Shown piece by piece: positions 1-64,000 of a stretch of 64,000 nt of DNA. The notes under the pieces are model-generated. The model did not search any database and was not told the origin of the DNA. It saw nothing but the letters and a program-made list of their open reading frames with translations. Position 1 is the first letter of the stretch; each line of letters starts with the position of its first letter. The position numbers and the translations under genes were made by a program. This stretch comes from Adhaeribacter soli (lineage in GTDB: Bacteria; Bacteroidota; Bacteroidia; Cytophagales; Hymenobacteraceae). The DNA lies in assembly GCF_008727925.1 (NCBI RefSeq), contig NZ_VTWT01000007.1, positions 186,001 to 250,000 on the forward strand, written 5' to 3'.

Positions 1-1
1 A

Positions 2-937
2 TCGGCCGCAGGTTTTTTGCTTTTTATTTCTTACCTGCAACCTGCTTACCTGACTTTAAAACAGAAGCTTACCTTGCTGGCCTGTACCCTTATGGGGCTG
101 GGCGTGGTAGCGGGTTATACATTCTATAACCGGTACCTGAACAGTAAATACCAGGCCTGGATATTCCTGGCCGATATAAAGCCGATAAAAGATGGAGAAA
201 TGCTAAGCTATATCCGGCATCGTTATTTTGATGTATGGCGCTTTGAGTATTTTACCCGGTTTCAATACCTGCTTATTTATGCCAGCATACTTCTTTTCCT
301 GGTTTTTATAATTTCTCATTTCAGAAAGCGCCTGCCTTATGCCGCTATGGTTCTGATCTCGTTTGTTGGCGGAACCTTCTTTTTTGTTCTCATGGGAAGC
401 CAGTTGATAGATCATGATTATTACATTATTTCGGCTTACTACCCGATTGTAATGCTGCTGTTACTGCTGGCTATCTTTCAATTTGCGGCTTCTGTTAGAA
501 ATAAATATCTTTTAAGCGTAGTACCCGTTGGTTTGTGCATCGGTTTGCTTTTTTCGGGTTTAAAATACCATAATTACCGACTGGATGAGCGTTATAAAAG
601 CTTCTCAGATTATTATAGTTATCCCTGGATGATGAATGGGGCCGATATTATTAAGGCCGCCGGGGTAGAAAAAGATGCCCGCTTGCTAGTGTTAAGTGGT
701 AAGTCTCCTAATCTGGCTTTGGTATATTTTGACCGGCAAGGGTTTGTTTGGGGAATTACTGACGAGAACATGCCCGAAAGCCTGGCAATTAAGCAAAAGA
801 TGGGGGAAATGGACTTGCAATATGCCCTGATCAATAAACCGGATTTTGAGAAGCTGCTTAATGCCCGTCCGGATCTGATGGAATTGTTTGAAGCTGTGGT
901 TCAAAATAAGCAGTTTGTAGTGTTAAGGCCCTTATAG
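2..937 (+). CDS. C-terminal part of a multi-pass membrane protein, GT39-like glycosyltransferase (truncated by window start)
   Basis: The reading frame is open back to base 2, so the gene begins upstream; the first possible start inside the window (TTG at 17) is probably internal. The visible 311 residues contain several hydrophobic helices, including a dense block around residues 85-195, then a soluble C-terminal tail of about 110 residues. This layout is usual for bacterial dolichyl-phosphate-mannose-type (GT-C) sugar transferases, which move sugars from polyprenyl phosphate carriers on the periplasmic face. The catalytic N-terminal loop is not in view, so the family call is inference. A GtrB-type GT2 that would make the lipid-linked donor follows 64 bp downstream on the same strand, which supports the call. 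Confidence 0.6.
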   Translation, partial: SAAGFLLFISYLQPAYLTLKQKLTLLACTLMGLGVVAGYTFYNRYLNSKYQAWIFLADIKPIKDGEMLSYIRHRYFDVWRFEYFTRFQYLLIYASILLFLVFIISHFRKRLPYAAMVLISFVGGTFFFVLMGSQLIDHDYYIISAYYPIVMLLLLLAIFQFAASVRNKYLLSVVPVGLCIGLLFSGLKYHNYRLDERYKSFSDYYSYPWMMNGADIIKAAGVEKDARLLVLSGKSPNLALVYFDRQGFVWGITDENMPESLAIKQKMGEMDLQYALINKPDFEKLLNARPDLMELFEAVVQNKQFVVLRPL

Positions 938-1001
938 GTTTTCTCCGTTTTTTTACTAGTTTTGTTAGCGTTTCTCTTACTTCTGAACACCAATTTTTAA
1001 T

Positions 1002-1994
1002 ATGGGCCTTATTTTGGATCCGGCAATTTCCGTTATTATCCCGATCTATAACGAAGAAAAAAACATCTTCAACCTTTATGAACGGCTTACGGGGGTAATG
1101 CAAACCTTAGGCGAAAACTATGAGTTCGTTTTTGTGAACGATGGCAGCCGGGATAATTCCTTTGCTCTTATTAAAACGCTGGCCGACCGGGACGAAAAAG
1201 TGAAGTTCATTAATTTCAGCCGCAACTTCGGGCACCAGATCGCGGTAAGCGCCGGCCTGGATCATACTTCCGGAAAAGCGGTAGTTATTATAGATGCCGA
1301 CCTGCAGGACCCGCCGGAACTTATTATAGATCTGTACCGGAAAATGCAGGAAGGCTTTGAAGTGGTATATGCCCGCCGCCGCAAGCGGGAGGGCGAAAGC
1401 TTCCTGAAGTTATTAACCGCTAAGTACTTTTACCGGATCCTGGCAAAAATTACTTCGGTGGAGATTCCGGTAGACACCGGCGACTTCCGGATCATGAGCG
1501 ATAAGATTGTACAGGTATTACGCCACATGCCGGAACGGAACAAATTTTTGCGGGGGCAGATCTCCTGGGCCGGGTTCCGCCAGACCTATGTAGAATACGA
1601 TCGTGCGCAAAGAGTAGAAGGGGAAACCGGTTATACGTACCGGAAAATGATCCGTTTTGCCCTGGATGGCATTACTTCTTTCTCTGATTTTCCGCTGAAG
1701 GTAGCTACTATGATGGGTTTTGCTGTTTCCGGCGTGGCTTTTATGGTAATGCTTTATGCCATGTATGTCCATTTTGTAACGGAAGCAACAGTGCCGGGCT
1801 GGACCTCCCTGATCCTGAGCATTCTGTTCCTGGGTGGGATCCAGTTAATTTCTATCGGTATTATTGGGGAATATATAAGCCGGATCAGTAATAATGTGCG
1901 CAGCCGTCCTTTATACATTGTAAACGAAACAAACTTAGCTGTGCAGCAGAATTCCGGGCCGCAGCATGCCCAAATCTTTTCACCTACAGTATAA
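1002..1994 (+). CDS. GtrB/DPM1-like polyprenyl-phosphate glycosyltransferase (GT2)
   Basis: The 330-residue protein has a GT-A domain opening with ISVIIPIYNEE (residues 9-19), FVNDGSRDNS near 44-53 and the metal-binding DADLQDPPE at 98-106. Two hydrophobic helices follow at about 235-260 and 270-292, the usual C-terminal anchor of GtrB/ArnC/DPM1-type enzymes. These transfer a sugar from a nucleotide donor to undecaprenyl phosphate at the inner face of the membrane. The downstream sugar is then used by GT-C proteins such as the one ending at 937. ATG at 1002 is preceded by AT-rich sequence without a Shine-Dalgarno, as is normal in Bacteroidota. The specific sugar cannot be read from the sequence. 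Confidence 0.85.
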   Translation: MGLILDPAISVIIPIYNEEKNIFNLYERLTGVMQTLGENYEFVFVNDGSRDNSFALIKTLADRDEKVKFINFSRNFGHQIAVSAGLDHTSGKAVVIIDADLQDPPELIIDLYRKMQEGFEVVYARRRKREGESFLKLLTAKYFYRILAKITSVEIPVDTGDFRIMSDKIVQVLRHMPERNKFLRGQISWAGFRQTYVEYDRAQRVEGETGYTYRKMIRFALDGITSFSDFPLKVATMMGFAVSGVAFMVMLYAMYVHFVTEATVPGWTSLILSILFLGGIQLISIGIIGEYISRISNNVRSRPLYIVNETNLAVQQNSGPQHAQIFSPTV

Positions 1995-2016
1995 GGTAAA
2001 TTACAATCCTTTAAAG

Positions 2017-2049
2017 AAAAGCCTGCAGTTAAGCCTTGCAGGCTTTTTT
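2017..2049 (+). terminator. Rho-independent terminator after the GtrB-like gene
   Basis: A perfect 11-bp stem (AAAAGCCTGCA at 2017-2027 against TGCAGGCTTTT at 2037-2047) with a 9-base loop runs into a T tract. It lies 22 bp after the stop codon of the GT2 gene. The A-rich left flank may let it also serve the convergent lipoprotein gene. Confidence 0.85.
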
Positions 2050-2080
2050 AATGTATTTGGGTACCGTTTTTAGGTAAGCT

Positions 2081-2809
2081 TTAAGGGCGGTGCAATACCT
2101 GGGAAAACCGGAACGTAAAACTTTGGCCTCCTATCGGAAGGATCAGTTCGTAGGTTTCGGCATTTTCGTGGCGCGGGAAAAATACTTTGCCGTAAATAAA
2201 AGACTGGGAAGGCAGCGTGGTTTTACGCAGCAGTTCCTGTTCGAAATAGAATTTCTGCTGGTTCAGGGAAAGCCGGTCTACTTCTAATTTTATTTCTTCC
2301 TGCTCGCGGCGGTAATTTGCTTCCTCGCGTTCGTAAAGGCGCTGCTCGCGCGCTTCGGGCGTTTCTCCCTGTTTCCGGCTGGCTATCGAGCTGGCCGTTT
2401 CCGTTAGTACTTCGGTGGTCTGCCGAATGGTGGCATTGGCTTCCTCAGCGTACTGCCGCGATCGCTGTTTTTCCAGGTTCAGGAATACCGTTTCCGGATC
2501 GCGGGCCGGTTGCTTCTGGGTTTGTTTTGCCGTTAAGAGCCTGCCTTTCAGTTTACAGGAAAACAAGGCTGGATCGGCCAGTATCGTTTTTTCGGAGTTG
2601 TTTTCGATGCTTACGTTAAAGAGGGCGTAATTCTTATCGTTGTTCTCGTATGCCACTTTTACGGTAATACCTTCGGCGGTTTGCTGCACGTATTCGCGGC
2701 CCCAAAGCCAGGTAGTTTCTTCGGCTTGGGGTTTTAACTGGGAAATGGAATACGGGCTTACGCAGGAAGTAAGCAACAAGGCGGCAACAGGAAGTAAATA
2801 GCGGTACAT
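2081..2809 (-). CDS. Hypothetical lipoprotein
   Basis: The 242-residue product starts with a short hydrophobic signal ending in LLLTSC (Cys16), a lipobox, so it is predicted to be lipid-anchored. The middle third, about residues 100-180, is very rich in Glu, Arg and Gln and probably forms a long helix or coiled coil; the flanking parts look like beta strands. I do not recognise a family. It is the second gene in a possible minus-strand pair with the secreted protein that starts at 4331, 97 bp away. Existence as a gene is well supported by the signal peptide and coding character. Confidence 0.75.
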   Translation of the reverse strand: MYRYLLPVAALLLTSCVSPYSISQLKPQAEETTWLWGREYVQQTAEGITVKVAYENNDKNYALFNVSIENNSEKTILADPALFSCKLKGRLLTAKQTQKQPARDPETVFLNLEKQRSRQYAEEANATIRQTTEVLTETASSIASRKQGETPEAREQRLYEREEANYRREQEEIKLEVDRLSLNQQKFYFEQELLRKTTLPSQSFIYGKVFFPRHENAETYELILPIGGQSFTFRFSQVLHRP

Positions 2810-2906
2810 ACCTGCGGTATTGGAAAGGTTTAGTTTATATTAATTGTGGCAGATATTTACTTCTAAAAAAATGCTGCCAGTCTTTCTTTTTTATTGAAAG
2901 CAGAAA

Positions 2907-4331
2907 TCAGTTCTTTTCTGAATTTGCCGGTTGCTCGTTTTTCCCTTCTTCCGCAGCCTTCAGTTTTTTGATCTCCGCTTCAAAATCCAGCATTGTTTCC
3001 TCAGAAGCACTGGCGTTAAAAGTATAGGGGAAGGTAAAACCTTCGGAATAGATCAGGACCTGGTTTTCGCCGGCAGGTACGTTTAAGGTGTTGGTATTGT
3101 AATAGGTCCGGCTGTAGCCTTTGGCTGATGTAACGGTTACAAAGTAATTCTGAGAAAAGATGTTGTCAATTTTCAGAGATGCGGCTGCTTCGGTTGGCTG
3201 GTAATTAATAACCGGGTTGGGGTTCTCTTTATTAACCGTGTACGTTACTTCGTAGTCCAGCTTTCCTTTTTGCTGAACGCGGGCTTTAAAAATACCAAAT
3301 TCACTTTTGAGCACTTTGTCACCTTTTCGGGCGTTAAATTCCTGACCATTAATTAGTAAAGTTGCTTTTTCCGGAATGCCGGCAAAGGTAACCTTCCCCT
3401 TTTCCTTACTTTGGGTGTAGCGGTCGTTTTCATAGGTCAGGTGAAGCTGGTTGTTGCTTTGGGAAACGGTAAGAAAGTTTTCGTTTTTCAGAAAGTCTAG
3501 CTCATACCAGTTGTTTTCTTTGAAATAGCGGATAGGGCGGAAGTTCGATTCTTTTGAATAAGGGTTCCAGGAATTGAACATGATCCGGTCGGTGCCATCC
3601 AGATAAGTGCCGTTATTATTGCTGTCGATCAGGATATGGTTTATGCCCTGCTCATCGGCTGCGGTTAGGTAAGATACATTCTGCATGACCAGGCCAGGGT
3701 TTGCTTCATAAATTACCAGGTGCGAGCCATCGGGCATGGCAAAGGCATGATAATCGTAAGAAGGAATATCGATCACATAATCCGTGTAGCTTTCCCAGCG
3801 CCAATCCGTTTTGGGTACCATCCGGTGCTCAGTAGCCATATATGTTTCGGTGGAATACACGGGCCGGGAGGTTTTACTGGCATAATCGTACTGGTAGCGC
3901 GTAACCGGGCGGGTTCTGGTAACCATAACCATCTGCGATTGATACGTAAAGTGCGGAACCCAACGGCTGCGTAATACCGGCTTTAATTTAAGGGCGCTTT
4001 TATCGAAGTACATATCGCCGTTCGAGCGGCGTTTTTGTCCGGAGATCAGGTTTCCGGCAGCATCCTTTATGGTAAGCAGGCCGTCGTTTTCCTGCAGGGT
4101 ATAAGCTTTACTGTTCCAGTTAAAAGCATACTGGCTGTTTTGCAGGACAATTTTCTGGCCTTTTATATCGGGTTTGGCCCAGCTGTAATCCTGAAAGATG
4201 TTTTCGCGCAGGTTGCTCTCCATTTGCTTGTTGCTCATTTCGTGGCGGCCACCCGACCAGCGTTTAACGGTTTGAGCCGAAAGGCTGCCGCAGCAAAGCA
4301 GGCTGCAAAGGGTAAAAGTTAACAGGCGCAT
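2907..4331 (-). CDS. Hypothetical secreted protein with Asp/Asn-rich loop and PEGA-like segment
   Basis: The 474-residue protein has a clear signal peptide (MRLLTFTLCSLL, cleavage after LSAQ near residue 20). The mature part is rich in Tyr, Trp and Arg. A segment near 238-252 (IDSNNNGTYLDGTDR) resembles a calcium-binding Asp/Asn-rich loop. Around 320-360 a stretch containing ATLLINGQEF looks like a PEGA-type beta repeat. The C-terminus is charged and helical (EAEIKKLKAAEEGKNEQ). I cannot assign a known family. It is probably periplasmic or surface-exposed and may be co-transcribed with the lipoprotein downstream (2081-2809). Confidence 0.75.
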   Translation of the reverse strand: MRLLTFTLCSLLCCGSLSAQTVKRWSGGRHEMSNKQMESNLRENIFQDYSWAKPDIKGQKIVLQNSQYAFNWNSKAYTLQENDGLLTIKDAAGNLISGQKRRSNGDMYFDKSALKLKPVLRSRWVPHFTYQSQMVMVTRTRPVTRYQYDYASKTSRPVYSTETYMATEHRMVPKTDWRWESYTDYVIDIPSYDYHAFAMPDGSHLVIYEANPGLVMQNVSYLTAADEQGINHILIDSNNNGTYLDGTDRIMFNSWNPYSKESNFRPIRYFKENNWYELDFLKNENFLTVSQSNNQLHLTYENDRYTQSKEKGKVTFAGIPEKATLLINGQEFNARKGDKVLKSEFGIFKARVQQKGKLDYEVTYTVNKENPNPVINYQPTEAAASLKIDNIFSQNYFVTVTSAKGYSRTYYNTNTLNVPAGENQVLIYSEGFTFPYTFNASASEETMLDFEAEIKKLKAAEEGKNEQPANSEKN

Positions 4332-4520
4332 CGGATAGGGACTTAAAATCAGAATTGTTTAGCTAAAGTAAAATCCTGTTATCTTAATTCCAAATCTACA
4401 GCCCGGCAATTGGTAAAGCAGGAAAAAAATAGGGTGAAACAAGGAAGGCGGCCACCGGCAGGATTTAATAACCTTGTGCCGGCGGCCGCCTTAAAAAATG
4501 CTATGTTTTTTCCTGAAAAA

Positions 4521-4841
4521 CTAAGCCAGAACCTTTTCGCGCTCAGCTTTGGTTTGCTGCTGCTTTACTACTTTGGCATCGAATACAAAGGTGCCAAACG
4601 GCAAAACCGAAGCCACAAAACCCATCGCTATTTTAAGAATAGACCAGCGGTAGGCAAAAGCCGCGTGCAGCAAAGCGCCAATGTAAAGCATAAATAAAAG
4701 ACCGTGGGCCCAACCAGTATATTTTACGGCCAGCGGCATATCCAGCAGGTATTTCAGAGGCATGGCCACAAAGAACAGCAGCAAAGCCGAAATACCTTCT
4801 ATAATTCCGATCACGTGCAGGCGCTTTAAAGGAGTATTCAT
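4521..4841 (-). CDS. DUF3817 family small membrane protein
   Basis: The 106-residue protein has about three membrane helices (near residues 12-33, 42-62 and 70-90) and matches the DUF3817 pattern: an N-terminal LKRLHVIGIIEGISALLLFF, a central YTGWAHGLLFMLYI and a final PFGTFVFDA. DUF3817 proteins are integral membrane proteins of unknown function. The neighbour upstream on the same strand is the aldehyde dehydrogenase at 4905-6347, with a 63-bp gap, so co-transcription is possible. The ATG at 4841 gives a protein of the usual family length. Confidence 0.8.
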   Translation of the reverse strand: MNTPLKRLHVIGIIEGISALLLFFVAMPLKYLLDMPLAVKYTGWAHGLLFMLYIGALLHAAFAYRWSILKIAMGFVASVLPFGTFVFDAKVVKQQQTKAEREKVLA

Positions 4842-4904
4842 GTTTATAAGGTTTGTTTTAGCAGGAAAAGATTGATTTCTGATGGTACAAGGGAATTTCG
4901 GCCT

Positions 4905-6347
4905 TTAAAGTTTCACGCACACGTTTTGCGGTTCGGTGAAAAAGCGAAGGGCCTCCAAACCGCCTTCGCGGCCCACACCCGATTGCTTCATGCCGCCAAA
5001 CGGCGTTCTGAGATCGCGCAGCAGCCAGCAGTTCACCCAGATAATTCCGGATTTGATCTGGTGCGCCACGCGGTGCGCGCGGGTTAGGTTTTCGGTCCAG
5101 ATGGTGGCAGCCAGGCCATAGTCAGTGCAATTGGCGTATTCCAGTACTTCTTCTTCGGTATCGAAAGGCGTAAGGGTAACCACCGGGCCGAAAATTTCTT
5201 CGGTATTGGTGCGGCAATTGTAAGCCAGGCCTTCGATCACGGTCGGTTGAATAAACCAGCCGGTGGCGTTTTCGCCATCTAGTTTTACCTGCTGCCCGCC
5301 GGCGAGAATTCTGCCGCCTTCTTCTTTGGCCAGCTGGATGTAAGAAAGCACTTTTTCCATGTGGGCCTGTGAAACCACGGCGCCCTGTTTGGTTTTTTCG
5401 TCCAGCGGATTACCGTTTTTCAGATCCTGAACCTTCGCTAAGAAACCTTCTTTGAATTGTTCGTAAATGCTGCGCTCGATAAAAATTCGGGAGCCGCAAA
5501 GGCAGATCTGTCCCTGATTGGCAAAGGAAGAATTGATGCTGGTGGCAATGGCTTTTTCCAGATCGCAGTCGGCGAAAATGATATTCGGGTTTTTGCCACC
5601 TAGTTCCAGGGAAAGCTTTTTGAACATGGGAGCCGCTACGCGGGCAATGGTTTCGCCGGTTTTGGTGCCGCCGGTAAAGGAAATAATCGGGATGTTCGGG
5701 TTTTCGGTAATGGCGGCGCCTACTTTATGGCCGTAGCCATGCACAATGTTCAGTACGCCAGCCGGCAGGCCTGCTTCCTGGCAAAGTTCGGAAAGCAGAT
5801 AAGCCGTCATGGGGGTGATTTCCGAAGGTTTGGCAATTACGCAGTTTCCGGCGGCCAGGGCAGGGGCAATTTTCCAGGTAAATAAATAAAGCGGCAAATT
5901 CCAGGGTGAAATGCAACCGGCAATGCCATATGGGCGGCGCAGCGTATAATTAATGGCTGTGCCTTCCATGTAATGCGATTCCGAAGAAAAATGCTGAATG
6001 GCCGTACCGAAAAACTCCAGGTTAGAGCTAGCGCGCGGAATGTCTACGGTGCGGGCCAGGCTGATCGGTTTGCCGTTATCAATGCTTTCTGCTTTCGCCA
6101 GTTTTTCTAAATTCTGATCGATGAGATTGGCAATTTTAACGAGCATTTTGCCGCGTTTTTCCGCCGAAGTATTGCTCCAGGCCGGGAACGCGGCTTTGGC
6201 TGCCAGCACGGCCAGTTCCACATCCGCCGCATCGGAATCGGGAATCAGCGAATAAACCTGGCCCGTGGCGGGGTTGTAATTATCGATGTAAGTTTCGGAA
6301 AGGGGCGCGCGAAATTCGCCGTTTATATAATTCTGAATGCGGAACAT
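4905..6347 (-). CDS. 2-aminomuconate semialdehyde / 2-hydroxymuconate semialdehyde dehydrogenase
   Basis: The 480-residue ALDH-superfamily enzyme has ISPWNLPL (catalytic-loop Asn150), ELGGKNPN (general-base Glu248) and NQGQICLCGSR (nucleophile Cys282). The subfamily is suggested by the C-terminal WLLRDLRTPFGG and by DIPRA near 102-106. In the studied 2-aminomuconate semialdehyde dehydrogenase two arginines bind the substrate carboxylate, and these are the likely equivalents. It would oxidise 2-aminomuconate 6-semialdehyde to 2-aminomuconate with NAD+, directly after ACMSD. The ACMSD, dioxygenase, kynureninase and monooxygenase genes in this window make that role more likely than a meta-cleavage (dmpC) role. 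The upstream leader carries repeats of an ATTTGAA-like motif. Confidence 0.82.
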   Translation of the reverse strand: MFRIQNYINGEFRAPLSETYIDNYNPATGQVYSLIPDSDAADVELAVLAAKAAFPAWSNTSAEKRGKMLVKIANLIDQNLEKLAKAESIDNGKPISLARTVDIPRASSNLEFFGTAIQHFSSESHYMEGTAINYTLRRPYGIAGCISPWNLPLYLFTWKIAPALAAGNCVIAKPSEITPMTAYLLSELCQEAGLPAGVLNIVHGYGHKVGAAITENPNIPIISFTGGTKTGETIARVAAPMFKKLSLELGGKNPNIIFADCDLEKAIATSINSSFANQGQICLCGSRIFIERSIYEQFKEGFLAKVQDLKNGNPLDEKTKQGAVVSQAHMEKVLSYIQLAKEEGGRILAGGQQVKLDGENATGWFIQPTVIEGLAYNCRTNTEEIFGPVVTLTPFDTEEEVLEYANCTDYGLAATIWTENLTRAHRVAHQIKSGIIWVNCWLLRDLRTPFGGMKQSGVGREGGLEALRFFTEPQNVCVKL

Positions 6348-6612
6348 GCGGTCAATTTGAACATTTGAAGATTGGGAGATTTGAAAATTTCAGAATGAAA
6401 ACCTTAATTCCCATCCTATTCAAAGCTCCGGAATAATAAAGTAAAGTTACGAATTTTAGCTTACTTGCTTTCAGCTCTTTCCATGCTGCAAATCTTAACC
6501 GGGCACTGCTTCTTCGATAATAATTGTGTATAGGGGGAGTTCTGTAGGTAAGAATTCTGCAAATGGTAAATTTGGGCTTCAAGCTCTGTATTCAGGGCAT
6601 TTTAATAAGTCG

Positions 6613-6620
6613 TACCTTTG
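6613..6620 (+). promoter_or_regulatory. Candidate Bacteroidota -7 box (TACCTTTG)
   Basis: TACCTTTG fits the TAnnTTTG -7 consensus of the Bacteroidota housekeeping sigma factor. It lies 25 bp before the ATG at 6646 and supports that start over any upstream in-frame codon. No convincing -33 TTG is seen at the usual distance. The surrounding spacer (6348-6645) holds only AT-rich short repeats. Confidence 0.45.
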
Positions 6621-6645
6621 CCGCCAATTCTCTAGTAAAACATAC

Positions 6646-8517
6646 ATGTTTCTTAAACGCGATAAGATCTGGTTATTCGTGCTGCTGCTGGTGCAGGCGG
6701 TAGTGGTGTTTGTTACTTTCCGGAGTGTGTTGAGCCCGGGTAACGAGTTCTTATTGGTAAATTCCTGGGATGGGCTTAAGAATTACTTTACGTATTACGC
6801 TTATCTGATGCAACCCGAAGGCTACCCCTTCTTTCATTTCGCCCAGCATAATTACCCTTATGGTGAAAGCATTCTTTATACCGACAATACGCCGTTGCTG
6901 GCCGTACTGATAAAAGCATTTTCGCTTTGGATTTATGATATCCGGCCATACGGTCTGCTGCTGCATAATATTTTTATGGTAGGCGGTATCGTTCTGGCTT
7001 CGCTGATCCTGTTCCGCATCTTCCGGTTGCTTTCTACGCCGGCAGGAATTGCATTCGTGGCTTCGCTGTTGCTTCCCTGGATCAGCCCGCAGGTGCTGCG
7101 CCTGAAGATCGGGCATTTTAATTTGTCTTTTTCGTGGGTGCTGCTACTGGTGGTTTACCTGTTGCTGCAGTTGTTCCGGCACTATCCGGATCGCCGTAAA
7201 ACGCTGCAATTTTCGGCCGGGCTGGTTGCCACGCTGGTGCTGAGCGCTTTCCTGCACATGTACTATTTGCTGCTTAATCTATCATTGATCGGGTTTTTCT
7301 TTCTTTTCTGGTTTGTCCGGGATTGGTACAAAAAACGAATGATAAATGGCTGGCTTATTACCTTGGGCGGGCTAAATGTACTGCTTCCTCCCGCGCTGGT
7401 TATGGGCATTATCCGGCTGCTCGATGACCGCTACCATCTGCGCCGGCGCGTGGCAGAGGGTTATGACCGGCTTGATTGGAAACTTAATCTGGAAGCTTTT
7501 ACCACGCCGTATTCTTTTAATAAAGTAAAACTGAAGCTGCTGAGTTTTGGCGAAGTACCTTACGAATCTTATTTGTACCTGGGTAGTTTCGTTCTGGTAT
7601 CGGTGCTGGTAGTTGCCGGATTGTGGTTTTGGCTGAAAAGAAGGGGAACAATAGCCCGGGCTATACCGGAAGATGAAATTAAGGTGGGCAGGCCTTTTTT
7701 GTGGCTGTTCGGATTGGCAGCCCTGGCTTGCGGGTTTATAGCCATGGGCGAGGTTTACTATTTCTTTAACGGATCGGTAAAATTCACGAACTATTTTAAT
7801 CTGTTCTTTTACATTCATAAGTTCTCCGACGTGGTTACCCAGTTCAGGGTGTTGTCCCGGTTTGCCTGGGTTATTTTCTGGTTTTGCAACATCGCGGCCG
7901 TTTACTGGCTGGGCTGTGTCTGGAAGCAATATGCAGGGCCGTTTTGGGTAAAGGTGGTGCTGTCGGGGCTTTTATTTCTAATGGCAATCGATGCCCGCGA
8001 CGCCCGCAAATACCTAACTCAGACTGCTGCCCCCAATGTAATGTCGCACCCGGAGCACCTGAAGTTCATGGCAGCTTTAGCCGGAAAATTAAATCCCCAG
8101 GAGTATCAGGCCATTCTGCCAGTGCCTTTTTTTCACGAGGGCTCAGAAGATTACGATCTCACCATTTATCCCGACGATGATTTTTACCGCGGTGCCATTC
8201 AGCTGTCTGAAATAACCAGGCTACCCCTGATGGGCAGTAAATTGTCGCGTACGCCGCCGGTGCAACTGCAGCATTTTTTAAGCCTTTTCTTAAAACCGCA
8301 AACAGATACAGCCCTGACGAATGCCCTTACTGAAAAGCCGGTACTGGTGCTGTACAATTCCGCTTATTACCACGAGAAAAAAGGCTTCTACCAGGATCTG
8401 ACAAGAGAGCCTGCGTTAACAGCCTACAAAAATGGCGAGAACCTCCCGGAACGAAAGGGCTGGCAATTGATCGGGCAACAGGGGGAGTATCGCTTGTACA
8501 AGGCTTTTCTAAAATAA
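6646..8517 (+). CDS. Large multi-pass membrane protein, GT-C-like (paralogue A)
   Basis: The 623-residue protein has about 11-12 hydrophobic helices over residues 1-470 and then a soluble domain of about 150 residues. The first large loop has NSWDGLKNYF and HNYPYGESILYTDN, an acidic/aromatic layout typical of GT-C glycosyltransferases and YfhO-like proteins. The ATG at 6646 is preferred because a TAnnTTTG box sits just upstream. The gene at 8625-10892 on the opposite strand shares DIEDGTKNYY and NYPFGEHITYTDN at the same places, and the broken gene at 13532-15273 is a close relative. Function is not known; a role in glycan or lipid-linked sugar transfer is inferred from topology and glycosyltransferase neighbours. 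Confidence 0.7.
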   Translation: MFLKRDKIWLFVLLLVQAVVVFVTFRSVLSPGNEFLLVNSWDGLKNYFTYYAYLMQPEGYPFFHFAQHNYPYGESILYTDNTPLLAVLIKAFSLWIYDIRPYGLLLHNIFMVGGIVLASLILFRIFRLLSTPAGIAFVASLLLPWISPQVLRLKIGHFNLSFSWVLLLVVYLLLQLFRHYPDRRKTLQFSAGLVATLVLSAFLHMYYLLLNLSLIGFFFLFWFVRDWYKKRMINGWLITLGGLNVLLPPALVMGIIRLLDDRYHLRRRVAEGYDRLDWKLNLEAFTTPYSFNKVKLKLLSFGEVPYESYLYLGSFVLVSVLVVAGLWFWLKRRGTIARAIPEDEIKVGRPFLWLFGLAALACGFIAMGEVYYFFNGSVKFTNYFNLFFYIHKFSDVVTQFRVLSRFAWVIFWFCNIAAVYWLGCVWKQYAGPFWVKVVLSGLLFLMAIDARDARKYLTQTAAPNVMSHPEHLKFMAALAGKLNPQEYQAILPVPFFHEGSEDYDLTIYPDDDFYRGAIQLSEITRLPLMGSKLSRTPPVQLQHFLSLFLKPQTDTALTNALTEKPVLVLYNSAYYHEKKGFYQDLTREPALTAYKNGENLPERKGWQLIGQQGEYRLYKAFLK

Positions 8518-8624
8518 GGCTGAAACTAACAATCTGCGCATGAAGCCGCTGCCAGGGTTAAGTGCTGCAGGCTGGGTCTAACTACGGCAATAGATTGAAG
8601 CTCCACTAAGTTGTGTAACCTCAG

Positions 8625-10892
8625 CTAATAAGAGGCAGGCCGGTTGTTCTTTATCAGAATTGATTTCGGAAAACCGTAAAAATAAACGTCGGTGTTTAAG
8701 GGGCGCACGAGTATGTCGTCTACCAGAGCCTGCCGGCTTTTAGACGTAATGCGTAATTGTGTGCGCCCGGCCGGAACTTTGAACGTATGCTCGCCCATAA
8801 GCCAGTTGTTCATGGTTTCGGTACTGGTAAACCGCATTTCACTTTCCTGAATAAGCGTGCCGTCAGGATTGGTAAGGGTTACGGTAAGTGTCGGCAGGTT
8901 CTTCGCCATGGCATAGGCCCACGCCGTTAGTTCATAAGCCTGGCTTGCTGGTAGGTTTATAAGGGTGTCGATTATTATGGTTTTCTTTTGATCAAGCGCC
9001 AGTGTACCTGTCTGGTACAGGCCTTCCTGCTGCTCCCCATCTGTAAAAGCCCTGCGGATTATTGCCCCGTTCTGGTTGGAAACATAATAGTTACCTTTCT
9101 TCTGAAGCCCATCCAGCAACGGAGGGATGGTGTTAGCTGCCGCCTGCAGGCTGTCAAGCGGGAGCTGGTAAAGGGCTATTCTTTCCTTTTGCGTAATAAA
9201 GCGGGCTTTTTTCACCAAAGCGGCTTCGGCCGGCAGAAGCGAATCCGGCGTTACCATGAGTAGTAACGGTTTTCGGGAAGCATACTTCGGCAGAATGGTT
9301 TTAGGAATAAAAGGACTGCTCAGAAGCTGCAACTGCATGAGCGACTGGCTTACGGAAGTGCGGGAAAGTAAAACTGTGGTAATGGGCAAACCGGTATTCA
9401 GGGAAGCTTTCATTGCCTCGTTTGCTACTTCGGCATTGCGGAAAATGGAAACTTTTTCGGAGCCTACGTTAAAATAGGGCAAAGGCAAAATTGCCTGGAA
9501 GTTGGCAGCAGGCAGGTTCAGGCTGTTCAATAAAGCCGTATAATTCCCTTGTTCACCCATAAACGCTTCGGCTACCTTCAGTTTTTTTATAGAAAGGGCT
9601 TTCTGATAAGTGTTGTTCAGCCCTTCGAAAGCCCAGAACGCTACCAGTATGCCGGTAAAAGTAAAAGCCAGGCCCGGCTTCTGACGGAATCGCAGATTAC
9701 GGAAAACCTGATAGAGGTAATAAGCGGTGTAAACCGAAAAGATGTAGTAAAAGATCCAGGCAAAACGGCCGATGGAACGGAACTGCTTCAGGGGAGGAAT
9801 GAGATCGAGCGCTCCCTGCAGCCCCCATTTAATGGGAATTGCCAGGGCAAAAAGCAGTACCAGCACCGAAGCCCACAGGCCAACGCGCAAGGGGGCCGGC
9901 AGAACCGGCCGGAAAATGAGCTTCCAGCGTTTGCGCCGGGCATACTTAAAGAACTTTGCCAGAGTAAGCAACAACACAATAAACGCCGTCTGGCCCACAT
10001 AAGCATACCCTTCCCAGATAACTTCCTTCGAGCCGAAAACAGCCTGCCAGTACTTTAATAAGGGAGCTTCTAACGGAAAGAAAAGCGCTTTAAAACTGGT
10101 GCGGTAAGCTGTAAAGCCGTAAGGGGTATCGGGTCGGTCGGTTACCGGGTCGGTCAGGTGCATGTAAACCTGAAAAAAGAGCAGCGGAACCAGTACCGCA
10201 GTAACGATCCCGATAAGAAGCCTGTAATTCAGTTTTTGTTTTTTCTTTTCCTGCAGGTAATATACCAGCACGTAGGAAAGCAAAAGCAACAGGTTTATCA
10301 GGGCGTAATACGGGTGGATCAGGGTAACGAGCAGGCCGGCCAGGGCATAGATCAGGTACCATTTTATTTTCCGCGGCTGGCGGAAGATCTTCAGGATCAG
10401 GTACCAGGCCATGGGAATAATAAATGTATAGCCTAAAGCATAATGCGCCCGGATCCGGAAAAGCTGGGGCGACAAAAAAGCAATGATGATGGCAATGGCC
10501 AGGGCATACCAAGGTGGCAGCTTTAGTTCCGTAAGAATAAGATAAAGAAAGAACGCGCAGGCTACCATGCCCCAGAGCATCAGGTTATTGAAAATGGCTA
10601 TGGTATGTCCTGAAACCGGAGTAATGTGCCGTTCAATGAAGTTGAGGAGCACCGAGAACAGGGGCTGGTTATCGGTGTAGGTTATATGTTCGCCAAAGGG
10701 GTAGTTCATGCCGGTAAACCAAACTCCCTGGTCGTATTTAATAAAATAGGCTGCCGTGTAGTAATTCTTCGTTCCATCTTCAATATCGCCGAACAGGTAC
10801 TGGCCAGGATGCAGCAATATATTCCCGAATAAAAAGTAAAGGAGCAGGAGCGTTGCTGGAATAAGAAGAAGGAGAGCTTTCCGGTTTTTCAT
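8625..10892 (-). CDS. Large multi-pass membrane protein, GT-C-like (paralogue B)
   Basis: The 755-residue protein shares the fold layout of the 6646-8517 product: an N-terminal helix, a periplasmic loop with GDIEDGTKNYY and MNYPFGEHITYTDN, then a run of helices to about residue 430 and a large soluble C-terminal domain. The C-terminal region is longer here by about 130 residues and ends in a beta-rich segment (LTVTLTNPDGTL, FKVPAGRTQLRI) that resembles a carbohydrate-binding or jelly-roll module. Convergent with paralogue A. Its 3' end lies 107 bp from that gene's stop. Probably an envelope glycan enzyme; substrate unknown. Confidence 0.7.
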   Translation of the reverse strand: MKNRKALLLLIPATLLLLYFLFGNILLHPGQYLFGDIEDGTKNYYTAAYFIKYDQGVWFTGMNYPFGEHITYTDNQPLFSVLLNFIERHITPVSGHTIAIFNNLMLWGMVACAFFLYLILTELKLPPWYALAIAIIIAFLSPQLFRIRAHYALGYTFIIPMAWYLILKIFRQPRKIKWYLIYALAGLLVTLIHPYYALINLLLLLSYVLVYYLQEKKKQKLNYRLLIGIVTAVLVPLLFFQVYMHLTDPVTDRPDTPYGFTAYRTSFKALFFPLEAPLLKYWQAVFGSKEVIWEGYAYVGQTAFIVLLLTLAKFFKYARRKRWKLIFRPVLPAPLRVGLWASVLVLLFALAIPIKWGLQGALDLIPPLKQFRSIGRFAWIFYYIFSVYTAYYLYQVFRNLRFRQKPGLAFTFTGILVAFWAFEGLNNTYQKALSIKKLKVAEAFMGEQGNYTALLNSLNLPAANFQAILPLPYFNVGSEKVSIFRNAEVANEAMKASLNTGLPITTVLLSRTSVSQSLMQLQLLSSPFIPKTILPKYASRKPLLLMVTPDSLLPAEAALVKKARFITQKERIALYQLPLDSLQAAANTIPPLLDGLQKKGNYYVSNQNGAIIRRAFTDGEQQEGLYQTGTLALDQKKTIIIDTLINLPASQAYELTAWAYAMAKNLPTLTVTLTNPDGTLIQESEMRFTSTETMNNWLMGEHTFKVPAGRTQLRITSKSRQALVDDILVRPLNTDVYFYGFPKSILIKNNRPASY

Positions 10893-10995
10893 TAAAAATA
10901 GTAAGGCACGGGGGAATGCTTCGCCCGCCGTTGCAAGTGCTAAATTACCTGTTACTGTGGTTTTTTCGGAGCGAAAGCTACCGTTTTTTTAAATG

Positions 10996-12513
10996 TTATT
11001 TGAAAATTACCGACTCTTCGGCAGGCGTATTGGGTTTGCGCCGAAGAATAAGGATGAAACCCTCCTTATAGATCGGTTCCCAGTCAGGTGAGCGCAGGAG
11101 CTGGTTTACCCGGTGCAGCAAACTTAATTCGGCCTTGTCGGTAATTTTTTCCGGGTATTCGTTCTGCAGGTAAACAACATAGGCAGCATTGCCTACCACC
11201 GGCAGTTCGAAAACGTAATCGCGGTTGGCCAGGTGTGGCACAAAAACCGGCGAGGCGCTTACCGGTGCCCCGGCCGGAATTAATTTTAATGCCTGGTAGG
11301 CTTTTTCTACGTTAAAGAACCGGCGGTAATGCTTTTTCTTGTAAAACTGGATGGCTGCTTTATCGAGCCCGGGGGCAATGCGCGTTTCGAAACTGCGGAA
11401 CGTGGCCCAGCCGGTTGTAAAGAGTACCAGCAAAGCCAGCAGAAGCCGGCGTGAAGCTGAAACCCAGCTTAGGGTGGCAGCCAGGGCAAAGTTTATAACC
11501 GGAACGTATTCAATGGAATATTGGTAATTAATACCCCAGGCAAGGGCGTGATTGCTGAACAATTTCTGGGCGTAGATCGGTATAAGCATGAGCAGGTAGG
11601 CCGGCTGCAACAGCAGCGACCAACCGCCGGAAGCCAGTATCATGGCGTGCAGCTCGGTTTTTACCCAATCGTTTGCCGGTTCCGGCGTATGGTTTACGAA
11701 CAGCAGCTTCAGGACCTGCCACGGATTGGTAAGCGAATTGGTAATGATTCCGGAGAAGCTGTTGCCCAGCACGGCATACTTGTTCACGTAGTCGTAGCTG
11801 CGGTCTCCAACGGCCAGGGCGGGTACGATAAACTTAACCACTACAATAAAATAAAGGGCTGCAGACAGGGCATATACCAGGGCAGATTTCAGTTGCGGGC
11901 GGCTGCGGAAATAAATTACGGCCAGGCCCAGGCTAAGAAAAACTGCCCACAATGCCATGTTCTCTTTGCTGAGCAGGATAATGCTGAAGAGCAAGGTTGC
12001 TTTAAACCATTTTTGCCGGTGAAAGTAAAGGAAAAACCAGGGTACCATCATGGCGGCAATAATATTGTCGTGGTAATCGTAAGCCAGGGCCGAGTAAATG
12101 CCCCACATCAGCAGGAAATGCAGCAGCAGGATAAGGCTCAATAATGGCCGGCCAAATTTTAGCAGGTGGAACCGGTATGCACCCAAGGCTCCGATTAAAA
12201 TAGCGGCAATCTGAAAAATCAGGAGGGTGTAAGAGCCAAAGAGCCGATAGAAGATCGCAAACGGGATGTGGAGCAGGGTAAAATGATCGCTGAGAATATT
12301 CTGGTAAAGCTTTACCGTATTGTCGTTCCAGCGAAAATGGGCGTAATCGTAAAGCGCATTGTTAAACAGCCCCAGATCGTAGGCGTACGTGCGGAAAAAG
12401 TAATGATTGCCCAGCGAAAGCAGCGAGAAACAGAGCCCAAAAACTGCCAGCACGGTGGTTAAGAGCAGGCGCTGGTTTTTTTCGGCAAATGCTTCAAGGT
12501 TAGTAAATTTCAT
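10996..12513 (-). CDS. DUF2079 family multi-pass membrane protein
   Basis: The 505-residue protein has about ten helices. The conserved N-terminal loop YDLGLFNNALYDYAHF (near residues 40-55) and SDHFTLLHIPFAIFYRLF (near 70-87) are typical of DUF2079, a family of predicted membrane glycosyltransferase-like proteins. A soluble C-terminal domain of about 110 residues follows, including NVEKAYQALKLIPAGAPVSA, which is also usual. It lies 42 bp upstream of nothing else on this strand but is followed by the paralogue B gene (103 bp gap). The GT2 at 12556-13275 ends 42 bp before its start, so a minus-strand operon of GT2, DUF2079 and paralogue B is plausible. Confidence 0.82.
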   Translation of the reverse strand: MKFTNLEAFAEKNQRLLLTTVLAVFGLCFSLLSLGNHYFFRTYAYDLGLFNNALYDYAHFRWNDNTVKLYQNILSDHFTLLHIPFAIFYRLFGSYTLLIFQIAAILIGALGAYRFHLLKFGRPLLSLILLLHFLLMWGIYSALAYDYHDNIIAAMMVPWFFLYFHRQKWFKATLLFSIILLSKENMALWAVFLSLGLAVIYFRSRPQLKSALVYALSAALYFIVVVKFIVPALAVGDRSYDYVNKYAVLGNSFSGIITNSLTNPWQVLKLLFVNHTPEPANDWVKTELHAMILASGGWSLLLQPAYLLMLIPIYAQKLFSNHALAWGINYQYSIEYVPVINFALAATLSWVSASRRLLLALLVLFTTGWATFRSFETRIAPGLDKAAIQFYKKKHYRRFFNVEKAYQALKLIPAGAPVSASPVFVPHLANRDYVFELPVVGNAAYVVYLQNEYPEKITDKAELSLLHRVNQLLRSPDWEPIYKEGFILILRRKPNTPAEESVIFK

Positions 12514-12555
12514 GGAAAAACGGTAGGCTGGAATAAGTAAAATCTGAGAGCCAGC

Positions 12556-13275
12556 TTAAATAAACCGCTTCATAAATATCTTGGCAAAACTATAGCCCTC
12601 AGTCATTAAGATTTTGGAATTCATCTTAGAGAAAACAATTCCGGGCTTTAAGGTAACCTTCAATCCCTTTATGCGCAGGTGTCTTTTTTTGTTAGCCTCG
12701 AACAAAAATTCCAGATCGAAAAGATACCGGTCTATGGTGGTTTCCAGGAATACTTTGCGCCCTTTGCTGTTAAAGCCTTTCAGGCCGGCCTGGGTATCGT
12801 TTACCGGGAGCGCAAGCATTTTTTTAGCAAAGAACCGTAGCGTTTTGGAAATTTTTACCCGGGTTGGCGGCACGCTGGCATAATACTCCTCATCGCGGAT
12901 ACCCACTACAATGTCGGCCTCGTTGGCGCGTAAAGCTTCGTAAACTTTCAGAAAGCTTTCTTCGGTGTAGGGGAAATCGATATCGGTATAAATAACGAAT
13001 TCGTGTTTGGTTTGCTGCACGCCTTCGCGCAGCGCATGTCCCTTGCCGGCATTCTCCGGGTAGTGAATGTAATTGAAATGCGGTATGTGTTGCTGGAGCA
13101 GAAGCAGGTCCTGCTCACTTACTCCTCTGCTGGAGCCATCGTTTACCAGATAAAGATGCAGGCTTATGCCAGGTAAAAGCTGGTTTAAACGGGCCATGTT
13201 CTGAACCAAGTTCTGCGCCCAGTTGGGTATTGGATTAAAACAAGGAAGAACAATGTCTAAAGCGGTAGCAGGCAT
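12556..13275 (-). CDS. Family 2 glycosyltransferase
   Basis: The 239-residue GT-A enzyme shows LDIVLPCFNPI near the start, LVNDGSSRG near residues 42-50, GKGHALREGV near 78-87 and YTDIDFPYTEE near 92-102, where DID is the metal-binding motif. It has no clear C-terminal membrane anchor. ATG at 13275 is chosen; the longer frame to 13293 uses TTG and adds residues that do not fit the fold. It is probably the first gene of the minus-strand cluster that continues with DUF2079 and paralogue B. The acceptor and sugar are unknown. Confidence 0.82.
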   Translation of the reverse strand: MPATALDIVLPCFNPIPNWAQNLVQNMARLNQLLPGISLHLYLVNDGSSRGVSEQDLLLLQQHIPHFNYIHYPENAGKGHALREGVQQTKHEFVIYTDIDFPYTEESFLKVYEALRANEADIVVGIRDEEYYASVPPTRVKISKTLRFFAKKMLALPVNDTQAGLKGFNSKGRKVFLETTIDRYLFDLEFLFEANKKRHLRIKGLKVTLKPGIVFSKMNSKILMTEGYSFAKIFMKRFI

Positions 13276-13531
13276 TCCGGCAAGAAAAAGCAAAAAATTA
13301 AATTACTGCAAAGATAGCACAAAAACTAAACTCTGCAGGAAATGCACGGATAACTTCTACAGGAACAAGGCGGGAAGATTTAAGCTGTACCTTACGCAGG
13401 AAGGCAGAACTTAAGAAAGGCCAAATACTGCCGGATGGTGGGATAACTAGAGTTTTGTCCTTATTACTGCAGAAGGATTAAGCTGATCGGGGTTTTTCCC
13501 GGAGTATACTGTAGTCCGAAAATCTTTTACA

Positions 13532-15273
13532 ATGTTCAATCAGTTTCGGTGCTTTTTAAGGCAGGTAATCCCCGTAGCCGCCATTCACCTTCATTAGGGT
13601 TGGCACTCCTGGTTCAGGCGCTGCTTTTGCTTTATACCTTTAAGGCCAGTATTTCAGCCCGGATGCGCATCTCTCTGCTAATCAATTCGACAGCTTTAAG
13701 TGCAATTTCGCCCTGCAGGCTTATTTGCAACAGCCTTTTGAGCAGGGAGTGCTAAAATTATTCTCCCATTATGTAATCGATCTGAGCGGGCACAGTATTC
13801 AGTTGTTCCATTTGTTTCTGAGCGGGGGAATGCTCTTGTCTACCTTGCTGGTTTTTAAAATTCTGCAGCGGTTTGTGCCGCAACTTTGGCTGTCTGGCTT
13901 TTTTGCCGTGGCGCTGCCGTGGCTCAATCCGCAGGTGTTGCGGCTGCAGGTAGGGCATTTCAACCTGAGTTTATCGTGGTATTGCTGGCGGTGCTTTACG
14001 GTTTGCTGCGCATGCAGGAGGCCAGCTATTCTGGAAAAACGGCGCTCCGGTGGAGCCTGTTGATAATCGGGGTGCTGGTGCTGGCCGCCTTTCTGCATAT
14101 GTATTACTTACTGCTTGGGGCCGCTTTTATCGGGTTTTTCTTTTTTTTGGGCTGGTTCAGGAATTATGGCAGCATAAATTTAAGCTGCGGCGCTGGGTTT
14201 TGCCGGTTTTAACCCTTGTGTTGCCCCTGGTGCTAACATTTTGGCATTACCCGGCTGGTAGACAGGTTTTACGCGTTGCGGCGTGCCGGTGCGGAGGGCT
14301 ACGGCTGGGACGAATGGAAGCTGACCTTGCCGGCACTTTTTACGCCTTATAATCATAATAAAATCGACTTCCTGTTTCAGTCAACAAAAAACATTCCTTA
14401 TGAATCTTATGCCTTTTTAGGCCCTTTCCCTTTATTTGGTATGGTGCTTTGGTTGCTACTTTATTTGTTCAATAAAAACAACCGGCCGTTACTGAAGCCC
14501 CGTGGAATTATTGCTGCCAATTACTTCTTTGCCTTTTTCGGGCTGGCAACCGTAGCTTCGGTGCTGATTGCAATAGGCGAAGAATATTATTTCAGTAACC
14601 GGGAATATGTATTCAATAACTACTTAAGGGGCTTTTTTTACCTGCACAAGATAACCGATATGGTTACCCAATTCCGGTGCCTGGGGCGCTTCAGCTGGAT
14701 CTTTTTCTGGTTTATAAATTTAGCCACGGTTTGCGGCTAAGCTATTTGCTGCGAAAGTACCAGCGTAACTGGGTAGTTTACCTGGCTGGCCTGCTGCTGG
14801 TGCTGGCAGCCCTGGATACCAAAGATACCATTAACCATATTCGTAAAAACGTAATTAAAGAGAATAATCTGACTGCGGAACCGGTTGTAAAGCAATCAAA
14901 GGCTTTGCTTCAGGGGATAGATGTTGCGCAGTACCAGGCTGTTTTGCCGGTTCCGTATTACCACGTGGGGTCTGAAAGTTATAATCTGACGATTGATCCG
15001 GAAGATAATTTTGGCAACGAAACCATGCGTTTTTCCCTCGTAAGCGGCCTTCCTTTAATGAGCAATAAAATGTCTCGTTCGCCGCCTGTGCACGCCGAAT
15101 TACTTTTCTCTATTTTTACCGAAGCGGGAATTTCAGCGGAGTTAAAGCATAAGCTCGGTAAAAAGCCGGTGCTGGTGCTGCTGAACAAAACCTTTTACGA
15201 TGGCCGCAGTACCTACGGCAATAATCTGACCTTAGAGCCCGCAAAATCGGTTTTAATTACGGGCCAAAAGTAA
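13532..15273 (+). pseudogene. Decayed paralogue of the 6646-8517 membrane protein (multiple frameshifts, one deletion)
   Basis: Pieces in changing frames line up in order with the intact paralogue: LLVQALLLLYTFKAS, then NQFDSFKCNFALQAY, then PQVLRLQVGHFNLSLSW, AAFLHMYYLLL, RAGAEGYGWDEWKLTL, ITDMVTQFRCLGRFSW and YQAVLPVPYYHVGSE. The frame changes fall near 13660, 13975, 14160, 14244 and 14732. A segment equal to about 27 codons that holds the conserved NYPYGE...YTDN loop is missing near 13740. The C-terminus also ends early, with a possible remnant (AETDEYALCRW) up to 15342. No start with good context is visible. I read this as a real pseudogene, because several lesions of different types occur while neighbours are intact. 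Confidence 0.85.
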
Positions 15274-15688
15274 TAGCCCAATACAGGATGCAAAAGGTGG
15301 GCCGAAACCGACGAATACGCACTTTGCCGCTGGGAATTATAGCGAACATGCTGCAACGAAGTTTTCTGGCATGCCGCACATTTATTTCCTGATCGGGCGT
15401 CTTTATTTTCTGCTTTTTATCGGCTTGGCGGCTGTGCCTTTTCGGGAATACAATTTTATGGTCGGTACCGCTTTTTAGTTATTTCACATTTTGAAAAACG
15501 GAGAATTTCCCATTCGGTCGAACCGGCTTTCGCGGGGCATTGCCAGTAGCAACTGTAACGCCGGCACTTTCCCGCAGGGACGCTCCAATCCTTAATTGTG
15601 GCTGAGCGCTGAAAAATGAATGAAACGAGGAGCCGGCGTTCCAGGCTTCAATTGAAAGATAAGAAGTAAAGATATAGAAATTTAAACC

Positions 15689-15720
15689 AAAAAAGTCAGG
15701 CGTTGAGGCCGGACTTTTTT
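15689..15720 (-). terminator. Bidirectional terminator-like hairpin
   Basis: AAAAAAGTC (15689-15697) pairs with GACTTTTTT (15712-15720) across a GC-containing loop. It sits 26 bp beyond the 3' end of the minus-strand GT2 gene and ends the 15274-15746 spacer, which otherwise holds only pseudogene remains. Confidence 0.6.
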
Positions 15721-15746
15721 AATGGAATACATAGGGTTTTACGAGC

Positions 15747-16472
15747 TTATTTCGCTTTAAACAAACCATATTTCAGAATGCAGTAAATGGCCCGGAAGCC
15801 GTCGCGCCAGCCAATTTTTTTGCCTTCTTCATAGGTCCGGCCGTAATAGGAAATGCCTACTTCATAGATCCTGATCTTAGGAATGCGGGAGATCTTAGCC
15901 GTTACCTCGGGCTCGAAGCCGAAACGGTTTTCTACCAGGTTCAGGTTTTGAATAATATCCCGGCGGAAAAGCTTGTAGCAGGTTTCCATATCCGTTAAAT
16001 TCAGGTCGGTGAACATGTTGCTGAGAAAGGTCAGGAATTTGTTGCCGATGGAATGCCAGAAGAACAGGATCCGGTGGGGTTTGCCGCCCATAAAACGGGA
16101 GCCGTAAACCACATCGGCAAAACCTTTTACAATGGGTTTTAGCAATACATTATATTCTTCCGGGTCGTATTCCAGATCCGCATCCTGGATAATTACATAA
16201 TCGCCGGAAGCATGTTGGATCCCGGTCCGGAGCGCCGCGCCTTTGCCTTTATTCCTGTCGTGTTTTAATAAAATGAGGGGGAATTCCGGGTGGTTGGCTA
16301 TATACTGTTCAATGGCAACACTGGAGGCGTCGTTCGAAAAATCATCTACCAGAATAACTTCCTTTTGAATATTATTTACCAGGTTCACCTTTTGCAGTTC
16401 ATCCAGGATCTGATGAATGGTGCGGGCTTCGTTGTAAACCGGAATAATTACAGATAAAGTTTCGAACTTCAC
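15747..16472 (-). CDS. Family 2 glycosyltransferase, DPM1-like, soluble
   Basis: The 241-residue protein has [13 protein letters not shown] (residues 7-19), [10 protein letters not shown] near 41-50, [10 protein letters not shown] near 77-86 and [12 protein letters not shown] near 95-106. These are the hallmarks of the DPM1/DPG-synthase branch, which charges polyprenyl phosphate with a sugar. There is no C-terminal membrane anchor. GTG at 16472 is the only reasonable start. The gene ends 33 bp from the SDR gene upstream on the same strand (16506-17294), although the two functions look unrelated. It could supply the lipid-linked donor for the nearby GT-C-like membrane proteins. Confidence 0.85.
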
Positions 16473-16505
16473 AGAACCAGTATTAAGCAGTTTTTGGTTT
16501 TTATC

Positions 16506-17294
16506 TTACAAGTTTCCGGTCCGGCCGCCATCTACCGGTACGTTTATGCCGTTGATATAAGCAGCTGCCGGCGTAGCTAAAAAGGCGGCTGCGGCGGCAA
16601 CCTCCTCGGGTTTGCCGAAGCGCCCGGCCGGAATTTCGGCCATCATTTCGCCGGAAACTTCTTCCTGGCTGTGGCCCGTTTTGCCGGCCTTGGTTTCGAT
16701 AATGGATTCCAGACGGCCGGTTAAGGTTGCTCCCGGAAGCACATTATTTACCGTAATGCCAAATTGCGCCAGCTCCAGCGACAAAGTTTTAGCCCAGTTT
16801 CCAACCGCGCCGCGAATGGTATTACTCACGCCCAAGCCTTTAATGGGCTGTTTTACCGAAGTAGAAATAATATTGATAATGCGGCCGTAACCGGCTTTTT
16901 TCATGAACGGTACCGTAGCCTGCGCCAGAATGTGGTTGCAAAGCAAATGGTTGGCAAACGTTTGGGTGAACTGATCTAAGGTAGCATCGATGATCGGGCC
17001 GCCGGCCGGACCGCCCGTATTGTTTATAAGAATATGAACGGCACTTTTCTGGGCTAGAAAGCTAGCGAGTTTCTGCTGCAGGTTTTTCGGGTCCGAGAAA
17101 TCGGCTACCAGGTAGTCGTGCTGCTGGCCTTCGGAAACCGAAAGCTCTTTCAGGGTTTGCTGCAGCTTTTCTTCGTTGCGGGCCACTAAGGTAACAGTAG
17201 CACCCAGTAAGGCTAACTCGGCAGCTATGGCTTTGCCAATTCCCTGCGTGCTGCCGCACACAATGGCGTATTTATCTTTCAGGCTTAAGTTCAT
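16506..17294 (-). CDS. SDR-family oxidoreductase lacking the usual catalytic Tyr/Lys
   Basis: The 262-residue protein has the Rossmann glycine motif CGSTQGIG (13-20), NNTGGPAGG near residues 90-98, an IINIISTSVKQP strand with Ser, and the C-terminal YINGINVPVDGGRTG. At the YxxxK position the sequence reads SNTIR in the GVSNTIRGAVGNWAKTLS stretch, so Tyr appears replaced by Ser and Lys by Arg. It may be a non-classical SDR or a binding protein rather than a standard dehydrogenase. It is divergent from haaO with 185 bp between, so it probably belongs to the kynurenine cluster. A TAATTTTG box ends four bases before the ATG. Confidence 0.8.
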   Translation of the reverse strand: MNLSLKDKYAIVCGSTQGIGKAIAAELALLGATVTLVARNEEKLQQTLKELSVSEGQQHDYLVADFSDPKNLQQKLASFLAQKSAVHILINNTGGPAGGPIIDATLDQFTQTFANHLLCNHILAQATVPFMKKAGYGRIINIISTSVKQPIKGLGVSNTIRGAVGNWAKTLSLELAQFGITVNNVLPGATLTGRLESIIETKAGKTGHSQEEVSGEMMAEIPAGRFGKPEEVAAAAAFLATPAAAYINGINVPVDGGRTGNL

Positions 17295-17298
17295 GAAC

Positions 17299-17306
17299 CA
17301 AAATTA
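17299..17306 (-). promoter_or_regulatory. -7 box (TAATTTTG) abutting the SDR start codon
   Basis: Read on the minus strand TAATTTTG matches TAnnTTTG exactly and ends four bases before the ATG at 17294. A transcript from it would start at or within one or two bases of the ATG, so the mRNA may be leaderless. No clear -33 element was found. On the plus strand a weaker TATTTTCG at 17381-17388 with TTG at 17357 could serve haaO. Confidence 0.4.
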
Positions 17307-17479
17307 GGTAAAATTATGCTTATGCATTGCAGAAAAACCTGAATCAGGCGCCTGTCTTGGAAAGTGCAGCAAAAATTCCGTATTTTCGGAGATTGGTTTG
17401 AGGTAACTGGTAGCAGGTATCCGGACATATTTTGAATTCAATTTCTAATTTTGAATTTCTAATTTCAAATTAAAAAGAC

Positions 17480-18013
17480 ATGGCCGTAGCAGCACCTTTT
17501 AATTTTAAGAAATGGATCGACGAGAACCGTCATCTTCTGAAGCCGCCCGTGGGTAACCAGCAGGTTTACCACCACAATAAAGATTTTATTGTAATGGTGG
17601 TTGGCGGTCCGAACTCCCGCAAAGATTACCACTACAACGAAGGCGAAGAATTCTTCTACCAGTTAGAAGGCGATATTCAGGTAAAGATCATTGAAGACGG
17701 AAAACCGCGCACCATCGATATTAAAGAAGGCGATATTTTCCTGCTGCCGGGCGGCGTGCCTCACTCGCCGCAACGCAAAGCCAATACCGTTGGGCTGGTT
17801 ATTGAACGCTACCGCAGGGAAGGAGAAAAAGACGGTTTTATCTGGCTCTGCGAAAACTGCGACAACAAGCTCTACGAAGAGTACTTCGAAATGACCGACA
17901 TTGTAAAGCAGCTGCCCGAAGTAATGAAAACCTTTTACGGCGACATCGAAAAACGGACCTGCAAAAAATGCGGCACCGTAATGGAGCCCCCGCAACCCCC
18001 AAAAGCTGATTAA
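17480..18013 (+). CDS. nbaC: 3-hydroxyanthranilate 3,4-dioxygenase
   Basis: The 177-residue cupin carries the iron ligands at the positions known for the bacterial enzyme: His51 and Glu57 in DYHYNEGEEFF and His95 in GGVPHSPQR. A C-terminal rubredoxin-like site is also present (CENC at 124-127 and CKKC at 161-164), as in bacterial two-iron forms. It opens the ring of 3-hydroxyanthranilate to 2-amino-3-carboxymuconate semialdehyde, the substrate of ACMSD encoded 203 bp downstream. The ATG at 17480 is preceded by near-tandem AATTTCTAATTTTGA-type repeats. The symbol haaO is also used for this enzyme. Confidence 0.95.
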   Translation: MAVAAPFNFKKWIDENRHLLKPPVGNQQVYHHNKDFIVMVVGGPNSRKDYHYNEGEEFFYQLEGDIQVKIIEDGKPRTIDIKEGDIFLLPGGVPHSPQRKANTVGLVIERYRREGEKDGFIWLCENCDNKLYEEYFEMTDIVKQLPEVMKTFYGDIEKRTCKKCGTVMEPPQPPKAD

Positions 18014-18212
18014 TGTGCTAATTTGCTAATGGGTTAATGTGCTAATGGGTTGTTAATGGATTAATGGGGTAATTTGCTAATAGGCTAATTACTCCTTCGT
18101 TAAAAGCACTTCTAATAGTTACCATAATAGTCTGAAATTCGAACAATCGAACAATCGAAAATTCTAAATTAAAGTCGAACGATCGAAAAGTCGAACCTCG
18201 AAAAATCGAATA
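18011..18212. repeat. Two AT-rich short-repeat tracts between nbaC and ACMSD
   Basis: 18011-18090 is a loose array of the words GCTAAT and GGTTAATG. 18136-18212 is a loose array of TCGAACAA/TCGAAAA words and runs to the ACMSD start codon. Neither has regular spacers, so this is not a CRISPR. Similar TCGAACAATCGAAAAGTC words recur at 63304-63330. Confidence 0.75.
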
Positions 18213-18216
18213 CAAA

Positions 18217-19287
18217 ATGCATCATCATTCAGAACCCGGTCATTCACCGCTTCGCATCGACATTCATACGCACATTCTGCCGGAAAACTGGCCGAACCTG
18301 AGGGAGCGTTATGGCTATGGCGGTTTTATCCGGCTGGAACACCACAAGCCGTGCTGTGCCCGCATGATGCAGGATAATAAATTCTTCCGCGAAATTCAGG
18401 ATAATTGCTGGGACCCGCAGGTGCGCATGAAAGAGTGCAATCACCACGGCGTACACGTGCAGGTGCTTTCCACAGTGCCGGTTATGTTTAGCTACTGGGC
18501 CAAACCCCACGATGCGCTGGATCTTTCCATGATGCTGAACGACCACATTGCCGGCATCGTAGCCGATTACCCGGACCGCTTTGTGGGTTTAGGCACCATC
18601 CCGATGCAGGCGCCCGATCTGGCCATTAAAGAGCTGGAACGCTGCGTAAAAGAATTAGGCATGGCCGGCGTGCAGATCGGTTCGCACATAAACGACTGGA
18701 ACCTCGACGCCCCGGAAATATTCCCCATCTTTCAGGCGGCAGAAGAATTAGGTGCGGCCATTTTTGTGCACCCCTGGGACATGATGGCCAAAGAAAAAAT
18801 GCCGAAATACTGGCTGCCGTGGCTCGTGGGCATGCCGGCCGAATCTACCTTAGCGATCTGCTCTATGATCTTTGGCGGCGTACTGGAACGGCTGCCGAAA
18901 CTGCGGGTAGCTTTTGCGCACGGCGGCGGATCATTTGCGGCTTCGCTGGGAAGAATTGAGCATGGTTTTAACGTGCGCCCGGACCTTTGCGCGGTAGACA
19001 ATAACGTGAACCCGCGCGAGTACCTGGGTAAATTCTGGGTCGATTCGCTGGTGCATTGTCCGGATGCCTTTGAATTGCTGGTAAAACTGGTTGGCCCGGA
19101 AAAGATCGCGCTGGGTACCGATTATCCTTTCCCGTTGGGCGAACTGGAGCCCGGCAAACTGATCGATTCGATGCCTTACTCAGATTCGGTAAAAGAAATG
19201 ATGCTGAGCGGCGCGGCTTTAAACTGGCTGAATATGGGCAAAGAAAAATTCCTGAAAAACCTGCCGAAAGCGGCTGCCAAATTGTAA
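18217..19287 (+). CDS. 2-amino-3-carboxymuconate-6-semialdehyde decarboxylase (ACMSD)
   Basis: The 356-residue amidohydrolase-2 protein has the zinc ligands His17 and His19 (DIHTHILPE), His185 (FVHPWD) and Asp302 (LGTDYPFP), plus the catalytic-loop His235 in FAHGGGSF. The segment [24 protein letters not shown] is characteristic of ACMSD among amidohydrolases. It decarboxylates ACMS to 2-aminomuconate semialdehyde and so diverts the pathway away from quinolinate and NAD. Its substrate is made by the dioxygenase directly upstream and its product is used by the dehydrogenase at 4905-6347. The first 12 residues are His-rich and may be an extension of the usual N-terminus. Confidence 0.94.
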
Positions 19288-19310
19288 AAAACAGTACCCG
19301 AATTGCCCTA

Positions 19311-19347
19311 AAAACTGCCGCCTCCTTAATCCGGAGGCGGCAGTTTT
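19311..19347. terminator. Bidirectional terminator with a 15-bp perfect stem, overlapping a stop codon
   Basis: AAAACTGCCGCCTCC (19311-19325) pairs perfectly with GGAGGCGGCAGTTTT (19333-19347); the 7-base loop is TTAATCC. It separates ACMSD (plus) from the convergent kinase-like gene. The stop codon of the latter is the first three bases of the loop, so its last codons form the right arm. Confidence 0.9.
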
Positions 19348-19853
19348 ATTTCCGCCAGGAATTCTGAAAGCATTTCCGGTTCGGTAAATACAAGCAGGTT
19401 GCGGCTTTCGCGCAAACTTTCCATTAAAGCCAGGATTTTCGGCCGCCATTCCCAGTGAAAGAATTTGATTACTGCTTCCTGTTTTTCGGCTTTGGCAACG
19501 TAGGGAGAGTTTTCCGGCACAAACGGATTCGGTGAGATCTTATCCAGTTCCAGGCGTTCCCGCGCTTTTTCTAAACAATAATCCACCGGAAAATCGAAGT
19601 AAATAATGGTGTCGGCCGCAGCGAAGCGCTTTTTTAAAGCCGGCCACGGCCCCACGCCCTCAATAAGCCAGCGGTTTTGCTGCAGCCATTGGTCGTGTTG
19701 TTTATTGAATTCCGGCTCCGGCGTTAATTCCCAGCCCGGCTGAAATTGAAAAAGGTCGAGGTGAATAAGCGGTAAGCCCATGGCCGGACCAAGCGCCTCC
19801 GCAAACGTGGACTTTCCCGAAGCGGAGTTTCCGGCAATGGTAATACGCTCCAT
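19326..19853 (-). CDS. P-loop kinase, adenylate kinase/topology modulation (FlaR)-like
   Basis: The roughly 175-residue protein begins MERITIAGNSASGKSTFAEAL, with a Walker A motif GNSASGKS at residues 8-15. IIYFDFPVDYCLEKA near residues 80-94 is the usual strand and lid of small-molecule kinases of the FlaR/AAA_17 type. DGxxxxR-type lid details are weak. The substrate is unknown. The ATG at 19853 is preferred over the one at 19862 because it puts the first strand at the terminus. It is convergent with ACMSD and is not obviously part of the pathway. Confidence 0.75.
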   Translation of the reverse strand: MERITIAGNSASGKSTFAEALGPAMGLPLIHLDLFQFQPGWELTPEPEFNKQHDQWLQQNRWLIEGVGPWPALKKRFAAADTIIYFDFPVDYCLEKARERLELDKISPNPFVPENSPYVAKAEKQEAVIKFFHWEWRPKILALMESLRESRNLLVFTEPEMLSEFLAEIKLPPPD

Positions 19854-19951
19854 AATAGCCATAGCCCATCGATTTTGAATGTGTATGGTCTGTTGTCGGG
19901 AAAATACGGCGCAATATTGAAACTGGAAGGAAAGCTACTAAAACCAGAAAA

Positions 19952-20167
19952 TTAAGTTCGGTCGCTGACCTGTAGGCTAACTTCAGAAATGTAGGCTTCT
20001 ATTTCCCGGCGTTTCAGTTCGTTTTGGGTTCGTTGGAGGAAAAAGCTCAGCACGGTAAGCACTTCGAAGCATTGGTCGCTGCTCAGATCGTGGATATGCG
20101 GTGAGCGGTAACGTTGAAAAAGGTAATCTTTTAACCTGGTTTTAAAATTATTGCGGTAATATTCCAT
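19952..20167 (-). CDS. Small hypothetical protein
   Basis: This 71-residue frame is highly charged and helical (NNFKTRLKDYLFQRY, FFLQRTQNELKRREIEAYI). It has normal amino acid composition for a protein and fills a gap that no other gene covers. The ATG at 20167 is chosen over a GTG two codons upstream. No family is recognised. The following 20168-20504 spacer holds a terminator and nothing else that I can name. Confidence 0.5.
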   Translation of the reverse strand: MEYYRNNFKTRLKDYLFQRYRSPHIHDLSSDQCFEVLTVLSFFLQRTQNELKRREIEAYISEVSLQVSDRT

Positions 20168-20449
20168 CTGCACAAGCCGGTAAAAAACGGCGCTGGTAAT
20201 CGGGAGCTATACGGAATAATATGTTTTAGGTTTTATTTAGGGTTAATTAAAGTTGAAAGGGTCGCAGTACTGTAATCCGGGCTAGGGTACAGGAATTACG
20301 GGCTGCTTAAAATTATGGCTCGGAAAGGAAGCTGATAGAGGCGGGATTACTTGTAAAAGTAAAAGTTTACCGGCCGGTATTATTTTATTCGGTTACTTTG
20401 CTTTGCAACCTTGCTGTGAATAGAGCCGGAAGAAACGACAAGACCTCAA

Positions 20450-20487
20450 AAGAAAAAGCTGGTATCACTTAAACAGCAATACCAGCT
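20450..20487 (-). terminator. Terminator of the DUF2167 gene
   Basis: On the minus strand ATACCAGCT (from 20465 to 20457) is paired with AGCTGGTAT (20487 to 20479) and is followed by TTTTTCTTTT. It lies 18 bp past the stop codon. Confidence 0.8.
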
Positions 20488-20504
20488 CTTATATTATTCA
20501 GGTG

Positions 20505-21527
20505 CTATAGGTTAACTTTTTCCGGTGCTTCAGCGGGCAATTCGGCTTCCGGCATAAGCGCTGCCGTTTCCTGCTGCTCACTTGCGGTATTATTCAGGGT
20601 TGGAGAAATTATTTCTGTCGGCGCTTCTGCTTCCATTTCTTCTGCAGAAACTTCGTGGTTTTCTTCCTGCTTACGGCCAAAGAGCCGGCGCAGAAAACCA
20701 AATCCGCTCACCAAAGCTAATGCAATTACTTTCCAGAACTTAAGCAAGCCCGCAAAGACCCCAACTTTGGCTAATACCTTACCGGCTACCAGGCTGCCTA
20801 TGGTCCAGGTGGCAACTTCATCCAGGTCCGGGTTGAAATCGGAATATTTAGAGCCTTGTTCAAATTCTACCACATTCAGTACGCTGGCAATGTTCTTATT
20901 TACATCCGGCAGCTGGTTCATGGTACCAATGGCATTCAGCACCATAACTCCTTTGCGGCCCAGGATCCGGATATTATAGTTCAGGGTATTTTCTTCGGCA
21001 GTACCAAACTTAATCTCTTTGGCCCAGTGAAGAATTTTGCGGTCGGCATCATAATAAGGTTTGGCCGCCCAGCCCACCAGGCTAATGGGATCGTAGCCTG
21101 CTTCAGTTCTATCTTTGTTGCCGGCTTCGGTTTCTTCCTGCAGTTCTTTCAACAGATCGTCGTAGTTTATATCATCGGCATCATCATCTTTTACATATCC
21201 GATCTCATCGTACTGAATATTAAAAACCCATGAATTTTCGCTCAGAATCCCTTGGTTTTCCGGCACCAACATGCCCAGCGACATATCCGGCCCTTTTGGG
21301 TTACCCCAAAGTTCAGTTAATACATATTCTGCCTGGGCTGCATCCAGGTATTTAAAGCCGGCAGGAACGGTAAGGGCCGCCAGGCCATTGCGGAGCGTTA
21401 TCTTGCCATGCTGATATTTAAAGGTAGATTCAATAGAATCGATTTTGGCTTGCGCCGTCGGGTCGTTTTCGGCAAAGAGGCTAAAAACAACAAAGCAATT
21501 AAAAACCAGGAGTAAAATTTTCTTCAT
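20505..21527 (-). CDS. DUF2167 family exported/membrane protein
   Basis: The 340-residue protein has an N-terminal signal (MKKILLLVFNCFVVFSLFA). The DUF2167 core follows: HGKITLRNGLAALTVPAGFKYL (residues 40-62), SWVFNIQYDEIGYVKDDDAD and SLVGWAAKPYYD. A C-terminal hydrophobic segment (residues 255-285) and a charged tail with RRLFGRK come last. DUF2167 is a membrane-associated family of unknown role. The ATG at 21527 is chosen because it gives the signal peptide directly; the frame upstream of it does not look coding. It is divergent from kynureninase. Confidence 0.85.
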   Translation of the reverse strand: MKKILLLVFNCFVVFSLFAENDPTAQAKIDSIESTFKYQHGKITLRNGLAALTVPAGFKYLDAAQAEYVLTELWGNPKGPDMSLGMLVPENQGILSENSWVFNIQYDEIGYVKDDDADDINYDDLLKELQEETEAGNKDRTEAGYDPISLVGWAAKPYYDADRKILHWAKEIKFGTAEENTLNYNIRILGRKGVMVLNAIGTMNQLPDVNKNIASVLNVVEFEQGSKYSDFNPDLDEVATWTIGSLVAGKVLAKVGVFAGLLKFWKVIALALVSGFGFLRRLFGRKQEENHEVSAEEMEAEAPTEIISPTLNNTASEQQETAALMPEAELPAEAPEKVNL

Positions 21528-21695
21528 AACGATAATTGATAAATGAATTATAAGTTTTGCTGTGCACCTCTCCCTAAAAATTCCCAAATTAGCAGCTGTA
21601 AACCTGTTTTTAAGAACAAAAGAAAAAAGGGTGCGCAATTTAACTAAATTTTTGCAGGCTGTCGTCTTTTGTTTATATTTTTTTTGATGTTTAAA

Positions 21696-22967
21696 ATGAC
21701 CTACGAAAACACCCTTTCATACGCCCAGGCGCAAGACCAGCAGGACCCGCTTAGAAAATACCGCGAACAATTCTATTTTCCCCAGGTAAACGGCCGCGAT
21801 GCTGTTTATTTCACCGGCAACTCGCTCGGCCTGCAGCCGAAAGCTGCCAAAGCCGCCATTGAACTGGAACTGGAAGACTGGGCCAATTTGGGCGTGGAAG
21901 GTCATTTTGAAGGCCGTAACCCCTGGATGCACTACCACGAATTCCTGACCGAAAAAGCCGCGCGCGTAGTAGGAGCCAATCCATTGGAAGTAGTAGTTAT
22001 GAATACCTTAACGGTAAACCTGCACCTGATGATGGTGAGCTTCTACCGGCCAACCAAAGAGCGTTTCAAGATCATTACCGAAGCCGGCGCTTTCCCTTCC
22101 GACCAGTACGCGCTGGAAACCCAGGTAAAATTTCACGGTTTTATCCCCGACGAAGCCATAATCGAAATTGCGCCGCGCGAAGGCGAACACACCCTCCGCA
22201 CCGAAGACATTATTAATGTAATAAACGCAAATGCCGGTTCGGTAGCCCTGATCATGATGGGCGGCGTGAATTACTATACCGGTCAGGCTTTCGATATGGA
22301 AACGATCACCAAAGCCGGGCACGTAATCGGAGCAACGGTTGGTTTTGACCTGGCGCACGCTGCCGGTAACTTGGAGCTGCACCTGCACGACTGGAACGTA
22401 GATTTTGCCGTGTGGTGTACCTATAAATACCTGAATTCCGGACCAGGCGGCACTTCGGGCGTATTCGTGCACGAGCGCCACGCCGACAACGCAGATCTGC
22501 CGCGCTTTGCCGGCTGGTGGGGCCACGACAAAGAGGTGCGCTTTAAAATGCAGAAAGGCTTTAAACCCATGCGGGGCGCGGCCGGCTGGCAGATCAGCAA
22601 TGCCCAGATCCTGCCCATGGCCGTGCACAATGCTTCCTTAAAGATCTTCGACGAAGTAGGCATGAAAGCCTTGCGCCAGAAAAGCGAAAAACTGACCGGG
22701 TATTTGGAATTCCTCATAAACAATATCAATTCCGAAGGAAAAACCCAAAGCTTCGAAATGATCACCCCAACCAACCCGAAAGACCGCGGCGCCCAGATTT
22801 CCTTGGTGGCCACCCACAACGGGAGGGGATTATTCGAAAAACTGACCAAAGCCGGCGTAATTGCTGACTGGCGCGAACCGAACGTGATCCGCGTAGCCCC
22901 GGTGCCGCTTTACAATTCCTTCGAAGACGTGTTCCGGTTTGCGGAAATTCTGCGGGAGAATGTGTAA
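21696..22967 (+). CDS. kynU: Kynureninase
   Basis: The 423-residue PLP enzyme of the aspartate aminotransferase fold carries FTGNSLGLQPKA (39-50), FPSDQYAL (133-140), GFDLAHAAGN (216-225) and the PLP-lysine motif WCTYKYLNSGPGG with Lys244. It hydrolyses 3-hydroxykynurenine to 3-hydroxyanthranilate and alanine, feeding the dioxygenase upstream. Two ATG codons lie close together (21687 and 21696); the second gives the family-typical MTYENTLSYAQ beginning. Kynurenine monooxygenase, its partner, is 2.9 kb downstream with unrelated genes between. Confidence 0.95.
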   Translation: MTYENTLSYAQAQDQQDPLRKYREQFYFPQVNGRDAVYFTGNSLGLQPKAAKAAIELELEDWANLGVEGHFEGRNPWMHYHEFLTEKAARVVGANPLEVVVMNTLTVNLHLMMVSFYRPTKERFKIITEAGAFPSDQYALETQVKFHGFIPDEAIIEIAPREGEHTLRTEDIINVINANAGSVALIMMGGVNYYTGQAFDMETITKAGHVIGATVGFDLAHAAGNLELHLHDWNVDFAVWCTYKYLNSGPGGTSGVFVHERHADNADLPRFAGWWGHDKEVRFKMQKGFKPMRGAAGWQISNAQILPMAVHNASLKIFDEVGMKALRQKSEKLTGYLEFLINNINSEGKTQSFEMITPTNPKDRGAQISLVATHNGRGLFEKLTKAGVIADWREPNVIRVAPVPLYNSFEDVFRFAEILRENV

Positions 22968-23009
22968 TTTACAGGTTGTTTAATCGTATTTTGTTTTGCT
23001 GGAAAAGGC

Positions 23010-24356
23010 GTGGAGCAAATTAAAAGACTAGTATCCGTCAATAAAGAGGTTCTTCGGGAAGCCAGGCTGTATGCCTATTTTTTCATCATGCTGGTGTTCA
23101 TCGCACCGCGGGGTGGCTTTACCGACGATATAAATTTCTGGATCAACTGGTGCCGGTATGCCTATGAATTCGGATTGAGCAATATCTACCAGCTCGAAAA
23201 CAATAATTATAACCCTTTACTTCATTACTTTCTGGCTGCTTACGCTTTCCTGGCCGGGAATTCCGATAATATCAGCCAATACATGCCCTTTTTTAAGGCA
23301 TTCCCTCTCTTTTTCGACTTTGTCGGTGCCATTGCCGCGGTTTCTTTTGTAAAAGAGCGCAGCCAGCGGTTCGCTTTGTCGTTGCTACTGCTTTTTAATG
23401 CCGGGTACTTGTATAATACCCTGATCTGGGGGCAGGTAGATAGCGTTTTTACCTGTTTTGTGATGATTGCGGTAGCCATGGCCCTGCGTAAGAAACTGGT
23501 TTTGAGCGTTATTTTTTACCTGCTTGCGCTGAATGCCAAAGTGCAGGCTATTATTTTCCTGCCACCTTTACTGCTGTTGCTGCTGCCGGCGCTTCGCTCC
23601 GATAAGAAACGCCTGGCAATAGCGCTGCTGGCAGGAATTGCTTTTGAATTGGTTTTTCTTGCGCCGTTTATCTGGGGCGGAGAACACAATGATCTGGGCC
23701 GGATCATAGCTATTAATTTCAACTCCGTAGACTTTGCGCCGGTGGTTTCTATGAGCGCCTATAACTTCTGGTTTCTGACCCTGAAAGAGGACTGGCTTTC
23801 TGCCATGCCGGATAACCTGGTTTTCTGGGGGCTGACCTATAAACACTGGGGCTTGCTGCTTTTCTGTTTAACTTCTTTTATAGCTTTGCTGCCGGTTTTG
23901 TTACTGGCTATCCGAAGCTTCTTTACAGGGAATAACTTCAACTTTTCCGAGTATCCGGTTATTCTCTTGAGCTTCGGGCTGATACCGATCCTGTTTTGTT
24001 TCTTTAACACCCAAATGCATGAGCGGTACTGGCACGCAGGCCTCCTGTTTTTAGCGGCATACGGTTTTCTGACGAAAGAATATTTGCCTTACCTGGTTGG
24101 TTCAGTAGCTTACCTGCTGAACATGGAGGCAGTACTACGGTTTCTGAATTTTAAAAATTACAAGATCCTTCTGTTTAAGCCGGAATTTGTTGCCGGTTTA
24201 TTCGGGTTTGTAATTGTGTTCGGTTTCTTTAAACTGTACAGACATTTTAACCTGGCTGCTTGCCTGCAGGATATGAAGCGTTATGGTAACCGGCACGAAG
24301 AAGTGCAGGCCGGTGTTGCTATGGCCCACCTGGAGAAAGAAGCCGGCGTAAAATAG
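23010..24356 (+). CDS. Multi-pass membrane protein, GT87/Gpi18-like mannosyltransferase type
   Basis: The 448-residue protein has about ten membrane helices. The first loop contains GGFTDDINFWINWCRYAYEFG, an acidic DD motif like that of GT-C transferases. The WGQVDSVFT motif near residue 137 is typical of PIG-V/Gpi18-like and GT87 mannosyltransferases. A GTG at 23010, preceded by GGAAAAGG, is the most likely start, since the next Met is deep in the first helix. Its sugar and acceptor cannot be told. It is placed between two kynurenine genes but is not expected to work with them. Confidence 0.75.
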   Translation: MEQIKRLVSVNKEVLREARLYAYFFIMLVFIAPRGGFTDDINFWINWCRYAYEFGLSNIYQLENNNYNPLLHYFLAAYAFLAGNSDNISQYMPFFKAFPLFFDFVGAIAAVSFVKERSQRFALSLLLLFNAGYLYNTLIWGQVDSVFTCFVMIAVAMALRKKLVLSVIFYLLALNAKVQAIIFLPPLLLLLLPALRSDKKRLAIALLAGIAFELVFLAPFIWGGEHNDLGRIIAINFNSVDFAPVVSMSAYNFWFLTLKEDWLSAMPDNLVFWGLTYKHWGLLLFCLTSFIALLPVLLLAIRSFFTGNNFNFSEYPVILLSFGLIPILFCFFNTQMHERYWHAGLLFLAAYGFLTKEYLPYLVGSVAYLLNMEAVLRFLNFKNYKILLFKPEFVAGLFGFVIVFGFFKLYRHFNLAACLQDMKRYGNRHEEVQAGVAMAHLEKEAGVK

Positions 24357-24634
24357 CCTTGCGACTGGTTAACAGATTTCCGGCTCCATTAAAGAGCAGA
24401 CTTTAAGGGAGGGTTAAAAGAGCGAGAGAAAAGACTTTATGCCAACCAGCCCGGCTATGGCTTGAATTGCTGGCATTTCGTTCACTTTGTGGCCTACTCG
24501 AAATTCCATGATATTCTTTGCCGAACGTGAGTGCTTCTGGTTATTATAGGTACCAGCCAAGGTTCACCTTTTTTCAAAAAAACAGTATACTTTCTGGATA
24601 GCAAACTGCTTGCAAATCAGAAAAATGCTGCCCT

Positions 24635-25126
24635 ATGAAAAAACGTTACCCGACCCTGTTTCTGCTTTATTGCCTCCTGTTTTTTACGGGCGCCTGCACC
24701 TCAGGCTCCCGCCTGGCCGGTCCCCGCAACACCGGCGACACACGCGAAGCCGTTTTACAGGCGGATCGCAACTTTTCCAGAATGTCGGAAGAGAAAGGTC
24801 TGAATACCGCCTATATTGCCTATGCAGCTGAAAACGGCGTATTGCTCCGGCCGCAAAGTATGCCCATTGTCGGGCGCGATAATATCCGCATGTACGTGGC
24901 CCGTACCTCCGACGAAGGCCTCCGGCTTACCTGGTCGCCGGCCTATGCCGAGATTGCCGCTTCCGGCGAACTGGCTTACACTTACGGTACCTACCTGCTC
25001 GAAACCTTCGACATCGATGGTAAGGTCATTACGACCGAAGGTACGTATGTTTCGATCTGGAAGAAGGATGCCAACGGGATCTGGAAATATGTGCTGGAAT
25101 CAGGAAATACCGGCCTTAGACCTTAA
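24635..25126 (+). CDS. DUF4440 / SnoaL-like lipoprotein
   Basis: The 163-residue product has a signal with the lipobox FFTGAC (Cys21). The mature part is a single SnoaL/NTF2-like fold: EAVLQADRNFSRMSEEKG starts the first helix, ENGVLLRPQSMPIVGRDNI follows, and the final strand reads GTYVSIWKKDANGIWKYV. DUF4440 proteins bind small molecules or act as isomerase-like enzymes, but no catalytic role is evident. It stands alone between two spacers of about 280 and 460 bp. Confidence 0.85.
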   Translation: MKKRYPTLFLLYCLLFFTGACTSGSRLAGPRNTGDTREAVLQADRNFSRMSEEKGLNTAYIAYAAENGVLLRPQSMPIVGRDNIRMYVARTSDEGLRLTWSPAYAEIAASGELAYTYGTYLLETFDIDGKVITTEGTYVSIWKKDANGIWKYVLESGNTGLRP

Positions 25127-25442
25127 ACGCTAAGGCAATAGCCCGGAAAAGTCGGAGTACATTAGCGGAAGCCCTAAGAACAGCTTCAGGGTTAGAATTT
25201 CGATCTGAAAAGCTGAAGTTGTAAATTCAGGGTGGGGCGAATAATTGCGCAAACGAGAGCTTGTTTCTGCTGAAAAATAACAAGGGAGGCTGAAAATGAG
25301 GAGAAGGTCGGTATGCAGCATTTCTAAGGCTAAGGGTTTGTATTCCAGTGGTCAGGGAACGGGTGGGATTGCCTGCAGAAAAAAGACCTTCATGTGTTCT
25401 TCATGTTACTTGCCTTCAAAAATTACGCTTTTACCTGCCCGT

Positions 25443-25458
25443 ATGGTCACTTGACCAT
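25443..25458. promoter_or_regulatory. 16-bp dyad ATGGTCA-CT-TGACCAT
   Basis: This is a perfect 7-bp dyad with a 2-base centre in the 25127-25583 spacer, which holds nothing else that I can name. It has the size of a TetR/GntR-type operator and lies upstream of the small 25584 frame and kmo. The binding factor is unknown. Confidence 0.3.
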
Positions 25459-25583
25459 TAATGAAAGATTTTTAGTGCTTTTGGCTATTTAATCCTCTAA
25501 TTTTATTTCACTGAAAGTAAGCAAGGCAGCCCAAATCAGTAAAATCAAAATACTCACCATCCGCCTGTTTAAGATTTAGTGCC

Positions 25584-25808
25584 ATGATACGCATTGTAAC
25601 GACCCCAAAAAAGAAAAGAAACTTCCTGCTTAAGGTGAGCCTGAGCCTGATTTTATTCCTCCAGATCCAATTACCCGATGCCGCGGTTCCGGCCCTTAAA
25701 GAAGATATTCACGTAGCCGGCGTGTCGCATAAACCGCTGAAAGATCATCCGCTTTCCGTTGCTAAATCTATTGGCCGGACAGGCCCTGATGCTCTGGCCT
25801 TCAAATAA
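25584..25808 (+). CDS. Small putative exported protein
   Basis: This 74-residue frame has a basic start (IRIVTTPKKKRN) and a hydrophobic stretch FLLKVSLSLILFLQI that could be a signal or membrane anchor. The rest (DAAVPALKEDIHVAGVSHKPL) is short and without known motifs. It ends 101 bp before kmo. It may be a real small gene or chance; I saw no relative elsewhere in the window. Confidence 0.35.
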   Translation: MIRIVTTPKKKRNFLLKVSLSLILFLQIQLPDAAVPALKEDIHVAGVSHKPLKDHPLSVAKSIGRTGPDALAFK

Positions 25809-25898
25809 AGAAGCGCCAATTCAATTTAGTTCGCTTTTTACTGCCCTTAAAACCCGAAACTTTTTACCTTTACTTTCTGAACCGGTCATTTTTATTCC

Positions 25899-25903
25899 GG
25901 AGG
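25899..25903 (+). promoter_or_regulatory. Strong Shine-Dalgarno (GGAGG) for kmo
   Basis: GGAGG followed by AAAGTT and then ATG at 25910 is a textbook ribosome-binding site. It decides the start and is unusual in this window, where A-rich leaders are the rule. Confidence 0.7.
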
Positions 25904-25909
25904 AAAGTT

Positions 25910-27295
25910 ATGCATACATCTCCCCAAAATGCCACAATTATCGGAGCCGGCCTGGTTGGCTCTCTGCTGGGGCTTTACCTGGCCAAAAAAGGAAATAAAG
26001 TAGCTATCTACGAACGCCGTCCCGACATGCGCAAAGCCAGTATTGCCGCCGGCCGTTCCATTAATCTGGCCCTCAGCGACCGCGGCTGGCGCGCGCTTGA
26101 AGGCATCGGTATTGGCGAAGACATCCGGAAGGTGGCTATCCCGATGTACAAGCGCGTAATGCACGATACCAAAGGCAATTTAACCAGTCAGCCGTACGGC
26201 AAAGAAGGGCAGGCCATTTATTCGGTATCGCGCGGCGGCCTGAACATGGCCCTTATGGACCTGGCCGAAACCAACCCGGATATTTCGCTGCACTTTAATC
26301 AGCAGGTTACCAACCTCGACCTGAAAACCAATACCCTCGAATTCCACAACCCGGAAACCAGCCAGGATACCCGCCTGCAGTCAGAGCGGATCTTCGGGGC
26401 CGACGGGGCCTTTTCTGCTGTCCGGCTGGCGCTGCAGAAAACCGAGCGTTTCCAATATTCGCAAAGCTATCTGGAGTACGGCTACAAAGAACTGACCATT
26501 GCGCCCGGCGAAAACGGTACCTGGCAGCTCGAAAAAAACGCCCTGCACATCTGGCCCCGCGGCCAATACATGATGATCGCGCTGCCAAACCTGGACGGTA
26601 GCTTTACCTGCACCCTGTTTTTCCCTTACGAAGGCCAACATTCTTTCAGCGCCCTGAAAACGGAAGCCGACGTGATGAAATTCTTCCAGGAAGTTTTCCC
26701 GGATGCAGTACCCTTAATGCCAACCTTGCTCGAAGATTATTTCGGCAACCCGACCGGCACGCTGGTTACGGTAAAATGCTTTCCGTGGAGCTTCGAAGAT
26801 AAAGTATTGCTGATCGGGGATGCCGCCCACGCCGTTGTGCCTTTCTACGGCCAGGGCATGAACGCCGGTTTTGAAGATTGCTCGGTGCTGAACGAACTGA
26901 TGGAGGCGCACGAAAACGACTGGGAAACGATATTCAAAACGTTTGAAAAAGTGCGCAAACCAAACGCCGACGCCATTGCCGACCTGGCGGTAGAGAACTT
27001 CATTGAAATGCGCGACAAAGTGGCCGATCCGCGGTTCCTGCTGCAGAAAAAGATCGAAGCCAAAATAAACGCCCGTTACCCGGAGCAATGGATCCCGCTT
27101 TACACCATGGTTACGTTCACCCCGGATATGCCTTATGCCAAAGCGCTGAAGAACGGCCGGAAGCAGGAAAAGATCATGAAGAAGCTGATGCAGCTGATAG
27201 AAACCGAGGCCGACTTCGAGAAACCGGAAGTACAGCAAATGCTGGAGCGGAAAATGACCGAAAAATTCAGCCTGAACCACGAAACCAACGTGTAG
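25910..27295 (+). CDS. kmo: Kynurenine 3-monooxygenase
   Basis: The 461-residue flavoprotein has the FAD-binding GAGLVG (12-17) and then IYERRPDMRKA and GRSINLALSDRGWRAL, which are specific to kynurenine monooxygenase. The second FAD motif LLIGDAAHAVVPFYGQGMNA is near 300-320. It hydroxylates kynurenine to 3-hydroxykynurenine with NADPH and O2, giving the kynureninase substrate. The C-terminal region is helical, and human and fungal forms have a membrane anchor here, while this one ends at KFSLNHETNV without a hydrophobic helix. A terminator hairpin separates it from the convergent TetR gene. Confidence 0.95.
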   Translation: MHTSPQNATIIGAGLVGSLLGLYLAKKGNKVAIYERRPDMRKASIAAGRSINLALSDRGWRALEGIGIGEDIRKVAIPMYKRVMHDTKGNLTSQPYGKEGQAIYSVSRGGLNMALMDLAETNPDISLHFNQQVTNLDLKTNTLEFHNPETSQDTRLQSERIFGADGAFSAVRLALQKTERFQYSQSYLEYGYKELTIAPGENGTWQLEKNALHIWPRGQYMMIALPNLDGSFTCTLFFPYEGQHSFSALKTEADVMKFFQEVFPDAVPLMPTLLEDYFGNPTGTLVTVKCFPWSFEDKVLLIGDAAHAVVPFYGQGMNAGFEDCSVLNELMEAHENDWETIFKTFEKVRKPNADAIADLAVENFIEMRDKVADPRFLLQKKIEAKINARYPEQWIPLYTMVTFTPDMPYAKALKNGRKQEKIMKKLMQLIETEADFEKPEVQQMLERKMTEKFSLNHETNV

Positions 27296-27327
27296 TTTTT
27301 AGGCCGGAAACGGTACTGTTTTAAACC

Positions 27328-27355
27328 AAAAAAGCCCTGTTTGTGCAGGGCTTTT
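27328..27355. terminator. Bidirectional terminator after kmo
   Basis: AAAAAAGCCCTG (27328-27339) pairs with CAGGGCTTTT (27346-27355) over a 6-base loop. T tracts occur in both directions, and convergent genes lie on either side. Confidence 0.85.
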
Positions 27356-27359
27356 CTAT

Positions 27360-27971
27360 TTACAGGTTGTATTTGGCAAAATAAGCATCCGCGTTTTTAG
27401 CGCCATTTTCGGTGCAGAGTCCGCGGATGTAGTAAAGGTAAATGCTCCGGAAAACTTCGGCCAGGTTATAGCGTTCGGGCGGGAAAACCTGGGGGTTTAG
27501 CAAGAGCGTTATCATTTCCAGAATAATTTTGGTTACCAGCTGCAGGTTCAGATCCTTCCGGAAAACGCCTTCCTGTACGCCCCGGTTCAGAATATCGTAA
27601 ACCTCGTGGTAAGAATAGGTGTTCAGGTGGTTTAAGGCAATTCCCCAGGCCGCCGGATAATTCTGTTGCAGATCCACTACGTATTGCGGATTGGTTTTCT
27701 GCATGTTCTGGATACCGTCCTGCAGCAGGATCAGGATTTCTTCTATCGGGTTTTTTACGTCCTGGAGGAGTTTCTGGTGCTTTTCCTTTTGCTGTTCCAG
27801 ATCGAAAAGTACGGTTTGCCGCACCAAGTCTTCTTTGCCGGCGAAAAGCTCGTTGTAAGTAGCCTGCGAGATATCGAGTTTATTGCGAAGTTCTTCTTCC
27901 GAATTTGCCTCTATTCCTTCCCGTTGAAATAATGCCAGGATCTCTTCTAATATCGTTTCTTTAAATGTCAT
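27360..27971 (-). CDS. TetR/AcrR-family transcriptional regulator (copy 1)
   Basis: The 203-residue protein has an N-terminal helix-turn-helix (about residues 8-48, ending in the typical FAGKEDLVRQTV) and an all-helical C-terminal ligand-binding domain. The product of 28229-28840 is a clear paralogue: GKEDLVRQ against DKEDLVRQ, NPIEEILIL against NPVEEIILM, and RYNLAEVFRSIYLYYIRGLCTE against RYNMGEVFRSIFQYYLQGICTE. The pair may control nearby genes such as kmo, but no shared operator was found. The ligand is unknown. Confidence 0.85.
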   Translation of the reverse strand: MTFKETILEEILALFQREGIEANSEEELRNKLDISQATYNELFAGKEDLVRQTVLFDLEQQKEKHQKLLQDVKNPIEEILILLQDGIQNMQKTNPQYVVDLQQNYPAAWGIALNHLNTYSYHEVYDILNRGVQEGVFRKDLNLQLVTKIILEMITLLLNPQVFPPERYNLAEVFRSIYLYYIRGLCTENGAKNADAYFAKYNL

Positions 27972-28228
27972 GCCTCAATAAAATCTCCCCTTTGGTATTA
28001 GATCCGAAGTTGTATGAGCGCCGGGAACTGCCATTACAGGCAAACCGGTTAGCTGCGTTTGTGTTCCTGCCTTTTATTCAGGGGTTGTAAAAAAGACCAG
28101 ATGCAGTGAAACTGCCGCAAGATAATCAGGAAGAACCGCTAACGGAACAGTAATATTACGTAAAATCCCTGATTAATATAAAAAGCAGGGTTAAGCTGTA
28201 ATTATTTTTAGCAGAAATAACCGGCGGC

Positions 28229-28840
28229 CTAAAGCGTGTTGTTCGAAAAGAAAGCTTCCGCGATCTGGCTGCCTCTTTCGGTGCAAATGCCCTGCAGGTA
28301 ATACTGGAAGATGCTTCGGAACACTTCGCCCATGTTGTAGCGGTGCTTCGGAAAAAGGTGCGTGTTGTGCATTACGTTCAATTGCTCGATCAGCACCTTG
28401 GTTACAATTTCCAGGTTAATGTCGTGGCGGAACAGTTTCTGCCGGATGCCTTCGTTTAAAAGATCGTAGAACTGGTAGTAATAATTGATCTGAAGGTGGC
28501 GCTGGTACGTGTTCCAGGCCGAAGGATAAAGGTACTGGATCTGAATGAAAAAGCCCGGATGCACGTCTTTTACGTGGTCGGCGCAGCACTTGAACATCAG
28601 GATAATTTCTTCTACCGGGTTCCGCGCCTGGGCCAGCACTTCGGCCGGAAAAACGTCGGTTGCGGTCAGGTTGTACTCAACGGCCTGGCGTACTAGATCT
28701 TCTTTGTCGCGGAAATGTTCGGTAAAAATACGGCCGTCAAGATTCAGCTGATCGATAATTTTACTTTCCGTCAGATCTTTCACCCCGTTCTGGTGAAACC
28801 AGCTAATCGCCTTCTCCAAAATTTCCGTTCTAACGTCCAT
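28229..28840 (-). CDS. TetR/AcrR-family transcriptional regulator (copy 2)
   Basis: The 203-residue paralogue of the preceding regulator has exactly the same length. The helix-turn-helix runs to FRDKEDLVRQAV, and the C-terminal domain carries CADHVKDVHPGFFIQIQYLYPSAW. The upstream spacer has a 14-bp imperfect dyad GGAATGTACATGCC at 28890-28903, a possible autoregulatory site. It lies 96 bp downstream of the 3' end of the carotenoid gene pair on the same strand. Tandem duplication followed by divergence is the simplest history. Confidence 0.83.
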   Translation of the reverse strand: MDVRTEILEKAISWFHQNGVKDLTESKIIDQLNLDGRIFTEHFRDKEDLVRQAVEYNLTATDVFPAEVLAQARNPVEEIILMFKCCADHVKDVHPGFFIQIQYLYPSAWNTYQRHLQINYYYQFYDLLNEGIRQKLFRHDINLEIVTKVLIEQLNVMHNTHLFPKHRYNMGEVFRSIFQYYLQGICTERGSQIAEAFFSNNTL

Positions 28841-28936
28841 GCGCGTCGAGCCAATTTATTCCTAAAACTACATTAAAAATTGCAGATTTGGAATGTACAT
28901 GCCTGATAAATTGAGTAAAGCCCGAATAATTAAGTA

Positions 28937-29611
28937 CTAATACATATTTAATGCAAGAAAGAAGCCCGCCATTACCGCAAATACCCAACCTGCCAGCGGA
29001 TTATTCTTGTTTGTTCCGGAGTGCTGAAAGAACACCTGCAGCAGAAAAGCCAGTCCAAACCAACCCAGGTAATTCTTCAACGGAACGGTATTATTTTGCC
29101 AGTTCCAGAAATCGTACTGCATGGCTACGGGCTCAATTAAAAAGTCCAGCGCTACCATCAGCACCGTTGCCGCCAAAGCAGCCAGTAGTTTATTCCGGAA
29201 TATTTTATGCGTAAAACTGCCGATGCAGTAAACCAGAATTACCCAATTCAGCCCAATCAGTAAGGGTACGTCCCAAAGCTTAAAACCTAACGCCTTGCCG
29301 TACGCATAATTCCCGAAAAGCAAACCTGTATGCACACCCAAAACTTCGGCCAGAAAACCTACGGTAAACGTAAGGACCCCAAAAAGCCAGAAAGAAAGAT
29401 CGAAATTTTTATGGTTCAGGAACAGCAGGAAAGCCGTCAGCAGCAGGTTCATGGGCGTCAGGTTCTGGTAATATTCCGGATCGCCGCTGAAAAGCAAACC
29501 CCACAAACCTACGGCATAAAAAATAACCAGTACCGCCGCCGAAAACAGTAGCTTTTTATCTGAAAAAAGGAAGGCGCTTAGTTGGGTGAAATTTGGTTTA
29601 GCGGTAATCAT
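28937..29611 (-). CDS. cruF: CruF-like carotenoid 1,2-hydratase (carotenoid biosynthesis protein)
   Basis: The 224-residue protein has about seven membrane helices. The family-typical features are FGVLTFTVGFLAEVLGVHTGLLFG with GNYAYG, VPLLIGLNWVILVY, and DFLIEPVAMQYDFWNW, whose Asp/Glu residues are thought to be active. CruF hydrates the psi-end of carotenoids to give C-1' hydroxy groups, as in myxol- and flexixanthin-type pigments. ATG at 29611 is used, since the longer frame starts at TTG. It overlaps the 3' end of crtD by 14 bp, which suggests translational coupling. Confidence 0.82.
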   Translation of the reverse strand: MITAKPNFTQLSAFLFSDKKLLFSAAVLVIFYAVGLWGLLFSGDPEYYQNLTPMNLLLTAFLLFLNHKNFDLSFWLFGVLTFTVGFLAEVLGVHTGLLFGNYAYGKALGFKLWDVPLLIGLNWVILVYCIGSFTHKIFRNKLLAALAATVLMVALDFLIEPVAMQYDFWNWQNNTVPLKNYLGWFGLAFLLQVFFQHSGTNKNNPLAGWVFAVMAGFFLALNMY

Positions 29612-31076
29612 TCTGAACAAGGTCGCTTACAATTTTGGCCGAAAGCAAACACAAAGGAATGCCGCCGCCGGGATGAACGCTGCCGCCGCAAAAGTACAGG
29701 CCTTTTACGCGGCGTTTAAAGTTGGGGTGCCGCAAAAAAGCCGCCAGCGCATTGTTGGAACTGCTGCCGTACAAAGCGCCGCCAAACGAAGATGTATCGG
29801 CTTCGATGCCGCGCGGGTCCCAGACCTTTTCACAAACAATGTGCTGGCTGAGGTCGGTTTTCAGTCGATGGCTGAGTTTCTGAATTACATGTTGCCGGGT
29901 TTGTTGCGCCAGTTCGTTCCAATCCTGGCCTTCGTTGTGCGGCACGTTTACCATTACAAACCAGTTTTCGGCATTTGCGGGCGCATCGGTTTTGGTGAGT
30001 TTGGAAGTAATGTTCACGTAAACGGTAGGGTCGGCGGAAATGGTTTTATGCCGGAAAATATGCTCGAATTCGGTTTTATAATCCTGACTGAAAAAGATGT
30101 TGTGCAGGTGCAGTTCCGGGAAGGTGCGGTTGATGCCCCAGTAATAAATCAGGGCCGAACTGGAGCGGGGTTGCTGCAGCGTTTTTTCGGGTGCTTGCAG
30201 CGTGGGCAGCAGTTTGCGGTAAGTAGGCACCACATCCATATTGCTTACCACCAGATCGAAGTTGTAGGTTGCTTTTGCCGTACGAAGGCCGCTTACTTTT
30301 TTCTGATCTTCGGCTAGCGTTATTTCTTCCACTTTTTCCCGGAACCGGAATTTTACGCCAAGTTCTCCGGCCAGTTTGTGCAGGCTTTTGGCAATGCTGT
30401 AAATACCGCCTTCCGGGTAAAATGCGCCAATGTTGTGCTCCAAATGCGGGATAATATTAAGCGTGGCCGGGGCTTGGTACGGGTCGGAACCGTTGTACGT
30501 AGCAAAACGGTCGAGTAGCTGCACAAAGCGCGGGTCCTGAAAACATTGCTGGTTGGCCTGATGCATGGTTTGGGTTAGCCCCAAGGAAGTAAGCGAGCCC
30601 ATGGCCTTCAGAATATCGGTACTGCAATACGTAGAAAACTTGTGCAGCGATTTATGCAGAAAAGTAGCCGAAGTAGCTTGGTAAAGTCTGGCGCTCCGCT
30701 TGAAGAATTGCTTTACTTTTTGCTTCGGAACGCCTAGGGTTTTTTCAACCTCTTTCTCAAATTTGGCGTGATCGCGGTAAGCTTTCAGGTTGGTGCCGTC
30801 GGCAAAAAAATAATGCGTAATAATATCGAGGTTCTGGTAGCGGAAATAATCCTGAGCCCGCCGACCGGCTAAATGAAAAAGTTCGTCTACCAGATGCGGC
30901 ATGGTAAAAAGCGAAGGTCCTTTGTCGAAGCGGAAGCCGTCGAGCGTAAACTCTGTCATTTTGCCGCCAAACGTATCGTTCGCCTCAAAAACGGTAACCC
31001 GGAATTGCTGCTTTGCCAGCCGGATGGCCATCGCCAACCCTGCTACGCCCGAACCGATTACCGCTGCTGTTTTCAT
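29598..31076 (-). CDS. crtD: CrtD-like 1-hydroxycarotenoid 3,4-desaturase (phytoene desaturase family)
   Basis: The 492-residue FAD enzyme begins MKTAAVIGSGVAGLAMAIRL with GSGVAG, and then VFEANDTFGGKM and FRFDKGPSLFTMP, all typical of CrtI/CrtD desaturases. The C-terminal signature GLYFCGGSVHPGGGIPLCLLSA is present. The family alone does not tell CrtI from CrtD or CrtN. The overlap with cruF, whose hydroxylated product CrtD uses, favours CrtD. ATG at 31076 is taken, because the alternative at 31103 only adds a disordered stretch. Confidence 0.8.
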   Translation of the reverse strand: MKTAAVIGSGVAGLAMAIRLAKQQFRVTVFEANDTFGGKMTEFTLDGFRFDKGPSLFTMPHLVDELFHLAGRRAQDYFRYQNLDIITHYFFADGTNLKAYRDHAKFEKEVEKTLGVPKQKVKQFFKRSARLYQATSATFLHKSLHKFSTYCSTDILKAMGSLTSLGLTQTMHQANQQCFQDPRFVQLLDRFATYNGSDPYQAPATLNIIPHLEHNIGAFYPEGGIYSIAKSLHKLAGELGVKFRFREKVEEITLAEDQKKVSGLRTAKATYNFDLVVSNMDVVPTYRKLLPTLQAPEKTLQQPRSSSALIYYWGINRTFPELHLHNIFFSQDYKTEFEHIFRHKTISADPTVYVNITSKLTKTDAPANAENWFVMVNVPHNEGQDWNELAQQTRQHVIQKLSHRLKTDLSQHIVCEKVWDPRGIEADTSSFGGALYGSSSNNALAAFLRHPNFKRRVKGLYFCGGSVHPGGGIPLCLLSAKIVSDLVQNDYR

Positions 31077-31146
31077 GGTGTCAGATGGTTTTTCCTGCCT
31101 CATAGATAGCGTTTTGCAGGTAAGGCTTTAACCGATCAGGGATAAA

Positions 31147-31163
31147 ATTGTTTAGCAAACAAT
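31147..31163. promoter_or_regulatory. 17-bp dyad ATTGTTT-AGC-AAACAAT upstream of crtD
   Basis: This is a perfect 7-bp dyad with a 3-base centre. It sits just downstream of the candidate -7 box at 31177-31184, where a repressor could block transcription of crtD-cruF. The factor is not known. Confidence 0.4.
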
Positions 31164-31176
31164 CAAATATTTTCCA

Positions 31177-31184
31177 CAAAATTA
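31177..31184 (-). promoter_or_regulatory. -7 box (TAATTTTG) for crtD-cruF
   Basis: On the minus strand TAATTTTG matches the TAnnTTTG consensus. A TTG lies 23 bases upstream as a possible -33 element. Confidence 0.4.
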
Positions 31185-31272
31185 CTTCAAGTTAAAGCGA
31201 ATCAGGTCAACAGACAGTTACAACCATTATTTTATCGAAGTTAAAAATGGTACCTGAACCAAAAGAAAAAGT

Positions 31273-31304
31273 AAAGCCGCCCCGGCAATTACCGAAGCGG
31301 CTTT
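31273..31304 (-). terminator. Terminator downstream of the 80-aa protein and thioredoxin genes
   Basis: AAAGCCGC (31273-31280) pairs with GCGGCTTT (31297-31304). On the minus strand the stem is followed by TACTTTTTCTTTT, 31 bp past the stop of the 31336 gene. Confidence 0.7.
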
Positions 31305-31335
31305 AATCAAAATACTTGATACTTGATACCAGCTA

Positions 31336-31578
31336 CTAACTTATCGAAGCACGTACTTTTTTAGTGTACTCGCGCAAAGCGGTAGTGAAGTCAGTTTTAT
31401 GGTCTTCCATGTGGTTCAGGATGAAAATGGCGGCAAAAATATGCGTCAGCTTTTCACCCTCATCGTCGCCCGGAATTTCAAAATCGATCGGACGTTCGTC
31501 AAGCAACGCTTCTTCTGCCTGTACCAGCTGGTGAAGCGTGTGGTTTTCTACAATGTGTTTTATTGCCGGAATTTTCAT
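31336..31578 (-). CDS. Small conserved protein (DUF6952-like) paired with thioredoxin
   Basis: This 80-residue acidic protein begins MKIPAIKHIVENHTLHQLVQAEEAL and contains IPGDDEGEKLTHIFAAIFILNHM. I recall such small proteins next to a thioredoxin gene in Bacteroidota, and the name DUF6952 is from memory and tentative. The stop of the thioredoxin gene and this start are only 4 bp apart, so the pair is almost certainly an operon. The role is unknown, perhaps a partner or substrate of the thioredoxin. Confidence 0.75.
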   Translation of the reverse strand: MKIPAIKHIVENHTLHQLVQAEEALLDERPIDFEIPGDDEGEKLTHIFAAIFILNHMEDHKTDFTTALREYTKKVRASIS

Positions 31579-31582
31579 GTGC

Positions 31583-31903
31583 TTAGCTTTTTAATTTGTT
31601 GATGAGCGCCGTAACGGCTTCTTCCTTGCTGGCCGCCACGGTATCTACCAGTTGCCCATTTTTAAACACGGCAAAGAAAGGAAGGTTTGTCACGCCGGCC
31701 GCTTTGCGCGCCTCCGGGCTGGTTTCAGCATTTACATCCAGAAAAGCAATGCCTTTAAAATCTTCGCTGTCGGAAAGGCGCTTGAACTTCGGCGAAAACA
31801 AACGGCAGTTACCGCACCAGTCGGCATAATATTTTACCACTACGTTTTCGTGCTGCTGCAATTGCGCGGCAAATTCGGAATCAGATACTTGCTGTACAGC
31901 CAT
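31583..31903 (-). CDS. Thioredoxin-family protein
   Basis: This 106-residue cytosolic thioredoxin fold has the active site WCGNC in VVKYYADWCGNCRLFSPKF, the following KRLSDSEDFKGIAFLDVNAE, and the cis-Pro loop TNLPFFAVFKNG. CGNC instead of CGPC suggests a different redox potential or partner. ATG at 31903 gives the usual compact start; a longer form from 31915 adds four residues. It leads the two-gene operon with the 80-residue acidic protein. Confidence 0.88.
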   Translation of the reverse strand: MAVQQVSDSEFAAQLQQHENVVVKYYADWCGNCRLFSPKFKRLSDSEDFKGIAFLDVNAETSPEARKAAGVTNLPFFAVFKNGQLVDTVAASKEEAVTALINKLKS

Positions 31904-31955
31904 AAATGCTATCAATTAAAAGTTAAAACTCAGGACTAAAACATACTGCCGCCCT

Positions 31956-31991
31956 GCATAAAAGTTGCAGCGGGGCTTTTATGCAAATGTA
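31956..31991 (-). promoter_or_regulatory. -7 box (TACATTTG) overlapped by a 9-bp hairpin, upstream of thioredoxin
   Basis: On the minus strand TACATTTG (31991-31984) is an exact TAnnTTTG match. The arms GCATAAAAG (31956-31964) and CTTTTATGC (31976-31984) form a perfect 9-bp dyad right at the expected transcription start. It may be an operator or a structured 5' end. Confidence 0.45.
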
Positions 31992-32258
31992 AGCAAGCCT
32001 ACTAGTTTTAGCTAATCAAAATTGCCTGTATCAGAATCAGGATTTTCAGGATTAAAGGATTTTCAGGACAATTGTCTGAATCAGAATCAGAATTTACAGA
32101 ATTAAGAAGCAATGGTTTATCGGTAGGGGCACCTCTTGTGGGTGCCCTATCACATTATCAATTTCACGCATATCGCCAGCGCAGCGCCCCTGAAAACCAC
32201 GTTAGCCGATCAAAAACTAATTTAAAAGAAAAGCTTAATCGGAGGGAAACTGATTCCA

Positions 32259-32343
32259 GTTTCTACGTGCGCGGCCTCCTATTCATACGGTGCCGGAGGC
32301 AGGCCGCAAGGCCAGTTGGAATAGAAGACGCGAACGTAGAAAC
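32259..32343. repeat. Inverted-repeat element in the 31.9-32.5 kb spacer
   Basis: GTTTCTACGT (32259-32268) is the exact inverse of ACGTAGAAAC (32334-32343). The spacer 31992-32530 also holds degenerate AATCAGGATTTTCAGGATT words (32030-32105) and a GGGCACC/GGTGCCC hairpin near 32127-32147. No gene was recognised in it. Confidence 0.6.
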
Positions 32344-32530
32344 GAAGCCACCCGGCTTGAGGGGGAAAGTCAGTTAAGAGTTAAAAGTTATGAGTTTAGA
32401 GTTAAAGCTTGTTTGAAAAACAAAACCAAGCAAAACCAAACAAATAGCAAACAGAACTACCAACCTGATGAGATTTGGCTACGCCGAACCTTCGGTTTCT
32501 CACTATCGTTCGAAATGGCAATAAAACAAA

Positions 32531-33127
32531 CTACCAATTCGGCCCCTTCGCCGGCTTCGGCTTCACCTTCACCGTCTTAATCTCGATAAGCTTCTGCTTC
32601 GGCATCCGGAAAACCCAATAACCCAGATGCTGTTCAGCCCCAACATCATTTTTTTCCGGGGCGCAGATCAGTTCTTCGGCTTTCACCGGCCGCACGTACA
32701 AAAGGCTATCGGTTAAGGTCTGAAAAGTAGCAGGAAAGTTACCCGCCGGTTCCGAAAGCTCGTTGCGGTACTGCCGCAGGTTTTCCATTTCCGCCTGCAG
32801 CGCCTTTATTTCCGAGGCACTCTGAAGCTGTTGCAGCCGCCCGTTGTATTTCTTCTGAAACATAAAATAAGCATCGGCAGTGGTAAAAAGACAAAGGGCT
32901 ACATCATTCGGGTTTTGCGTTAGTTTCTGCTGCTGTTCCGCTTTAATTACCGTTAGAACGCTATCGGCTACGCGTTGGGTTTCGGCGGCTATTTGGTGGC
33001 GGCTCATGCGCTTCACTTTGTTTTCTTCCACGGTTAAAGCTACTTCCTTCAGGTTGTCTAAAGGTTTGGGTTTACAGGAAAAACTGAAAATTGCTATTAA
33101 AATCGAACAAAAAAGGATCGGTTTCAT
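32531..33127 (-). CDS. Hypothetical lipoprotein
   Basis: The 198-residue product has a lipobox in IAIFSFSCKPKP (Cys18). The mature part is mainly helical and charged, with heptad-like stretches around residues 35-70 and 90-120 (LQQLQSASEIKALQAEMENL) that may form a coiled coil. The C-terminus ends in basic KVKPKPAKGPNW. I do not recognise a family. It is divergent from prfA with 85 bp between. Probably a periplasmic helper protein attached to a membrane. Confidence 0.75.
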   Translation of the reverse strand: MKPILFCSILIAIFSFSCKPKPLDNLKEVALTVEENKVKRMSRHQIAAETQRVADSVLTVIKAEQQQKLTQNPNDVALCLFTTADAYFMFQKKYNGRLQQLQSASEIKALQAEMENLRQYRNELSEPAGNFPATFQTLTDSLLYVRPVKAEELICAPEKNDVGAEQHLGYWVFRMPKQKLIEIKTVKVKPKPAKGPNW

Positions 33128-33179
33128 GTTGTTAACGCGGGTAAAGGCACAGGAATAAAATTTCTCCGCTGCTATTTAC

Positions 33180-33187
33180 TATCTTTG
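33180..33187 (+). promoter_or_regulatory. -7 box (TATCTTTG) of prfA
   Basis: This is an exact TAnnTTTG match, 25 bp before the ATG at 33213. A TTTC at 33161 is a possible but badly spaced -33 element. Confidence 0.55.
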
Positions 33188-33212
33188 CAGCTTAAACACA
33201 ATTGCCGGAGTA

Positions 33213-34283
33213 ATGTTAGATAAATTAGAAGCCATAAAAGACCGTTTTGAAGAAGTAAGTCAGCTCCTCATCCAGCCCGATGCCATGGCAGACCTGAAAC
33301 GCTTTAAAACGCTGAACAAGGAATATAAAGATCTGGAAAAGATCGTAATTGAATACAAAAAATACCAGAACCTGCTGGGCAACATCGAAAACGCCAAGCA
33401 GGTAATTGCCACTGAGAAAGACGAAGAATTCCGGGAAATGGCCAAGGAAGAGCTCGACGAACTGCTGCCGCAGCGCGAGGTGATGGAAGAAGCCATCAAA
33501 GAAATGCTCATCCCCAAAGACCCGAACGACAGCAAAGACATTATCGTGGAGATCCGGGCCGGCGCCGGGGGCGACGAGGCTTCGATCTTTGCCGGCGATT
33601 TGCAGCGGATGTATTACCGTTTTGCGGAAAAGCAGGGCTGGAAAACCGAACTTATCGATGCCACTGAAGGTACTTCCGGAGGTTACAAAGAGATCATTTT
33701 CGGGGTTTCCGGTGAAGACGTTTATGGCAAAATGAAATACGAATCGGGCGTGCACCGGGTACAGCGCGTACCGGCCACCGAAACCCAGGGCCGTATCCAT
33801 ACTTCCGTAGCTTCGGTGGTAGTTTTGCCGGAGGTGGAAGAATTCGACATCGAACTGAACATGAACGACATCCGGAAAGACCTTTTCTGTTCTTCCGGGC
33901 CAGGCGGTCAGTCGGTAAACACCACGTATTCGGCAGTGCGCTTAACCCACTTGCCTTCCGGCATTGTGGCGCAATGCCAGGACCAGAAATCGCAGATGAA
34001 AAACTTCGAAAAAGCCCTGAAAGTACTGCGTTCGCGGGTGTACGAAATAGAGCTTGCCAAGAAACTCGAAGCCGAAGGAGCCCAGCGTAAAAGCATGGTA
34101 GGCGGCGGCGACCGTTCCGATAAGATCCGTACCTACAACTACCCGCAGGGCCGCGTAACCGATCACCGCATTGGCTACACCGTTTACAACCTGCCAAACG
34201 TAATGGACGGCAACATCGAAGACTTCATCTCCGAACTTCGCTTAGCCGAAAACGCCGAACGTCTGAAAGAAGGCGCGGTTTAA
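33213..34283 (+). CDS. prfA: Peptide chain release factor 1
   Basis: The 356-residue protein has the class-I release factor GGQ at 231-233 within [18 protein letters not shown], the [16 protein letters not shown] entry to the core, and the stop-codon recognition motif PAT at 187-189, which marks RF1 (RF2 has SPF). It reads UAA and UAG and triggers peptide release on the ribosome. The length is normal. It is monocistronic here, since the next same-strand gene is a kilobase away and the spacer carries terminators. Confidence 0.97.
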
Positions 34284-34371
34284 TGTGCTGATTTTTTAAT
34301 GTGCTAATGTGCTGTTAAAGATTTGGAAATGTGGAAATTTGAAAATGGTTTCCACGGAAGACACTAACGAA

Positions 34372-34403
34372 TTCCCCTCCCCGGAGGGGTTAGGGGTGGG
34401 TCT
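34372..34403. repeat. Single arm of the G/C-rich dispersed repeat
   Basis: A CCCCTCC-CCGG-AGGGG hairpin continues into TTAGGGGTGGGT. The same architecture recurs at about six other loci in the window (see findings). Confidence 0.8.
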
Positions 34404-34417
34404 ATTTAAAAGAGAGG

Positions 34418-34447
34418 CCGGTAGCAGCAATGTTACCGGTTTTTTTT
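34418..34447 (+). terminator. Terminator after prfA
   Basis: CCGGTA (34418-34423) and TACCGG (34434-34439) form a stem followed by eight T residues. Confidence 0.7.
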
Positions 34448-34484
34448 GTAAAAGAACTTGCCACAATGTAATCCCTTCAGACTT

Positions 34485-34880
34485 CTAAAGGGTAAGCTGA
34501 TCCAGAATTGTTTCGCCTAGTGTTTTATCATGTACTTTGATGTGGTTTAGCTGGTTTTCTTTTATAATGCTGCTGGTTTGCAGAACGGCAATTTTATCGA
34601 TCGGGGAAACTTCTGCTATGTAAGAAATGCCGGCGGCCAATAAAGAACTGGCTACCTTAAAATGCATTTCTTTAACCGCAACCGGGTGCGTGATCATTTC
34701 CTGCAGGTCGGCCAATACCGTAAACCCCGGCTGGGTTTGCTGCAACGCTTTCTGCCAGTCCGCAAAGAAATCCGGTACCTGCTCAGGGTTCCGCCAATAC
34801 CCCCGGATGGTAAAGTATATCCGGTTTTTAGCGGGGCTATATACTAATTCATAAAATTGGTTTCGGGTTATAATGATCAT
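34485..34880 (-). CDS. Hypothetical protein, SpoIIAA/STAS-like size and layout
   Basis: The 131-residue soluble protein alternates short strands and helices: FYELVYSPAKNRIYFTIRGYW, a helix around FFADWQKALQQTQPG, FTVLADLQEMITHP, and a final strand IDKIAVLQTSSIIKENQ. This resembles SpoIIAA-like or STAS-fold proteins of Bacteroidota, but I am not sure. No conserved phosphorylated Ser is evident. It is a single gene, flanked on both sides by terminator hairpins of the GCCGG...ATGTTACCGG type. Confidence 0.7.
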   Translation of the reverse strand: MIIITRNQFYELVYSPAKNRIYFTIRGYWRNPEQVPDFFADWQKALQQTQPGFTVLADLQEMITHPVAVKEMHFKVASSLLAAGISYIAEVSPIDKIAVLQTSSIIKENQLNHIKVHDKTLGETILDQLTL

Positions 34881-35074
34881 AAAATAGCGTAAGAAACAGG
34901 ATTGAAGGCTGCAATGACATTAGCAGCAGGTATAAAACTGATCATGCCTTTAACCTAGTAGCAACTTCTAATAACTAATACATAAAAGTTGAGAAATGGT
35001 TTAAAGGGAAATAAGCCTTCAGGAATAAGAGGAATTCCAGCTTTAAAACGCTATCCATTTCAACAAAAACAAAA

Positions 35075-35104
35075 AGCCGGCAGCAGAAATGTTACCGGCT
35101 TTTT
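35075..35104. terminator. Terminator-like hairpin in the 34.9-35.3 kb spacer
   Basis: AGCCGG (35075-35080) pairs with CCGGCT (35095-35100), followed by TTTT. Its loop GCAGAAATGTTA resembles that of the hairpin at 34418. The rest of 34881-35118 shows no gene. Confidence 0.6.
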
Positions 35105-35118
35105 CTATCATAAAAACT

Positions 35119-35126
35119 TATCTTTG
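35119..35126 (+). promoter_or_regulatory. -7 box (TATCTTTG) upstream of the beta-helix lipoprotein gene
   Basis: An exact TAnnTTTG match. It predicts a leader of about 170 bases that includes the inverted repeat at 35149-35295. Confidence 0.45.
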
Positions 35127-35148
35127 TCCGTTAAGGTAAAACTGAGAA

Positions 35149-35295
35149 AGTTATGAGTTCAAAGTTAAGAGTTACGGCAATTTCAGCTAAAAGCTCTTAT
35201 AACCTACTTTGAAAATGCTATGGATTTGTGCCATAAAAGTAAAAGCACAATTCGGAAAACTTCAACTCATAACTCTTAACTTTAAACTCATAACT
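35149..35295. repeat. 26-bp inverted repeat in the leader of the beta-helix lipoprotein gene
   Basis: AGTTATGAGTTCAAAGTTAA (start of the left arm, 35149-35174) is the inverse of 35270-35295, with 25 of 26 positions matching. The right arm ends seven bases before the ATG at 35303. Confidence 0.75.
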
Positions 35296-35302
35296 CTTAA
35301 AA

Positions 35303-36727
35303 ATGAAATACTGCTTCGCGGTCATAATTCCTTTGCTCATGCTCTTGTCGGTTTTCTCCTGCAAACCCGACGACGAAACCCTAACCCGCGATGCCGGCGC
35401 TAAACTCGAATTCTCTGCCGATACCATTTTCTTCGATACTGTTTTTGTCTCCACGGGCAGCGTAAGCAAACGCCTGAAGATCTATAACCGCCACAAAAAC
35501 GCCGTAAAGATCGACCAGATCAAACTCGAAAAGCTCGGCGCTTCCAATTACGACCTCATCATCGACGGCGAAGCAAAAGACATGGCTTCCGGTATTACTC
35601 TGCGCGGCGAAGACAGCTTGCTTATCCTGGTAAAGGTTCTCATCGATCCGAATAATTCCGCCACGCCTTTTATTGTGGAAGACAATATCGTTTTCCAGAC
35701 GAACGGCAACCTGCAAACCATTCCCTTACGCGCCTTCGGCCAGAACGCCAATGTTTTCCGCGACAAAGAAGTAAGCTGCAATACCATCTGGGAAGGTCCG
35801 AAAGCTTACGTGCTCTACGGTGATGTAATTGTGCCGGAAAATTGTGTGCTCACCATCCGGCCGGGTACGCGTATTTATGCACATGCCGGCGCCGGACTTT
35901 ATGTTTTCGGTACCCTGAAAGTGGAAGGGAACGCCTCTAAAAAAGTATTCTTCCAGAACGACCGCCGCGATTCGGTTTTCGCGCACGTGCCGGGGCAGTG
36001 GGTTGGTATCTTTTTCCTCGAAAAAAGCCGCAACAACAGCATTCAGTATGCCGAAATCAAAAATGCCACCTTTGGTTTAAGCATTCAGAACAAGGATGGG
36101 AACCGGGTTGAAGTTGAAAATACCGTTATTAAAAATATGTTTACCGCCGGCTTGCTGGGCGTAAGCGCCGACGTAAAAGTAACCAACACCCTGATCACGA
36201 ATTGCGGCCAGTATGCAGTGGCTGGCGTGGGCGGCGGCCGCTACGATTTTAACTACTGCACCATTGCCAATTACACCCCGGATTTTAAGCGCGATACCGA
36301 AAGCATGGCTTTTACCGATAGTGTGGTGCTGGATAATACCTTATTTATTCGGGATACCTATGTAACTATGCGAAACAGCATTCTTTGGAGCGGAAATCGC
36401 AATGGTAAACTGGAAAATGAGCTTCTCTTCCTGGCCCGCGCCGGATTGCAGAATATTTCCATCGAAAACAGCTTGCTGCAGACCAACCGGTACCAGAACG
36501 ATCCGAAGATCTTAGGCCATGGCAATATCCTGAACCAGGACCCGAAATTTACCCAACCCGGCGATAATTCCGTTCCGGAACGGAAGATAAATTACAGCCT
36601 CAAAAAGGATTCGCCGGCCATCGGCGCTGCTCAGGCGAACGGCGTAAGCATCGATCTTACTGGCGAACCGCGTCTGCAAGGCAGCAATCCGAACCCGGAT
36701 ATGGGCGCATACGAAAACAAAGACTAA
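35303..36727 (+). CDS. Right-handed parallel beta-helix lipoprotein
   Basis: The 474-residue protein has a lipobox LLSVFSCKPDD (Cys20). Residues 30-140 form an immunoglobulin-like domain common in Bacteroidota surface lipoproteins (FDTVFVSTGSVSKRLKIYN). From about 175 to 440 there are repeated beta-helix rungs (NNSIQYAEIKNATFGLSIQ, VEVENTVIKNMFTAGLLGV, VKVTNTLITNCGQYAVAGV). The C-terminus has the DPKF...LKKDSPAIGAA and DLTGEPRLQGSNPNPDMGAYE pattern often seen in choice-of-anchor or pectate-lyase-like proteins. It is probably surface-exposed and may bind or cut a polysaccharide, but no catalytic residues can be named. Confidence 0.85.
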   Translation: MKYCFAVIIPLLMLLSVFSCKPDDETLTRDAGAKLEFSADTIFFDTVFVSTGSVSKRLKIYNRHKNAVKIDQIKLEKLGASNYDLIIDGEAKDMASGITLRGEDSLLILVKVLIDPNNSATPFIVEDNIVFQTNGNLQTIPLRAFGQNANVFRDKEVSCNTIWEGPKAYVLYGDVIVPENCVLTIRPGTRIYAHAGAGLYVFGTLKVEGNASKKVFFQNDRRDSVFAHVPGQWVGIFFLEKSRNNSIQYAEIKNATFGLSIQNKDGNRVEVENTVIKNMFTAGLLGVSADVKVTNTLITNCGQYAVAGVGGGRYDFNYCTIANYTPDFKRDTESMAFTDSVVLDNTLFIRDTYVTMRNSILWSGNRNGKLENELLFLARAGLQNISIENSLLQTNRYQNDPKILGHGNILNQDPKFTQPGDNSVPERKINYSLKKDSPAIGAAQANGVSIDLTGEPRLQGSNPNPDMGAYENKD

Positions 36728-36743
36728 GCAAGCAGACAACGCT

Positions 36744-37166
36744 ATGATCTGGCACCAGAAAAGTATCCGTCTCCCGGCCGTGCCGCGCGGCTTCCATTTA
36801 ATCACCGACCTGCTGGAAGCCCAATTGCCCGAACTTGAAAAAATCGAAATTGGCCTGGCGCATATCTTTATTCAGCACACTTCCGCCAGCCTCACCATTT
36901 CCGAAAACGCCGACCCCGACGTGCGCCGCGATTTTGAAAGCCATTTTAACGTGCTGGCCCCGGAAAATGCTCCCTATTACCGCCACACCGCCGAAGGCCC
37001 CGACGACATGCCCGCCCACATCAAAGCCGCGCTTTTAGGCACCTCCGTAACCATTCCCATTACCAAAGGCCGTTTCAACTTGGGTACCTGGCAGGGCATT
37101 TATCTGTGCGAGCACCGCAACCACGGCGGCAAACGCACTGTGGTGGTAACGCTGCAGGGGCAGTGA
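36744..37166 (+). CDS. YjbQ/UPF0047 family protein
   Basis: The 140-residue protein has HIFIQHTSASLTISENADPDVRRDFESH with the conserved His, HTAEGPDDMPAHIKAAL and GTWQGIYLCEHRNHGGKR, all classic for the YjbQ family. Members show low thiamine-phosphate synthase activity in vitro, but their main role is uncertain. It starts 16 bp after the beta-helix gene, so the two are probably co-transcribed. Normal family length. Confidence 0.92.
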   Translation: MIWHQKSIRLPAVPRGFHLITDLLEAQLPELEKIEIGLAHIFIQHTSASLTISENADPDVRRDFESHFNVLAPENAPYYRHTAEGPDDMPAHIKAALLGTSVTIPITKGRFNLGTWQGIYLCEHRNHGGKRTVVVTLQGQ

Positions 37167-37180
37167 GCTGGAACAATCTT

Positions 37181-37222
37181 CCTGTCATCCTGAAAGGATC
37201 TTGTGCGTTCGTAGCAGAAAAC
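37181..37222. repeat. TGTCATCCTGAA repeat, upstream copy (direct repeat 1)
   Basis: 42 bases are identical to 37600-37641 in the same orientation, and similarity continues more loosely (AGTTAAAGGCTGG) up to the start of the GIY-YIG gene. Confidence 0.85.
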
Positions 37223-37251
37223 TGAAATGCTGCCAATCCAGTTAAAGGCTG

Positions 37252-37590
37252 GTGAAAGAACATCAATACTTCATTTATATAACCTGTAATCCGGGCAGAA
37301 CGGTGTTGTATGTAGGCGTTACCAACAATCTGGAGGTCCGGTTAGAAGAACACCGGCGCAATAAAGGAAAACCTGAAACATTTGCCGGCAGGTACTACTG
37401 CTATAAGCTGCTTTATTACGAACGGTTCAAATACATCAACTACACAATCAGCAGAGAAAAAGTGCTGAAGTTAATGAGCCGTCAGGATAAAGAAGCCCTT
37501 ATCAGAACTGAAACAATCCAAAGATGGAATTTCTCAATATCTATGGTTAGCCTTAATAGCGGTTGTGGTGAGCAAGTAGTTAATAAATAA
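37252..37590 (+). CDS. GIY-YIG domain nuclease-like protein bracketed by repeats
   Basis: The 112-residue protein has a GIY-YIG core (FIYITCNPG...TVLYVGVTNNLEVRLEEHRR, residues 7-37; the second motif is YVG), AGRYYCYKLLYYERF and REKVLKLMSRQDKEALI, typical of the small UPF0213-like single-domain GIY-YIG family. These are predicted DNA endonucleases or structure-specific nucleases. A GTG at 37252 is the start; no ATG is available. Direct copies of a 42-base repeat lie on both sides (37181 and 37600). The C-terminus after residue 95 (SISMVSLNSGCGEQ) looks degenerate compared with family members. Confidence 0.75.
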   Translation: MKEHQYFIYITCNPGRTVLYVGVTNNLEVRLEEHRRNKGKPETFAGRYYCYKLLYYERFKYINYTISREKVLKLMSRQDKEALIRTETIQRWNFSISMVSLNSGCGEQVVNK

Positions 37591-37599
37591 GCTCCCTTC

Positions 37600-37742
37600 C
37601 CTGTCATCCTGAAAGGATCTTGTGCGTTCGTAGCAGAAAACCGGAACGTTGGCAATGAAGTTAAAGGCTGGAGAACATACCCTTCGGGCTAACCTTTCTA
37701 CCAGCCGCCGACGAGGTTTTTCACTGGCGTTCAGAATGACAA
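37600..37742. repeat. TGTCATCCTGAA repeat, downstream copy (direct repeat 2), with inverse TTCAGAATGACA end
   Basis: It begins with CTGTCATCCTGAAAGGATCT and ends with GGCGTTCAGAATGACA, so the ends are imperfect inverted repeats (TGTCAT...ATGACA). The first 42 bases repeat 37181-37222. Confidence 0.8.
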
Positions 37743-37816
37743 AAAGGAATAAGGCAGCCTTAGAATAAAAGATCATTGCCAATAGAACACCCGGCCTGTC
37801 GCTACAAATAACCTGC

Positions 37817-39223
37817 TTACTTCTTCAACCGGTATAAACCTTCCGCGCCAGCCGGCTCATACCGGCCGAAAACTGTTGGCAGGCGGTAAACCAGCTTTGG
37901 CATAAGGCCTTCCTCATCGATGATAAATTCCGGCGGATCTTTGCTTATGTTTTCGTGAATGGAAAATACCGAATCGTAAGAATCTAGGTTGTTGAAATCC
38001 TGTTGCGCCAGTTTCCAGTTCAGGTATGGCGAAGCAGCGTAGTTGTAGGCGTAATACTGAAAATCAGGGCCTAAAACCAACAACTGTCCGTTCACGATCT
38101 TCTTGTATTTTTCGTCGGTTTTCAGTTGCAGTTCGCTGGTATCGATGTTCAGATAGCGTTCCATTTTTAAGGGCACAGCATAGCGCACGGCAATCAGCAA
38201 AGCAAGCAGCACCAGAAAGATTACTTCCGGGATCCACCAGCGGGCCGGCGGCCGGAACAGGTAGTAACTGTAATAAGCCAGTACCGGCAGGAAATAAATA
38301 AAGCTCAGTACCGAAATTTCCGGCGACGCCAGGACCATCACCACCGCTACCCAGAACCAGATGAATATGAGCTGCTGCATTTTCTGCTGAAAAACCAAAC
38401 CCTGGTTGGCGTTGGCCGCCATAAAAATTCCGGCCAGGATCAGGAGCACCGGCAGGGCCAGCAGTTTCAGTAGATCGGTTAACGGTAAAAGCAGGTTGAA
38501 ACTGAACAAGCCTTCGGCTGATAAATAAAATTCCTGAAAATTATCGAGAGCGCCGTTGTAAAGATAATACGTGCAGGCCACGGCAAACGGGAAAAAGAAA
38601 CCGGTAAGCAAGAGCAGGAAACTCCGGAAGGTATTGGAAGCAAAGAAAACCACCGCAAAATAAGCTACCACCAGGAAAAACGAAAGCGGCAGGTAACTCA
38701 GGGCAGCCAGCCCGATAAAGAATCCGGCTTTGAATAAGGTAGGGTTATTGGAGCCTTCCTTGGAAACAATTACGAGGTAACGGATAGAGAAAACCAGGAA
38801 CAACTGCCCCAGCAGGATCGGTGAAAGGGTATCGAATTCGAAGAAAAAACTGCCGCCCAGCATGTAAAATAGCGCCGGTAAATACGTTTTTTGCGGAAAT
38901 ACCTGCTGCCGGTTAAAAATAAAATTCATGTTCAGCGACTGGAACAAGAGCAAAAATGCCGCCACCAGCCGGTAAAGGAACAGCGAACGGCCATCCAGCA
39001 GATCGATGAGCCAGAACACCAGCGCCGAAAGCGGACCCGTGGTATCGAATACGTCGCGGTACATGGCGGCGCCGGCCTGCAAGCGTTCGCCCAGCACCAT
39101 AAACTTCAGCTCGGGCATGGTAATGGGCACCCCCATAAGCACCAGCGGCAGGTTAATGGCTATAAAAAGCAGCACCAGAAAAACGGGCCGGGTAACGAAC
39201 GTACTGTTAAAAAATCGGATCAC
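37817..39223 (-). CDS. Multi-pass membrane protein, function unknown (possibly GT-C-like)
   Basis: The 468-residue protein has about eleven hydrophobic helices. The first loop carries MPELKFMVLGERLQAGAAMYRDVFDTTGPLSAL, where YRDVFDTTGP resembles GT-C membrane transferases (compare VWDQ/KPP-type loops). A soluble C-terminal domain of about 90 residues (YAYNYAASPYLNWKLAQQDF) ends the protein. GTG at 39223 is the start, as there is no ATG nearby. It is divergent from rbfA, with 74 bp between. Family not assigned. Confidence 0.7.
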   Translation of the reverse strand: MIRFFNSTFVTRPVFLVLLFIAINLPLVLMGVPITMPELKFMVLGERLQAGAAMYRDVFDTTGPLSALVFWLIDLLDGRSLFLYRLVAAFLLLFQSLNMNFIFNRQQVFPQKTYLPALFYMLGGSFFFEFDTLSPILLGQLFLVFSIRYLVIVSKEGSNNPTLFKAGFFIGLAALSYLPLSFFLVVAYFAVVFFASNTFRSFLLLLTGFFFPFAVACTYYLYNGALDNFQEFYLSAEGLFSFNLLLPLTDLLKLLALPVLLILAGIFMAANANQGLVFQQKMQQLIFIWFWVAVVMVLASPEISVLSFIYFLPVLAYYSYYLFRPPARWWIPEVIFLVLLALLIAVRYAVPLKMERYLNIDTSELQLKTDEKYKKIVNGQLLVLGPDFQYYAYNYAASPYLNWKLAQQDFNNLDSYDSVFSIHENISKDPPEFIIDEEGLMPKLVYRLPTVFGRYEPAGAEGLYRLKK

Positions 39224-39281
39224 GGAAAAAAGGCGTGGGCCGGGGCCCGTTTATTCCCGTAAAATTGCCAAATTAATCCGA

Positions 39282-39289
39282 TATATTTG
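39282..39289 (+). promoter_or_regulatory. -7 box (TATATTTG) of rbfA
   Basis: An exact TAnnTTTG match ending eight bases before the ATG. The mRNA leader would be no longer than a few bases. Confidence 0.5.
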
Positions 39290-39297
39290 CAGTTCCT

Positions 39298-39738
39298 ATG
39301 GAAAGTAAAAGACAACAAAAATTCTCCCGCCTGCTTCAAAAAGAGCTCTCCGAAGTGTTTCAGCGCGATGTGGTGCACCTTTTTAACGGCGCTTACCTGA
39401 GCATTACCACGGTGCGCGTTTCTCCGGACCTTGGCGTGGCGAAAATATACCTGAGCATGCTGCTCGTTAAAAACCCTTCGGAAGTGTTGCGTACGGTGCG
39501 CGAAAACACCAAAGCGGTCCGCCATGCGCTGGCACAACGCATTAAAAACCAGGTGCGCGTAATTCCGGAGCTCATTTTCTTCCTCGACGACAGCGCCGAA
39601 TACGCCGCCAAAATGGATAAGATCATTTCCGACCTCGATATTCCGCCGGCCAATGAGAACGACGTAAACCGCGACGGCATTCCGGACAACGACTACACCC
39701 GTGGGGAGTCGGATGAGGATGAAGAAGAATTGAGATAG
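39298..39738 (+). CDS. rbfA: 30S ribosome-binding factor A
   Basis: The 146-residue KH-fold protein has MESKRQQKFSRLLQKELSEVFQ, TTVRVSPDLGVAKIYLSML and PELIFFLDDSAEYAAKMDKI, diagnostic of RbfA. It helps late 16S rRNA processing and maturation of the small subunit, notably in the cold. The C-terminal tail after about residue 115 is acidic (ESDEDEEELR), longer than in many homologues. The -7 box lies very close upstream. The downstream spacer (39739-40020) carries the G/C-rich inverted repeat. Confidence 0.93.
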   Translation: MESKRQQKFSRLLQKELSEVFQRDVVHLFNGAYLSITTVRVSPDLGVAKIYLSMLLVKNPSEVLRTVRENTKAVRHALAQRIKNQVRVIPELIFFLDDSAEYAAKMDKIISDLDIPPANENDVNRDGIPDNDYTRGESDEDEEELR

Positions 39739-39846
39739 TATTTGGTAGCAAGTATCAGGTATCAAGTATCAGGACTTTTTTCAGCAGGAAACATACCTGT
39801 CGCTGGCTATAATTACCGAATGGAATTCTAAAGGCTGCGAAGCAAA

Positions 39847-39942
39847 GTCCCCCTTTGGAGGGGGTAGGGGGAGGACTTCACGCATTCCCGGAAAGAATTC
39901 AATTAAAGTAAAACCCTACCCCAATCCCCTCCAAAGGGGGAC
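39847..39942. repeat. G/C-rich dispersed repeat, paired arms
   Basis: GTCCCCCTTTGGAGGGGGTA begins the left arm (39847-39876), and its inverse CCTCCAAAGGGGGAC ends the right arm (39914-39942). Each arm also contains its own short dyad. Confidence 0.85.
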
Positions 39943-40020
39943 ATCAAAATAAATACTCAATGGAATTACGTCTTGGATTCAGTTCTGATTTTTAATTCCT
40001 GATTTCTAATTAAAAGAAAG

Positions 40021-40833
40021 ATGCAATACGATCCGATAAAGCGGGTTTTAGGTAACGTTTTCAACCAGACGCCGGCCTTGCGCCGCCTTTTTTACAACAT
40101 GCTCGACCTGCTTTTGCTACGTACCTGGCACGTGCACAAAGAGCTGAAAGCCTGGGCGAAAGGCAAAGAAAATCAACCGGTGAAAATTCTGGACGCGGGT
40201 TCCGGCTACGGACAATACACCTACTTTATGAGCAGCATGTTCCCGAAAGCCGAAATTCTGGCCGTAGATGTAAAGGAAGAACAGATTGCCGACAGCAACC
40301 GCTTTTTCAAGGAAATCGGCCGTGGCGATCGCGTTCGCTTTGAAATTGCCGACCTCGTAAAATTCCAGAAGCCGAACAGCTTCGACCTGGCTTTATCGGT
40401 AGACGTGATGGAGCACATTCTGGAAGACGTAGAAGTGTTCAAAAACATTCATGCTTCGCTTAAACCAGGCGGCATGCTGTTGATCTCCACGCCATCGGAT
40501 CAGGGCGGCTCCGACGTACACGAAGGCGACGACAGTTCGTTTATTGAAGAACACGTGCGCGACGGCTACAACATCCAGGAAATTCAGGACAAGCTCCGCA
40601 CTGCCGGTTTCACCAAAATGGAAGCGCGTTATTCCTACGGCAAACCGGGTCAGGTATCGTGGCGCTTATCCATGAAATACCCGATCCAGATGCTGGGCAC
40701 TACCAAAGCGTTCTTTGCGCTGCTGCCGTTCTACTACGTCGTTACCTTCCCGATCAGCTACATCCTGAACTGGTTCGACGCCAATAAAAAGCACCCTACC
40801 GGAACCGGTTTGATCGTGAAAGCCTGGAAGTAA
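40021..40833 (+). CDS. Class I SAM-dependent methyltransferase
   Basis: The 270-residue protein has the SAM-binding motif I VKILDAGSGYGQYTY near residue 58, motif II-like ILAVDVKEEQIADS, and LALSVDVMEHILEDVEVF for motif IV. PGGMLLISTPS follows. The C-terminal half has a hydrophobic stretch (LPFYYVVTFPISYIL) that may anchor it to membranes. The substrate is unknown; Methyltransf_11/25-type enzymes of this shape methylate sugars, quinones or small metabolites. Its leader is an AATTCCTGATTTCTAATT-type repeat ending in A-rich sequence at the ATG. Confidence 0.83.
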   Translation: MQYDPIKRVLGNVFNQTPALRRLFYNMLDLLLLRTWHVHKELKAWAKGKENQPVKILDAGSGYGQYTYFMSSMFPKAEILAVDVKEEQIADSNRFFKEIGRGDRVRFEIADLVKFQKPNSFDLALSVDVMEHILEDVEVFKNIHASLKPGGMLLISTPSDQGGSDVHEGDDSSFIEEHVRDGYNIQEIQDKLRTAGFTKMEARYSYGKPGQVSWRLSMKYPIQMLGTTKAFFALLPFYYVVTFPISYILNWFDANKKHPTGTGLIVKAWK

Positions 40834-40879
40834 GACTTGGGTTTTTGGTGGTTTGGGATAGCGTTTTAAGAGAAGAATA

Positions 40880-41038
40880 ATGAGAAGAAAATCGGCTATT
40901 ATATTTTCAGTCATCATTCTGGTTTTATTTGGGGCCTTATTCCCATTTTTAGGAAAGGGTGGTTTGATTTTATTCGGAACACTTTCCTTTCTTATAATTT
41001 TGATTGTCTTAAGCAGTTCCAAACCTGCTAAATCATAA
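40880..41038 (+). CDS. Small two-helix membrane protein, 52 aa
   Basis: Translation from ATG 40880 gives MRRKSAIIFSVIILVLFGAL, then a GKGG turn, a second hydrophobic stretch near residues 29-44 (LILFGTLSFLII), and SSSKPAKS at the end. Basic N-terminus, two short helices and a normal stop at 41036-41038 make it a plausible small membrane protein. Its base composition is more AT-rich than its neighbours. No family is known to me. It lies 46 bp after the methyltransferase. Confidence 0.55.
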   Translation: MRRKSAIIFSVIILVLFGALFPFLGKGGLILFGTLSFLIILIVLSSSKPAKS

Positions 41039-41045
41039 TCTGTTT

Positions 41046-41122
41046 TGCCGTTGTTGGTGTTTTTACCAATAACTTAAGAGTGCAGGAGCTAAAAATTATT
41101 GGTGAAAACACCAATAACGGCA
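41046..41122. repeat. GCCGTTGTTGG inverted-repeat element, copy 1
   Basis: The left arm TGCCGTTGTTGGTGTTTTTA (41046-41072) is the inverse of 41096-41122 at 25 of 27 positions. The centre contains GTGCAGGAG. Copy 2 at 42290-42364 has the inverse centre. Confidence 0.8.
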
Positions 41123-41137
41123 GCAATTCTAAATTAG

Positions 41138-41249
41138 GCTGTCATGTTGAGCGATAGCGAAACAACTCGTTGGCGGGAGGAACTACTGCTACCTCCTGCT
41201 TTGCTGCTGAGAGCCGACAAGATCCTTCACTAACGTTCAGGATGACAGC
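41138..41249. repeat. TGTCAT...ATGACA element, MITE-like
   Basis: GCTGTCAT (41138-41145) and ATGACAGC (41242-41249) bound a 112-bp element whose right half (GACAAGATCCTTCACTAACG) is the inverse of the type seen at 37600. It contains no frame. Confidence 0.65.
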
Positions 41250-41330
41250 TTTTATCGAGATACTCTCTGGTGCTGACATTTAAGAACCAGAGTTTTTCAA
41301 CCATTTCAGAATACCATTTTTTAACCAATC

Positions 41331-42077
41331 ATGCGTAAAAAGCAGCCATACAACGAAGCAATCGAAAGCATTATAAACGCCGACATCGAAAATGACGGTT
41401 GCCACATGGTGCTGGTCGAAGCCGATGATTATTTGCCTGCTTATGCCTATACCATTGGTTTATTCCCGGCGTATCACCATCCGGAAATAATCTGTTTTGG
41501 TCTTGCTCCGGAAGTGCTGAGAGGCTTGCTCAAAGATGCGCTTCAGCTGGTAAAGCAAGGCAAGAAATTAATTCCCGGCTATCTGTTTCCGGAGTTCTTA
41601 AAAGGCTTTAATACCCAGTTCCTAAAAGTAAACCCGGAGTATTATGCCAGTTATTTCGGCCTGGCGCAACAGTATTATGGTTTCCGGAATTTCCCGGCGC
41701 TGCAACTGGTGTGGCCCGACAAGCAAAACCATTTTCCCTGGGAAAAAAGCTTCAACCCGGACTGGAAATTCCGGCAGCCGCTTTTAGACCGGAATACCGA
41801 CTTTAAGTTCCTGGAAGAGCGCGACGTACGGGCATTTACCACCCGGCAAGTGCTGGAAGGCCAGGCTATTTCGTACGTGTATCACAACAACGAGGGCGAC
41901 TGGCAATTCATGTCCGATTCCAAACCGAATGCAAAAGACGCCCGCATTGTTTGCCTCGAAGACATTACCCGCCTCGACCCTTCGGTAAACGATATTTATT
42001 TTTTACCGTTCGGCTGGTACGCCTGGCGCAACTCCCGGGAAGAAAAATGGACAACCGCAAAGCTCCCGGAAGAATAA
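41331..42077 (+). CDS. DUF4262 domain protein
   Basis: The 248-residue protein has the DUF4262 core: DGCHMVLVEADDYLPAYAYTIGLF (residues 22-45), HHPEIICFGL and YYGFRNFPALQLVWPD, then a C-terminal module with YVYHNNEGDWQFMSD and VCLEDITRLDPSVNDI, like DUF2185/immunity-type domains. Its function is not known. It is flanked by inverted copies of the GTTGTTGG element at 41046 and 42290, with a TGTCAT element just upstream, so its insertion history is of interest. Confidence 0.85.
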   Translation: MRKKQPYNEAIESIINADIENDGCHMVLVEADDYLPAYAYTIGLFPAYHHPEIICFGLAPEVLRGLLKDALQLVKQGKKLIPGYLFPEFLKGFNTQFLKVNPEYYASYFGLAQQYYGFRNFPALQLVWPDKQNHFPWEKSFNPDWKFRQPLLDRNTDFKFLEERDVRAFTTRQVLEGQAISYVYHNNEGDWQFMSDSKPNAKDARIVCLEDITRLDPSVNDIYFLPFGWYAWRNSREEKWTTAKLPEE

Positions 42078-42112
42078 GAATCAGTAACTGACGTTATGCA
42101 AGGAGGAGAAAA

Positions 42113-42215
42113 GTCCCCCTTTGGAGGGGGTAGGGGGAGGACAGGAGAATTATTTGATTTTTAAAGGAGATCAAATAAAGTAAAAATCCTCCCCCTACCC
42201 CCTCCAAAGGGGGAC
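42113..42215. repeat. G/C-rich dispersed repeat, paired arms with inner stem
   Basis: Left arm 42113-42142 and right arm 42187-42215 are inverse at 29 positions without a gap. Inside, TTATTTGAT and ATCAAATAA form a second stem, so the whole could fold as one long hairpin. Confidence 0.85.
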
Positions 42216-42289
42216 CTCAAAAAACTTGCGCTACGTCAGTCATATTTAGCCTAATAGAAATTAATTTGAAGTAAGTTTGCTGTTGTTTG

Positions 42290-42364
42290 TGCCGTTGTTG
42301 GTATTTTCACCAACAACATAACTCCTGCACTACAAGGTTGTTGGTGAAAACACCAACAACGGCA
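42290..42364. repeat. GCCGTTGTTGG inverted-repeat element, copy 2
   Basis: Arms 42290-42317 and 42337-42364 are inverse at 27 of 28 positions. The centre CTCCTGCAC is the inverse of the centre of copy 1. Confidence 0.8.
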
Positions 42365-42422
42365 AAAGGCGGCTTTGGATAGCATAGCCCATTAGCACAT
42401 TAAAAAATTAGCACATTAAAAA

Positions 42423-43646
42423 ATGAACGTTTCCTTTCTCATCGCAAAACGGTACTTCCGGTCGAAGAAAAAGCGGAACATCATCAGCATTATTTCCAAT
42501 ATTTCCATGATCGGGGTGGCCGTGGGAACCATGGCGCTTATTATTGTGCTGTCAGTTTTTAACGGCATCGAAGACCTGATCCGCTCGCTTTACGGCAGTT
42601 TCGACCCGGACCTGAAGATCACCGCCGTAGAAGGCAAAAGCTTCGAAGTTAATCCGCAATTTCTCGATTCCATAAAGGGCATAAGAGGCGTAGACCTGAT
42701 TTCCGAAACGGTAGAAGATAACGCCCTTTTGCGCTACCAGGACCGGCAGATGATCGTGAAACTGAAGGGCGTAAGCGATAATTATTTCCTGCAGAACAGC
42801 ATCGATTCGGCTTTAACCGAAGGCAGCGCTGAACTGAAACGCAAAGGCCTGCAATACGCTCTGCTGGGCCGCGGCGTGCAGATGCAGCTTTCCATTCGCA
42901 CCGATAATCCTTTCGTGGGTTTGCAGGTGCTTTACCCGAAGGCCAGTAAAAAGATCTCTCTGAACCCCGAAAACGCTTTCAACGAAAAAGGCATCATGCC
43001 CGGCGGCGTGTTCGCCATCGAGCGGCAGTACGACGACAATTACGTGTTCGTGCCCCTGGAATTTGCCCGCGATCTTTTCAACTACGGTACCAAGCGGAGT
43101 GCCTTGGAAGTAAAAGTAACCGAAGGCACCAATCCGGATAAAGTGAAACGGCAGTTAAAAAGACTGTTGGGCGAAAAATTCAACGTGCAGAATTCGGATG
43201 AACAGCATACCAGTTTGTTACGCGCCGTAAAAGTGGAGAAGCTATTCGTGTTCATTACGTTTGCTTTTATTTTGCTTATCGCCTCGCTCAATATTTTCTT
43301 CTCGCTTTCCATGCTGGTGATCGATAAGAAAAAAGACATTGCCATTCTGGCTTCCATGGGCGCGAGCGCCACAACCATCCGCAATATTTTCCTTTTTGAA
43401 GGGGCCATCGTAGCGTTTTCCGGTGCCGGGGCAGGCTTGTTTATCGGTATGGTTATCTGTTGGGCACAGCAAACTTTCGGCTTAATTTCCATGGGCATGA
43501 CCACTGCCGTAGTAGATTCTTACCCCGTAAAAATGCAGGCCCTCGATTTCATTTTCACCGGCCTGGCTATCATCGTCATTACCCTGCTGGTTTCCATTCG
43601 CCCCGCCCGCCGCGCGGCTGCCTTGCAGATCAAGGATAATTTATAA
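42423..43646 (+). CDS. LolC/LolE-type ABC transporter permease (FtsX family)
   Basis: The 407-residue protein has MNVSFLIAKRYFRSKKKRN and a first helix, SMIGVAVGTMALIIVLSVFNGIEDL, as in LolC/E. A large periplasmic loop (about residues 50-270) follows, then three helices with the FtsX signature DIAILASMGASATTIRNIFLFEGAIVA. LolC/E permeases extract lipoproteins from the inner membrane with the LolD ATPase, but no ATPase is in this window, so the actual partner is unknown. Two tandem ATTAGCACATTAAAAAAT words lead into its ATG. Confidence 0.88.
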   Translation: MNVSFLIAKRYFRSKKKRNIISIISNISMIGVAVGTMALIIVLSVFNGIEDLIRSLYGSFDPDLKITAVEGKSFEVNPQFLDSIKGIRGVDLISETVEDNALLRYQDRQMIVKLKGVSDNYFLQNSIDSALTEGSAELKRKGLQYALLGRGVQMQLSIRTDNPFVGLQVLYPKASKKISLNPENAFNEKGIMPGGVFAIERQYDDNYVFVPLEFARDLFNYGTKRSALEVKVTEGTNPDKVKRQLKRLLGEKFNVQNSDEQHTSLLRAVKVEKLFVFITFAFILLIASLNIFFSLSMLVIDKKKDIAILASMGASATTIRNIFLFEGAIVAFSGAGAGLFIGMVICWAQQTFGLISMGMTTAVVDSYPVKMQALDFIFTGLAIIVITLLVSIRPARRAAALQIKDNL

Positions 43647-43688
43647 TCGTTAATTTGGTGGCTTTTCGGATTTGCGGTTACAGGTGTT

Positions 43689-43941
43689 CGGAAGATATAA
43701 ACCCACCCCTAACCCCTCCGAGGAGGGGAATATTTTCCTTGAGATTTGATTAAGTTATTCACTTTTACATGGTTATGCTTATTGGGGGTGTCAGCTAAAG
43801 ACTTAATTAAGTTAGGTGTATTTTGATCAAATTCCCTTTATTTCGAGTACTGTTTCATTCTAACAAACTTAGATTAGCATTTTTGAGAATGAAACAAAAT
43901 TCCCCTCCTCGGAGGGGTTAGGGGTGGGTTTATATCTTCCG
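43689..43941. repeat. 253-bp element bounded by 42-bp perfect inverted repeats
   Basis: 43689-43730 and 43900-43941 are inverse over all 42 positions and contain the G/C-rich CCCACCCCTAACCCCTCCG sequence. Inside is a further perfect 10-bp stem (GTTTCATTCT 43852-43861, AGAATGAAAC 43886-43895). Confidence 0.9.
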
Positions 43942-43968
43942 AGCACTAGTTATCGAAATTTGCTCTTT

Positions 43969-44123
43969 TGCTCTTCCGGATTTGTAATCCGGAAGCATTT
44001 AGCCGCGGATTTGTAATCCGCCTTGCACCACCGCCTACTATAAAATGCTATTATTCTCGGTAGGAAAAGTCGGATTACAAATCCTTATACCCGGTACTTT
44101 CTGATTACAAATCCGAAAGAGCA
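43969..44123. repeat. GGATTTGTAATCC repeat element, locus 1
   Basis: Outer arms TGCTCTTCCGGATTTGTAATC (43969-43989) and the inverse at 44103-44123 match at 20 of 21 positions. An inner forward copy (44006-44020) and an inverse copy (44071-44084) give a forward-forward-reverse-reverse layout. Confidence 0.85.
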
Positions 44124-44157
44124 ATTTTAAAGGACAATTTAGCAAGTCGTTTCTAAC

Positions 44158-46599
44158 TCAACTCCCGCCGCCGCTTTTGCCGCCTTTTACATCGTCGTTC
44201 TGGATGCCGCGTTTTTTGCTGGCGATGCCGCCTTTCAGCTTTCCGAATTTATAGCTGAAGGAAATTCCGATGCGGCGGAGCTGAAAGGCGCCCTTCTGGG
44301 TTTGGGTAAATGCCGGATCGTTTAATTCGCTTTCCCAGCGGCGGAATTTCTGGAAGGGGCTTTGCACCCACAAACTGGCGGTGGCTTTATCGTCTTTCAG
44401 GAAGGTTTTAGTTAAGGTCAGGCTGTTGAAGTAATAGCCGCCGTTACGGCCCTGCAGGGTGATGGAGCGGGAGTAATAACCCATGTTCGCGCTCAGGCGC
44501 CACTTCTTTTCGAATTTGTAACTGCCATACCCGAAAATGCCGGCTGTAAATCCTTCATTCTGTACGGGTTTATCCTGCAAAAAGCCGTTCAGGATAACGT
44601 AATTCAGCGAAGTGTTCAGGTTCAGGTTAAGTTTGTCGGTCAGATTCAGGTTGGTGTTTACCGAAAAGCCCAGGTTTTGCTCGCGGCCTAAATTGCCGTA
44701 AGTGGTAACAGCCGAATCGGGGTAAATGGTGGTGAATTGCTGAATGGAGTTATTCGTGAAGGTATAAGAAGCGCTGGTGTTGAAGGATGAATTTTTGACA
44801 AACGTGCTGTGCGCCAGCTCAAAGTTGTGGCTGGTGGTGGCGTCCAGATCCGGATTGCCGTAAGAAATGTTTTTAACGTCTATGCGGTTTACGTACGGAT
44901 TTAAAAACCAGAGTCCCGGCCGTTCGATGCGCTGGTTATAGGAGAGCTTCAGGTCCTGCATTTCTTTCAGTTTCCGCGAGAGGGCTATGGATGGTATCAG
45001 GTTTAAATAATCCTGTTGGGCACTGGTTTCGGAAGAACTGAAATTGGCGTTTATCCGGGTTTCTTCCAGGCGCGAACCAAGCTTCAGGCCCCAGTCGTTC
45101 TTTTTCAGCGTAACCGAAGCGTAAGCTGCATAAATATCCTGGTGATAATCGAAATTATTGGTTTGCTTCGGGTCGTTTATGAACTGGCCGGAGGCATGGT
45201 TCAGGGTATCGTAAAAGTATTTGCTGTCGTTCAGGCGGGTGATGGATTTGAGGCCCACTTCCAGGTTGTTTTCCCCGAAAGGCTGCACATAATCGGCCTG
45301 AACGGTGTGTTCGCGCTCGTTGCTGGCATTGTCGGTCCGGCCCTTCAATTTCTGATAATTCAATAGCGGTTCGTAGGTGAAGTCAACCTGGTTGCCGTAG
45401 CCGTTCCGGCTGAATTTGTAGGAAAGCGTGAGCAGTTGTTCTTTATTCCGGCGGAAGCCGCGCTGGTAATCCAGGCCCACTTCGTGCCCGTTCCAGTATT
45501 CGTTCCGGTCGTTGGTTCTAAGGTATTGCTGCAATGTCGTAGTTCCCGATTCCAGCAGCGCCTGCTGATTCATTTGAATATCGTTGTCGCCGTCGTAAAG
45601 GGTAGCGTTGCCGGTAAACAAATTCAGGGAATCGAGTTCGTAGCTTAGCTGCAGGCCGCCGTAATGATTGCCGCCGGTGTTTTTGCCTTCGCCGGTTTGC
45701 GTGAATTGGGTGTTGCGCAGCAGATCCTGACGGATAAAGTTGTTCGTATTCCGGGGCGATGTCCAGCTGTTGGTGCCATAATTAGCCGAAGCGCCGAACT
45801 TGCCGGTTTTCACGGTAAGGTAAGCGCCCGCATTGAAACCGGTTGGCGTCCGCGCCCCAACGTTTACCGAACCGTTGTAGCCGCCCGGAGTATCTTTATT
45901 CGTGATAATGTTAATGATGCCGCCAATGCCTTCGGCTTCGTATTTGGCCGGCGGACTGGTAATAACCTCGATCTTTTTAATGGAAGAAGCCGGCATGCTT
46001 TTCAGTACATCTTTCGGGTTGCGGGCAAAAAGGGCCGATGCTTTGCCGTTAATCAGTACTTTGTAATTGCTGTTTCCTTTCAGTTTAATGTTATCGTCGG
46101 CATCTACGGTAACCATAGGCACTTTCCGGAGCATATCTAGTACCGTATTGCTTTTGCTTTCGGGGTCGGCTTCCACGTCGTAACTTATCTTATCAATGTC
46201 CTGGGTAACCAGAATTTTCTGGGAGGTAACCTCCACTTCCTGCAGTTGTTTGGTGCTGGGCTGAAGCTTTATTTTGGGCAGGTTTACCGTAGGCCTGGTA
46301 GCGCTCAGGCTCTCTACTTTAATGGTTTTCGGCTGGTAACCTACGTAAGAGATCAGCACTTCGTAGGGTTTTAATATTAAACCGGAAAAGCTGAATTCTC
46401 CTTTTTCGTTCGTGTAGGTGCTTCTAAGGATCTCGGTTTTGCCGCTTTCTTTCAGGCTGATGCTTACATAATCTAAAGCTGTATTGCTGGCCGAGTCGGT
46501 GACGATGCCCCTGATAATTCCCTTTGCGCTGTCTGTTTGACCATGCGTAACGGAACAGAAAGCGCAAAGCGTTAAAAATAATAAATATATCTTTTTCAT
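44158..46599 (-). CDS. TonB-dependent receptor / outer membrane beta-barrel protein (OMP_b-brl_3 type)
   Basis: The 813-residue protein has a signal (MKKIYLLFLTLCAFCSVTHG), a carboxypeptidase-regulatory-like domain (IIRGIVTDSASNTALDYVSI) at residues 28-115 and a plug with EVEVTSQKILV and PPAKYEAEGIGGIINIITNK at about 140-245. A beta-barrel with alternating aromatic strands follows to the C-terminus, ending in a Gly/Ser-rich tail. This class is usual in Bacteroidota; its substrates are often unknown. It has a large upstream spacer with three TACG-N8-CGTA dyads (46772-46915) that may regulate it. ATG at 46599 gives the signal peptide; the longer frame is an artefact. Confidence 0.88.
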   Translation of the reverse strand: MKKIYLLFLTLCAFCSVTHGQTDSAKGIIRGIVTDSASNTALDYVSISLKESGKTEILRSTYTNEKGEFSFSGLILKPYEVLISYVGYQPKTIKVESLSATRPTVNLPKIKLQPSTKQLQEVEVTSQKILVTQDIDKISYDVEADPESKSNTVLDMLRKVPMVTVDADDNIKLKGNSNYKVLINGKASALFARNPKDVLKSMPASSIKKIEVITSPPAKYEAEGIGGIINIITNKDTPGGYNGSVNVGARTPTGFNAGAYLTVKTGKFGASANYGTNSWTSPRNTNNFIRQDLLRNTQFTQTGEGKNTGGNHYGGLQLSYELDSLNLFTGNATLYDGDNDIQMNQQALLESGTTTLQQYLRTNDRNEYWNGHEVGLDYQRGFRRNKEQLLTLSYKFSRNGYGNQVDFTYEPLLNYQKLKGRTDNASNEREHTVQADYVQPFGENNLEVGLKSITRLNDSKYFYDTLNHASGQFINDPKQTNNFDYHQDIYAAYASVTLKKNDWGLKLGSRLEETRINANFSSSETSAQQDYLNLIPSIALSRKLKEMQDLKLSYNQRIERPGLWFLNPYVNRIDVKNISYGNPDLDATTSHNFELAHSTFVKNSSFNTSASYTFTNNSIQQFTTIYPDSAVTTYGNLGREQNLGFSVNTNLNLTDKLNLNLNTSLNYVILNGFLQDKPVQNEGFTAGIFGYGSYKFEKKWRLSANMGYYSRSITLQGRNGGYYFNSLTLTKTFLKDDKATASLWVQSPFQKFRRWESELNDPAFTQTQKGAFQLRRIGISFSYKFGKLKGGIASKKRGIQNDDVKGGKSGGGS

Positions 46600-46771
46600 A
46601 TAATGCCTGTTTGTAGCTGTAATAAGCGCAAAATTTGCCTGTTCTCCGGATGACAAACCCCCAGGCCAGCGGATTCGTTTTCGGGTACCGGGAGTGCCCT
46701 TGCTGCAGGAATTAGCTTGATGGCAGCATTAAATTAAGAAGCAAAACAAATGAAAATCAGAGGTTAAAAAT

Positions 46772-46787
46772 TACGTAGTAGTGCGTA
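46772..46787. promoter_or_regulatory. TACG-N8-CGTA dyad, site 1
   Basis: TACG TAGTAGTG CGTA, within a larger imperfect hairpin 46764-46795. It is the site nearest to the TonB receptor start (173 bp upstream of it). Confidence 0.5.
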
Positions 46788-46873
46788 GTTTTTAATTTCC
46801 CCGGTGCCTTTATTCAGGCTCGGGGCTGGCGTCTTGACCTGTTCTTTCAACCATTTTTATTCGATATTTTAAT

Positions 46874-46889
46874 TACGAATTGCTTCGTA
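46874..46889. promoter_or_regulatory. TACG-N8-CGTA dyad, site 2
   Basis: TACGAATTGCTTCGTA, with six-base dyad arms TACGAA/TTCGTA. Confidence 0.55.
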
Positions 46890-46899
46890 GATGCAATTA

Positions 46900-46915
46900 T
46901 ACGAAGAGTTTCGTA
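46900..46915. promoter_or_regulatory. TACG-N8-CGTA dyad, site 3
   Basis: TACGAAGAGTTTCGTA, the same TACGAA/TTCGTA arms, starting 26 bp after site 2. The rest of the 46600-47264 spacer is AT-rich and shows no gene. Confidence 0.55.
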
Positions 46916-47264
46916 AATGAAACAATTTTTAATATGAATTTTACATCAAATTATAACAATAAACATTGTTGCCTGATCTTCTTGTAAACACGCCTGCCGG
47001 CCGCAGCAGCAAAGTAGTTTTTACAACCGGATAGGAATTGCATCAGATGTTTTCCGATTCAGCTTTCACGCATTAACAACTTCAGAATTGCGCAAAGTGA
47101 AAGCAGGATTCCGGATATGCAGTTAGATTCCGGATACCAATGAAAACGGTAGTCCGGAATAATTCTGAAAACAGGCAAATCTGGAAGGAGAACAAAAAAA
47201 TAGACTGAAACGCTGCCCGTAATCCGGAAAGTAGTATCTTTAAAGTCCGATAATGCGTTTGGTG

Positions 47265-50204
47265 ATGAAGGTTTTTACAACACAGCCTTTTCAGGTTGTT
47301 TATTCTCTCTTTGAACACGAGTACTTAGGTTACCTTTTTGAGTCGTTTGTGGTGCAGATAAACTCCCGCAATCACCTTACCCTGCAGCACCAGAATATTT
47401 CGGCCAAAAACGCGGCTGAATTTGCCTCCCGCCTCGACGCGACTGATTTTAAATTGGTTGCGCTCATGGATCAGATCCAGCAGGATGCGGTTTTCAAGCG
47501 TTTCTGCACCAAAAAAATGACCTTGTCGGAGTTCTTCCTGAAAACCTACGATCCGGAAAAAGGCGATAAAGTGTTGCAGGAAACCATTCAGCGCTACATG
47601 CAGACGCGCATGGCCAAAATACTGGATTTGCTGGCCAACAAGAAGGTCTTTATTATGGGCAAAGACGGCGAACCTACCTGGAAAGCCGTTACGCTGCCGC
47701 CGGAAAAAGCTACCGTGCTGTTCCATTTCCGCCGCAACGAAGAAAACACCCACTATTTCCCGACCATAAAACACAAGGGGGAGAAGCTCGAATTTCAGTA
47801 TAAAGATGCCGTTCTGGTTTGCAACGAACCGGCCTGGCTGCTTCTGGAAGATAAATTGTATAGCTTCGAAAAGGAAGTGGACGGCAAAAAACTGCAGCCT
47901 TTCCTGAACAAGAAATTTATCGTGATCCCGCGCAAGGTAGAGGAAACGTACTTTACCAAGTTCGTGGCGCCACTCGTGGAATCGTTTGATGTATATGCGA
48001 AAGGCTTTGAAATTAAGTCGGAACGCTACCAGCCGCAACCTTTTTTAACGTTTTCGGAAGTGAGCTCAGGGGTGCAGGCCAAAGACATGTTCCAGACCCG
48101 GAGCTCGGCTACCGACAGAAACCTGGTTTCGGAGAAGATCCTGTTCAACCTGGCTTTTCAGTACGGAAAATATACCGTTTCCAACGCCGAAACCAAGCGC
48201 ATCAGCGTGAACATCGAAAAAACGCCGGATTCCTATATCTTCCACCGCCTGATCCGCGACGTGAACCATGAAAAAGAATTCCTGAAAAAACTCTCGGACC
48301 GTGAACTGGAAGTAAAAGGCGGAAAGGCCGTGTTGGATAAATCGCTAGCCTTTAGCTGGCTGAACCAACATGCCCAAGAGCTCGAAAAACAAGGCTTCGT
48401 AATCGAGCAGGCCAACGGACAAGGCAGCGGGGGCGCGAAAAATTACTTTATCGGCGAAATTTCGCTCAACGTAGGCATTACCGAAAACAACGACTGGTTC
48501 GATATTTACGGTACCGTGCGGTTCGGCGAATTTGAAATCCCGTTCATAAAGCTTCGGCCTTACATCCTGAACCGCAAAAACGAATACCGTCTGCCGAACG
48601 GCCAGATCGCTATTATTCCGGAAGAGTGGTTTACGCAATACATCGAGCTTTTTGCTTTTTCGGAAGGCGAAGAAGGCCTGACTTTGCGCAAGCACCATTT
48701 AGCGCTGATCAACGACCTGCAGAACGGCAACCTGGCTACCGTAACCATGACCCGGAAGCTGGAAAAACTCCGCGAGTTCGAGGAAATTGAAGACAAGCCC
48801 TTGCCGGAAGGTTTTAAAGGCACCTTGCGCCCGTACCAGAAAGCGGGTTACAACTGGCTGCATTTCGTAAAAGATTACAAGTTCGGTGGTTGCTTAGCCG
48901 ATGATATGGGTCTGGGGAAAACCGTGCAAACGCTGGCCATGCTGCAGCACCGCAAAGAAAACGGCGCCGATTCGGCATCCTTGCTGGTAATGCCTACTTC
49001 GCTTATTTACAACTGGCTGAACGAAGCCCAGAAGTTTACCCCTCAGCTCCGTATTCTGAACTACACCGGTACCTACCGCGAAAAAAGCGCTTCCATTTTT
49101 AAGCATTACGACCTTATTTTAACCTCGTACGGCATTGTGCGTCTGGATTCGGAATTGCTGAAAAAATACTACTTCGACTATATTATTCTCGACGAATCGC
49201 AAGCCATTAAGAACCCGAACTCGAATACCTCGCAATCGGTGCGGGAACTGAAATCGCGGCACCGTTTAATTTTAACGGGTACGCCGGTAGAGAACAGCAC
49301 CATGGACTTGTGGAGCCAGATGTCGTTCATTAATCCGGGGCTGTTGGGTACGCAGAATTTCTTCCGCAACGAATTCCTGAAGCCGATCGAGAAAGACAAG
49401 GACGAAGTAAAAACCAAAAAGCTGCACGCCCTGATCAAACCGTTTATTTTACGTCGGCATAAGAGCCAGGTAGCCACCGAGCTTCCGGCCAAGGTAGAGC
49501 ATACCACGTATTGCTCCATGACCGAAGAGCAGGAGCAAGCCTACGAGGAAACCAAGAGTTATTACCGCAACAAGATCCTGAAAAGCATCGAGGAACAGGG
49601 TGCCAATAAAAGCCAGTTCATGCTTTTACAGGGCCTGATGAAACTTCGCCAGATCGCCAATCATCCGGCCATGGCCGACCCGAACTACGAAGGCGAAAGC
49701 GGCAAGCTGAAAGAAGTGATCCGGATGACGCGCAACGTGGTAGCCAAAGGGCATAAGGTTTTAATATTCAGTCAGTTCGTGAAACACCTGGAAATTGTCC
49801 GGCAGTCGCTGAACGAAAAGAAAGTGGCTTATACCTACCTCGACGGCAATACCAAAGACCGGCAGGCCCAGGTAGACCGTTTTCAGAAAGATGAATCGAT
49901 CCGGGTGTTTCTTATTTCCCTGAAAGCTGGCGGGGTAGGTCTTAATTTAACGGCCGCCGACTACGTGTTCATTCTCGACCCGTGGTGGAACCCGGCCGTA
50001 GAAGCCCAGGCCATAGACCGCGCACACCGCATCGGGCAGCAGAATACCGTTTTTACCTATAAATTCATTGCCAAGAACACGGTGGAAGAAAAGATCCTGG
50101 CCCTGCAGGATAAGAAAATCCAGCTCGTTACCGACCTGATCTCGACAGATGAAACCGTGATCAAGAGCCTAACGAAGGAGGATATCGAGAACCTGCTGAG
50201 TTAA
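47265..50204 (+). CDS. SNF2-family DNA-dependent ATPase/helicase
   Basis: This roughly 980-residue protein has an N-terminal region of about 500 residues of unclear fold, then the SNF2 ATPase core: ADDMGLGKTVQTLAML (Walker A, near 545-560), IILDESQAIKNPNS (DEAH box as DESQ), LILTGTPVENSTMDLWSQ, and the second RecA lobe with SLKAGGVGLNLTAADYV and IDRAHRIGQ. Bacterial SNF2 proteins of this type are thought to remodel nucleoprotein complexes or RNA polymerase (RapA-like), and some belong to defence systems. No defence genes lie near. ATG at 47253 is also possible; a TATCTTTA box at 47235 favours 47265. Confidence 0.9.
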   Translation: MKVFTTQPFQVVYSLFEHEYLGYLFESFVVQINSRNHLTLQHQNISAKNAAEFASRLDATDFKLVALMDQIQQDAVFKRFCTKKMTLSEFFLKTYDPEKGDKVLQETIQRYMQTRMAKILDLLANKKVFIMGKDGEPTWKAVTLPPEKATVLFHFRRNEENTHYFPTIKHKGEKLEFQYKDAVLVCNEPAWLLLEDKLYSFEKEVDGKKLQPFLNKKFIVIPRKVEETYFTKFVAPLVESFDVYAKGFEIKSERYQPQPFLTFSEVSSGVQAKDMFQTRSSATDRNLVSEKILFNLAFQYGKYTVSNAETKRISVNIEKTPDSYIFHRLIRDVNHEKEFLKKLSDRELEVKGGKAVLDKSLAFSWLNQHAQELEKQGFVIEQANGQGSGGAKNYFIGEISLNVGITENNDWFDIYGTVRFGEFEIPFIKLRPYILNRKNEYRLPNGQIAIIPEEWFTQYIELFAFSEGEEGLTLRKHHLALINDLQNGNLATVTMTRKLEKLREFEEIEDKPLPEGFKGTLRPYQKAGYNWLHFVKDYKFGGCLADDMGLGKTVQTLAMLQHRKENGADSASLLVMPTSLIYNWLNEAQKFTPQLRILNYTGTYREKSASIFKHYDLILTSYGIVRLDSELLKKYYFDYIILDESQAIKNPNSNTSQSVRELKSRHRLILTGTPVENSTMDLWSQMSFINPGLLGTQNFFRNEFLKPIEKDKDEVKTKKLHALIKPFILRRHKSQVATELPAKVEHTTYCSMTEEQEQAYEETKSYYRNKILKSIEEQGANKSQFMLLQGLMKLRQIANHPAMADPNYEGESGKLKEVIRMTRNVVAKGHKVLIFSQFVKHLEIVRQSLNEKKVAYTYLDGNTKDRQAQVDRFQKDESIRVFLISLKAGGVGLNLTAADYVFILDPWWNPAVEAQAIDRAHRIGQQNTVFTYKFIAKNTVEEKILALQDKKIQLVTDLISTDETVIKSLTKEDIENLLS

Positions 50205-50244
50205 ATGGTTTAATGGCCTAATGGCTTCCGGAATACGTTTTATC

Positions 50245-50280
50245 AAACCTCACAGGTCTCCGAGACCTGTGAGGTTTTTT
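50245..50280. terminator. Strong terminator, 16-bp stem with a 1-base loop
   Basis: AAACCTCACAGGTCTC (50245-50260), C, then GAGACCTGTGAGGTTT (50262-50277) with TTT beyond. It separates the helicase gene from the convergent GT2. Confidence 0.9.
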
Positions 50281-50296
50281 TTAAAAAGCTACCGTT

Positions 50297-51166
50297 TTAA
50301 ATGATTGTATAATTTTTGTACTCAAACAACCGGATGCCGGTCTTGTGCTCGAACCATTGCAGCAGCCGTTTTTTCAGATCCAGGTTTTTGCGGCTTGGAT
50401 CGAAGTTTAATTGCCAGTTTACTTCCTGCAGGCGCTTTTGCATCACGGCTGGATGGGTGCCGGTAAAAGGCGCGAGGCTGTCAATTTTAGAATAATCGAA
50501 CAATTCAGTATCCTGCACTTTCTGCTTCATCCATTCGTCGTCGTGCCAGAGTTTGTTGAAGGTTTTTTCCTTCTTTTTCATATCGGCGGGGTGTTTTACC
50601 CAACCGTAATGGTACACGTAAGCGTCTATTAGTTTCACGTTCAGCTTGCGGTCGTTTTTGCGGAAACCCTGGGCATCGCGGTAGCTTCTGATCGCTTTAT
50701 CGTTACGGATAATGCGGATCTCGCGGCGGTACCAGCTGCGTGAATCGCCTACATAATCGTAGGTGCCGTAAAAGTGCAGGTATTTGAAAAGCAGACCTTC
50801 TACTTCCGGTTTATCTTTCCAGCGCTGCATTTCCTGCTTTATGGTATCCAGGTACTTTTCGTGCACCACCTCATCGCCCTGCATATAAAAGGCCCAATCC
50901 GAATCCGGTGAAATAGCATCGAAAGCCTTGTCTGTTTCTACCGCCAGCACTTTCCCGCCTTCGCGCAAAGAGTTGTCCCAAACGCTACGAATGATCTTTA
51001 TTTTCGGGGAATTAATGTTTTGAATAAGCTCCAGCGTTCCGTCTTCGCAATCGCCTACGCTTACAATAAACTCGTCGCAAATGGGCAGAATAGAAGTAAT
51101 GGCTTCTACAATGGGGTAACTGTACTGCACTGCGTTTTTTACGAAGGTAAAGCCGGAGACTTTCAT
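50297..51166 (-). CDS. Family 2 glycosyltransferase
   Basis: The 289-residue protein begins MKVSGFTFVKNAVQYSYPIVE, followed by FIVSVGDCEDGT and DWAFYMQGDEVVHEKY, where the usual DxD is replaced by QGDE. This is the pattern of WaaE/KdtX-like GT2 enzymes seen in lipopolysaccharide and surface glycan clusters. A further WYRREIRIIRNDKAIRSY motif and an RLFEYKNYTII end are present. It is probably soluble or loosely membrane-bound. Substrate unknown, though an LPS core or modification role is plausible. ATG at 51166 is clear. Confidence 0.82.
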   Translation of the reverse strand: MKVSGFTFVKNAVQYSYPIVEAITSILPICDEFIVSVGDCEDGTLELIQNINSPKIKIIRSVWDNSLREGGKVLAVETDKAFDAISPDSDWAFYMQGDEVVHEKYLDTIKQEMQRWKDKPEVEGLLFKYLHFYGTYDYVGDSRSWYRREIRIIRNDKAIRSYRDAQGFRKNDRKLNVKLIDAYVYHYGWVKHPADMKKKEKTFNKLWHDDEWMKQKVQDTELFDYSKIDSLAPFTGTHPAVMQKRLQEVNWQLNFDPSRKNLDLKKRLLQWFEHKTGIRLFEYKNYTII

Positions 51167-51245
51167 TTTGTTTGGGAGTTTGGAAAATGCAAAGGTAGGG
51201 AATTTACCCCACGCTAATAGCTAAAAACAGGGGAGGGGACTTGAT

Positions 51246-51301
51246 CAGGGAAATTCAAAGTAGCGTAGGGTTTAAACCCTACGCTACTTTGAATTTCCCT
51301 G
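51246..51301. repeat. Perfect 56-bp palindrome with no loop
   Basis: The left arm CAGGGAAATTCAAAGTAGCG... (51246-51273) is the exact inverse of 51274-51301, with GTTTAAAC at the centre. It lies in the 51167-51457 spacer between divergent genes. Confidence 0.95.
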
Positions 51302-51375
51302 TAAACGAAATCGTTTAGCTCTAAAAATTACAAGCTTATTCTCATAACCTCAAGCGAAGCGAAAAAAGGAAAGGA

Positions 51376-51414
51376 ACTCCCTCCCCTGTTTTAAGGGGAG
51401 GGTTGGGGTGGGTT
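51376..51414. repeat. G/C-rich dispersed repeat arm upstream of the S9 peptidase
   Basis: CTCCCCTGTTTTAAGGGGAG hairpin followed by GGTTGGGGTGGGTT. An inverse relative lies downstream of the gene at 53686-53723. Confidence 0.75.
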
Positions 51415-51457
51415 AAAAAAATGCGTAACTTAGCAGAATAACCACAAAAGTTGCCTC

Positions 51458-53683
51458 ATGAAAAAAACAACTTTGTTTTTGCTGGCCGGCGCCACCATGC
51501 TGAACGCCTGCAAATCCACCGAAACAAAATCGAAAATAGAAACCAAGAACGGCGAAGTGAAAGTGAAAAGTAACGGCCCTTTGCTTTCCGAAGCCCCGAC
51601 CAAAGAAATTGCCGCACCTTTAACCCAGCGCCTCGATTACCCGGAAACGAAAAAGGTAGACCAGGCCGATGATTATTTCGGTACCAAGGTTTCGGACCCG
51701 TACCGCTGGCTCGAAGACCAGTATTCCGAAGAAACCGCCCAATGGGTAAATGCGCAGAATAAAGTTACGTTTGGCTACCTGGAGAAAATCCCATTCCGCA
51801 ATAATATTAAAGAACGCTTAACCAAGCTTTGGAATTACCAGAAACTGAGCGCGCCTTTTATTAAAGGGGGCAATTTGTTTTACTTCAAAAATGATGGTTT
51901 GCAAAACCAGGCAGTGCTTTATAAAAATAGCCCTGTAAAAGGCGAACCGGAAGTTTTCCTGGACCCGAACAAGCTTTCCGCCGACGGTACGACTTCGCTA
52001 TCCGGTTTTGCCTTCTCGAAGAATAACAAGTACATGGCTTACGGCACTTCTGGCGGTGGTTCCGACTGGAATACCTGGTACGTAATGGACGTGGCTACTA
52101 AAAAGCAGTTATCTGATAAACTGGAGTGGATCAAGTTCTCGGGTGCGGCCTGGCAGGGCGACGGTTTCTACTACAGCCGCTACGATGCCCCGAAAGACAA
52201 AGCCCTTTCAAACAAAAACGAATACCACAAAATCTACTTCCACAAGATCGGAACGCCGCAAAGCGCCGATAAGCTGATCTACGAAGACAAGAACAAACCT
52301 TTGCTGAACTTCAGCGCCCAGACCACCGAAGACGAGCGTTTTCTGCTGATCTACGGCTCGGAAGGAACATCCGGCGGCACGCTGGCTTACAAAGATCTGA
52401 AGGATCCGAAAGGCAAGATCAACTGGCTCGTTACCACTTATGAGTCGGAATATAACGTGATCGATAACGTAGGCGATAAGTTGCTGGTGCACACGAATAA
52501 AAATGCGCCGAACTACAAGCTCGTATTGCTGGACCCGAAAAAACCGCAGGAAGCCAACTGGAAAACCATTGTGCCGGAAAGCCAGAACGTGCTGAGCAGC
52601 GTAACCATGGTAGGTGGTAAAATTATAGCTACTTATCTGAAAGATGCCGCCAGCCAGGTACTTGTGTTCGATGTGAACGGTAAAAAACAGAACGAACTGG
52701 AATTCCCGACCATCGGAACCGTTGCAGGCTTTGCCGGCGATAAAGATACCAAAGAAACCTTCTACACCTTTACTTCTTTCACCTACCCAACGGCCGTTTA
52801 CCGCTACGATATTGCCAACAACAAATCGGAGCTGTTCTGGAAACCGGAAGTAGACGTAAAATCGGAAGAATACGAAACCAAACAGGTTTTCTACACCAGC
52901 AAAGACGGAACCAAGGTGCCGATGTTTATTGTGCACAAGAAAGGCCTGAAAATGGATGGGCAGAACCCAACGTATTTGTACGCTTATGGCGGTTTCAACA
53001 TTTCGCTTACCCCAAGTTTCAGTGCGGTTAATTTGCTGTGGTTGGAGAACGGCGGTGTATACGCCATGCCAAACCTGCGCGGTGGCGGCGAATACGGCGA
53101 AAAATGGCATAAAGGCGGCATGACCCCGAACAAGCAAAACGTGTTCGACGACTTTATTGCCGCCGGCGAATACCTGAAAAAAGAAGGCTATACTTCCACC
53201 GAAAAGCTGGCTATTTCCGGCCGCTCAAACGGCGGTTTACTGGTAGGCGCAACCATGACCCAACGCCCTGACCTGGCGAAAGTAGCTTTCCCGGGTGTGG
53301 GTGTTTTAGACATGCTGCGGTTCCACAAATTCACCATTGGCTGGGCCTGGGTTCCTGAATACGGTTCTTCCGACGATAAAGCCCAGTTCGAAAACCTGTA
53401 CAAGTTCTCGCCGCTGCACAACATCAAGGAAGGCACAGCTTACCCGGCCACCATGGTTACCACCGCCGATCACGACGACCGCGTTGTACCGTCGCACAGC
53501 TTTAAATTCATTTCAGAATTGCAGGAAAAGGGGGGAGGAACGAACCCGTACCTGATCCGCGTAGATGTGAAAGCAGGCCACGGTGCCGGCAAACCAACCT
53601 CGCTGCAAATTCAGGAATGGGCCGATATCTGGTCGTTTGCCTACTACAACATGGGCGTAGATCCGTATGGCAAGGCGAAGTAG
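51458..53683 (+). CDS. Prolyl oligopeptidase family serine peptidase (S9A), lipoprotein
   Basis: The 741-residue enzyme has a signal with NACKSTETK (lipobox, Cys18). Residues 55-460 form the seven-bladed propeller domain starting DYFGTKVSDPYRWLEDQYSE, and the C-terminal hydrolase domain holds GRSNGGLL (nucleophile Ser near 590), DHDDRVVP (Asp near 673) and AGHGAGK (His near 707). It cleaves short proline-containing peptides, probably in the periplasm or at the outer membrane. The length is normal for the family. G/C-rich repeat arms in opposite orientation flank the gene (51376, 53686). Confidence 0.94.
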   Translation: MKKTTLFLLAGATMLNACKSTETKSKIETKNGEVKVKSNGPLLSEAPTKEIAAPLTQRLDYPETKKVDQADDYFGTKVSDPYRWLEDQYSEETAQWVNAQNKVTFGYLEKIPFRNNIKERLTKLWNYQKLSAPFIKGGNLFYFKNDGLQNQAVLYKNSPVKGEPEVFLDPNKLSADGTTSLSGFAFSKNNKYMAYGTSGGGSDWNTWYVMDVATKKQLSDKLEWIKFSGAAWQGDGFYYSRYDAPKDKALSNKNEYHKIYFHKIGTPQSADKLIYEDKNKPLLNFSAQTTEDERFLLIYGSEGTSGGTLAYKDLKDPKGKINWLVTTYESEYNVIDNVGDKLLVHTNKNAPNYKLVLLDPKKPQEANWKTIVPESQNVLSSVTMVGGKIIATYLKDAASQVLVFDVNGKKQNELEFPTIGTVAGFAGDKDTKETFYTFTSFTYPTAVYRYDIANNKSELFWKPEVDVKSEEYETKQVFYTSKDGTKVPMFIVHKKGLKMDGQNPTYLYAYGGFNISLTPSFSAVNLLWLENGGVYAMPNLRGGGEYGEKWHKGGMTPNKQNVFDDFIAAGEYLKKEGYTSTEKLAISGRSNGGLLVGATMTQRPDLAKVAFPGVGVLDMLRFHKFTIGWAWVPEYGSSDDKAQFENLYKFSPLHNIKEGTAYPATMVTTADHDDRVVPSHSFKFISELQEKGGGTNPYLIRVDVKAGHGAGKPTSLQIQEWADIWSFAYYNMGVDPYGKAK

Positions 53684-53685
53684 TT

Positions 53686-53723
53686 GACCCCACCTAAATC
53701 CTCCCCTAAAAACAGGGGAGGAC
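53686..53723. repeat. G/C-rich dispersed repeat arm just after the S9 peptidase stop
   Basis: GACCCCACCTAAATCCTCCC begins it, and CCTCCCCT...AGGGGAGG forms the hairpin. It is in inverse orientation to 51376-51414. Confidence 0.8.
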
Positions 53724-53745
53724 TTTTGAAGATAGACTTTTAGGG

Positions 53746-53782
53746 AATCAGCAGTAACGCTTTGTTGCTGCTGATTTTTTTT
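53746..53782 (+). terminator. Terminator after the S9 peptidase gene
   Basis: AATCAGCAG (53746-53754) pairs with CTGCTGATT (53768-53776), and a run of T follows. Confidence 0.85.
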
Positions 53783-53925
53783 GGGGAAACAATAGCGTTT
53801 CCGAACAAAAAAGTGCCGGTTTTCAGACCGTACCTACATCTTTATGTAATGCCGGTAAGAAGCTGGAAAGAGCGAAAAGGGTTATTTTAGTACAATCATT
53901 TTAAGTAACCTCACCCTCTTTAAAC

Positions 53926-54366
53926 ATGAAAATCAATAAACTCCTTTTTAGCCTGTTTTTAGTCTTTTGTTTAGTGCTTTCGGTGCAGGCGCAGGCCCCG
54001 CAGATCCGCCTGAAGGGCGAGAAAATTTTGGTAAATAACCAGCTCTACGGTTACCTGATCAAAAGTGGTTCGGCCTGGGCCAGGGATTATAGCTTCCAGA
54101 GCACGCGCAACGAAGAACTGGCTTTTGCCAGAGCGGTTACCAAGGAAATGCCGAACGGCCACGTGTACGATTACTACGAAATTACTTTTAAGGGCTTCTC
54201 CCAGAAAGCGGAAATGGACATGGACAATGATTTCGGGCGGCGGTTTGCCTTTGAAATGGTGCTGGATAAAATGGTGAAGAACAATCTGCTCGATCCGGAA
54301 AGCGTGGAAAAATTCCTGGCGCGTTATCCTGCCAACATCTCGAAACGGTTGAGCAGCAATTTGTAA
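53926..54366 (+). CDS. Hypothetical secreted protein
   Basis: The 146-residue product has a signal peptide (FSLFLVFCLVLSVQAQ, cleaved near residue 24). The mature part starts with a beta-rich segment (IRLKGEKILVNNQLYGYLI), then a helix-rich stretch with EELAFARAVTKEM, a strand DYYEITFKGF and a final helical region rich in Met, Asp and Lys. I do not recognise a family. The gene lies between two similar terminator segments (53746 and 54404). Confidence 0.75.
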   Translation: MKINKLLFSLFLVFCLVLSVQAQAPQIRLKGEKILVNNQLYGYLIKSGSAWARDYSFQSTRNEELAFARAVTKEMPNGHVYDYYEITFKGFSQKAEMDMDNDFGRRFAFEMVLDKMVKNNLLDPESVEKFLARYPANISKRLSSNL

Positions 54367-54403
54367 ATACAGGCTTCTTAAGCCGAGCCACAGTTTTGAC
54401 AAG

Positions 54404-54436
54404 ATCAGCAGTAGCGTTTCGTTATTGCTGATTTTT
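54404..54436 (+). terminator. Terminator-like hairpin after the secreted protein gene
   Basis: ATCAGCA (54404-54410) pairs with TGCTGAT (54426-54432), followed by TTTT. The 70-90 bp around it resemble the segment at 53746-53812. Confidence 0.7.
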
Positions 54437-54458
54437 AGTTTTTAGACGAAAAGGATAG

Positions 54459-54611
54459 CGTTTTGAACGGAAAAGTCTAAAGCTGAAAAAGCAAAACCTC
54501 AGCTGGAATGAAATTGCCTTCCGGCTAAACTTTACCGATCTGGCTGCTTTTAGTAAAACTTTTAAGAAAGGTACTGGGGTTTGCCGTATAGGTATGCTGT
54601 TTAAGTTTATT
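54459..54611 (+). pseudogene. AraC-family regulator C-terminal remnant
   Basis: Frame 54459 onward reads ...LKKQNLSWNEIAFRLNFTDL, AAFSKTFKKGTGV and so on, which is the second helix-turn-helix of an AraC/XylS regulator (compare SWNEIAFRLNFTD...FSKTFKKYTGV). A stop at 54456-54458 precedes it, and there is no upstream DNA-binding domain or sensor. The frame then continues without homology through the GGATTTGTAATCC element. This is a fragment of a deleted gene, not a functional protein. Confidence 0.8.
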
Positions 54612-54644
54612 TGCTGCTTTTTATTGTACTTGCATAGTCGCTTT

Positions 54645-54770
54645 TTCGGATTTGTAATCCGAAAATCAGGAGGGCGGATCTGTAATCCGCCTGGGAAAAT
54701 TGGTTATTTAAAGTTGAATAATGTGGATTGTAAATCCTCAGCTCATTACCTTCGGATTACAAATCCAAAA
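54645..54770. repeat. GGATTTGTAATCC repeat element, locus 2
   Basis: Forward copies at 54647-54661 and 54675-54689 and inverse copies at 54725-54737 and 54753-54766 give the same forward-forward-reverse-reverse layout as locus 1. Confidence 0.85.
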
Positions 54771-54910
54771 GTGCAGATGAAATATGTTTTTAAATAGTAT
54801 GGTCTGGAATTGTTAAACCCATTTTGTGGAAGGCTTGCTGCTAATAAGAGCAAAGGCGGCTATCAAGAATCCTTCAATTCGAAGAATAAAAAGATGCATG
54901 GCTTATAGGA

Positions 54911-55192
54911 ATGAGTGATGTTTTTAAATTAATATTCAGACTATGTATTAACTGGTTAGGTTTAATTTATTACCCTATAAGGTTTATATATTTTAGTGAT
55001 TTGGATTATAAAGAAAATGACGACTATACTGTTTTTGTGGAAGCACTTGTTTATTCGGCAGACCTCGTGGTTCCCTTATTTGCTATATACTTCTGCATGA
55101 AATTTAATAAATATTTTTATACTCCGATTTTTATCCATGGATTTTTCTTATCTGGTTTAATGCTTCGACATTTGCTTTGGTTTCTCTTTTAG
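54911..55192 (+). CDS. Small membrane protein, AT-rich
   Basis: The 93-residue frame has three hydrophobic stretches: LIFRLCINWLGLIYYPIRFIYF (residues 7-28), VEALVYSADLVVPLFAIYFCM (44-64) and FIHGFFLSGLMLRHLLWFLF (74-93), separated by an acidic DYKENDDYTVF. Its base composition is distinctly lower in GC than the neighbours, and the codon use is AT-biased, which suggests recent acquisition. I do not recognise a family. No promoter is evident. It is followed by a repeat-rich spacer. Confidence 0.5.
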   Translation: MSDVFKLIFRLCINWLGLIYYPIRFIYFSDLDYKENDDYTVFVEALVYSADLVVPLFAIYFCMKFNKYFYTPIFIHGFFLSGLMLRHLLWFLF

Positions 55193-55310
55193 TCACCCTA
55201 ATATTTTTAGTAAAAGTTATTTTTGGTTATTAAATTGGGTAGTAATCTGTAAATCTGCAAATGAAGTGAAGAGCTAATTTCTTCATCTCCAAATCTCCAA
55301 ATCCAAACCC

Positions 55311-56063
55311 ATGCCCCAAGCCAAAGGAGGAACTTCTCAATTCACCGTCCGTTCGAACGAGATCAATTACCGGGGCGAAGCCACTATGCCGGCGGTGGTC
55401 AGTTATTTTCAGGAAGCCGCCTGGGACAATACCAAAACCCTTGGCATTTCCATGTACGATCTGCTGGAACGCGGCCTTACCTGGGTGTTGCAGCGCATGC
55501 GCATCGAGATGTTCCGATACCCCAAGCACGACGAAAAGGTAACGGTGGAAACCTGGGCTTCGGGTCGGGAGAAAGTGTTCCTGCACCGCGATTTTCGGCT
55601 TTATTCCGAAGCCCAGGAGCTGCTCGGGCAGGCAACCAGCGTGTGGCTCGTAATGGATGTGGAAGCCCGCAAAATGGTAGCCGTTCCGGATTTTATCATG
55701 GCCCACGAAATAGCCCCGGACCACCCGCCGCTGCCCTTCGCCAAAGGGAAGCTACCGGCGCTTGAAACCCCTGCTTACGAAGAACAAATGCCCGTCCGCT
55801 GGCACGACATCGACCTGAACCGCCACGTTACCAATACCCGCTACATCGCCTGGGTTTTAGAGGCCTTACCGGTAGCGTTTCACGAAGAAAAGCAGTTGCA
55901 GGAACTCGATATTATTTACCGCGCCGAAAGCCTGCTCGGCGATACGGTACTTTCATCCGGTGGAAAAGCTTCAGCCGAAAACACCTTTCTGCACAAACTC
56001 ACCAGCCAGCAAACCGGCAAAGAACTGGTGCAGGCCCAAACAAAATGGGGTGCTAGTGATTAG
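55311..56063 (+). CDS. Acyl-ACP thioesterase (FatA/FatB-like)
   Basis: The 250-residue protein is a double hot-dog fold. The first domain has FTVRSNEINYRGEATMPAVVSYFQEAAWD and VETWASGREKVFLHRDF. The second has RWHDIDLNRHVTNTRYIAWVLEALP, where Asn and His are the catalytic residues known from plant FatA/FatB. It releases free fatty acids from acyl-ACP, with chain length not readable. The stop codon lies inside the 34-bp inverted repeat that begins at 56053. A tandem AAATCTCCAAATCTCC repeat leads to its ATG. Confidence 0.9.
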   Translation: MPQAKGGTSQFTVRSNEINYRGEATMPAVVSYFQEAAWDNTKTLGISMYDLLERGLTWVLQRMRIEMFRYPKHDEKVTVETWASGREKVFLHRDFRLYSEAQELLGQATSVWLVMDVEARKMVAVPDFIMAHEIAPDHPPLPFAKGKLPALETPAYEEQMPVRWHDIDLNRHVTNTRYIAWVLEALPVAFHEEKQLQELDIIYRAESLLGDTVLSSGGKASAENTFLHKLTSQQTGKELVQAQTKWGASD

Positions 56064-56305
56064 TGAATAATGATTAGTGATTAGTAGATCTGGAATGAAG
56101 ATCTATTTCTTTTGCTTTCATATTTGACTCAGGCTAAAGACCATTTTAATTGGAAATTGGAATGTTTCAGCCGGTTCGCTGAAAAGTTGGTTTATAAATC
56201 ATCACTACTACAACTTAAATAAGTTGCGGTAGTTATTTAATAGTAACGTAATTTTGGTTGTGTGCAGATCATACTAATCACTAATCATTATTCACTAATC
56301 ACTAG
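56053..56305. repeat. 253-bp spacer bounded by a perfect 34-bp inverted repeat
   Basis: 56053-56086 (CTAGTGATTAGTGAATAATG...) is the exact inverse of 56272-56305. The left arm contains the thioesterase stop codon; the right arm ends six bases before the GNAT start. Confidence 0.95.
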
Positions 56306-56311
56306 AAAAGA

Positions 56312-56800
56312 ATGGAAGTTATCATCCGCGAAGGGACAAAGAACGATCTGGCGGCGGCTTTTGCCTTAATTCAGGAGCTGGCCGAATACGAGAAAGCGCC
56401 GCACGAAGTAACCAATACCCTGGAGATGATGCGGGAAGACGGCTTCGGTACGAACCCGATCTTTAAATATTTTGTGGCCGAAGCGCCGGAAGGCATTATT
56501 GGCATTGCGGTTTATTTTACGGCTTATTCTACCTGGAAAGGCAAAACCATTTACCTGGAAGATCTGGTGGTAACCGAAAATTACCGTCGCTTCGGTATCG
56601 GTAAAAAACTCTTCGATGCGGTAGCCAGAAAAGCCGAAGAACTGGGCACCAAACGCTTTGCCTGGCAAGTGCTGGAATGGAACGAACCGGCCATTAAATT
56701 CTACCGGAAAGCCCAGGCCAACCTCGATGCCGAGTGGATAAACTGCCGCATGACGGATACCGAACTGAAAGCCTACAACGAACGGCAGGCCGTGGCTTAA
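56312..56800 (+). CDS. GNAT N-acetyltransferase (diamine/spermidine acetyltransferase-like)
   Basis: The 162-residue protein has EVIIREGTKNDLAAAFALIQELAEYE, FTAYSTWKGKTIYLEDLVVTENY and RRFGIGKKLFDAVARKA, the acetyl-CoA pyrophosphate-binding loop RxxGIG. The C-terminal WQVLEWNEPAIKFYRKAQAN pattern is that of SAT1/SSAT-like GNATs. It would acetylate polyamines or related amines; the substrate is inferred. Normal length. The start codon follows the TTAGTGA repeat closely. Confidence 0.88.
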   Translation: MEVIIREGTKNDLAAAFALIQELAEYEKAPHEVTNTLEMMREDGFGTNPIFKYFVAEAPEGIIGIAVYFTAYSTWKGKTIYLEDLVVTENYRRFGIGKKLFDAVARKAEELGTKRFAWQVLEWNEPAIKFYRKAQANLDAEWINCRMTDTELKAYNERQAVA

Positions 56801-56824
56801 AGGCATGCGGATCGTTCAAAAAAT

Positions 56825-56858
56825 AAAAAGTCTTCCGGGAGCTCCCGGAAGACTTTTT
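56825..56858. terminator. Bidirectional terminator, 34-bp perfect palindrome
   Basis: AAAAAGTCTTCCGGGAG and its exact inverse CTCCCGGAAGACTTTTT with no loop. It serves the convergent GNAT and DUF4286 genes. Confidence 0.9.
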
Positions 56859-56882
56859 TGCTTTAAAGAATAGCGTTTCTGC

Positions 56883-57188
56883 TTAATCAATAATTTCTAA
56901 TACGGTCCGGAAAGCCACAAAACGGTCTTTGTAGCGTTCAGAGTGCTTGGCCTGTAAAGCCGGAGCATGGTTGCGCTGATATTCCATCAGATCTTCCATG
57001 TTGCGGGCCGTGTACTGAATGGCGTAAGTTGCACCCCCGTGGTCTTCGTCTTCCATTACCCGGGCAATCTGGTTCTTCACGAAGTAAGTAGTAGCCATAA
57101 CTTCCGGAATATGTACCTCTTTCATCCACTGCAGCCATTCTGGGGCTACGGTTTTATCTATGCTGATTGTTACGTTATACAAGATCAT
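56883..57188 (-). CDS. DUF4286 family protein
   Basis: The 101-residue protein has MILYNVTISIDKTVAPEWLQWM, HIPEVMATTYFVKNQIARVM and a DLMEYQRNHAPALQAKHSER end, typical of DUF4286, a small ferredoxin-like alpha-beta fold of unknown function common in Bacteroidota. It is probably cytosolic. A TACCTTTG box ends four bases before its ATG (57193-57200), so transcripts may be leaderless. Confidence 0.87.
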   Translation of the reverse strand: MILYNVTISIDKTVAPEWLQWMKEVHIPEVMATTYFVKNQIARVMEDEDHGGATYAIQYTARNMEDLMEYQRNHAPALQAKHSERYKDRFVAFRTVLEIID

Positions 57189-57192
57189 ATTA

Positions 57193-57200
57193 CAAAGGTA
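57193..57200 (-). promoter_or_regulatory. -7 box (TACCTTTG) abutting the DUF4286 start codon
   Basis: An exact TAnnTTTG match on the minus strand, four bases before ATG 57188. Confidence 0.5.
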
Positions 57201-57429
57201 CGAAACTGCCGGGAAACAGATGCACTGCCTTTTCCTGTAGGTGAATAGTAGTGGTTGAGTTTGCCTGAATATGAGTTAGTTGTAATTTTTTATTGGGTTG
57301 CTGCAAAATTTTTTAAACAAAGCATCGGTTAGTGGGTTTGATAAAATGTTGTGTTTGCAATAAAAAATATTGTTATAAATATTTTGTATCCTAAATATTG
57401 TTACTATTTTTACGCCCCGAAACGAAAAT

Positions 57430-57936
57430 ATGAAAATGAAACTCCTTAAAGTGAAGTTTTTAATTATTCTAACCGCTTTTTGCTTCCTGAATACAGGAAA
57501 CGTACAAGCTACTGCAGGAATTGAGAACGGAAACGAAGGCGTAACCGCTTCGGCAGCAAGCAATGCAGCCATTACGGAAGCGAAATACGACCGCATGATG
57601 CGCATTTTCATAAGCCGCCTGAAACTGGCCTTTTCCGAAACCGACGACACTAAAACGGTAGCCATTTTAAGCCAGTTCTCCCAGCAGTTCCACCAACAGA
57701 CCGACGGCCTGAAACAGGAACTTGCTTCCTCGGTAAAACAACTTTCTAAAGAGGAGACGGCCGCACTATACAAACGCCTGGTAGAAAGATCGCACAACGC
57801 CGAATTAATTGCCCTGATCTTCGACGAGCGGATTACCAGCCGGGTAGATAAAAATCCGGAAATAAAGCAATTGCTGGAAACGCTGCAGGCCAAAAGCCTG
57901 GAAATCCAACAAACCGATCTGCTGGCCCTGAAATAG
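57430..57936 (+). CDS. Hypothetical secreted helical protein
   Basis: The 168-residue product has a signal peptide (KVKFLIILTAFCFLNTGNVQA) and a mature region that is almost all helix and rich in Glu, Lys, Gln and Ala (RMMRIFISRLKLAFSETDD, LKQELASSVKQLSKEETAAL, EIKQLLETLQAKSLEI). No family is known to me. It probably acts in the periplasm. An opposite-strand frame over the same region lacks a credible signal and composition and was rejected. The gene ends 8 bp from the convergent MFS gene. Confidence 0.78.
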   Translation: MKMKLLKVKFLIILTAFCFLNTGNVQATAGIENGNEGVTASAASNAAITEAKYDRMMRIFISRLKLAFSETDDTKTVAILSQFSQQFHQQTDGLKQELASSVKQLSKEETAALYKRLVERSHNAELIALIFDERITSRVDKNPEIKQLLETLQAKSLEIQQTDLLALK

Positions 57937-57944
57937 GGCCTTTT

Positions 57945-59174
57945 TTATTCGTAGTAATCCAGATCTTTCCCGAAACTTTCTTTTAACTGGCTGATGGAAA
58001 ACAGCGCCAGCACAATGCTGATGGCTGCCAGAATGATCGCGCTGGTTTGCAGGCCAACACTTGGACGCATGGCATTAAAAGCCAGCGTCATGGGTACTAC
58101 CGAACCGCGCACAAAATTCGGGACCGTAGTTGCCACCGTAGCGCGTAAATTGGTGCCGAACTGCTCGGCGGCAATGGTAACGAAAACCGCCCAGAATCCC
58201 GAGGTTATTCCCAATCCGAAACAGACAAAGTAAAAGATATTCAGCTCCACACCTTTGCTCAGGAAATAAACGGTTATCATAGCGGCGCTGGATAGCAGAA
58301 AAATCACCATCACCTTGTTGCGGCTTTTCAGCACCTGGCTTAAGTAACCGCTCAGAAAATCGCCGAAGATCAGGCCAAAGTAAGAATAGAAAACTGCTTT
58401 CCCCGCCGAAACTTCGCCCTGTACTCCAAGGCTTTTACCAAACTCCGGTGAAAACGTAATTAAGATCCCGATCACGTACCAGAGGGGAATACCCACCAGA
58501 ATACACATCAAATATTTTTTCAGGCGCGGCCCGTTGGTGAACAAGCTGAAGAAATCGCCGCGCGTTACGCTGGCCTCTTTCAGGTTTTTGAACATACCCG
58601 ATTCGTAAACGCTCACCCGAAGAAAAAGCAAAAGCAAACCCAGGCCTCCCCCAATAAAATACGCGTTCCGCCAGCCAAAAAAATCGCCTACCCAGAAAGC
58701 CAGCAAAGCCCCCGAAACCCCAACCGTAGCCACGATCATCGTTCCCAGGCCGCGCTTTTCCTTCGGCAATACTTCCGAAACCAACGTTACACCCGCACCT
58801 AATTCCCCTGCTAAACCAACGCCCGCAATAAACCGGAGCAACGCGTACTGCTCAATGTTCTGCACAAAACCGTTGGCAATATTGGCCAGCGAATAAAGCA
58901 AAATAGAACCGAAGAGTACGGTTAACCGGCCGCGTTTATCGCCCAGAATGCCCCACAGAATACCGCCAATCAGCATGCCTGCCATTTGCATATTTATCAA
59001 CAGCACGCCTTTATCCAGGTTCTCAGCCGCCGAAATACCCAAGTCGCTGAGGCTTTGAACCCGCACCACGCTGAATAGAATGAGGTCGTAAATATCTACG
59101 AAGTAGCCAAGGGCCGCCACAATTACAGCCGTATTTAAAATTACGGAACGGTTCGTATTAAAATCTTCAGCCAT
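57945..59174 (-). CDS. MFS transporter
   Basis: The 409-residue protein has twelve predicted helices. The first-loop signature GGILWGILGDKRGRLTVLFGS (motif A-like GxLxDrxGR) is near residues 72-92. VGLAGELGAGVTLVSEVLPKEKRGLG follows, and a second half-repeat begins near 215. It resembles metabolite:H+ symporters of the MHS/sugar-porter type. The substrate is unknown. ATG at 59174. The nearby upstream spacer holds a G/C-rich repeat pair. Confidence 0.87.
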   Translation of the reverse strand: MAEDFNTNRSVILNTAVIVAALGYFVDIYDLILFSVVRVQSLSDLGISAAENLDKGVLLINMQMAGMLIGGILWGILGDKRGRLTVLFGSILLYSLANIANGFVQNIEQYALLRFIAGVGLAGELGAGVTLVSEVLPKEKRGLGTMIVATVGVSGALLAFWVGDFFGWRNAYFIGGGLGLLLLFLRVSVYESGMFKNLKEASVTRGDFFSLFTNGPRLKKYLMCILVGIPLWYVIGILITFSPEFGKSLGVQGEVSAGKAVFYSYFGLIFGDFLSGYLSQVLKSRNKVMVIFLLSSAAMITVYFLSKGVELNIFYFVCFGLGITSGFWAVFVTIAAEQFGTNLRATVATTVPNFVRGSVVPMTLAFNAMRPSVGLQTSAIILAAISIVLALFSISQLKESFGKDLDYYE

Positions 59175-59255
59175 AAAGGGAGAACAGTAGGATTTTGCGG
59201 CTAAAAAGTAACGGGGAAATTGTGGTATTTCAAAATGGATAGGATTAAAAAAAAA

Positions 59256-59429
59256 ACAACCACCCCCGAACCCCTCCTTGAAAAGGAGGGGAGCTGTTTT
59301 CTACCGTTTCTCCGGCTTTTTGAGGTTAAAGCGTACTGTTTTCATTCTAAAGGCCGAAATAGAATCTGAAGGATTCTTTAAGGAAGTAAAAGCTCCCCTC
59401 CTTTTCAAGGAGGGGCTGGGGGTGGTTGT
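59256..59429. repeat. G/C-rich dispersed repeat, paired arms
   Basis: ACAACCACCCCC... (59256-59295) is inverse to 59391-59429, near-perfect over 39-40 positions with one indel and mismatches. The centre contains GGCCGAAATAG-type sequence, no gene. Confidence 0.85.
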
Positions 59430-59444
59430 GCTATAAAAAGCAAA

Positions 59445-59470
59445 AGCCCGGCTACAAGAACAACCGGGCT
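59445..59470 (-). terminator. Terminator of the His-rich TonB receptor gene
   Basis: AGCCCGG (59445-59451) and CCGGGCT (59464-59470) form a stem; on the minus strand TTTTGCTTTTT follows, 58 bp past the stop. Confidence 0.75.
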
Positions 59471-59497
59471 AAAATTCAGAGTATAGAACAGAGAAAG

Positions 59498-59531
59498 CCC
59501 TCCCCTGTTTTTAGCTGTTGGGTGGGGTCAC
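59498..59531. repeat. G/C-rich dispersed repeat arm overlapping the TonB receptor 3' end
   Basis: CCCTCCCCTGTTTTTAGCTG begins it, followed by TTGGGTGGGGTCAC. It is related to 53686-53723 and overlaps the stop codon at 59528-59530. Confidence 0.65.
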
Positions 59532-61975
59532 TTAAACGAAAGCGGCACAATTAACTTAAAGCTCACATTCCGGCCCATATTGAAAACGCCGGTGCGGCCC
59601 GTAGCCTCATTTATGGCCGCATACTTCAGGCGGCTCAAATGGTTTTGGTAGGCTACGTCGAAGAGGTTATTGGCAGTAACGTAAAGGGAAAAGAGGGTGG
59701 CCGTTTTTCCGTTTGGTACATCTACGCCCAGGCCGGCGTTGATCAGGGTATAGGCCGCGGTGGCGGTTTCGGTATTGTTGGCGGCGTAGAAGTGATTCTG
59801 GGCAAAATAATGCTCCATTTCCAGGCGGGCAAACCAGTTTTTAACCAGGGCTTTTTTCGGGCTGAAATCGATCCGGAGCTCCGATTGCAGGCGCGGGGCC
59901 GGAATAAACGGTAGGTTGCGGGTAGAATCGGGCTGGTTTAGCTGAATGCCGCGCACAAAAGAAAGCGAGTTCTCAAAATGCAGCCAGTCGAGCGGGTGCG
60001 GGTGGAAATCGACCATGATCTCGCCGCCATACAGGTGCGCATTGCCTTGTCCGAATTTAAAAACCGGCGCCGGGTCTTCTTCGTTGCTTAGCGAATCGCC
60101 GCCGAAAACGCTTCGGAGCTTCTCCGGGAAAATATAGCGCTGAATGTGGTTGCTGAAGGCGGTCAGTTCCAGATTTACGTGCTCGGTTTCCAGAATTAAG
60201 CCGGCATCCAGCTGCAAACTGGTTTCCGGTTTCAGTTCGGGGTTGCCGATCTCAAAGCGCAAGGTGCCTTCGTGGCGACCATTCGAGGCCAGTTCAGCAA
60301 TATTCGGCGCCCGGAAACCGCGGGCAATGTTCAGCTTGGCCGATAATTTTTCGGTAAGGTCGTAAGTGGCGCCGGCGCTGGCAGAAATATTGGAGAACGT
60401 GCGGTCGAAGCCGATGAATTTCGTTTCGGCAGCTTCGGCGGGGTTCGTAGTAGGGGTTCCTTCTTCAGTTAAAAGCAGTTCCTCGGCATGCAGGTTCCGG
60501 AGATCGAAGCGGAGGCCGCCGCTCAGGTGTAGCCTGGGGTGGTTGTTGGTAATAAAGCCGAATACGCCCAGGTCAGTGAGCCGGTAATCCGGGATCAGGA
60601 ATTCTTCGCCTTTGTTCTGATTGGTCTGGTGCATGCCGCTCAGGCCAAGAGTAGCGTTCCAGCCGGAAAACTCAGGCAGAAAATACTTGGCATCGTAACT
60701 CCAGGTCTGCAGGTCGAAGATCAGGGAAGCGTCTTCGGCTTCGTCGTGGTGTTCATGGTCGTGATCTTCTTCCGCGCCATGGCCATGGCCGAATTCCTGC
60801 CGGAGGTTGCGTTGCCAGTCCAGGTTTACCGTGGCTCGCGACCGGCCTAGAATGAAATTGTTCTGGGAAGAAAAACGTAAATGGTTTATGGTCTGGTAAG
60901 GTTCGTTGATGTGGTAGCCTTTCAGATCATCTCTGGTAACGGCCACTTCCTTTTCTTCCCCGTCTATTTCGGCAAGCTTCAGGAAATTGCCCAAAGAATC
61001 GCGTTCCCCCTCAATTAAGCCAACCTTCTGGTTAAAGGAACTGAAATTCAGGTGCGAGAATCCCCAGCTTTTATTCACGCCCACGTAGCCGCTGGCGTTA
61101 TATTCCCGGAAACCGGAATTGTAAACTTTGCCGTCGTAGCGGTTCTGGTAGTTGCCGGCCGCTTTCTGGCTCAGGCGCGCCTGCCAGTTCAGGCCGTTCA
61201 GGTTGCCTGCGTTGAAAATAGAGTTGCCGATTAAATTATTATTCGTCTGATAATTGCCGGAATAAGAGCCAAGTATTCGCCCGTTTTCTACCGGATCGGG
61301 CGAAAGAAAATTGATTACGCCGGCCATGGCATCGGAGCCGTACATGATGCTGCCGGGGCCTTTCACAATTTCGGCGCGGTCTACCGAAAATTCGTCTATT
61401 TCAATGCCGTGTTCGTCGCCCCATTGCTGGCCTTCCTGGCGCATGCCGTTTTCCAGGGTAACCACGCGGTTACCGCTCAGGCCTCTGATAACCGGTTTGG
61501 AAATGGCTGCCCCCGTGCTGATCTGGGAAATTCCCGGCGTTTTGGCAATGGCATCGATCACGTTGGTAGAAGTGCGCTGCTGCAGTTCTTCGTGACTGAC
61601 CACGGTAGTAGGTACCGGGTTCTGGTGCCTTTGGGTTGAGGCCGAAACGCCCGTAATGACCACTGCGCCCAGTTCCGTTACCGAAGGACTTAGCGTAAAA
61701 TCTGCCGTAACGGCGCCGTTCAGTTCAACCATCCGGGTAATGGAAGTGTAGCCAATGAAACGGATCTGGGCCAGGAATTTTCCTTTGGGCAGGTTGCTGA
61801 GCTGGTAAATGCCCTCCGTATTGGTAGAAGCGCCCTGGCGGAGATCGGGCAGGTAAACCGTAGCGCCGGTAAGCGGCTCGCCGGTGTTTTGGTCGGTTAT
61901 TTTGCCGCTAAGGCTGTTTTGCGGGAAGGCTTGAATGGAAATAAAAAGCAGGAGTATGGAAAGTGAGAGCTTCAT
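59528..61975 (-). CDS. TonB-dependent receptor with a His/Asp-rich loop (metal uptake candidate)
   Basis: The 815-residue protein has a signal (MKLSLSILLLFISIQAFPQ), a carboxypeptidase-regulatory-like domain (SLSGKITDQNTGEPLTGATV), a plug with NVIDAIAKTPGISQISTGAAISKPVIRGL and MYGSDAMAGVINF, and a beta-barrel. Near residues 395-415 there is GHGHGAEEDHDHEHHDEAED, a probable extracellular metal-binding loop. With the His-rich small protein encoded upstream it suggests zinc, copper or similar metal import, which is inference. ATG at 61975 gives the signal; the frame beyond it (to 62161) is not coding-like. Confidence 0.9.
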   Translation of the reverse strand: MKLSLSILLLFISIQAFPQNSLSGKITDQNTGEPLTGATVYLPDLRQGASTNTEGIYQLSNLPKGKFLAQIRFIGYTSITRMVELNGAVTADFTLSPSVTELGAVVITGVSASTQRHQNPVPTTVVSHEELQQRTSTNVIDAIAKTPGISQISTGAAISKPVIRGLSGNRVVTLENGMRQEGQQWGDEHGIEIDEFSVDRAEIVKGPGSIMYGSDAMAGVINFLSPDPVENGRILGSYSGNYQTNNNLIGNSIFNAGNLNGLNWQARLSQKAAGNYQNRYDGKVYNSGFREYNASGYVGVNKSWGFSHLNFSSFNQKVGLIEGERDSLGNFLKLAEIDGEEKEVAVTRDDLKGYHINEPYQTINHLRFSSQNNFILGRSRATVNLDWQRNLRQEFGHGHGAEEDHDHEHHDEAEDASLIFDLQTWSYDAKYFLPEFSGWNATLGLSGMHQTNQNKGEEFLIPDYRLTDLGVFGFITNNHPRLHLSGGLRFDLRNLHAEELLLTEEGTPTTNPAEAAETKFIGFDRTFSNISASAGATYDLTEKLSAKLNIARGFRAPNIAELASNGRHEGTLRFEIGNPELKPETSLQLDAGLILETEHVNLELTAFSNHIQRYIFPEKLRSVFGGDSLSNEEDPAPVFKFGQGNAHLYGGEIMVDFHPHPLDWLHFENSLSFVRGIQLNQPDSTRNLPFIPAPRLQSELRIDFSPKKALVKNWFARLEMEHYFAQNHFYAANNTETATAAYTLINAGLGVDVPNGKTATLFSLYVTANNLFDVAYQNHLSRLKYAAINEATGRTGVFNMGRNVSFKLIVPLSFK

Positions 61976-62295
61976 AAACAGGATGTTTGCAGAACGGAAT
62001 GGCCAGGGTACGGGAAACCGCTGGCAATGCGTTTCAGGAAATATTAAACTAAAATACAGAAAGCCTGCAATGCCGTTTAAGCCGGTTTTTGGCCGAAAAG
62101 CATAGCGTTTTTGAGGAAAAATTGCGGGAAAAATTGCAACGCTGCCAGCATTGTCATGCAACAGAAACCCCCGGGTTCAGGAGGATTGAAAATGCCAGGA
62201 GCCCCGGAAATGATCGGGATCCGCGGCTTCCGGAATGACAGATTGGAATTAACGTTCACCAGATTTCGCCACAAAAGAGCAGGCAGAAAACAGGT

Positions 62296-62610
62296 TTAGC
62301 TTAAAGTGGGCGGCCCGCGAAGGCAAACATTATTGGGGAAGGTAAATTTCCAGACGGAATGGTAAACGAACGCGTGCTCCGTGAAAGAGAGCGGGGTATT
62401 AAAAACGAAATGTTGCGTTACCGGCTGAAAAGGCGCATCGAACAGGTTGTCGATGTGGCAGTGGGTGTGCTTTACGTCGAAATGCGTTATGTTTTCGTCG
62501 TGGGCGTGCGTGGTGTGTTCGTGAGCGTGCAAAGCCAATACCGCATCTTCCGGCGCCAGTACGCGACAGAAAAGCAGCAGCAGGAAATATGCAATTATTT
62601 TACGGAACAC
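62296..62610 (-). CDS. Small His-rich exported protein, partner of the TonB receptor
   Basis: The 104-residue product has a signal or anchor (FRKIIAYFLLLLFCRVL) followed by a His-rich segment (LHAHEHTTHAHDENITHFDVKHTHCHID), about a dozen His with Cys and acidic residues, that would bind metal ions. The rest is short and without known domains. The only start is GTG at 62610. It precedes the TonB receptor gene on the same strand by 320 bp; that spacer contains a repeat-like GATCGGGATCCGCGG stretch but no gene. I read it as a periplasmic or surface metal-binding accessory. Confidence 0.75.
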   Translation of the reverse strand: MFRKIIAYFLLLLFCRVLAPEDAVLALHAHEHTTHAHDENITHFDVKHTHCHIDNLFDAPFQPVTQHFVFNTPLSFTEHAFVYHSVWKFTFPNNVCLRGPPTLS

Positions 62611-62681
62611 CGTTACAGGGCAAAAATGAGAAAGTAAAGTTACGCCAAAGGCCCGATTTCTGAAAGTTAAATTTTTATGAA

Positions 62682-63080
62682 TTAAGCATTTACCATTTGT
62701 TCAGCTGTTTCAAAGGGCATTGTTTGTCGTTCAGCTGCCATAATTGCGTCATAAATTTCCACGGCAACCTGTTTGGCGAGTTCTTTGGGAATGGCATCGA
62801 AGGTATGGTAGGAATTGCTGTGCCGGCAATAACCGGAAACTTCGCCGGTGAATTTTTGCTGAATGGCGCTTAATTGCTGCTCCACTTTTTTTGCATCCAG
62901 CTTGCCCGTAAGGCTTTCGGAAAGGAATTTCAAGTTTACCGAAATATAAGCGTTCCGGTATTCCTCATAGATCAGGATGCAGGGGATTTCCAGCTCGGCA
63001 CAGGCATCGAGCCAGATGCTGGCCAGACGCTGTTCCAGACTTCTTTCTTTTCGGATCAGAATGAATTTTGAGCTATGCAT
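62682..63080 (-). CDS. Hypothetical cytosolic protein
   Basis: The 132-residue protein is soluble and mixed alpha/beta: SKFILIRKERSLEQRLASIWLDA, LEIPCILIYEEYRNAYISVNLKFL, and a helical C-terminus (LAKQVAVEIYDAIMAAERQT). I do not recognise a family. It contains Cys, His and Tyr (GYCRHSNSYHTF) in the centre, without a clear metal motif. Single gene between htpG (divergent, 396 bp away) and the His-rich protein gene. Confidence 0.7.
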   Translation of the reverse strand: MHSSKFILIRKERSLEQRLASIWLDACAELEIPCILIYEEYRNAYISVNLKFLSESLTGKLDAKKVEQQLSAIQQKFTGEVSGYCRHSNSYHTFDAIPKELAKQVAVEIYDAIMAAERQTMPFETAEQMVNA

Positions 63081-63476
63081 CTGGTTTTACCTGTTTAATG
63101 AACTGCTTAATGAGCCCGAATATTTTAATAAATAGATATAGAAGGGCATCTATAAAAGCTTGAACCATTTTCCTGTTTAAAGGTTATTAATTTTTCCCGG
63201 ATTTTCAAGTGTTGTTTAAGGTAATCTTTCTAAAGTGAAATGAAAAAATTGGCTTATTGCAATTTCAGTTTTTAAATTCATTGCCAACCATATTATCAGC
63301 TTGTCGAATACCGAACAATCGAAAAGTCAAGCCTTCCAACCCTGTCAACCTGTCAGAATTTTGGGGCTGGAACAACTTTTGAAACTACCCGCGCGGCTTG
63401 TAAAAGACTTTTTCAGGCTAAAATCTTAGCGTTTTAAAAGCATAATAGCACATAAAATAGTAAGCACATTAAAATT

Positions 63477-64000
63477 ATGGCAGAAAAAGGCACCATCTCG
63501 ATCCACACCGAGAATATTTTCCCGATCATTAAGAAGTTCCTGTATTCCGACCACGAAATCTTCCTTCGGGAATTGGTTTCGAACGCGGTAGATGCAACCC
63601 AGAAACTGAAGCGTTTGTCCGCGATCGGCGAGTACAAAGGCGAACTGGGCGAAGACCTGAAAGTGAAGGTAAGCGTGGACAAAGAGGCCCGCAAGATCAT
63701 TATTTCGGACCGCGGTATTGGTATGACCGCTGAAGAGATCAAGAAATATATTAACCAGATCGCATTTTCCGGCGCCACCGAATTTGTGGAGAAATACAAA
63801 GACAAGCCCGATGCCAATCAGATCATTGGTCAGTTCGGTCTGGGTTTCTACTCCGCGTTTATGGTAGCCGATACGGTAGAGATCAACACGAAATCTTTCC
63901 AGGAAGGCGCCGAAGCGGCCCGTTGGGTTTGCGACGGTTCTACGGAGTTCGAAATTACGCCATCAGATAAAGCCGAACGCGGCACGGACATTATTTTGAA
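63477..64000 (+). CDS. htpG: Chaperone HtpG (Hsp90), N-terminal part, truncated by window end
   Basis: The frame from ATG 63477 reads MAEKGTISIHTENIFPIIKK, then HEIFLRELVSNAVDATQKLK, ISDRGIGMTAEEI and QIIGQFGLGFYSAFMVAD, the GHKL ATP-binding motifs (N, G1 and G2 boxes) of Hsp90. It continues open to the end of the window at 64000. It is an ATP-dependent chaperone induced by stress. The 63081-63476 spacer upstream contains AT-rich TAGCACATAAAATAG/TAAGCACATTAAAA words ending at the start codon. Confidence 0.96.
   Translation, partial: MAEKGTISIHTENIFPIIKKFLYSDHEIFLRELVSNAVDATQKLKRLSAIGEYKGELGEDLKVKVSVDKEARKIIISDRGIGMTAEEIKKYINQIAFSGATEFVEKYKDKPDANQIIGQFGLGFYSAFMVADTVEINTKSFQEGAEAARWVCDGSTEFEITPSDKAERGTDIIL

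Follow-up and report, generated by a model that had tools for sequence, protein, structure and literature searches.

A small gene for a GIY-YIG nuclease lies between copies of a short repeat in the genome of Adhaeribacter soli. This arrangement raises two questions: (i) whether the nuclease and the repeat belong to each other, and (ii) whether they move together. We addressed them in a 64-kb stretch of DNA (the window), in the host genome, and in genomes of relatives and of distant bacteria.

A nuclease gene enclosed by repeats

The first-pass annotation placed a 42-base direct repeat around the gene, and 42 identical bases are indeed present at 37181 and 37600. The looser similarity that it described as ending at the GTG start codon is a direct repeat of 76 nt (89%) that reaches the GTG at 37252. 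The whole element (37183-37741, plus strand) consists of a left REP, the GIY-YIG gene, an internal REP, and an inverted right REP, with ends TGTCATCCTGAA...TTCAGAATGACA. The left repeat, R1 (37183-37216, plus strand), has a TGTC tag, the hairpin ATCCT-GAA-AGGAT at 37187-37199, and the tail CTTGTG. The gene (37252-37590, plus strand) encodes 112 aa from its GTG start, with AAAGG shortly upstream. The internal repeat, R2 (37602-37676, plus strand), has the 5' leader of R1 without the gene start. The right repeat, R3 (37707-37741, minus strand), is of the type that surrounds another GIY-YIG gene of this genome (L001). Because the right boundary is this inverted third repeat, TTCAGAATGACA, ending at 37741, the element begins and ends in inverted repeats, TGTCATCCTGAA/TTCAGAATGACA (TGTCAT...ATGACA), around 559 bp. 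R2 and R3 make up a 140-bp head-to-head dimer without a gene, and its leader duplicates the gene's own as far as the start codon, where GTG becomes GAG. Allowing one mismatch, TGTCATCCTGAA occurs six times in the window (0.14 expected; none of 100 shuffles reached six).

Related elements had also been noted near 41138-41249. They proved to be a second head-to-head dimer of related repeats, gene-less and of the L001 type, at 41140-41247 (repeats at 41141-41174, plus strand, and 41213-41246, minus strand). A 33-nt similarity to the nuclease gene at 41170-41202 may be a gene fossil; it also overlaps REP tail sequence. Other repeats occur nearby. GTCCCCCTTTGGAGGGGGTAGGGGGAGGAC forms inverted pairs at two intergenic sites of the window (39841-39949 and 42107-42222), and orthologous spacers of relatives are filled by similar CCCCTCTCC...GGAGAGGGG pairs. 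The palindromic repeat GCCGTTGTTGGTGTTTTTACCAATAAC is present in two mutually inverted copies (41043-41122 and 42275-42367).

The predicted protein matches the GIY-YIG domain of Pfam (PF01541, E 1.7e-11) and has all of the conserved aligned residues Y9, Y20, G22, R30, and E69, of which Y20, R30, and E69 are invariant across 48 aligned sequences. It thus has the domain and the conserved Y, R, and metal-binding E of the GIY-YIG superfamily. An alignment-based fold model (pLDDT 83, confident over residues 1-88) was used and a single-sequence fold (pLDDT 39) was discarded. With this model, Foldseek ranked 1zg2 (UPF0213 protein BH0048) best, followed by Slx1, a structure-selective nuclease, at weak E-values (2.7e-3). 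A sequence search against solved structures found BH0048 and EF2693. The UPF0213 or bacterial Slx1-like proteins (1zg2, 1ywl) are thus the nearest solved sequences and the top fold match, but these entries are titled merely as hypothetical UPF0213 proteins, with no linked repeat, whereas the window protein sits among REPs. Identity as a group I intron or homing endonuclease was rejected (TIGR01453, 18.7 bits against a cut-off of 56), and a search of a defense-system library gave marginal matches at most.

Five GIY-YIG matches were identified in the host genome: three standalone genes and two longer proteins, of 602 and 481 aa, whose length marks them as the UvrC and DnaQ-fusion types. The other two standalone genes also lie inside inverted repeats, L001 in TGTCATCCTGAGCG..AGCGAAGGACCTCGTCGGC and L002 in CGTCATCTCGACCGCAGGGAGAGATCTC. 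Of the three standalone genes, the window copy scores lowest for GIY-YIG and is divergent at its C-terminal end; it may therefore be decaying. Repeats of both types at the ends of the element are dispersed in the genome. The 22-mer TGTCATCCTGAAAGGATCTTGT, of the window (R1) type, has 33 near copies at up to three mismatches, and the L001 type has 121; reversed-pattern controls gave 0 for each. The sister genome examined, from one congener without the L001-type nuclease, holds 8 copies of the latter.

Hairpin repeats and the genes they flank

Across loci the repeats follow one plan: a (C/T)GTC tag, AT, three variable bases, and then their complement. The base preceding GTCAT is T in 157 cases, C in 70, G in 22, and A in 12. 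The 5-nt stem complement is present in 181 of 282 arms; when bodies were shuffled between loci, a mean of 27 and a maximum of 40 were found. As 38 stem types occur, the two halves of the stem covary, and a joint switch (CCT..AGG to GTT..AAC) is seen inside the host genome. Distances between the stem halves vary widely among arms.

These features recall the CGTC-REPs, defined in 2013 in five phyla (Di Nocera et al., PMC3733652). Shared are the unpaired tag (CGTC, TGTC, or CCTC), a stem beginning with AT, and head-to-head dimers, and organisms in common are N. aromaticivorans, A. lipoferum, S. meliloti, and Neisseria. The listed dimensions are a stem of 8-9 bp and a loop of 4-5 nt (PMC3733652); the window repeat has a 5-bp stem and a 3-nt loop, and proteobacterial repeats near GIY-YIG genes look canonical. 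Judged by its tag and stem, the window repeat belongs with the CGTC-REPs, as a hairpin tagged TGTC. CGTC-REPs were said to be apparently without a dedicated transposase (PMC3733652), whereas here they flank GIY-YIG genes, and the GIY-YIG enzyme is probably their dedicated partner.

The tie between small GIY-YIG genes and repeats with TGTCAT/ATGACA ends, proposed from this one locus, is strongly supported elsewhere by enrichment over both shifted positions and other genes. We used a loose test, which asks for GTCAT on the left and ATGAC on the right, each within 300 bp of the gene, and a strict test, with a hairpin on both sides, both facing outward. In 60 genomes of Hymenobacteraceae, 49 of the 68 standalone GIY-YIG genes among the matches listed pass the loose test, against 5 of 135 shifted positions (Fisher p about 1e-25), and 22 pass the strict one, against 0 of 135; 19 of the 68 fail even the loose test. 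A second set of 80 named loci comes from Bacteroidota, Acidobacteria, Verrucomicrobia, Chloroflexi, Planctomycetota, Patescibacteria, Clostridia, Fibrobacter, and others. Here the loose test is passed by 70, against 10 of 144 shifted positions (Fisher p about 1e-35), and the strict test by 44, against 1 of 144. The loci counted are not mutually independent. Records of a plasmid collection extend the gene set to Rhizobiaceae, Azospirillum, Aeromonas, Photobacterium, Planktothrix, and Neisseria, and many of these genes are flanked by textbook CGTC repeats (e.g., CGTCATTCCCGCGCAGGCGGGAATCCA). In a record of Neisseria gonorrhoeae, a homologous gene is found amid CGTC repeats of the dRS3 type.

Could small genes and REPs keep company simply because both are intergenic? 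Some of the shifted control positions lie inside genes, where REPs seldom occur, and this favors such passive company. Yet the repeats face outward on both sides, their stem pairing is clade specific, none of 24 long UvrC/DnaQ-type GIY-YIG genes is flanked by repeats, and RAYT genes of the same family genomes, also short and intergenic, have no GTCAT flanks (0 of 29). Chance association was rejected on the enrichment over all three controls, and we give it next to no credence. The RAYT count bears equally on the idea that RAYT (Y1 HUH) transposases mobilize the repeats, with the GIY-YIG gene incidental. RAYTs do occur in most genomes of the host family, but they carry other inverted repeats. 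Moreover, one genome without a Y1 match (G024) carries two kinds of CGTC-type repeat, in 61 and 63 copies, and another (G001) also has no Y1 match. RAYTs were rejected as the repeat's partner, and this explanation seems to us very improbable.

Two further arrangements were observed in this survey. On plasmid p1 of Planktothrix agardhii (L135, 1492-1776), a GIY-YIG gene accompanied by tandem TGTCATTCTGAG repeats has an MmeI-type restriction gene on one side and DISARM drmA on the other. L211 and L225 are two GIY-YIG genes of a single locus, separated by about 1 kb.

Pairing, copy number, and orthologous sites

The type of repeat follows the type of nuclease. Protein distance correlates with stem distance (Mantel r 0.48, p 1e-4), as it does with permutation confined to genera, and among the matches listed the nearest protein in another genome has the same stem in 38 of 42 cases, against a baseline of 28%. 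The closest relatives of the window protein among these matches, 60-66% identical and from other genera, have the same unusual short hairpin. Among the best seven, six have repeats of the GTCATCCTG(A/G)AAGGA type in every flank with a scored paired arm; the remaining one, L103, has TGTCATCCTGGAAGGATCT.

Copy number also follows the nuclease. Of 60 genomes, the five with an ATGTC-type nuclease among the matches listed rank highest in their count of the cognate repeat. The ATTGC repeat is present in 8 of 8 genomes with its cognate nuclease among those matches and in 8 of 52 others. Inside single genera the copy-number p values are weaker (0.007 in genus 4 and 0.0002 in genus 5), and one genome (G025) has 134 repeat copies and no cognate nuclease among the matches listed, with some other genomes similar. 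Since nuclease and flank are physically linked, the pairing and copy-number correlations could be partly due to shared descent.

Alleles lacking the element had been proposed as a check, and both gene-less and element-less alleles were found in relatives. The two flanks of each of four elements were joined and used to search 111 genomes of a single genus. One orthologous locus holds a full element in G105, a gene-less head-to-head dimer in G066, a remnant in G154, and nothing in G138, G076, and G071. In Azospirillum lipoferum a unit lies between sufB and sufC that is absent in all five relatives examined. Direction of change aside, orthologous sites thus show presence/absence polymorphism. At the site of the window element, one congener lacks the element and has an unrelated intergenic stretch instead of a clean empty site. 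Junctions were sought at the nucleotide level in Azospirillum and Hymenobacter-type genomes, where the spacers are too diverged to be read.

Head-to-head dimers of 64 bp are common in one host repeat subtype, and many plus-then-minus pairs occur among the matches listed for the dispersed repeats. A target-site duplication of 2-9 nt was found at 0 of 17 such dimers; their flanks are conserved and the true ends may be further out. The 64-bp dimers (L006-L035) sit within conserved flanks CTTTTC...ATCGTAGTAGTT, so that either the unit that is repeated or its target must extend beyond the dimer itself.

Units or remnants were also noticed at other sites. Different GIY-YIG/REP units in opposite orientation occupy what is apparently the same intergenic region in two congeneric genomes (L002, 1396-1917; L036, 1385-1869). 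The region has a GCAGCCCATCTCTGAGCTGC hairpin in common, which suggests from the sequences that the site was reused. In three genomes of one genus (L051, L087, and L107), different units lie in the same gene-to-gene spacer, through orthology or as a hotspot. On pSymB of Sinorhizobium medicae (L317, 451-593) there is a truncated fossil, a REP with the opening 90 nt of a GIY-YIG coding sequence, and the same N-terminal third was matched in nine S. medicae records.

What the nuclease may do with its repeat

Overall, we consider it highly probable that the standalone GIY-YIG endonuclease recognizes its cognate CGTC/TGTC-REP, that nuclease and REPs form one relocating unit, and that gene-less pairs are its targets or by-products. 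The window protein is most likely a nuclease that recognizes its own REP by site and by structure. It would bind the REP when single-stranded or extruded, with the variable stem supplying specificity, and would cut near the invariant GTC-AT tag. The nuclease and its flanking REPs would be inherited and relocated as a unit, and dispersed gene-less pairs of the same type would be nuclease targets and by-products. Less firmly, repair or recombination at the cuts might copy or move REP ends and so spread them without a classical transposase. Cleavage, a strand preference, and any part in repeat spread are predictions here.

Two accounts of how the repeats accumulate deserve weight. The nuclease may cut REPs in incoming or exposed single strands, as is reported for Ssn of Neisseria in natural transformation, and bias recombination, with REPs building up via recombination and selection and not by nuclease-driven copying. 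The gonococcal homologue among dRS3-type repeats fits this account, as does the finding of no target-site duplication in the 64-bp dimers or at the junctions examined; relocation of units is instead suggested by the orthologous presence/absence, the dimer-only alleles, and the strong differences in copy number among sister genomes. We see recombination control without self-spread as a real possibility, somewhat short of even. Alternatively, the unit and its gene-less dimers could be a mobile element that moves like RAYT/REPIN, with GIY-YIG cleavage replacing HUH transposition. Inverted ends, dimers with a common leader and ends (R2-R3 in the window), empty, dimer, and full alleles at one locus, and the link to copy number all point that way. 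Against this, no target-site duplication was found, at junctions blurred by intergenic divergence, and no GIY-YIG enzyme is known to join strands; we regard a nuclease-driven mobile element as conceivable but doubtful. Bolder still, and offered tentatively, is the view of the nuclease as the engine of a phylum-spanning class of transposase-free mobile DNA, in which cutting of the cognate CGTC-REP hairpins would lead to new copies of REP pairs elsewhere, some including the nuclease gene and some not.

The first-pass annotation had suggested a nuclease-linked spread of repeats, in some ways like RAYT and REP sequences. The link of nuclease to repeat stands, as does the anatomical likeness to RAYT/REP (REPIN) systems: a nuclease gene between REPs, dispersed head-to-head dimers, and covarying pairs of enzyme and repeat that suggest coevolution. 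Spreading by the nuclease does not have the same standing. The systems also differ in enzyme and tag (Y1 HUH and GTAG there, GIY-YIG and GTC-AT here), and the repeats described here have no link to RAYT genes.

A literature search on REPs and GIY-YIG found no paper joining both. Chenal and colleagues (2025, Nat Commun) reportedly described Ssn, widespread GIY-YIG single-strand nucleases that each have their own repeated target, studied in Neisseria meningitidis and said to be tied to natural transformation. Their defining property is reportedly site-specific cleavage of single-stranded, not double-stranded, DNA. We take Ssn to be the published form of the nuclease/repeat system seen here. In both, standalone GIY-YIG genes with widespread homologs have one cognate repeated genomic target per homolog, as association and pairing indicate for the genes here. 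Most likely additional to the Ssn work are the identity of the targets as CGTC-REPs with a covarying hairpin, the position of the gene inside a unit bounded by REPs, the link to copy number, and the control with RAYT genes; site polymorphism may be a further addition.

The many natural nuclease-target pairs may be useful for single-strand DNA tools, and the pairing data predict which nuclease should cut which hairpin. For CGTC-REPs the survey supplies, across many phyla, a concrete candidate enzyme matched to them by clade. Should this enzyme prove to move the repeat as well, it would offer a way for DNA to be mobile with no transposase.
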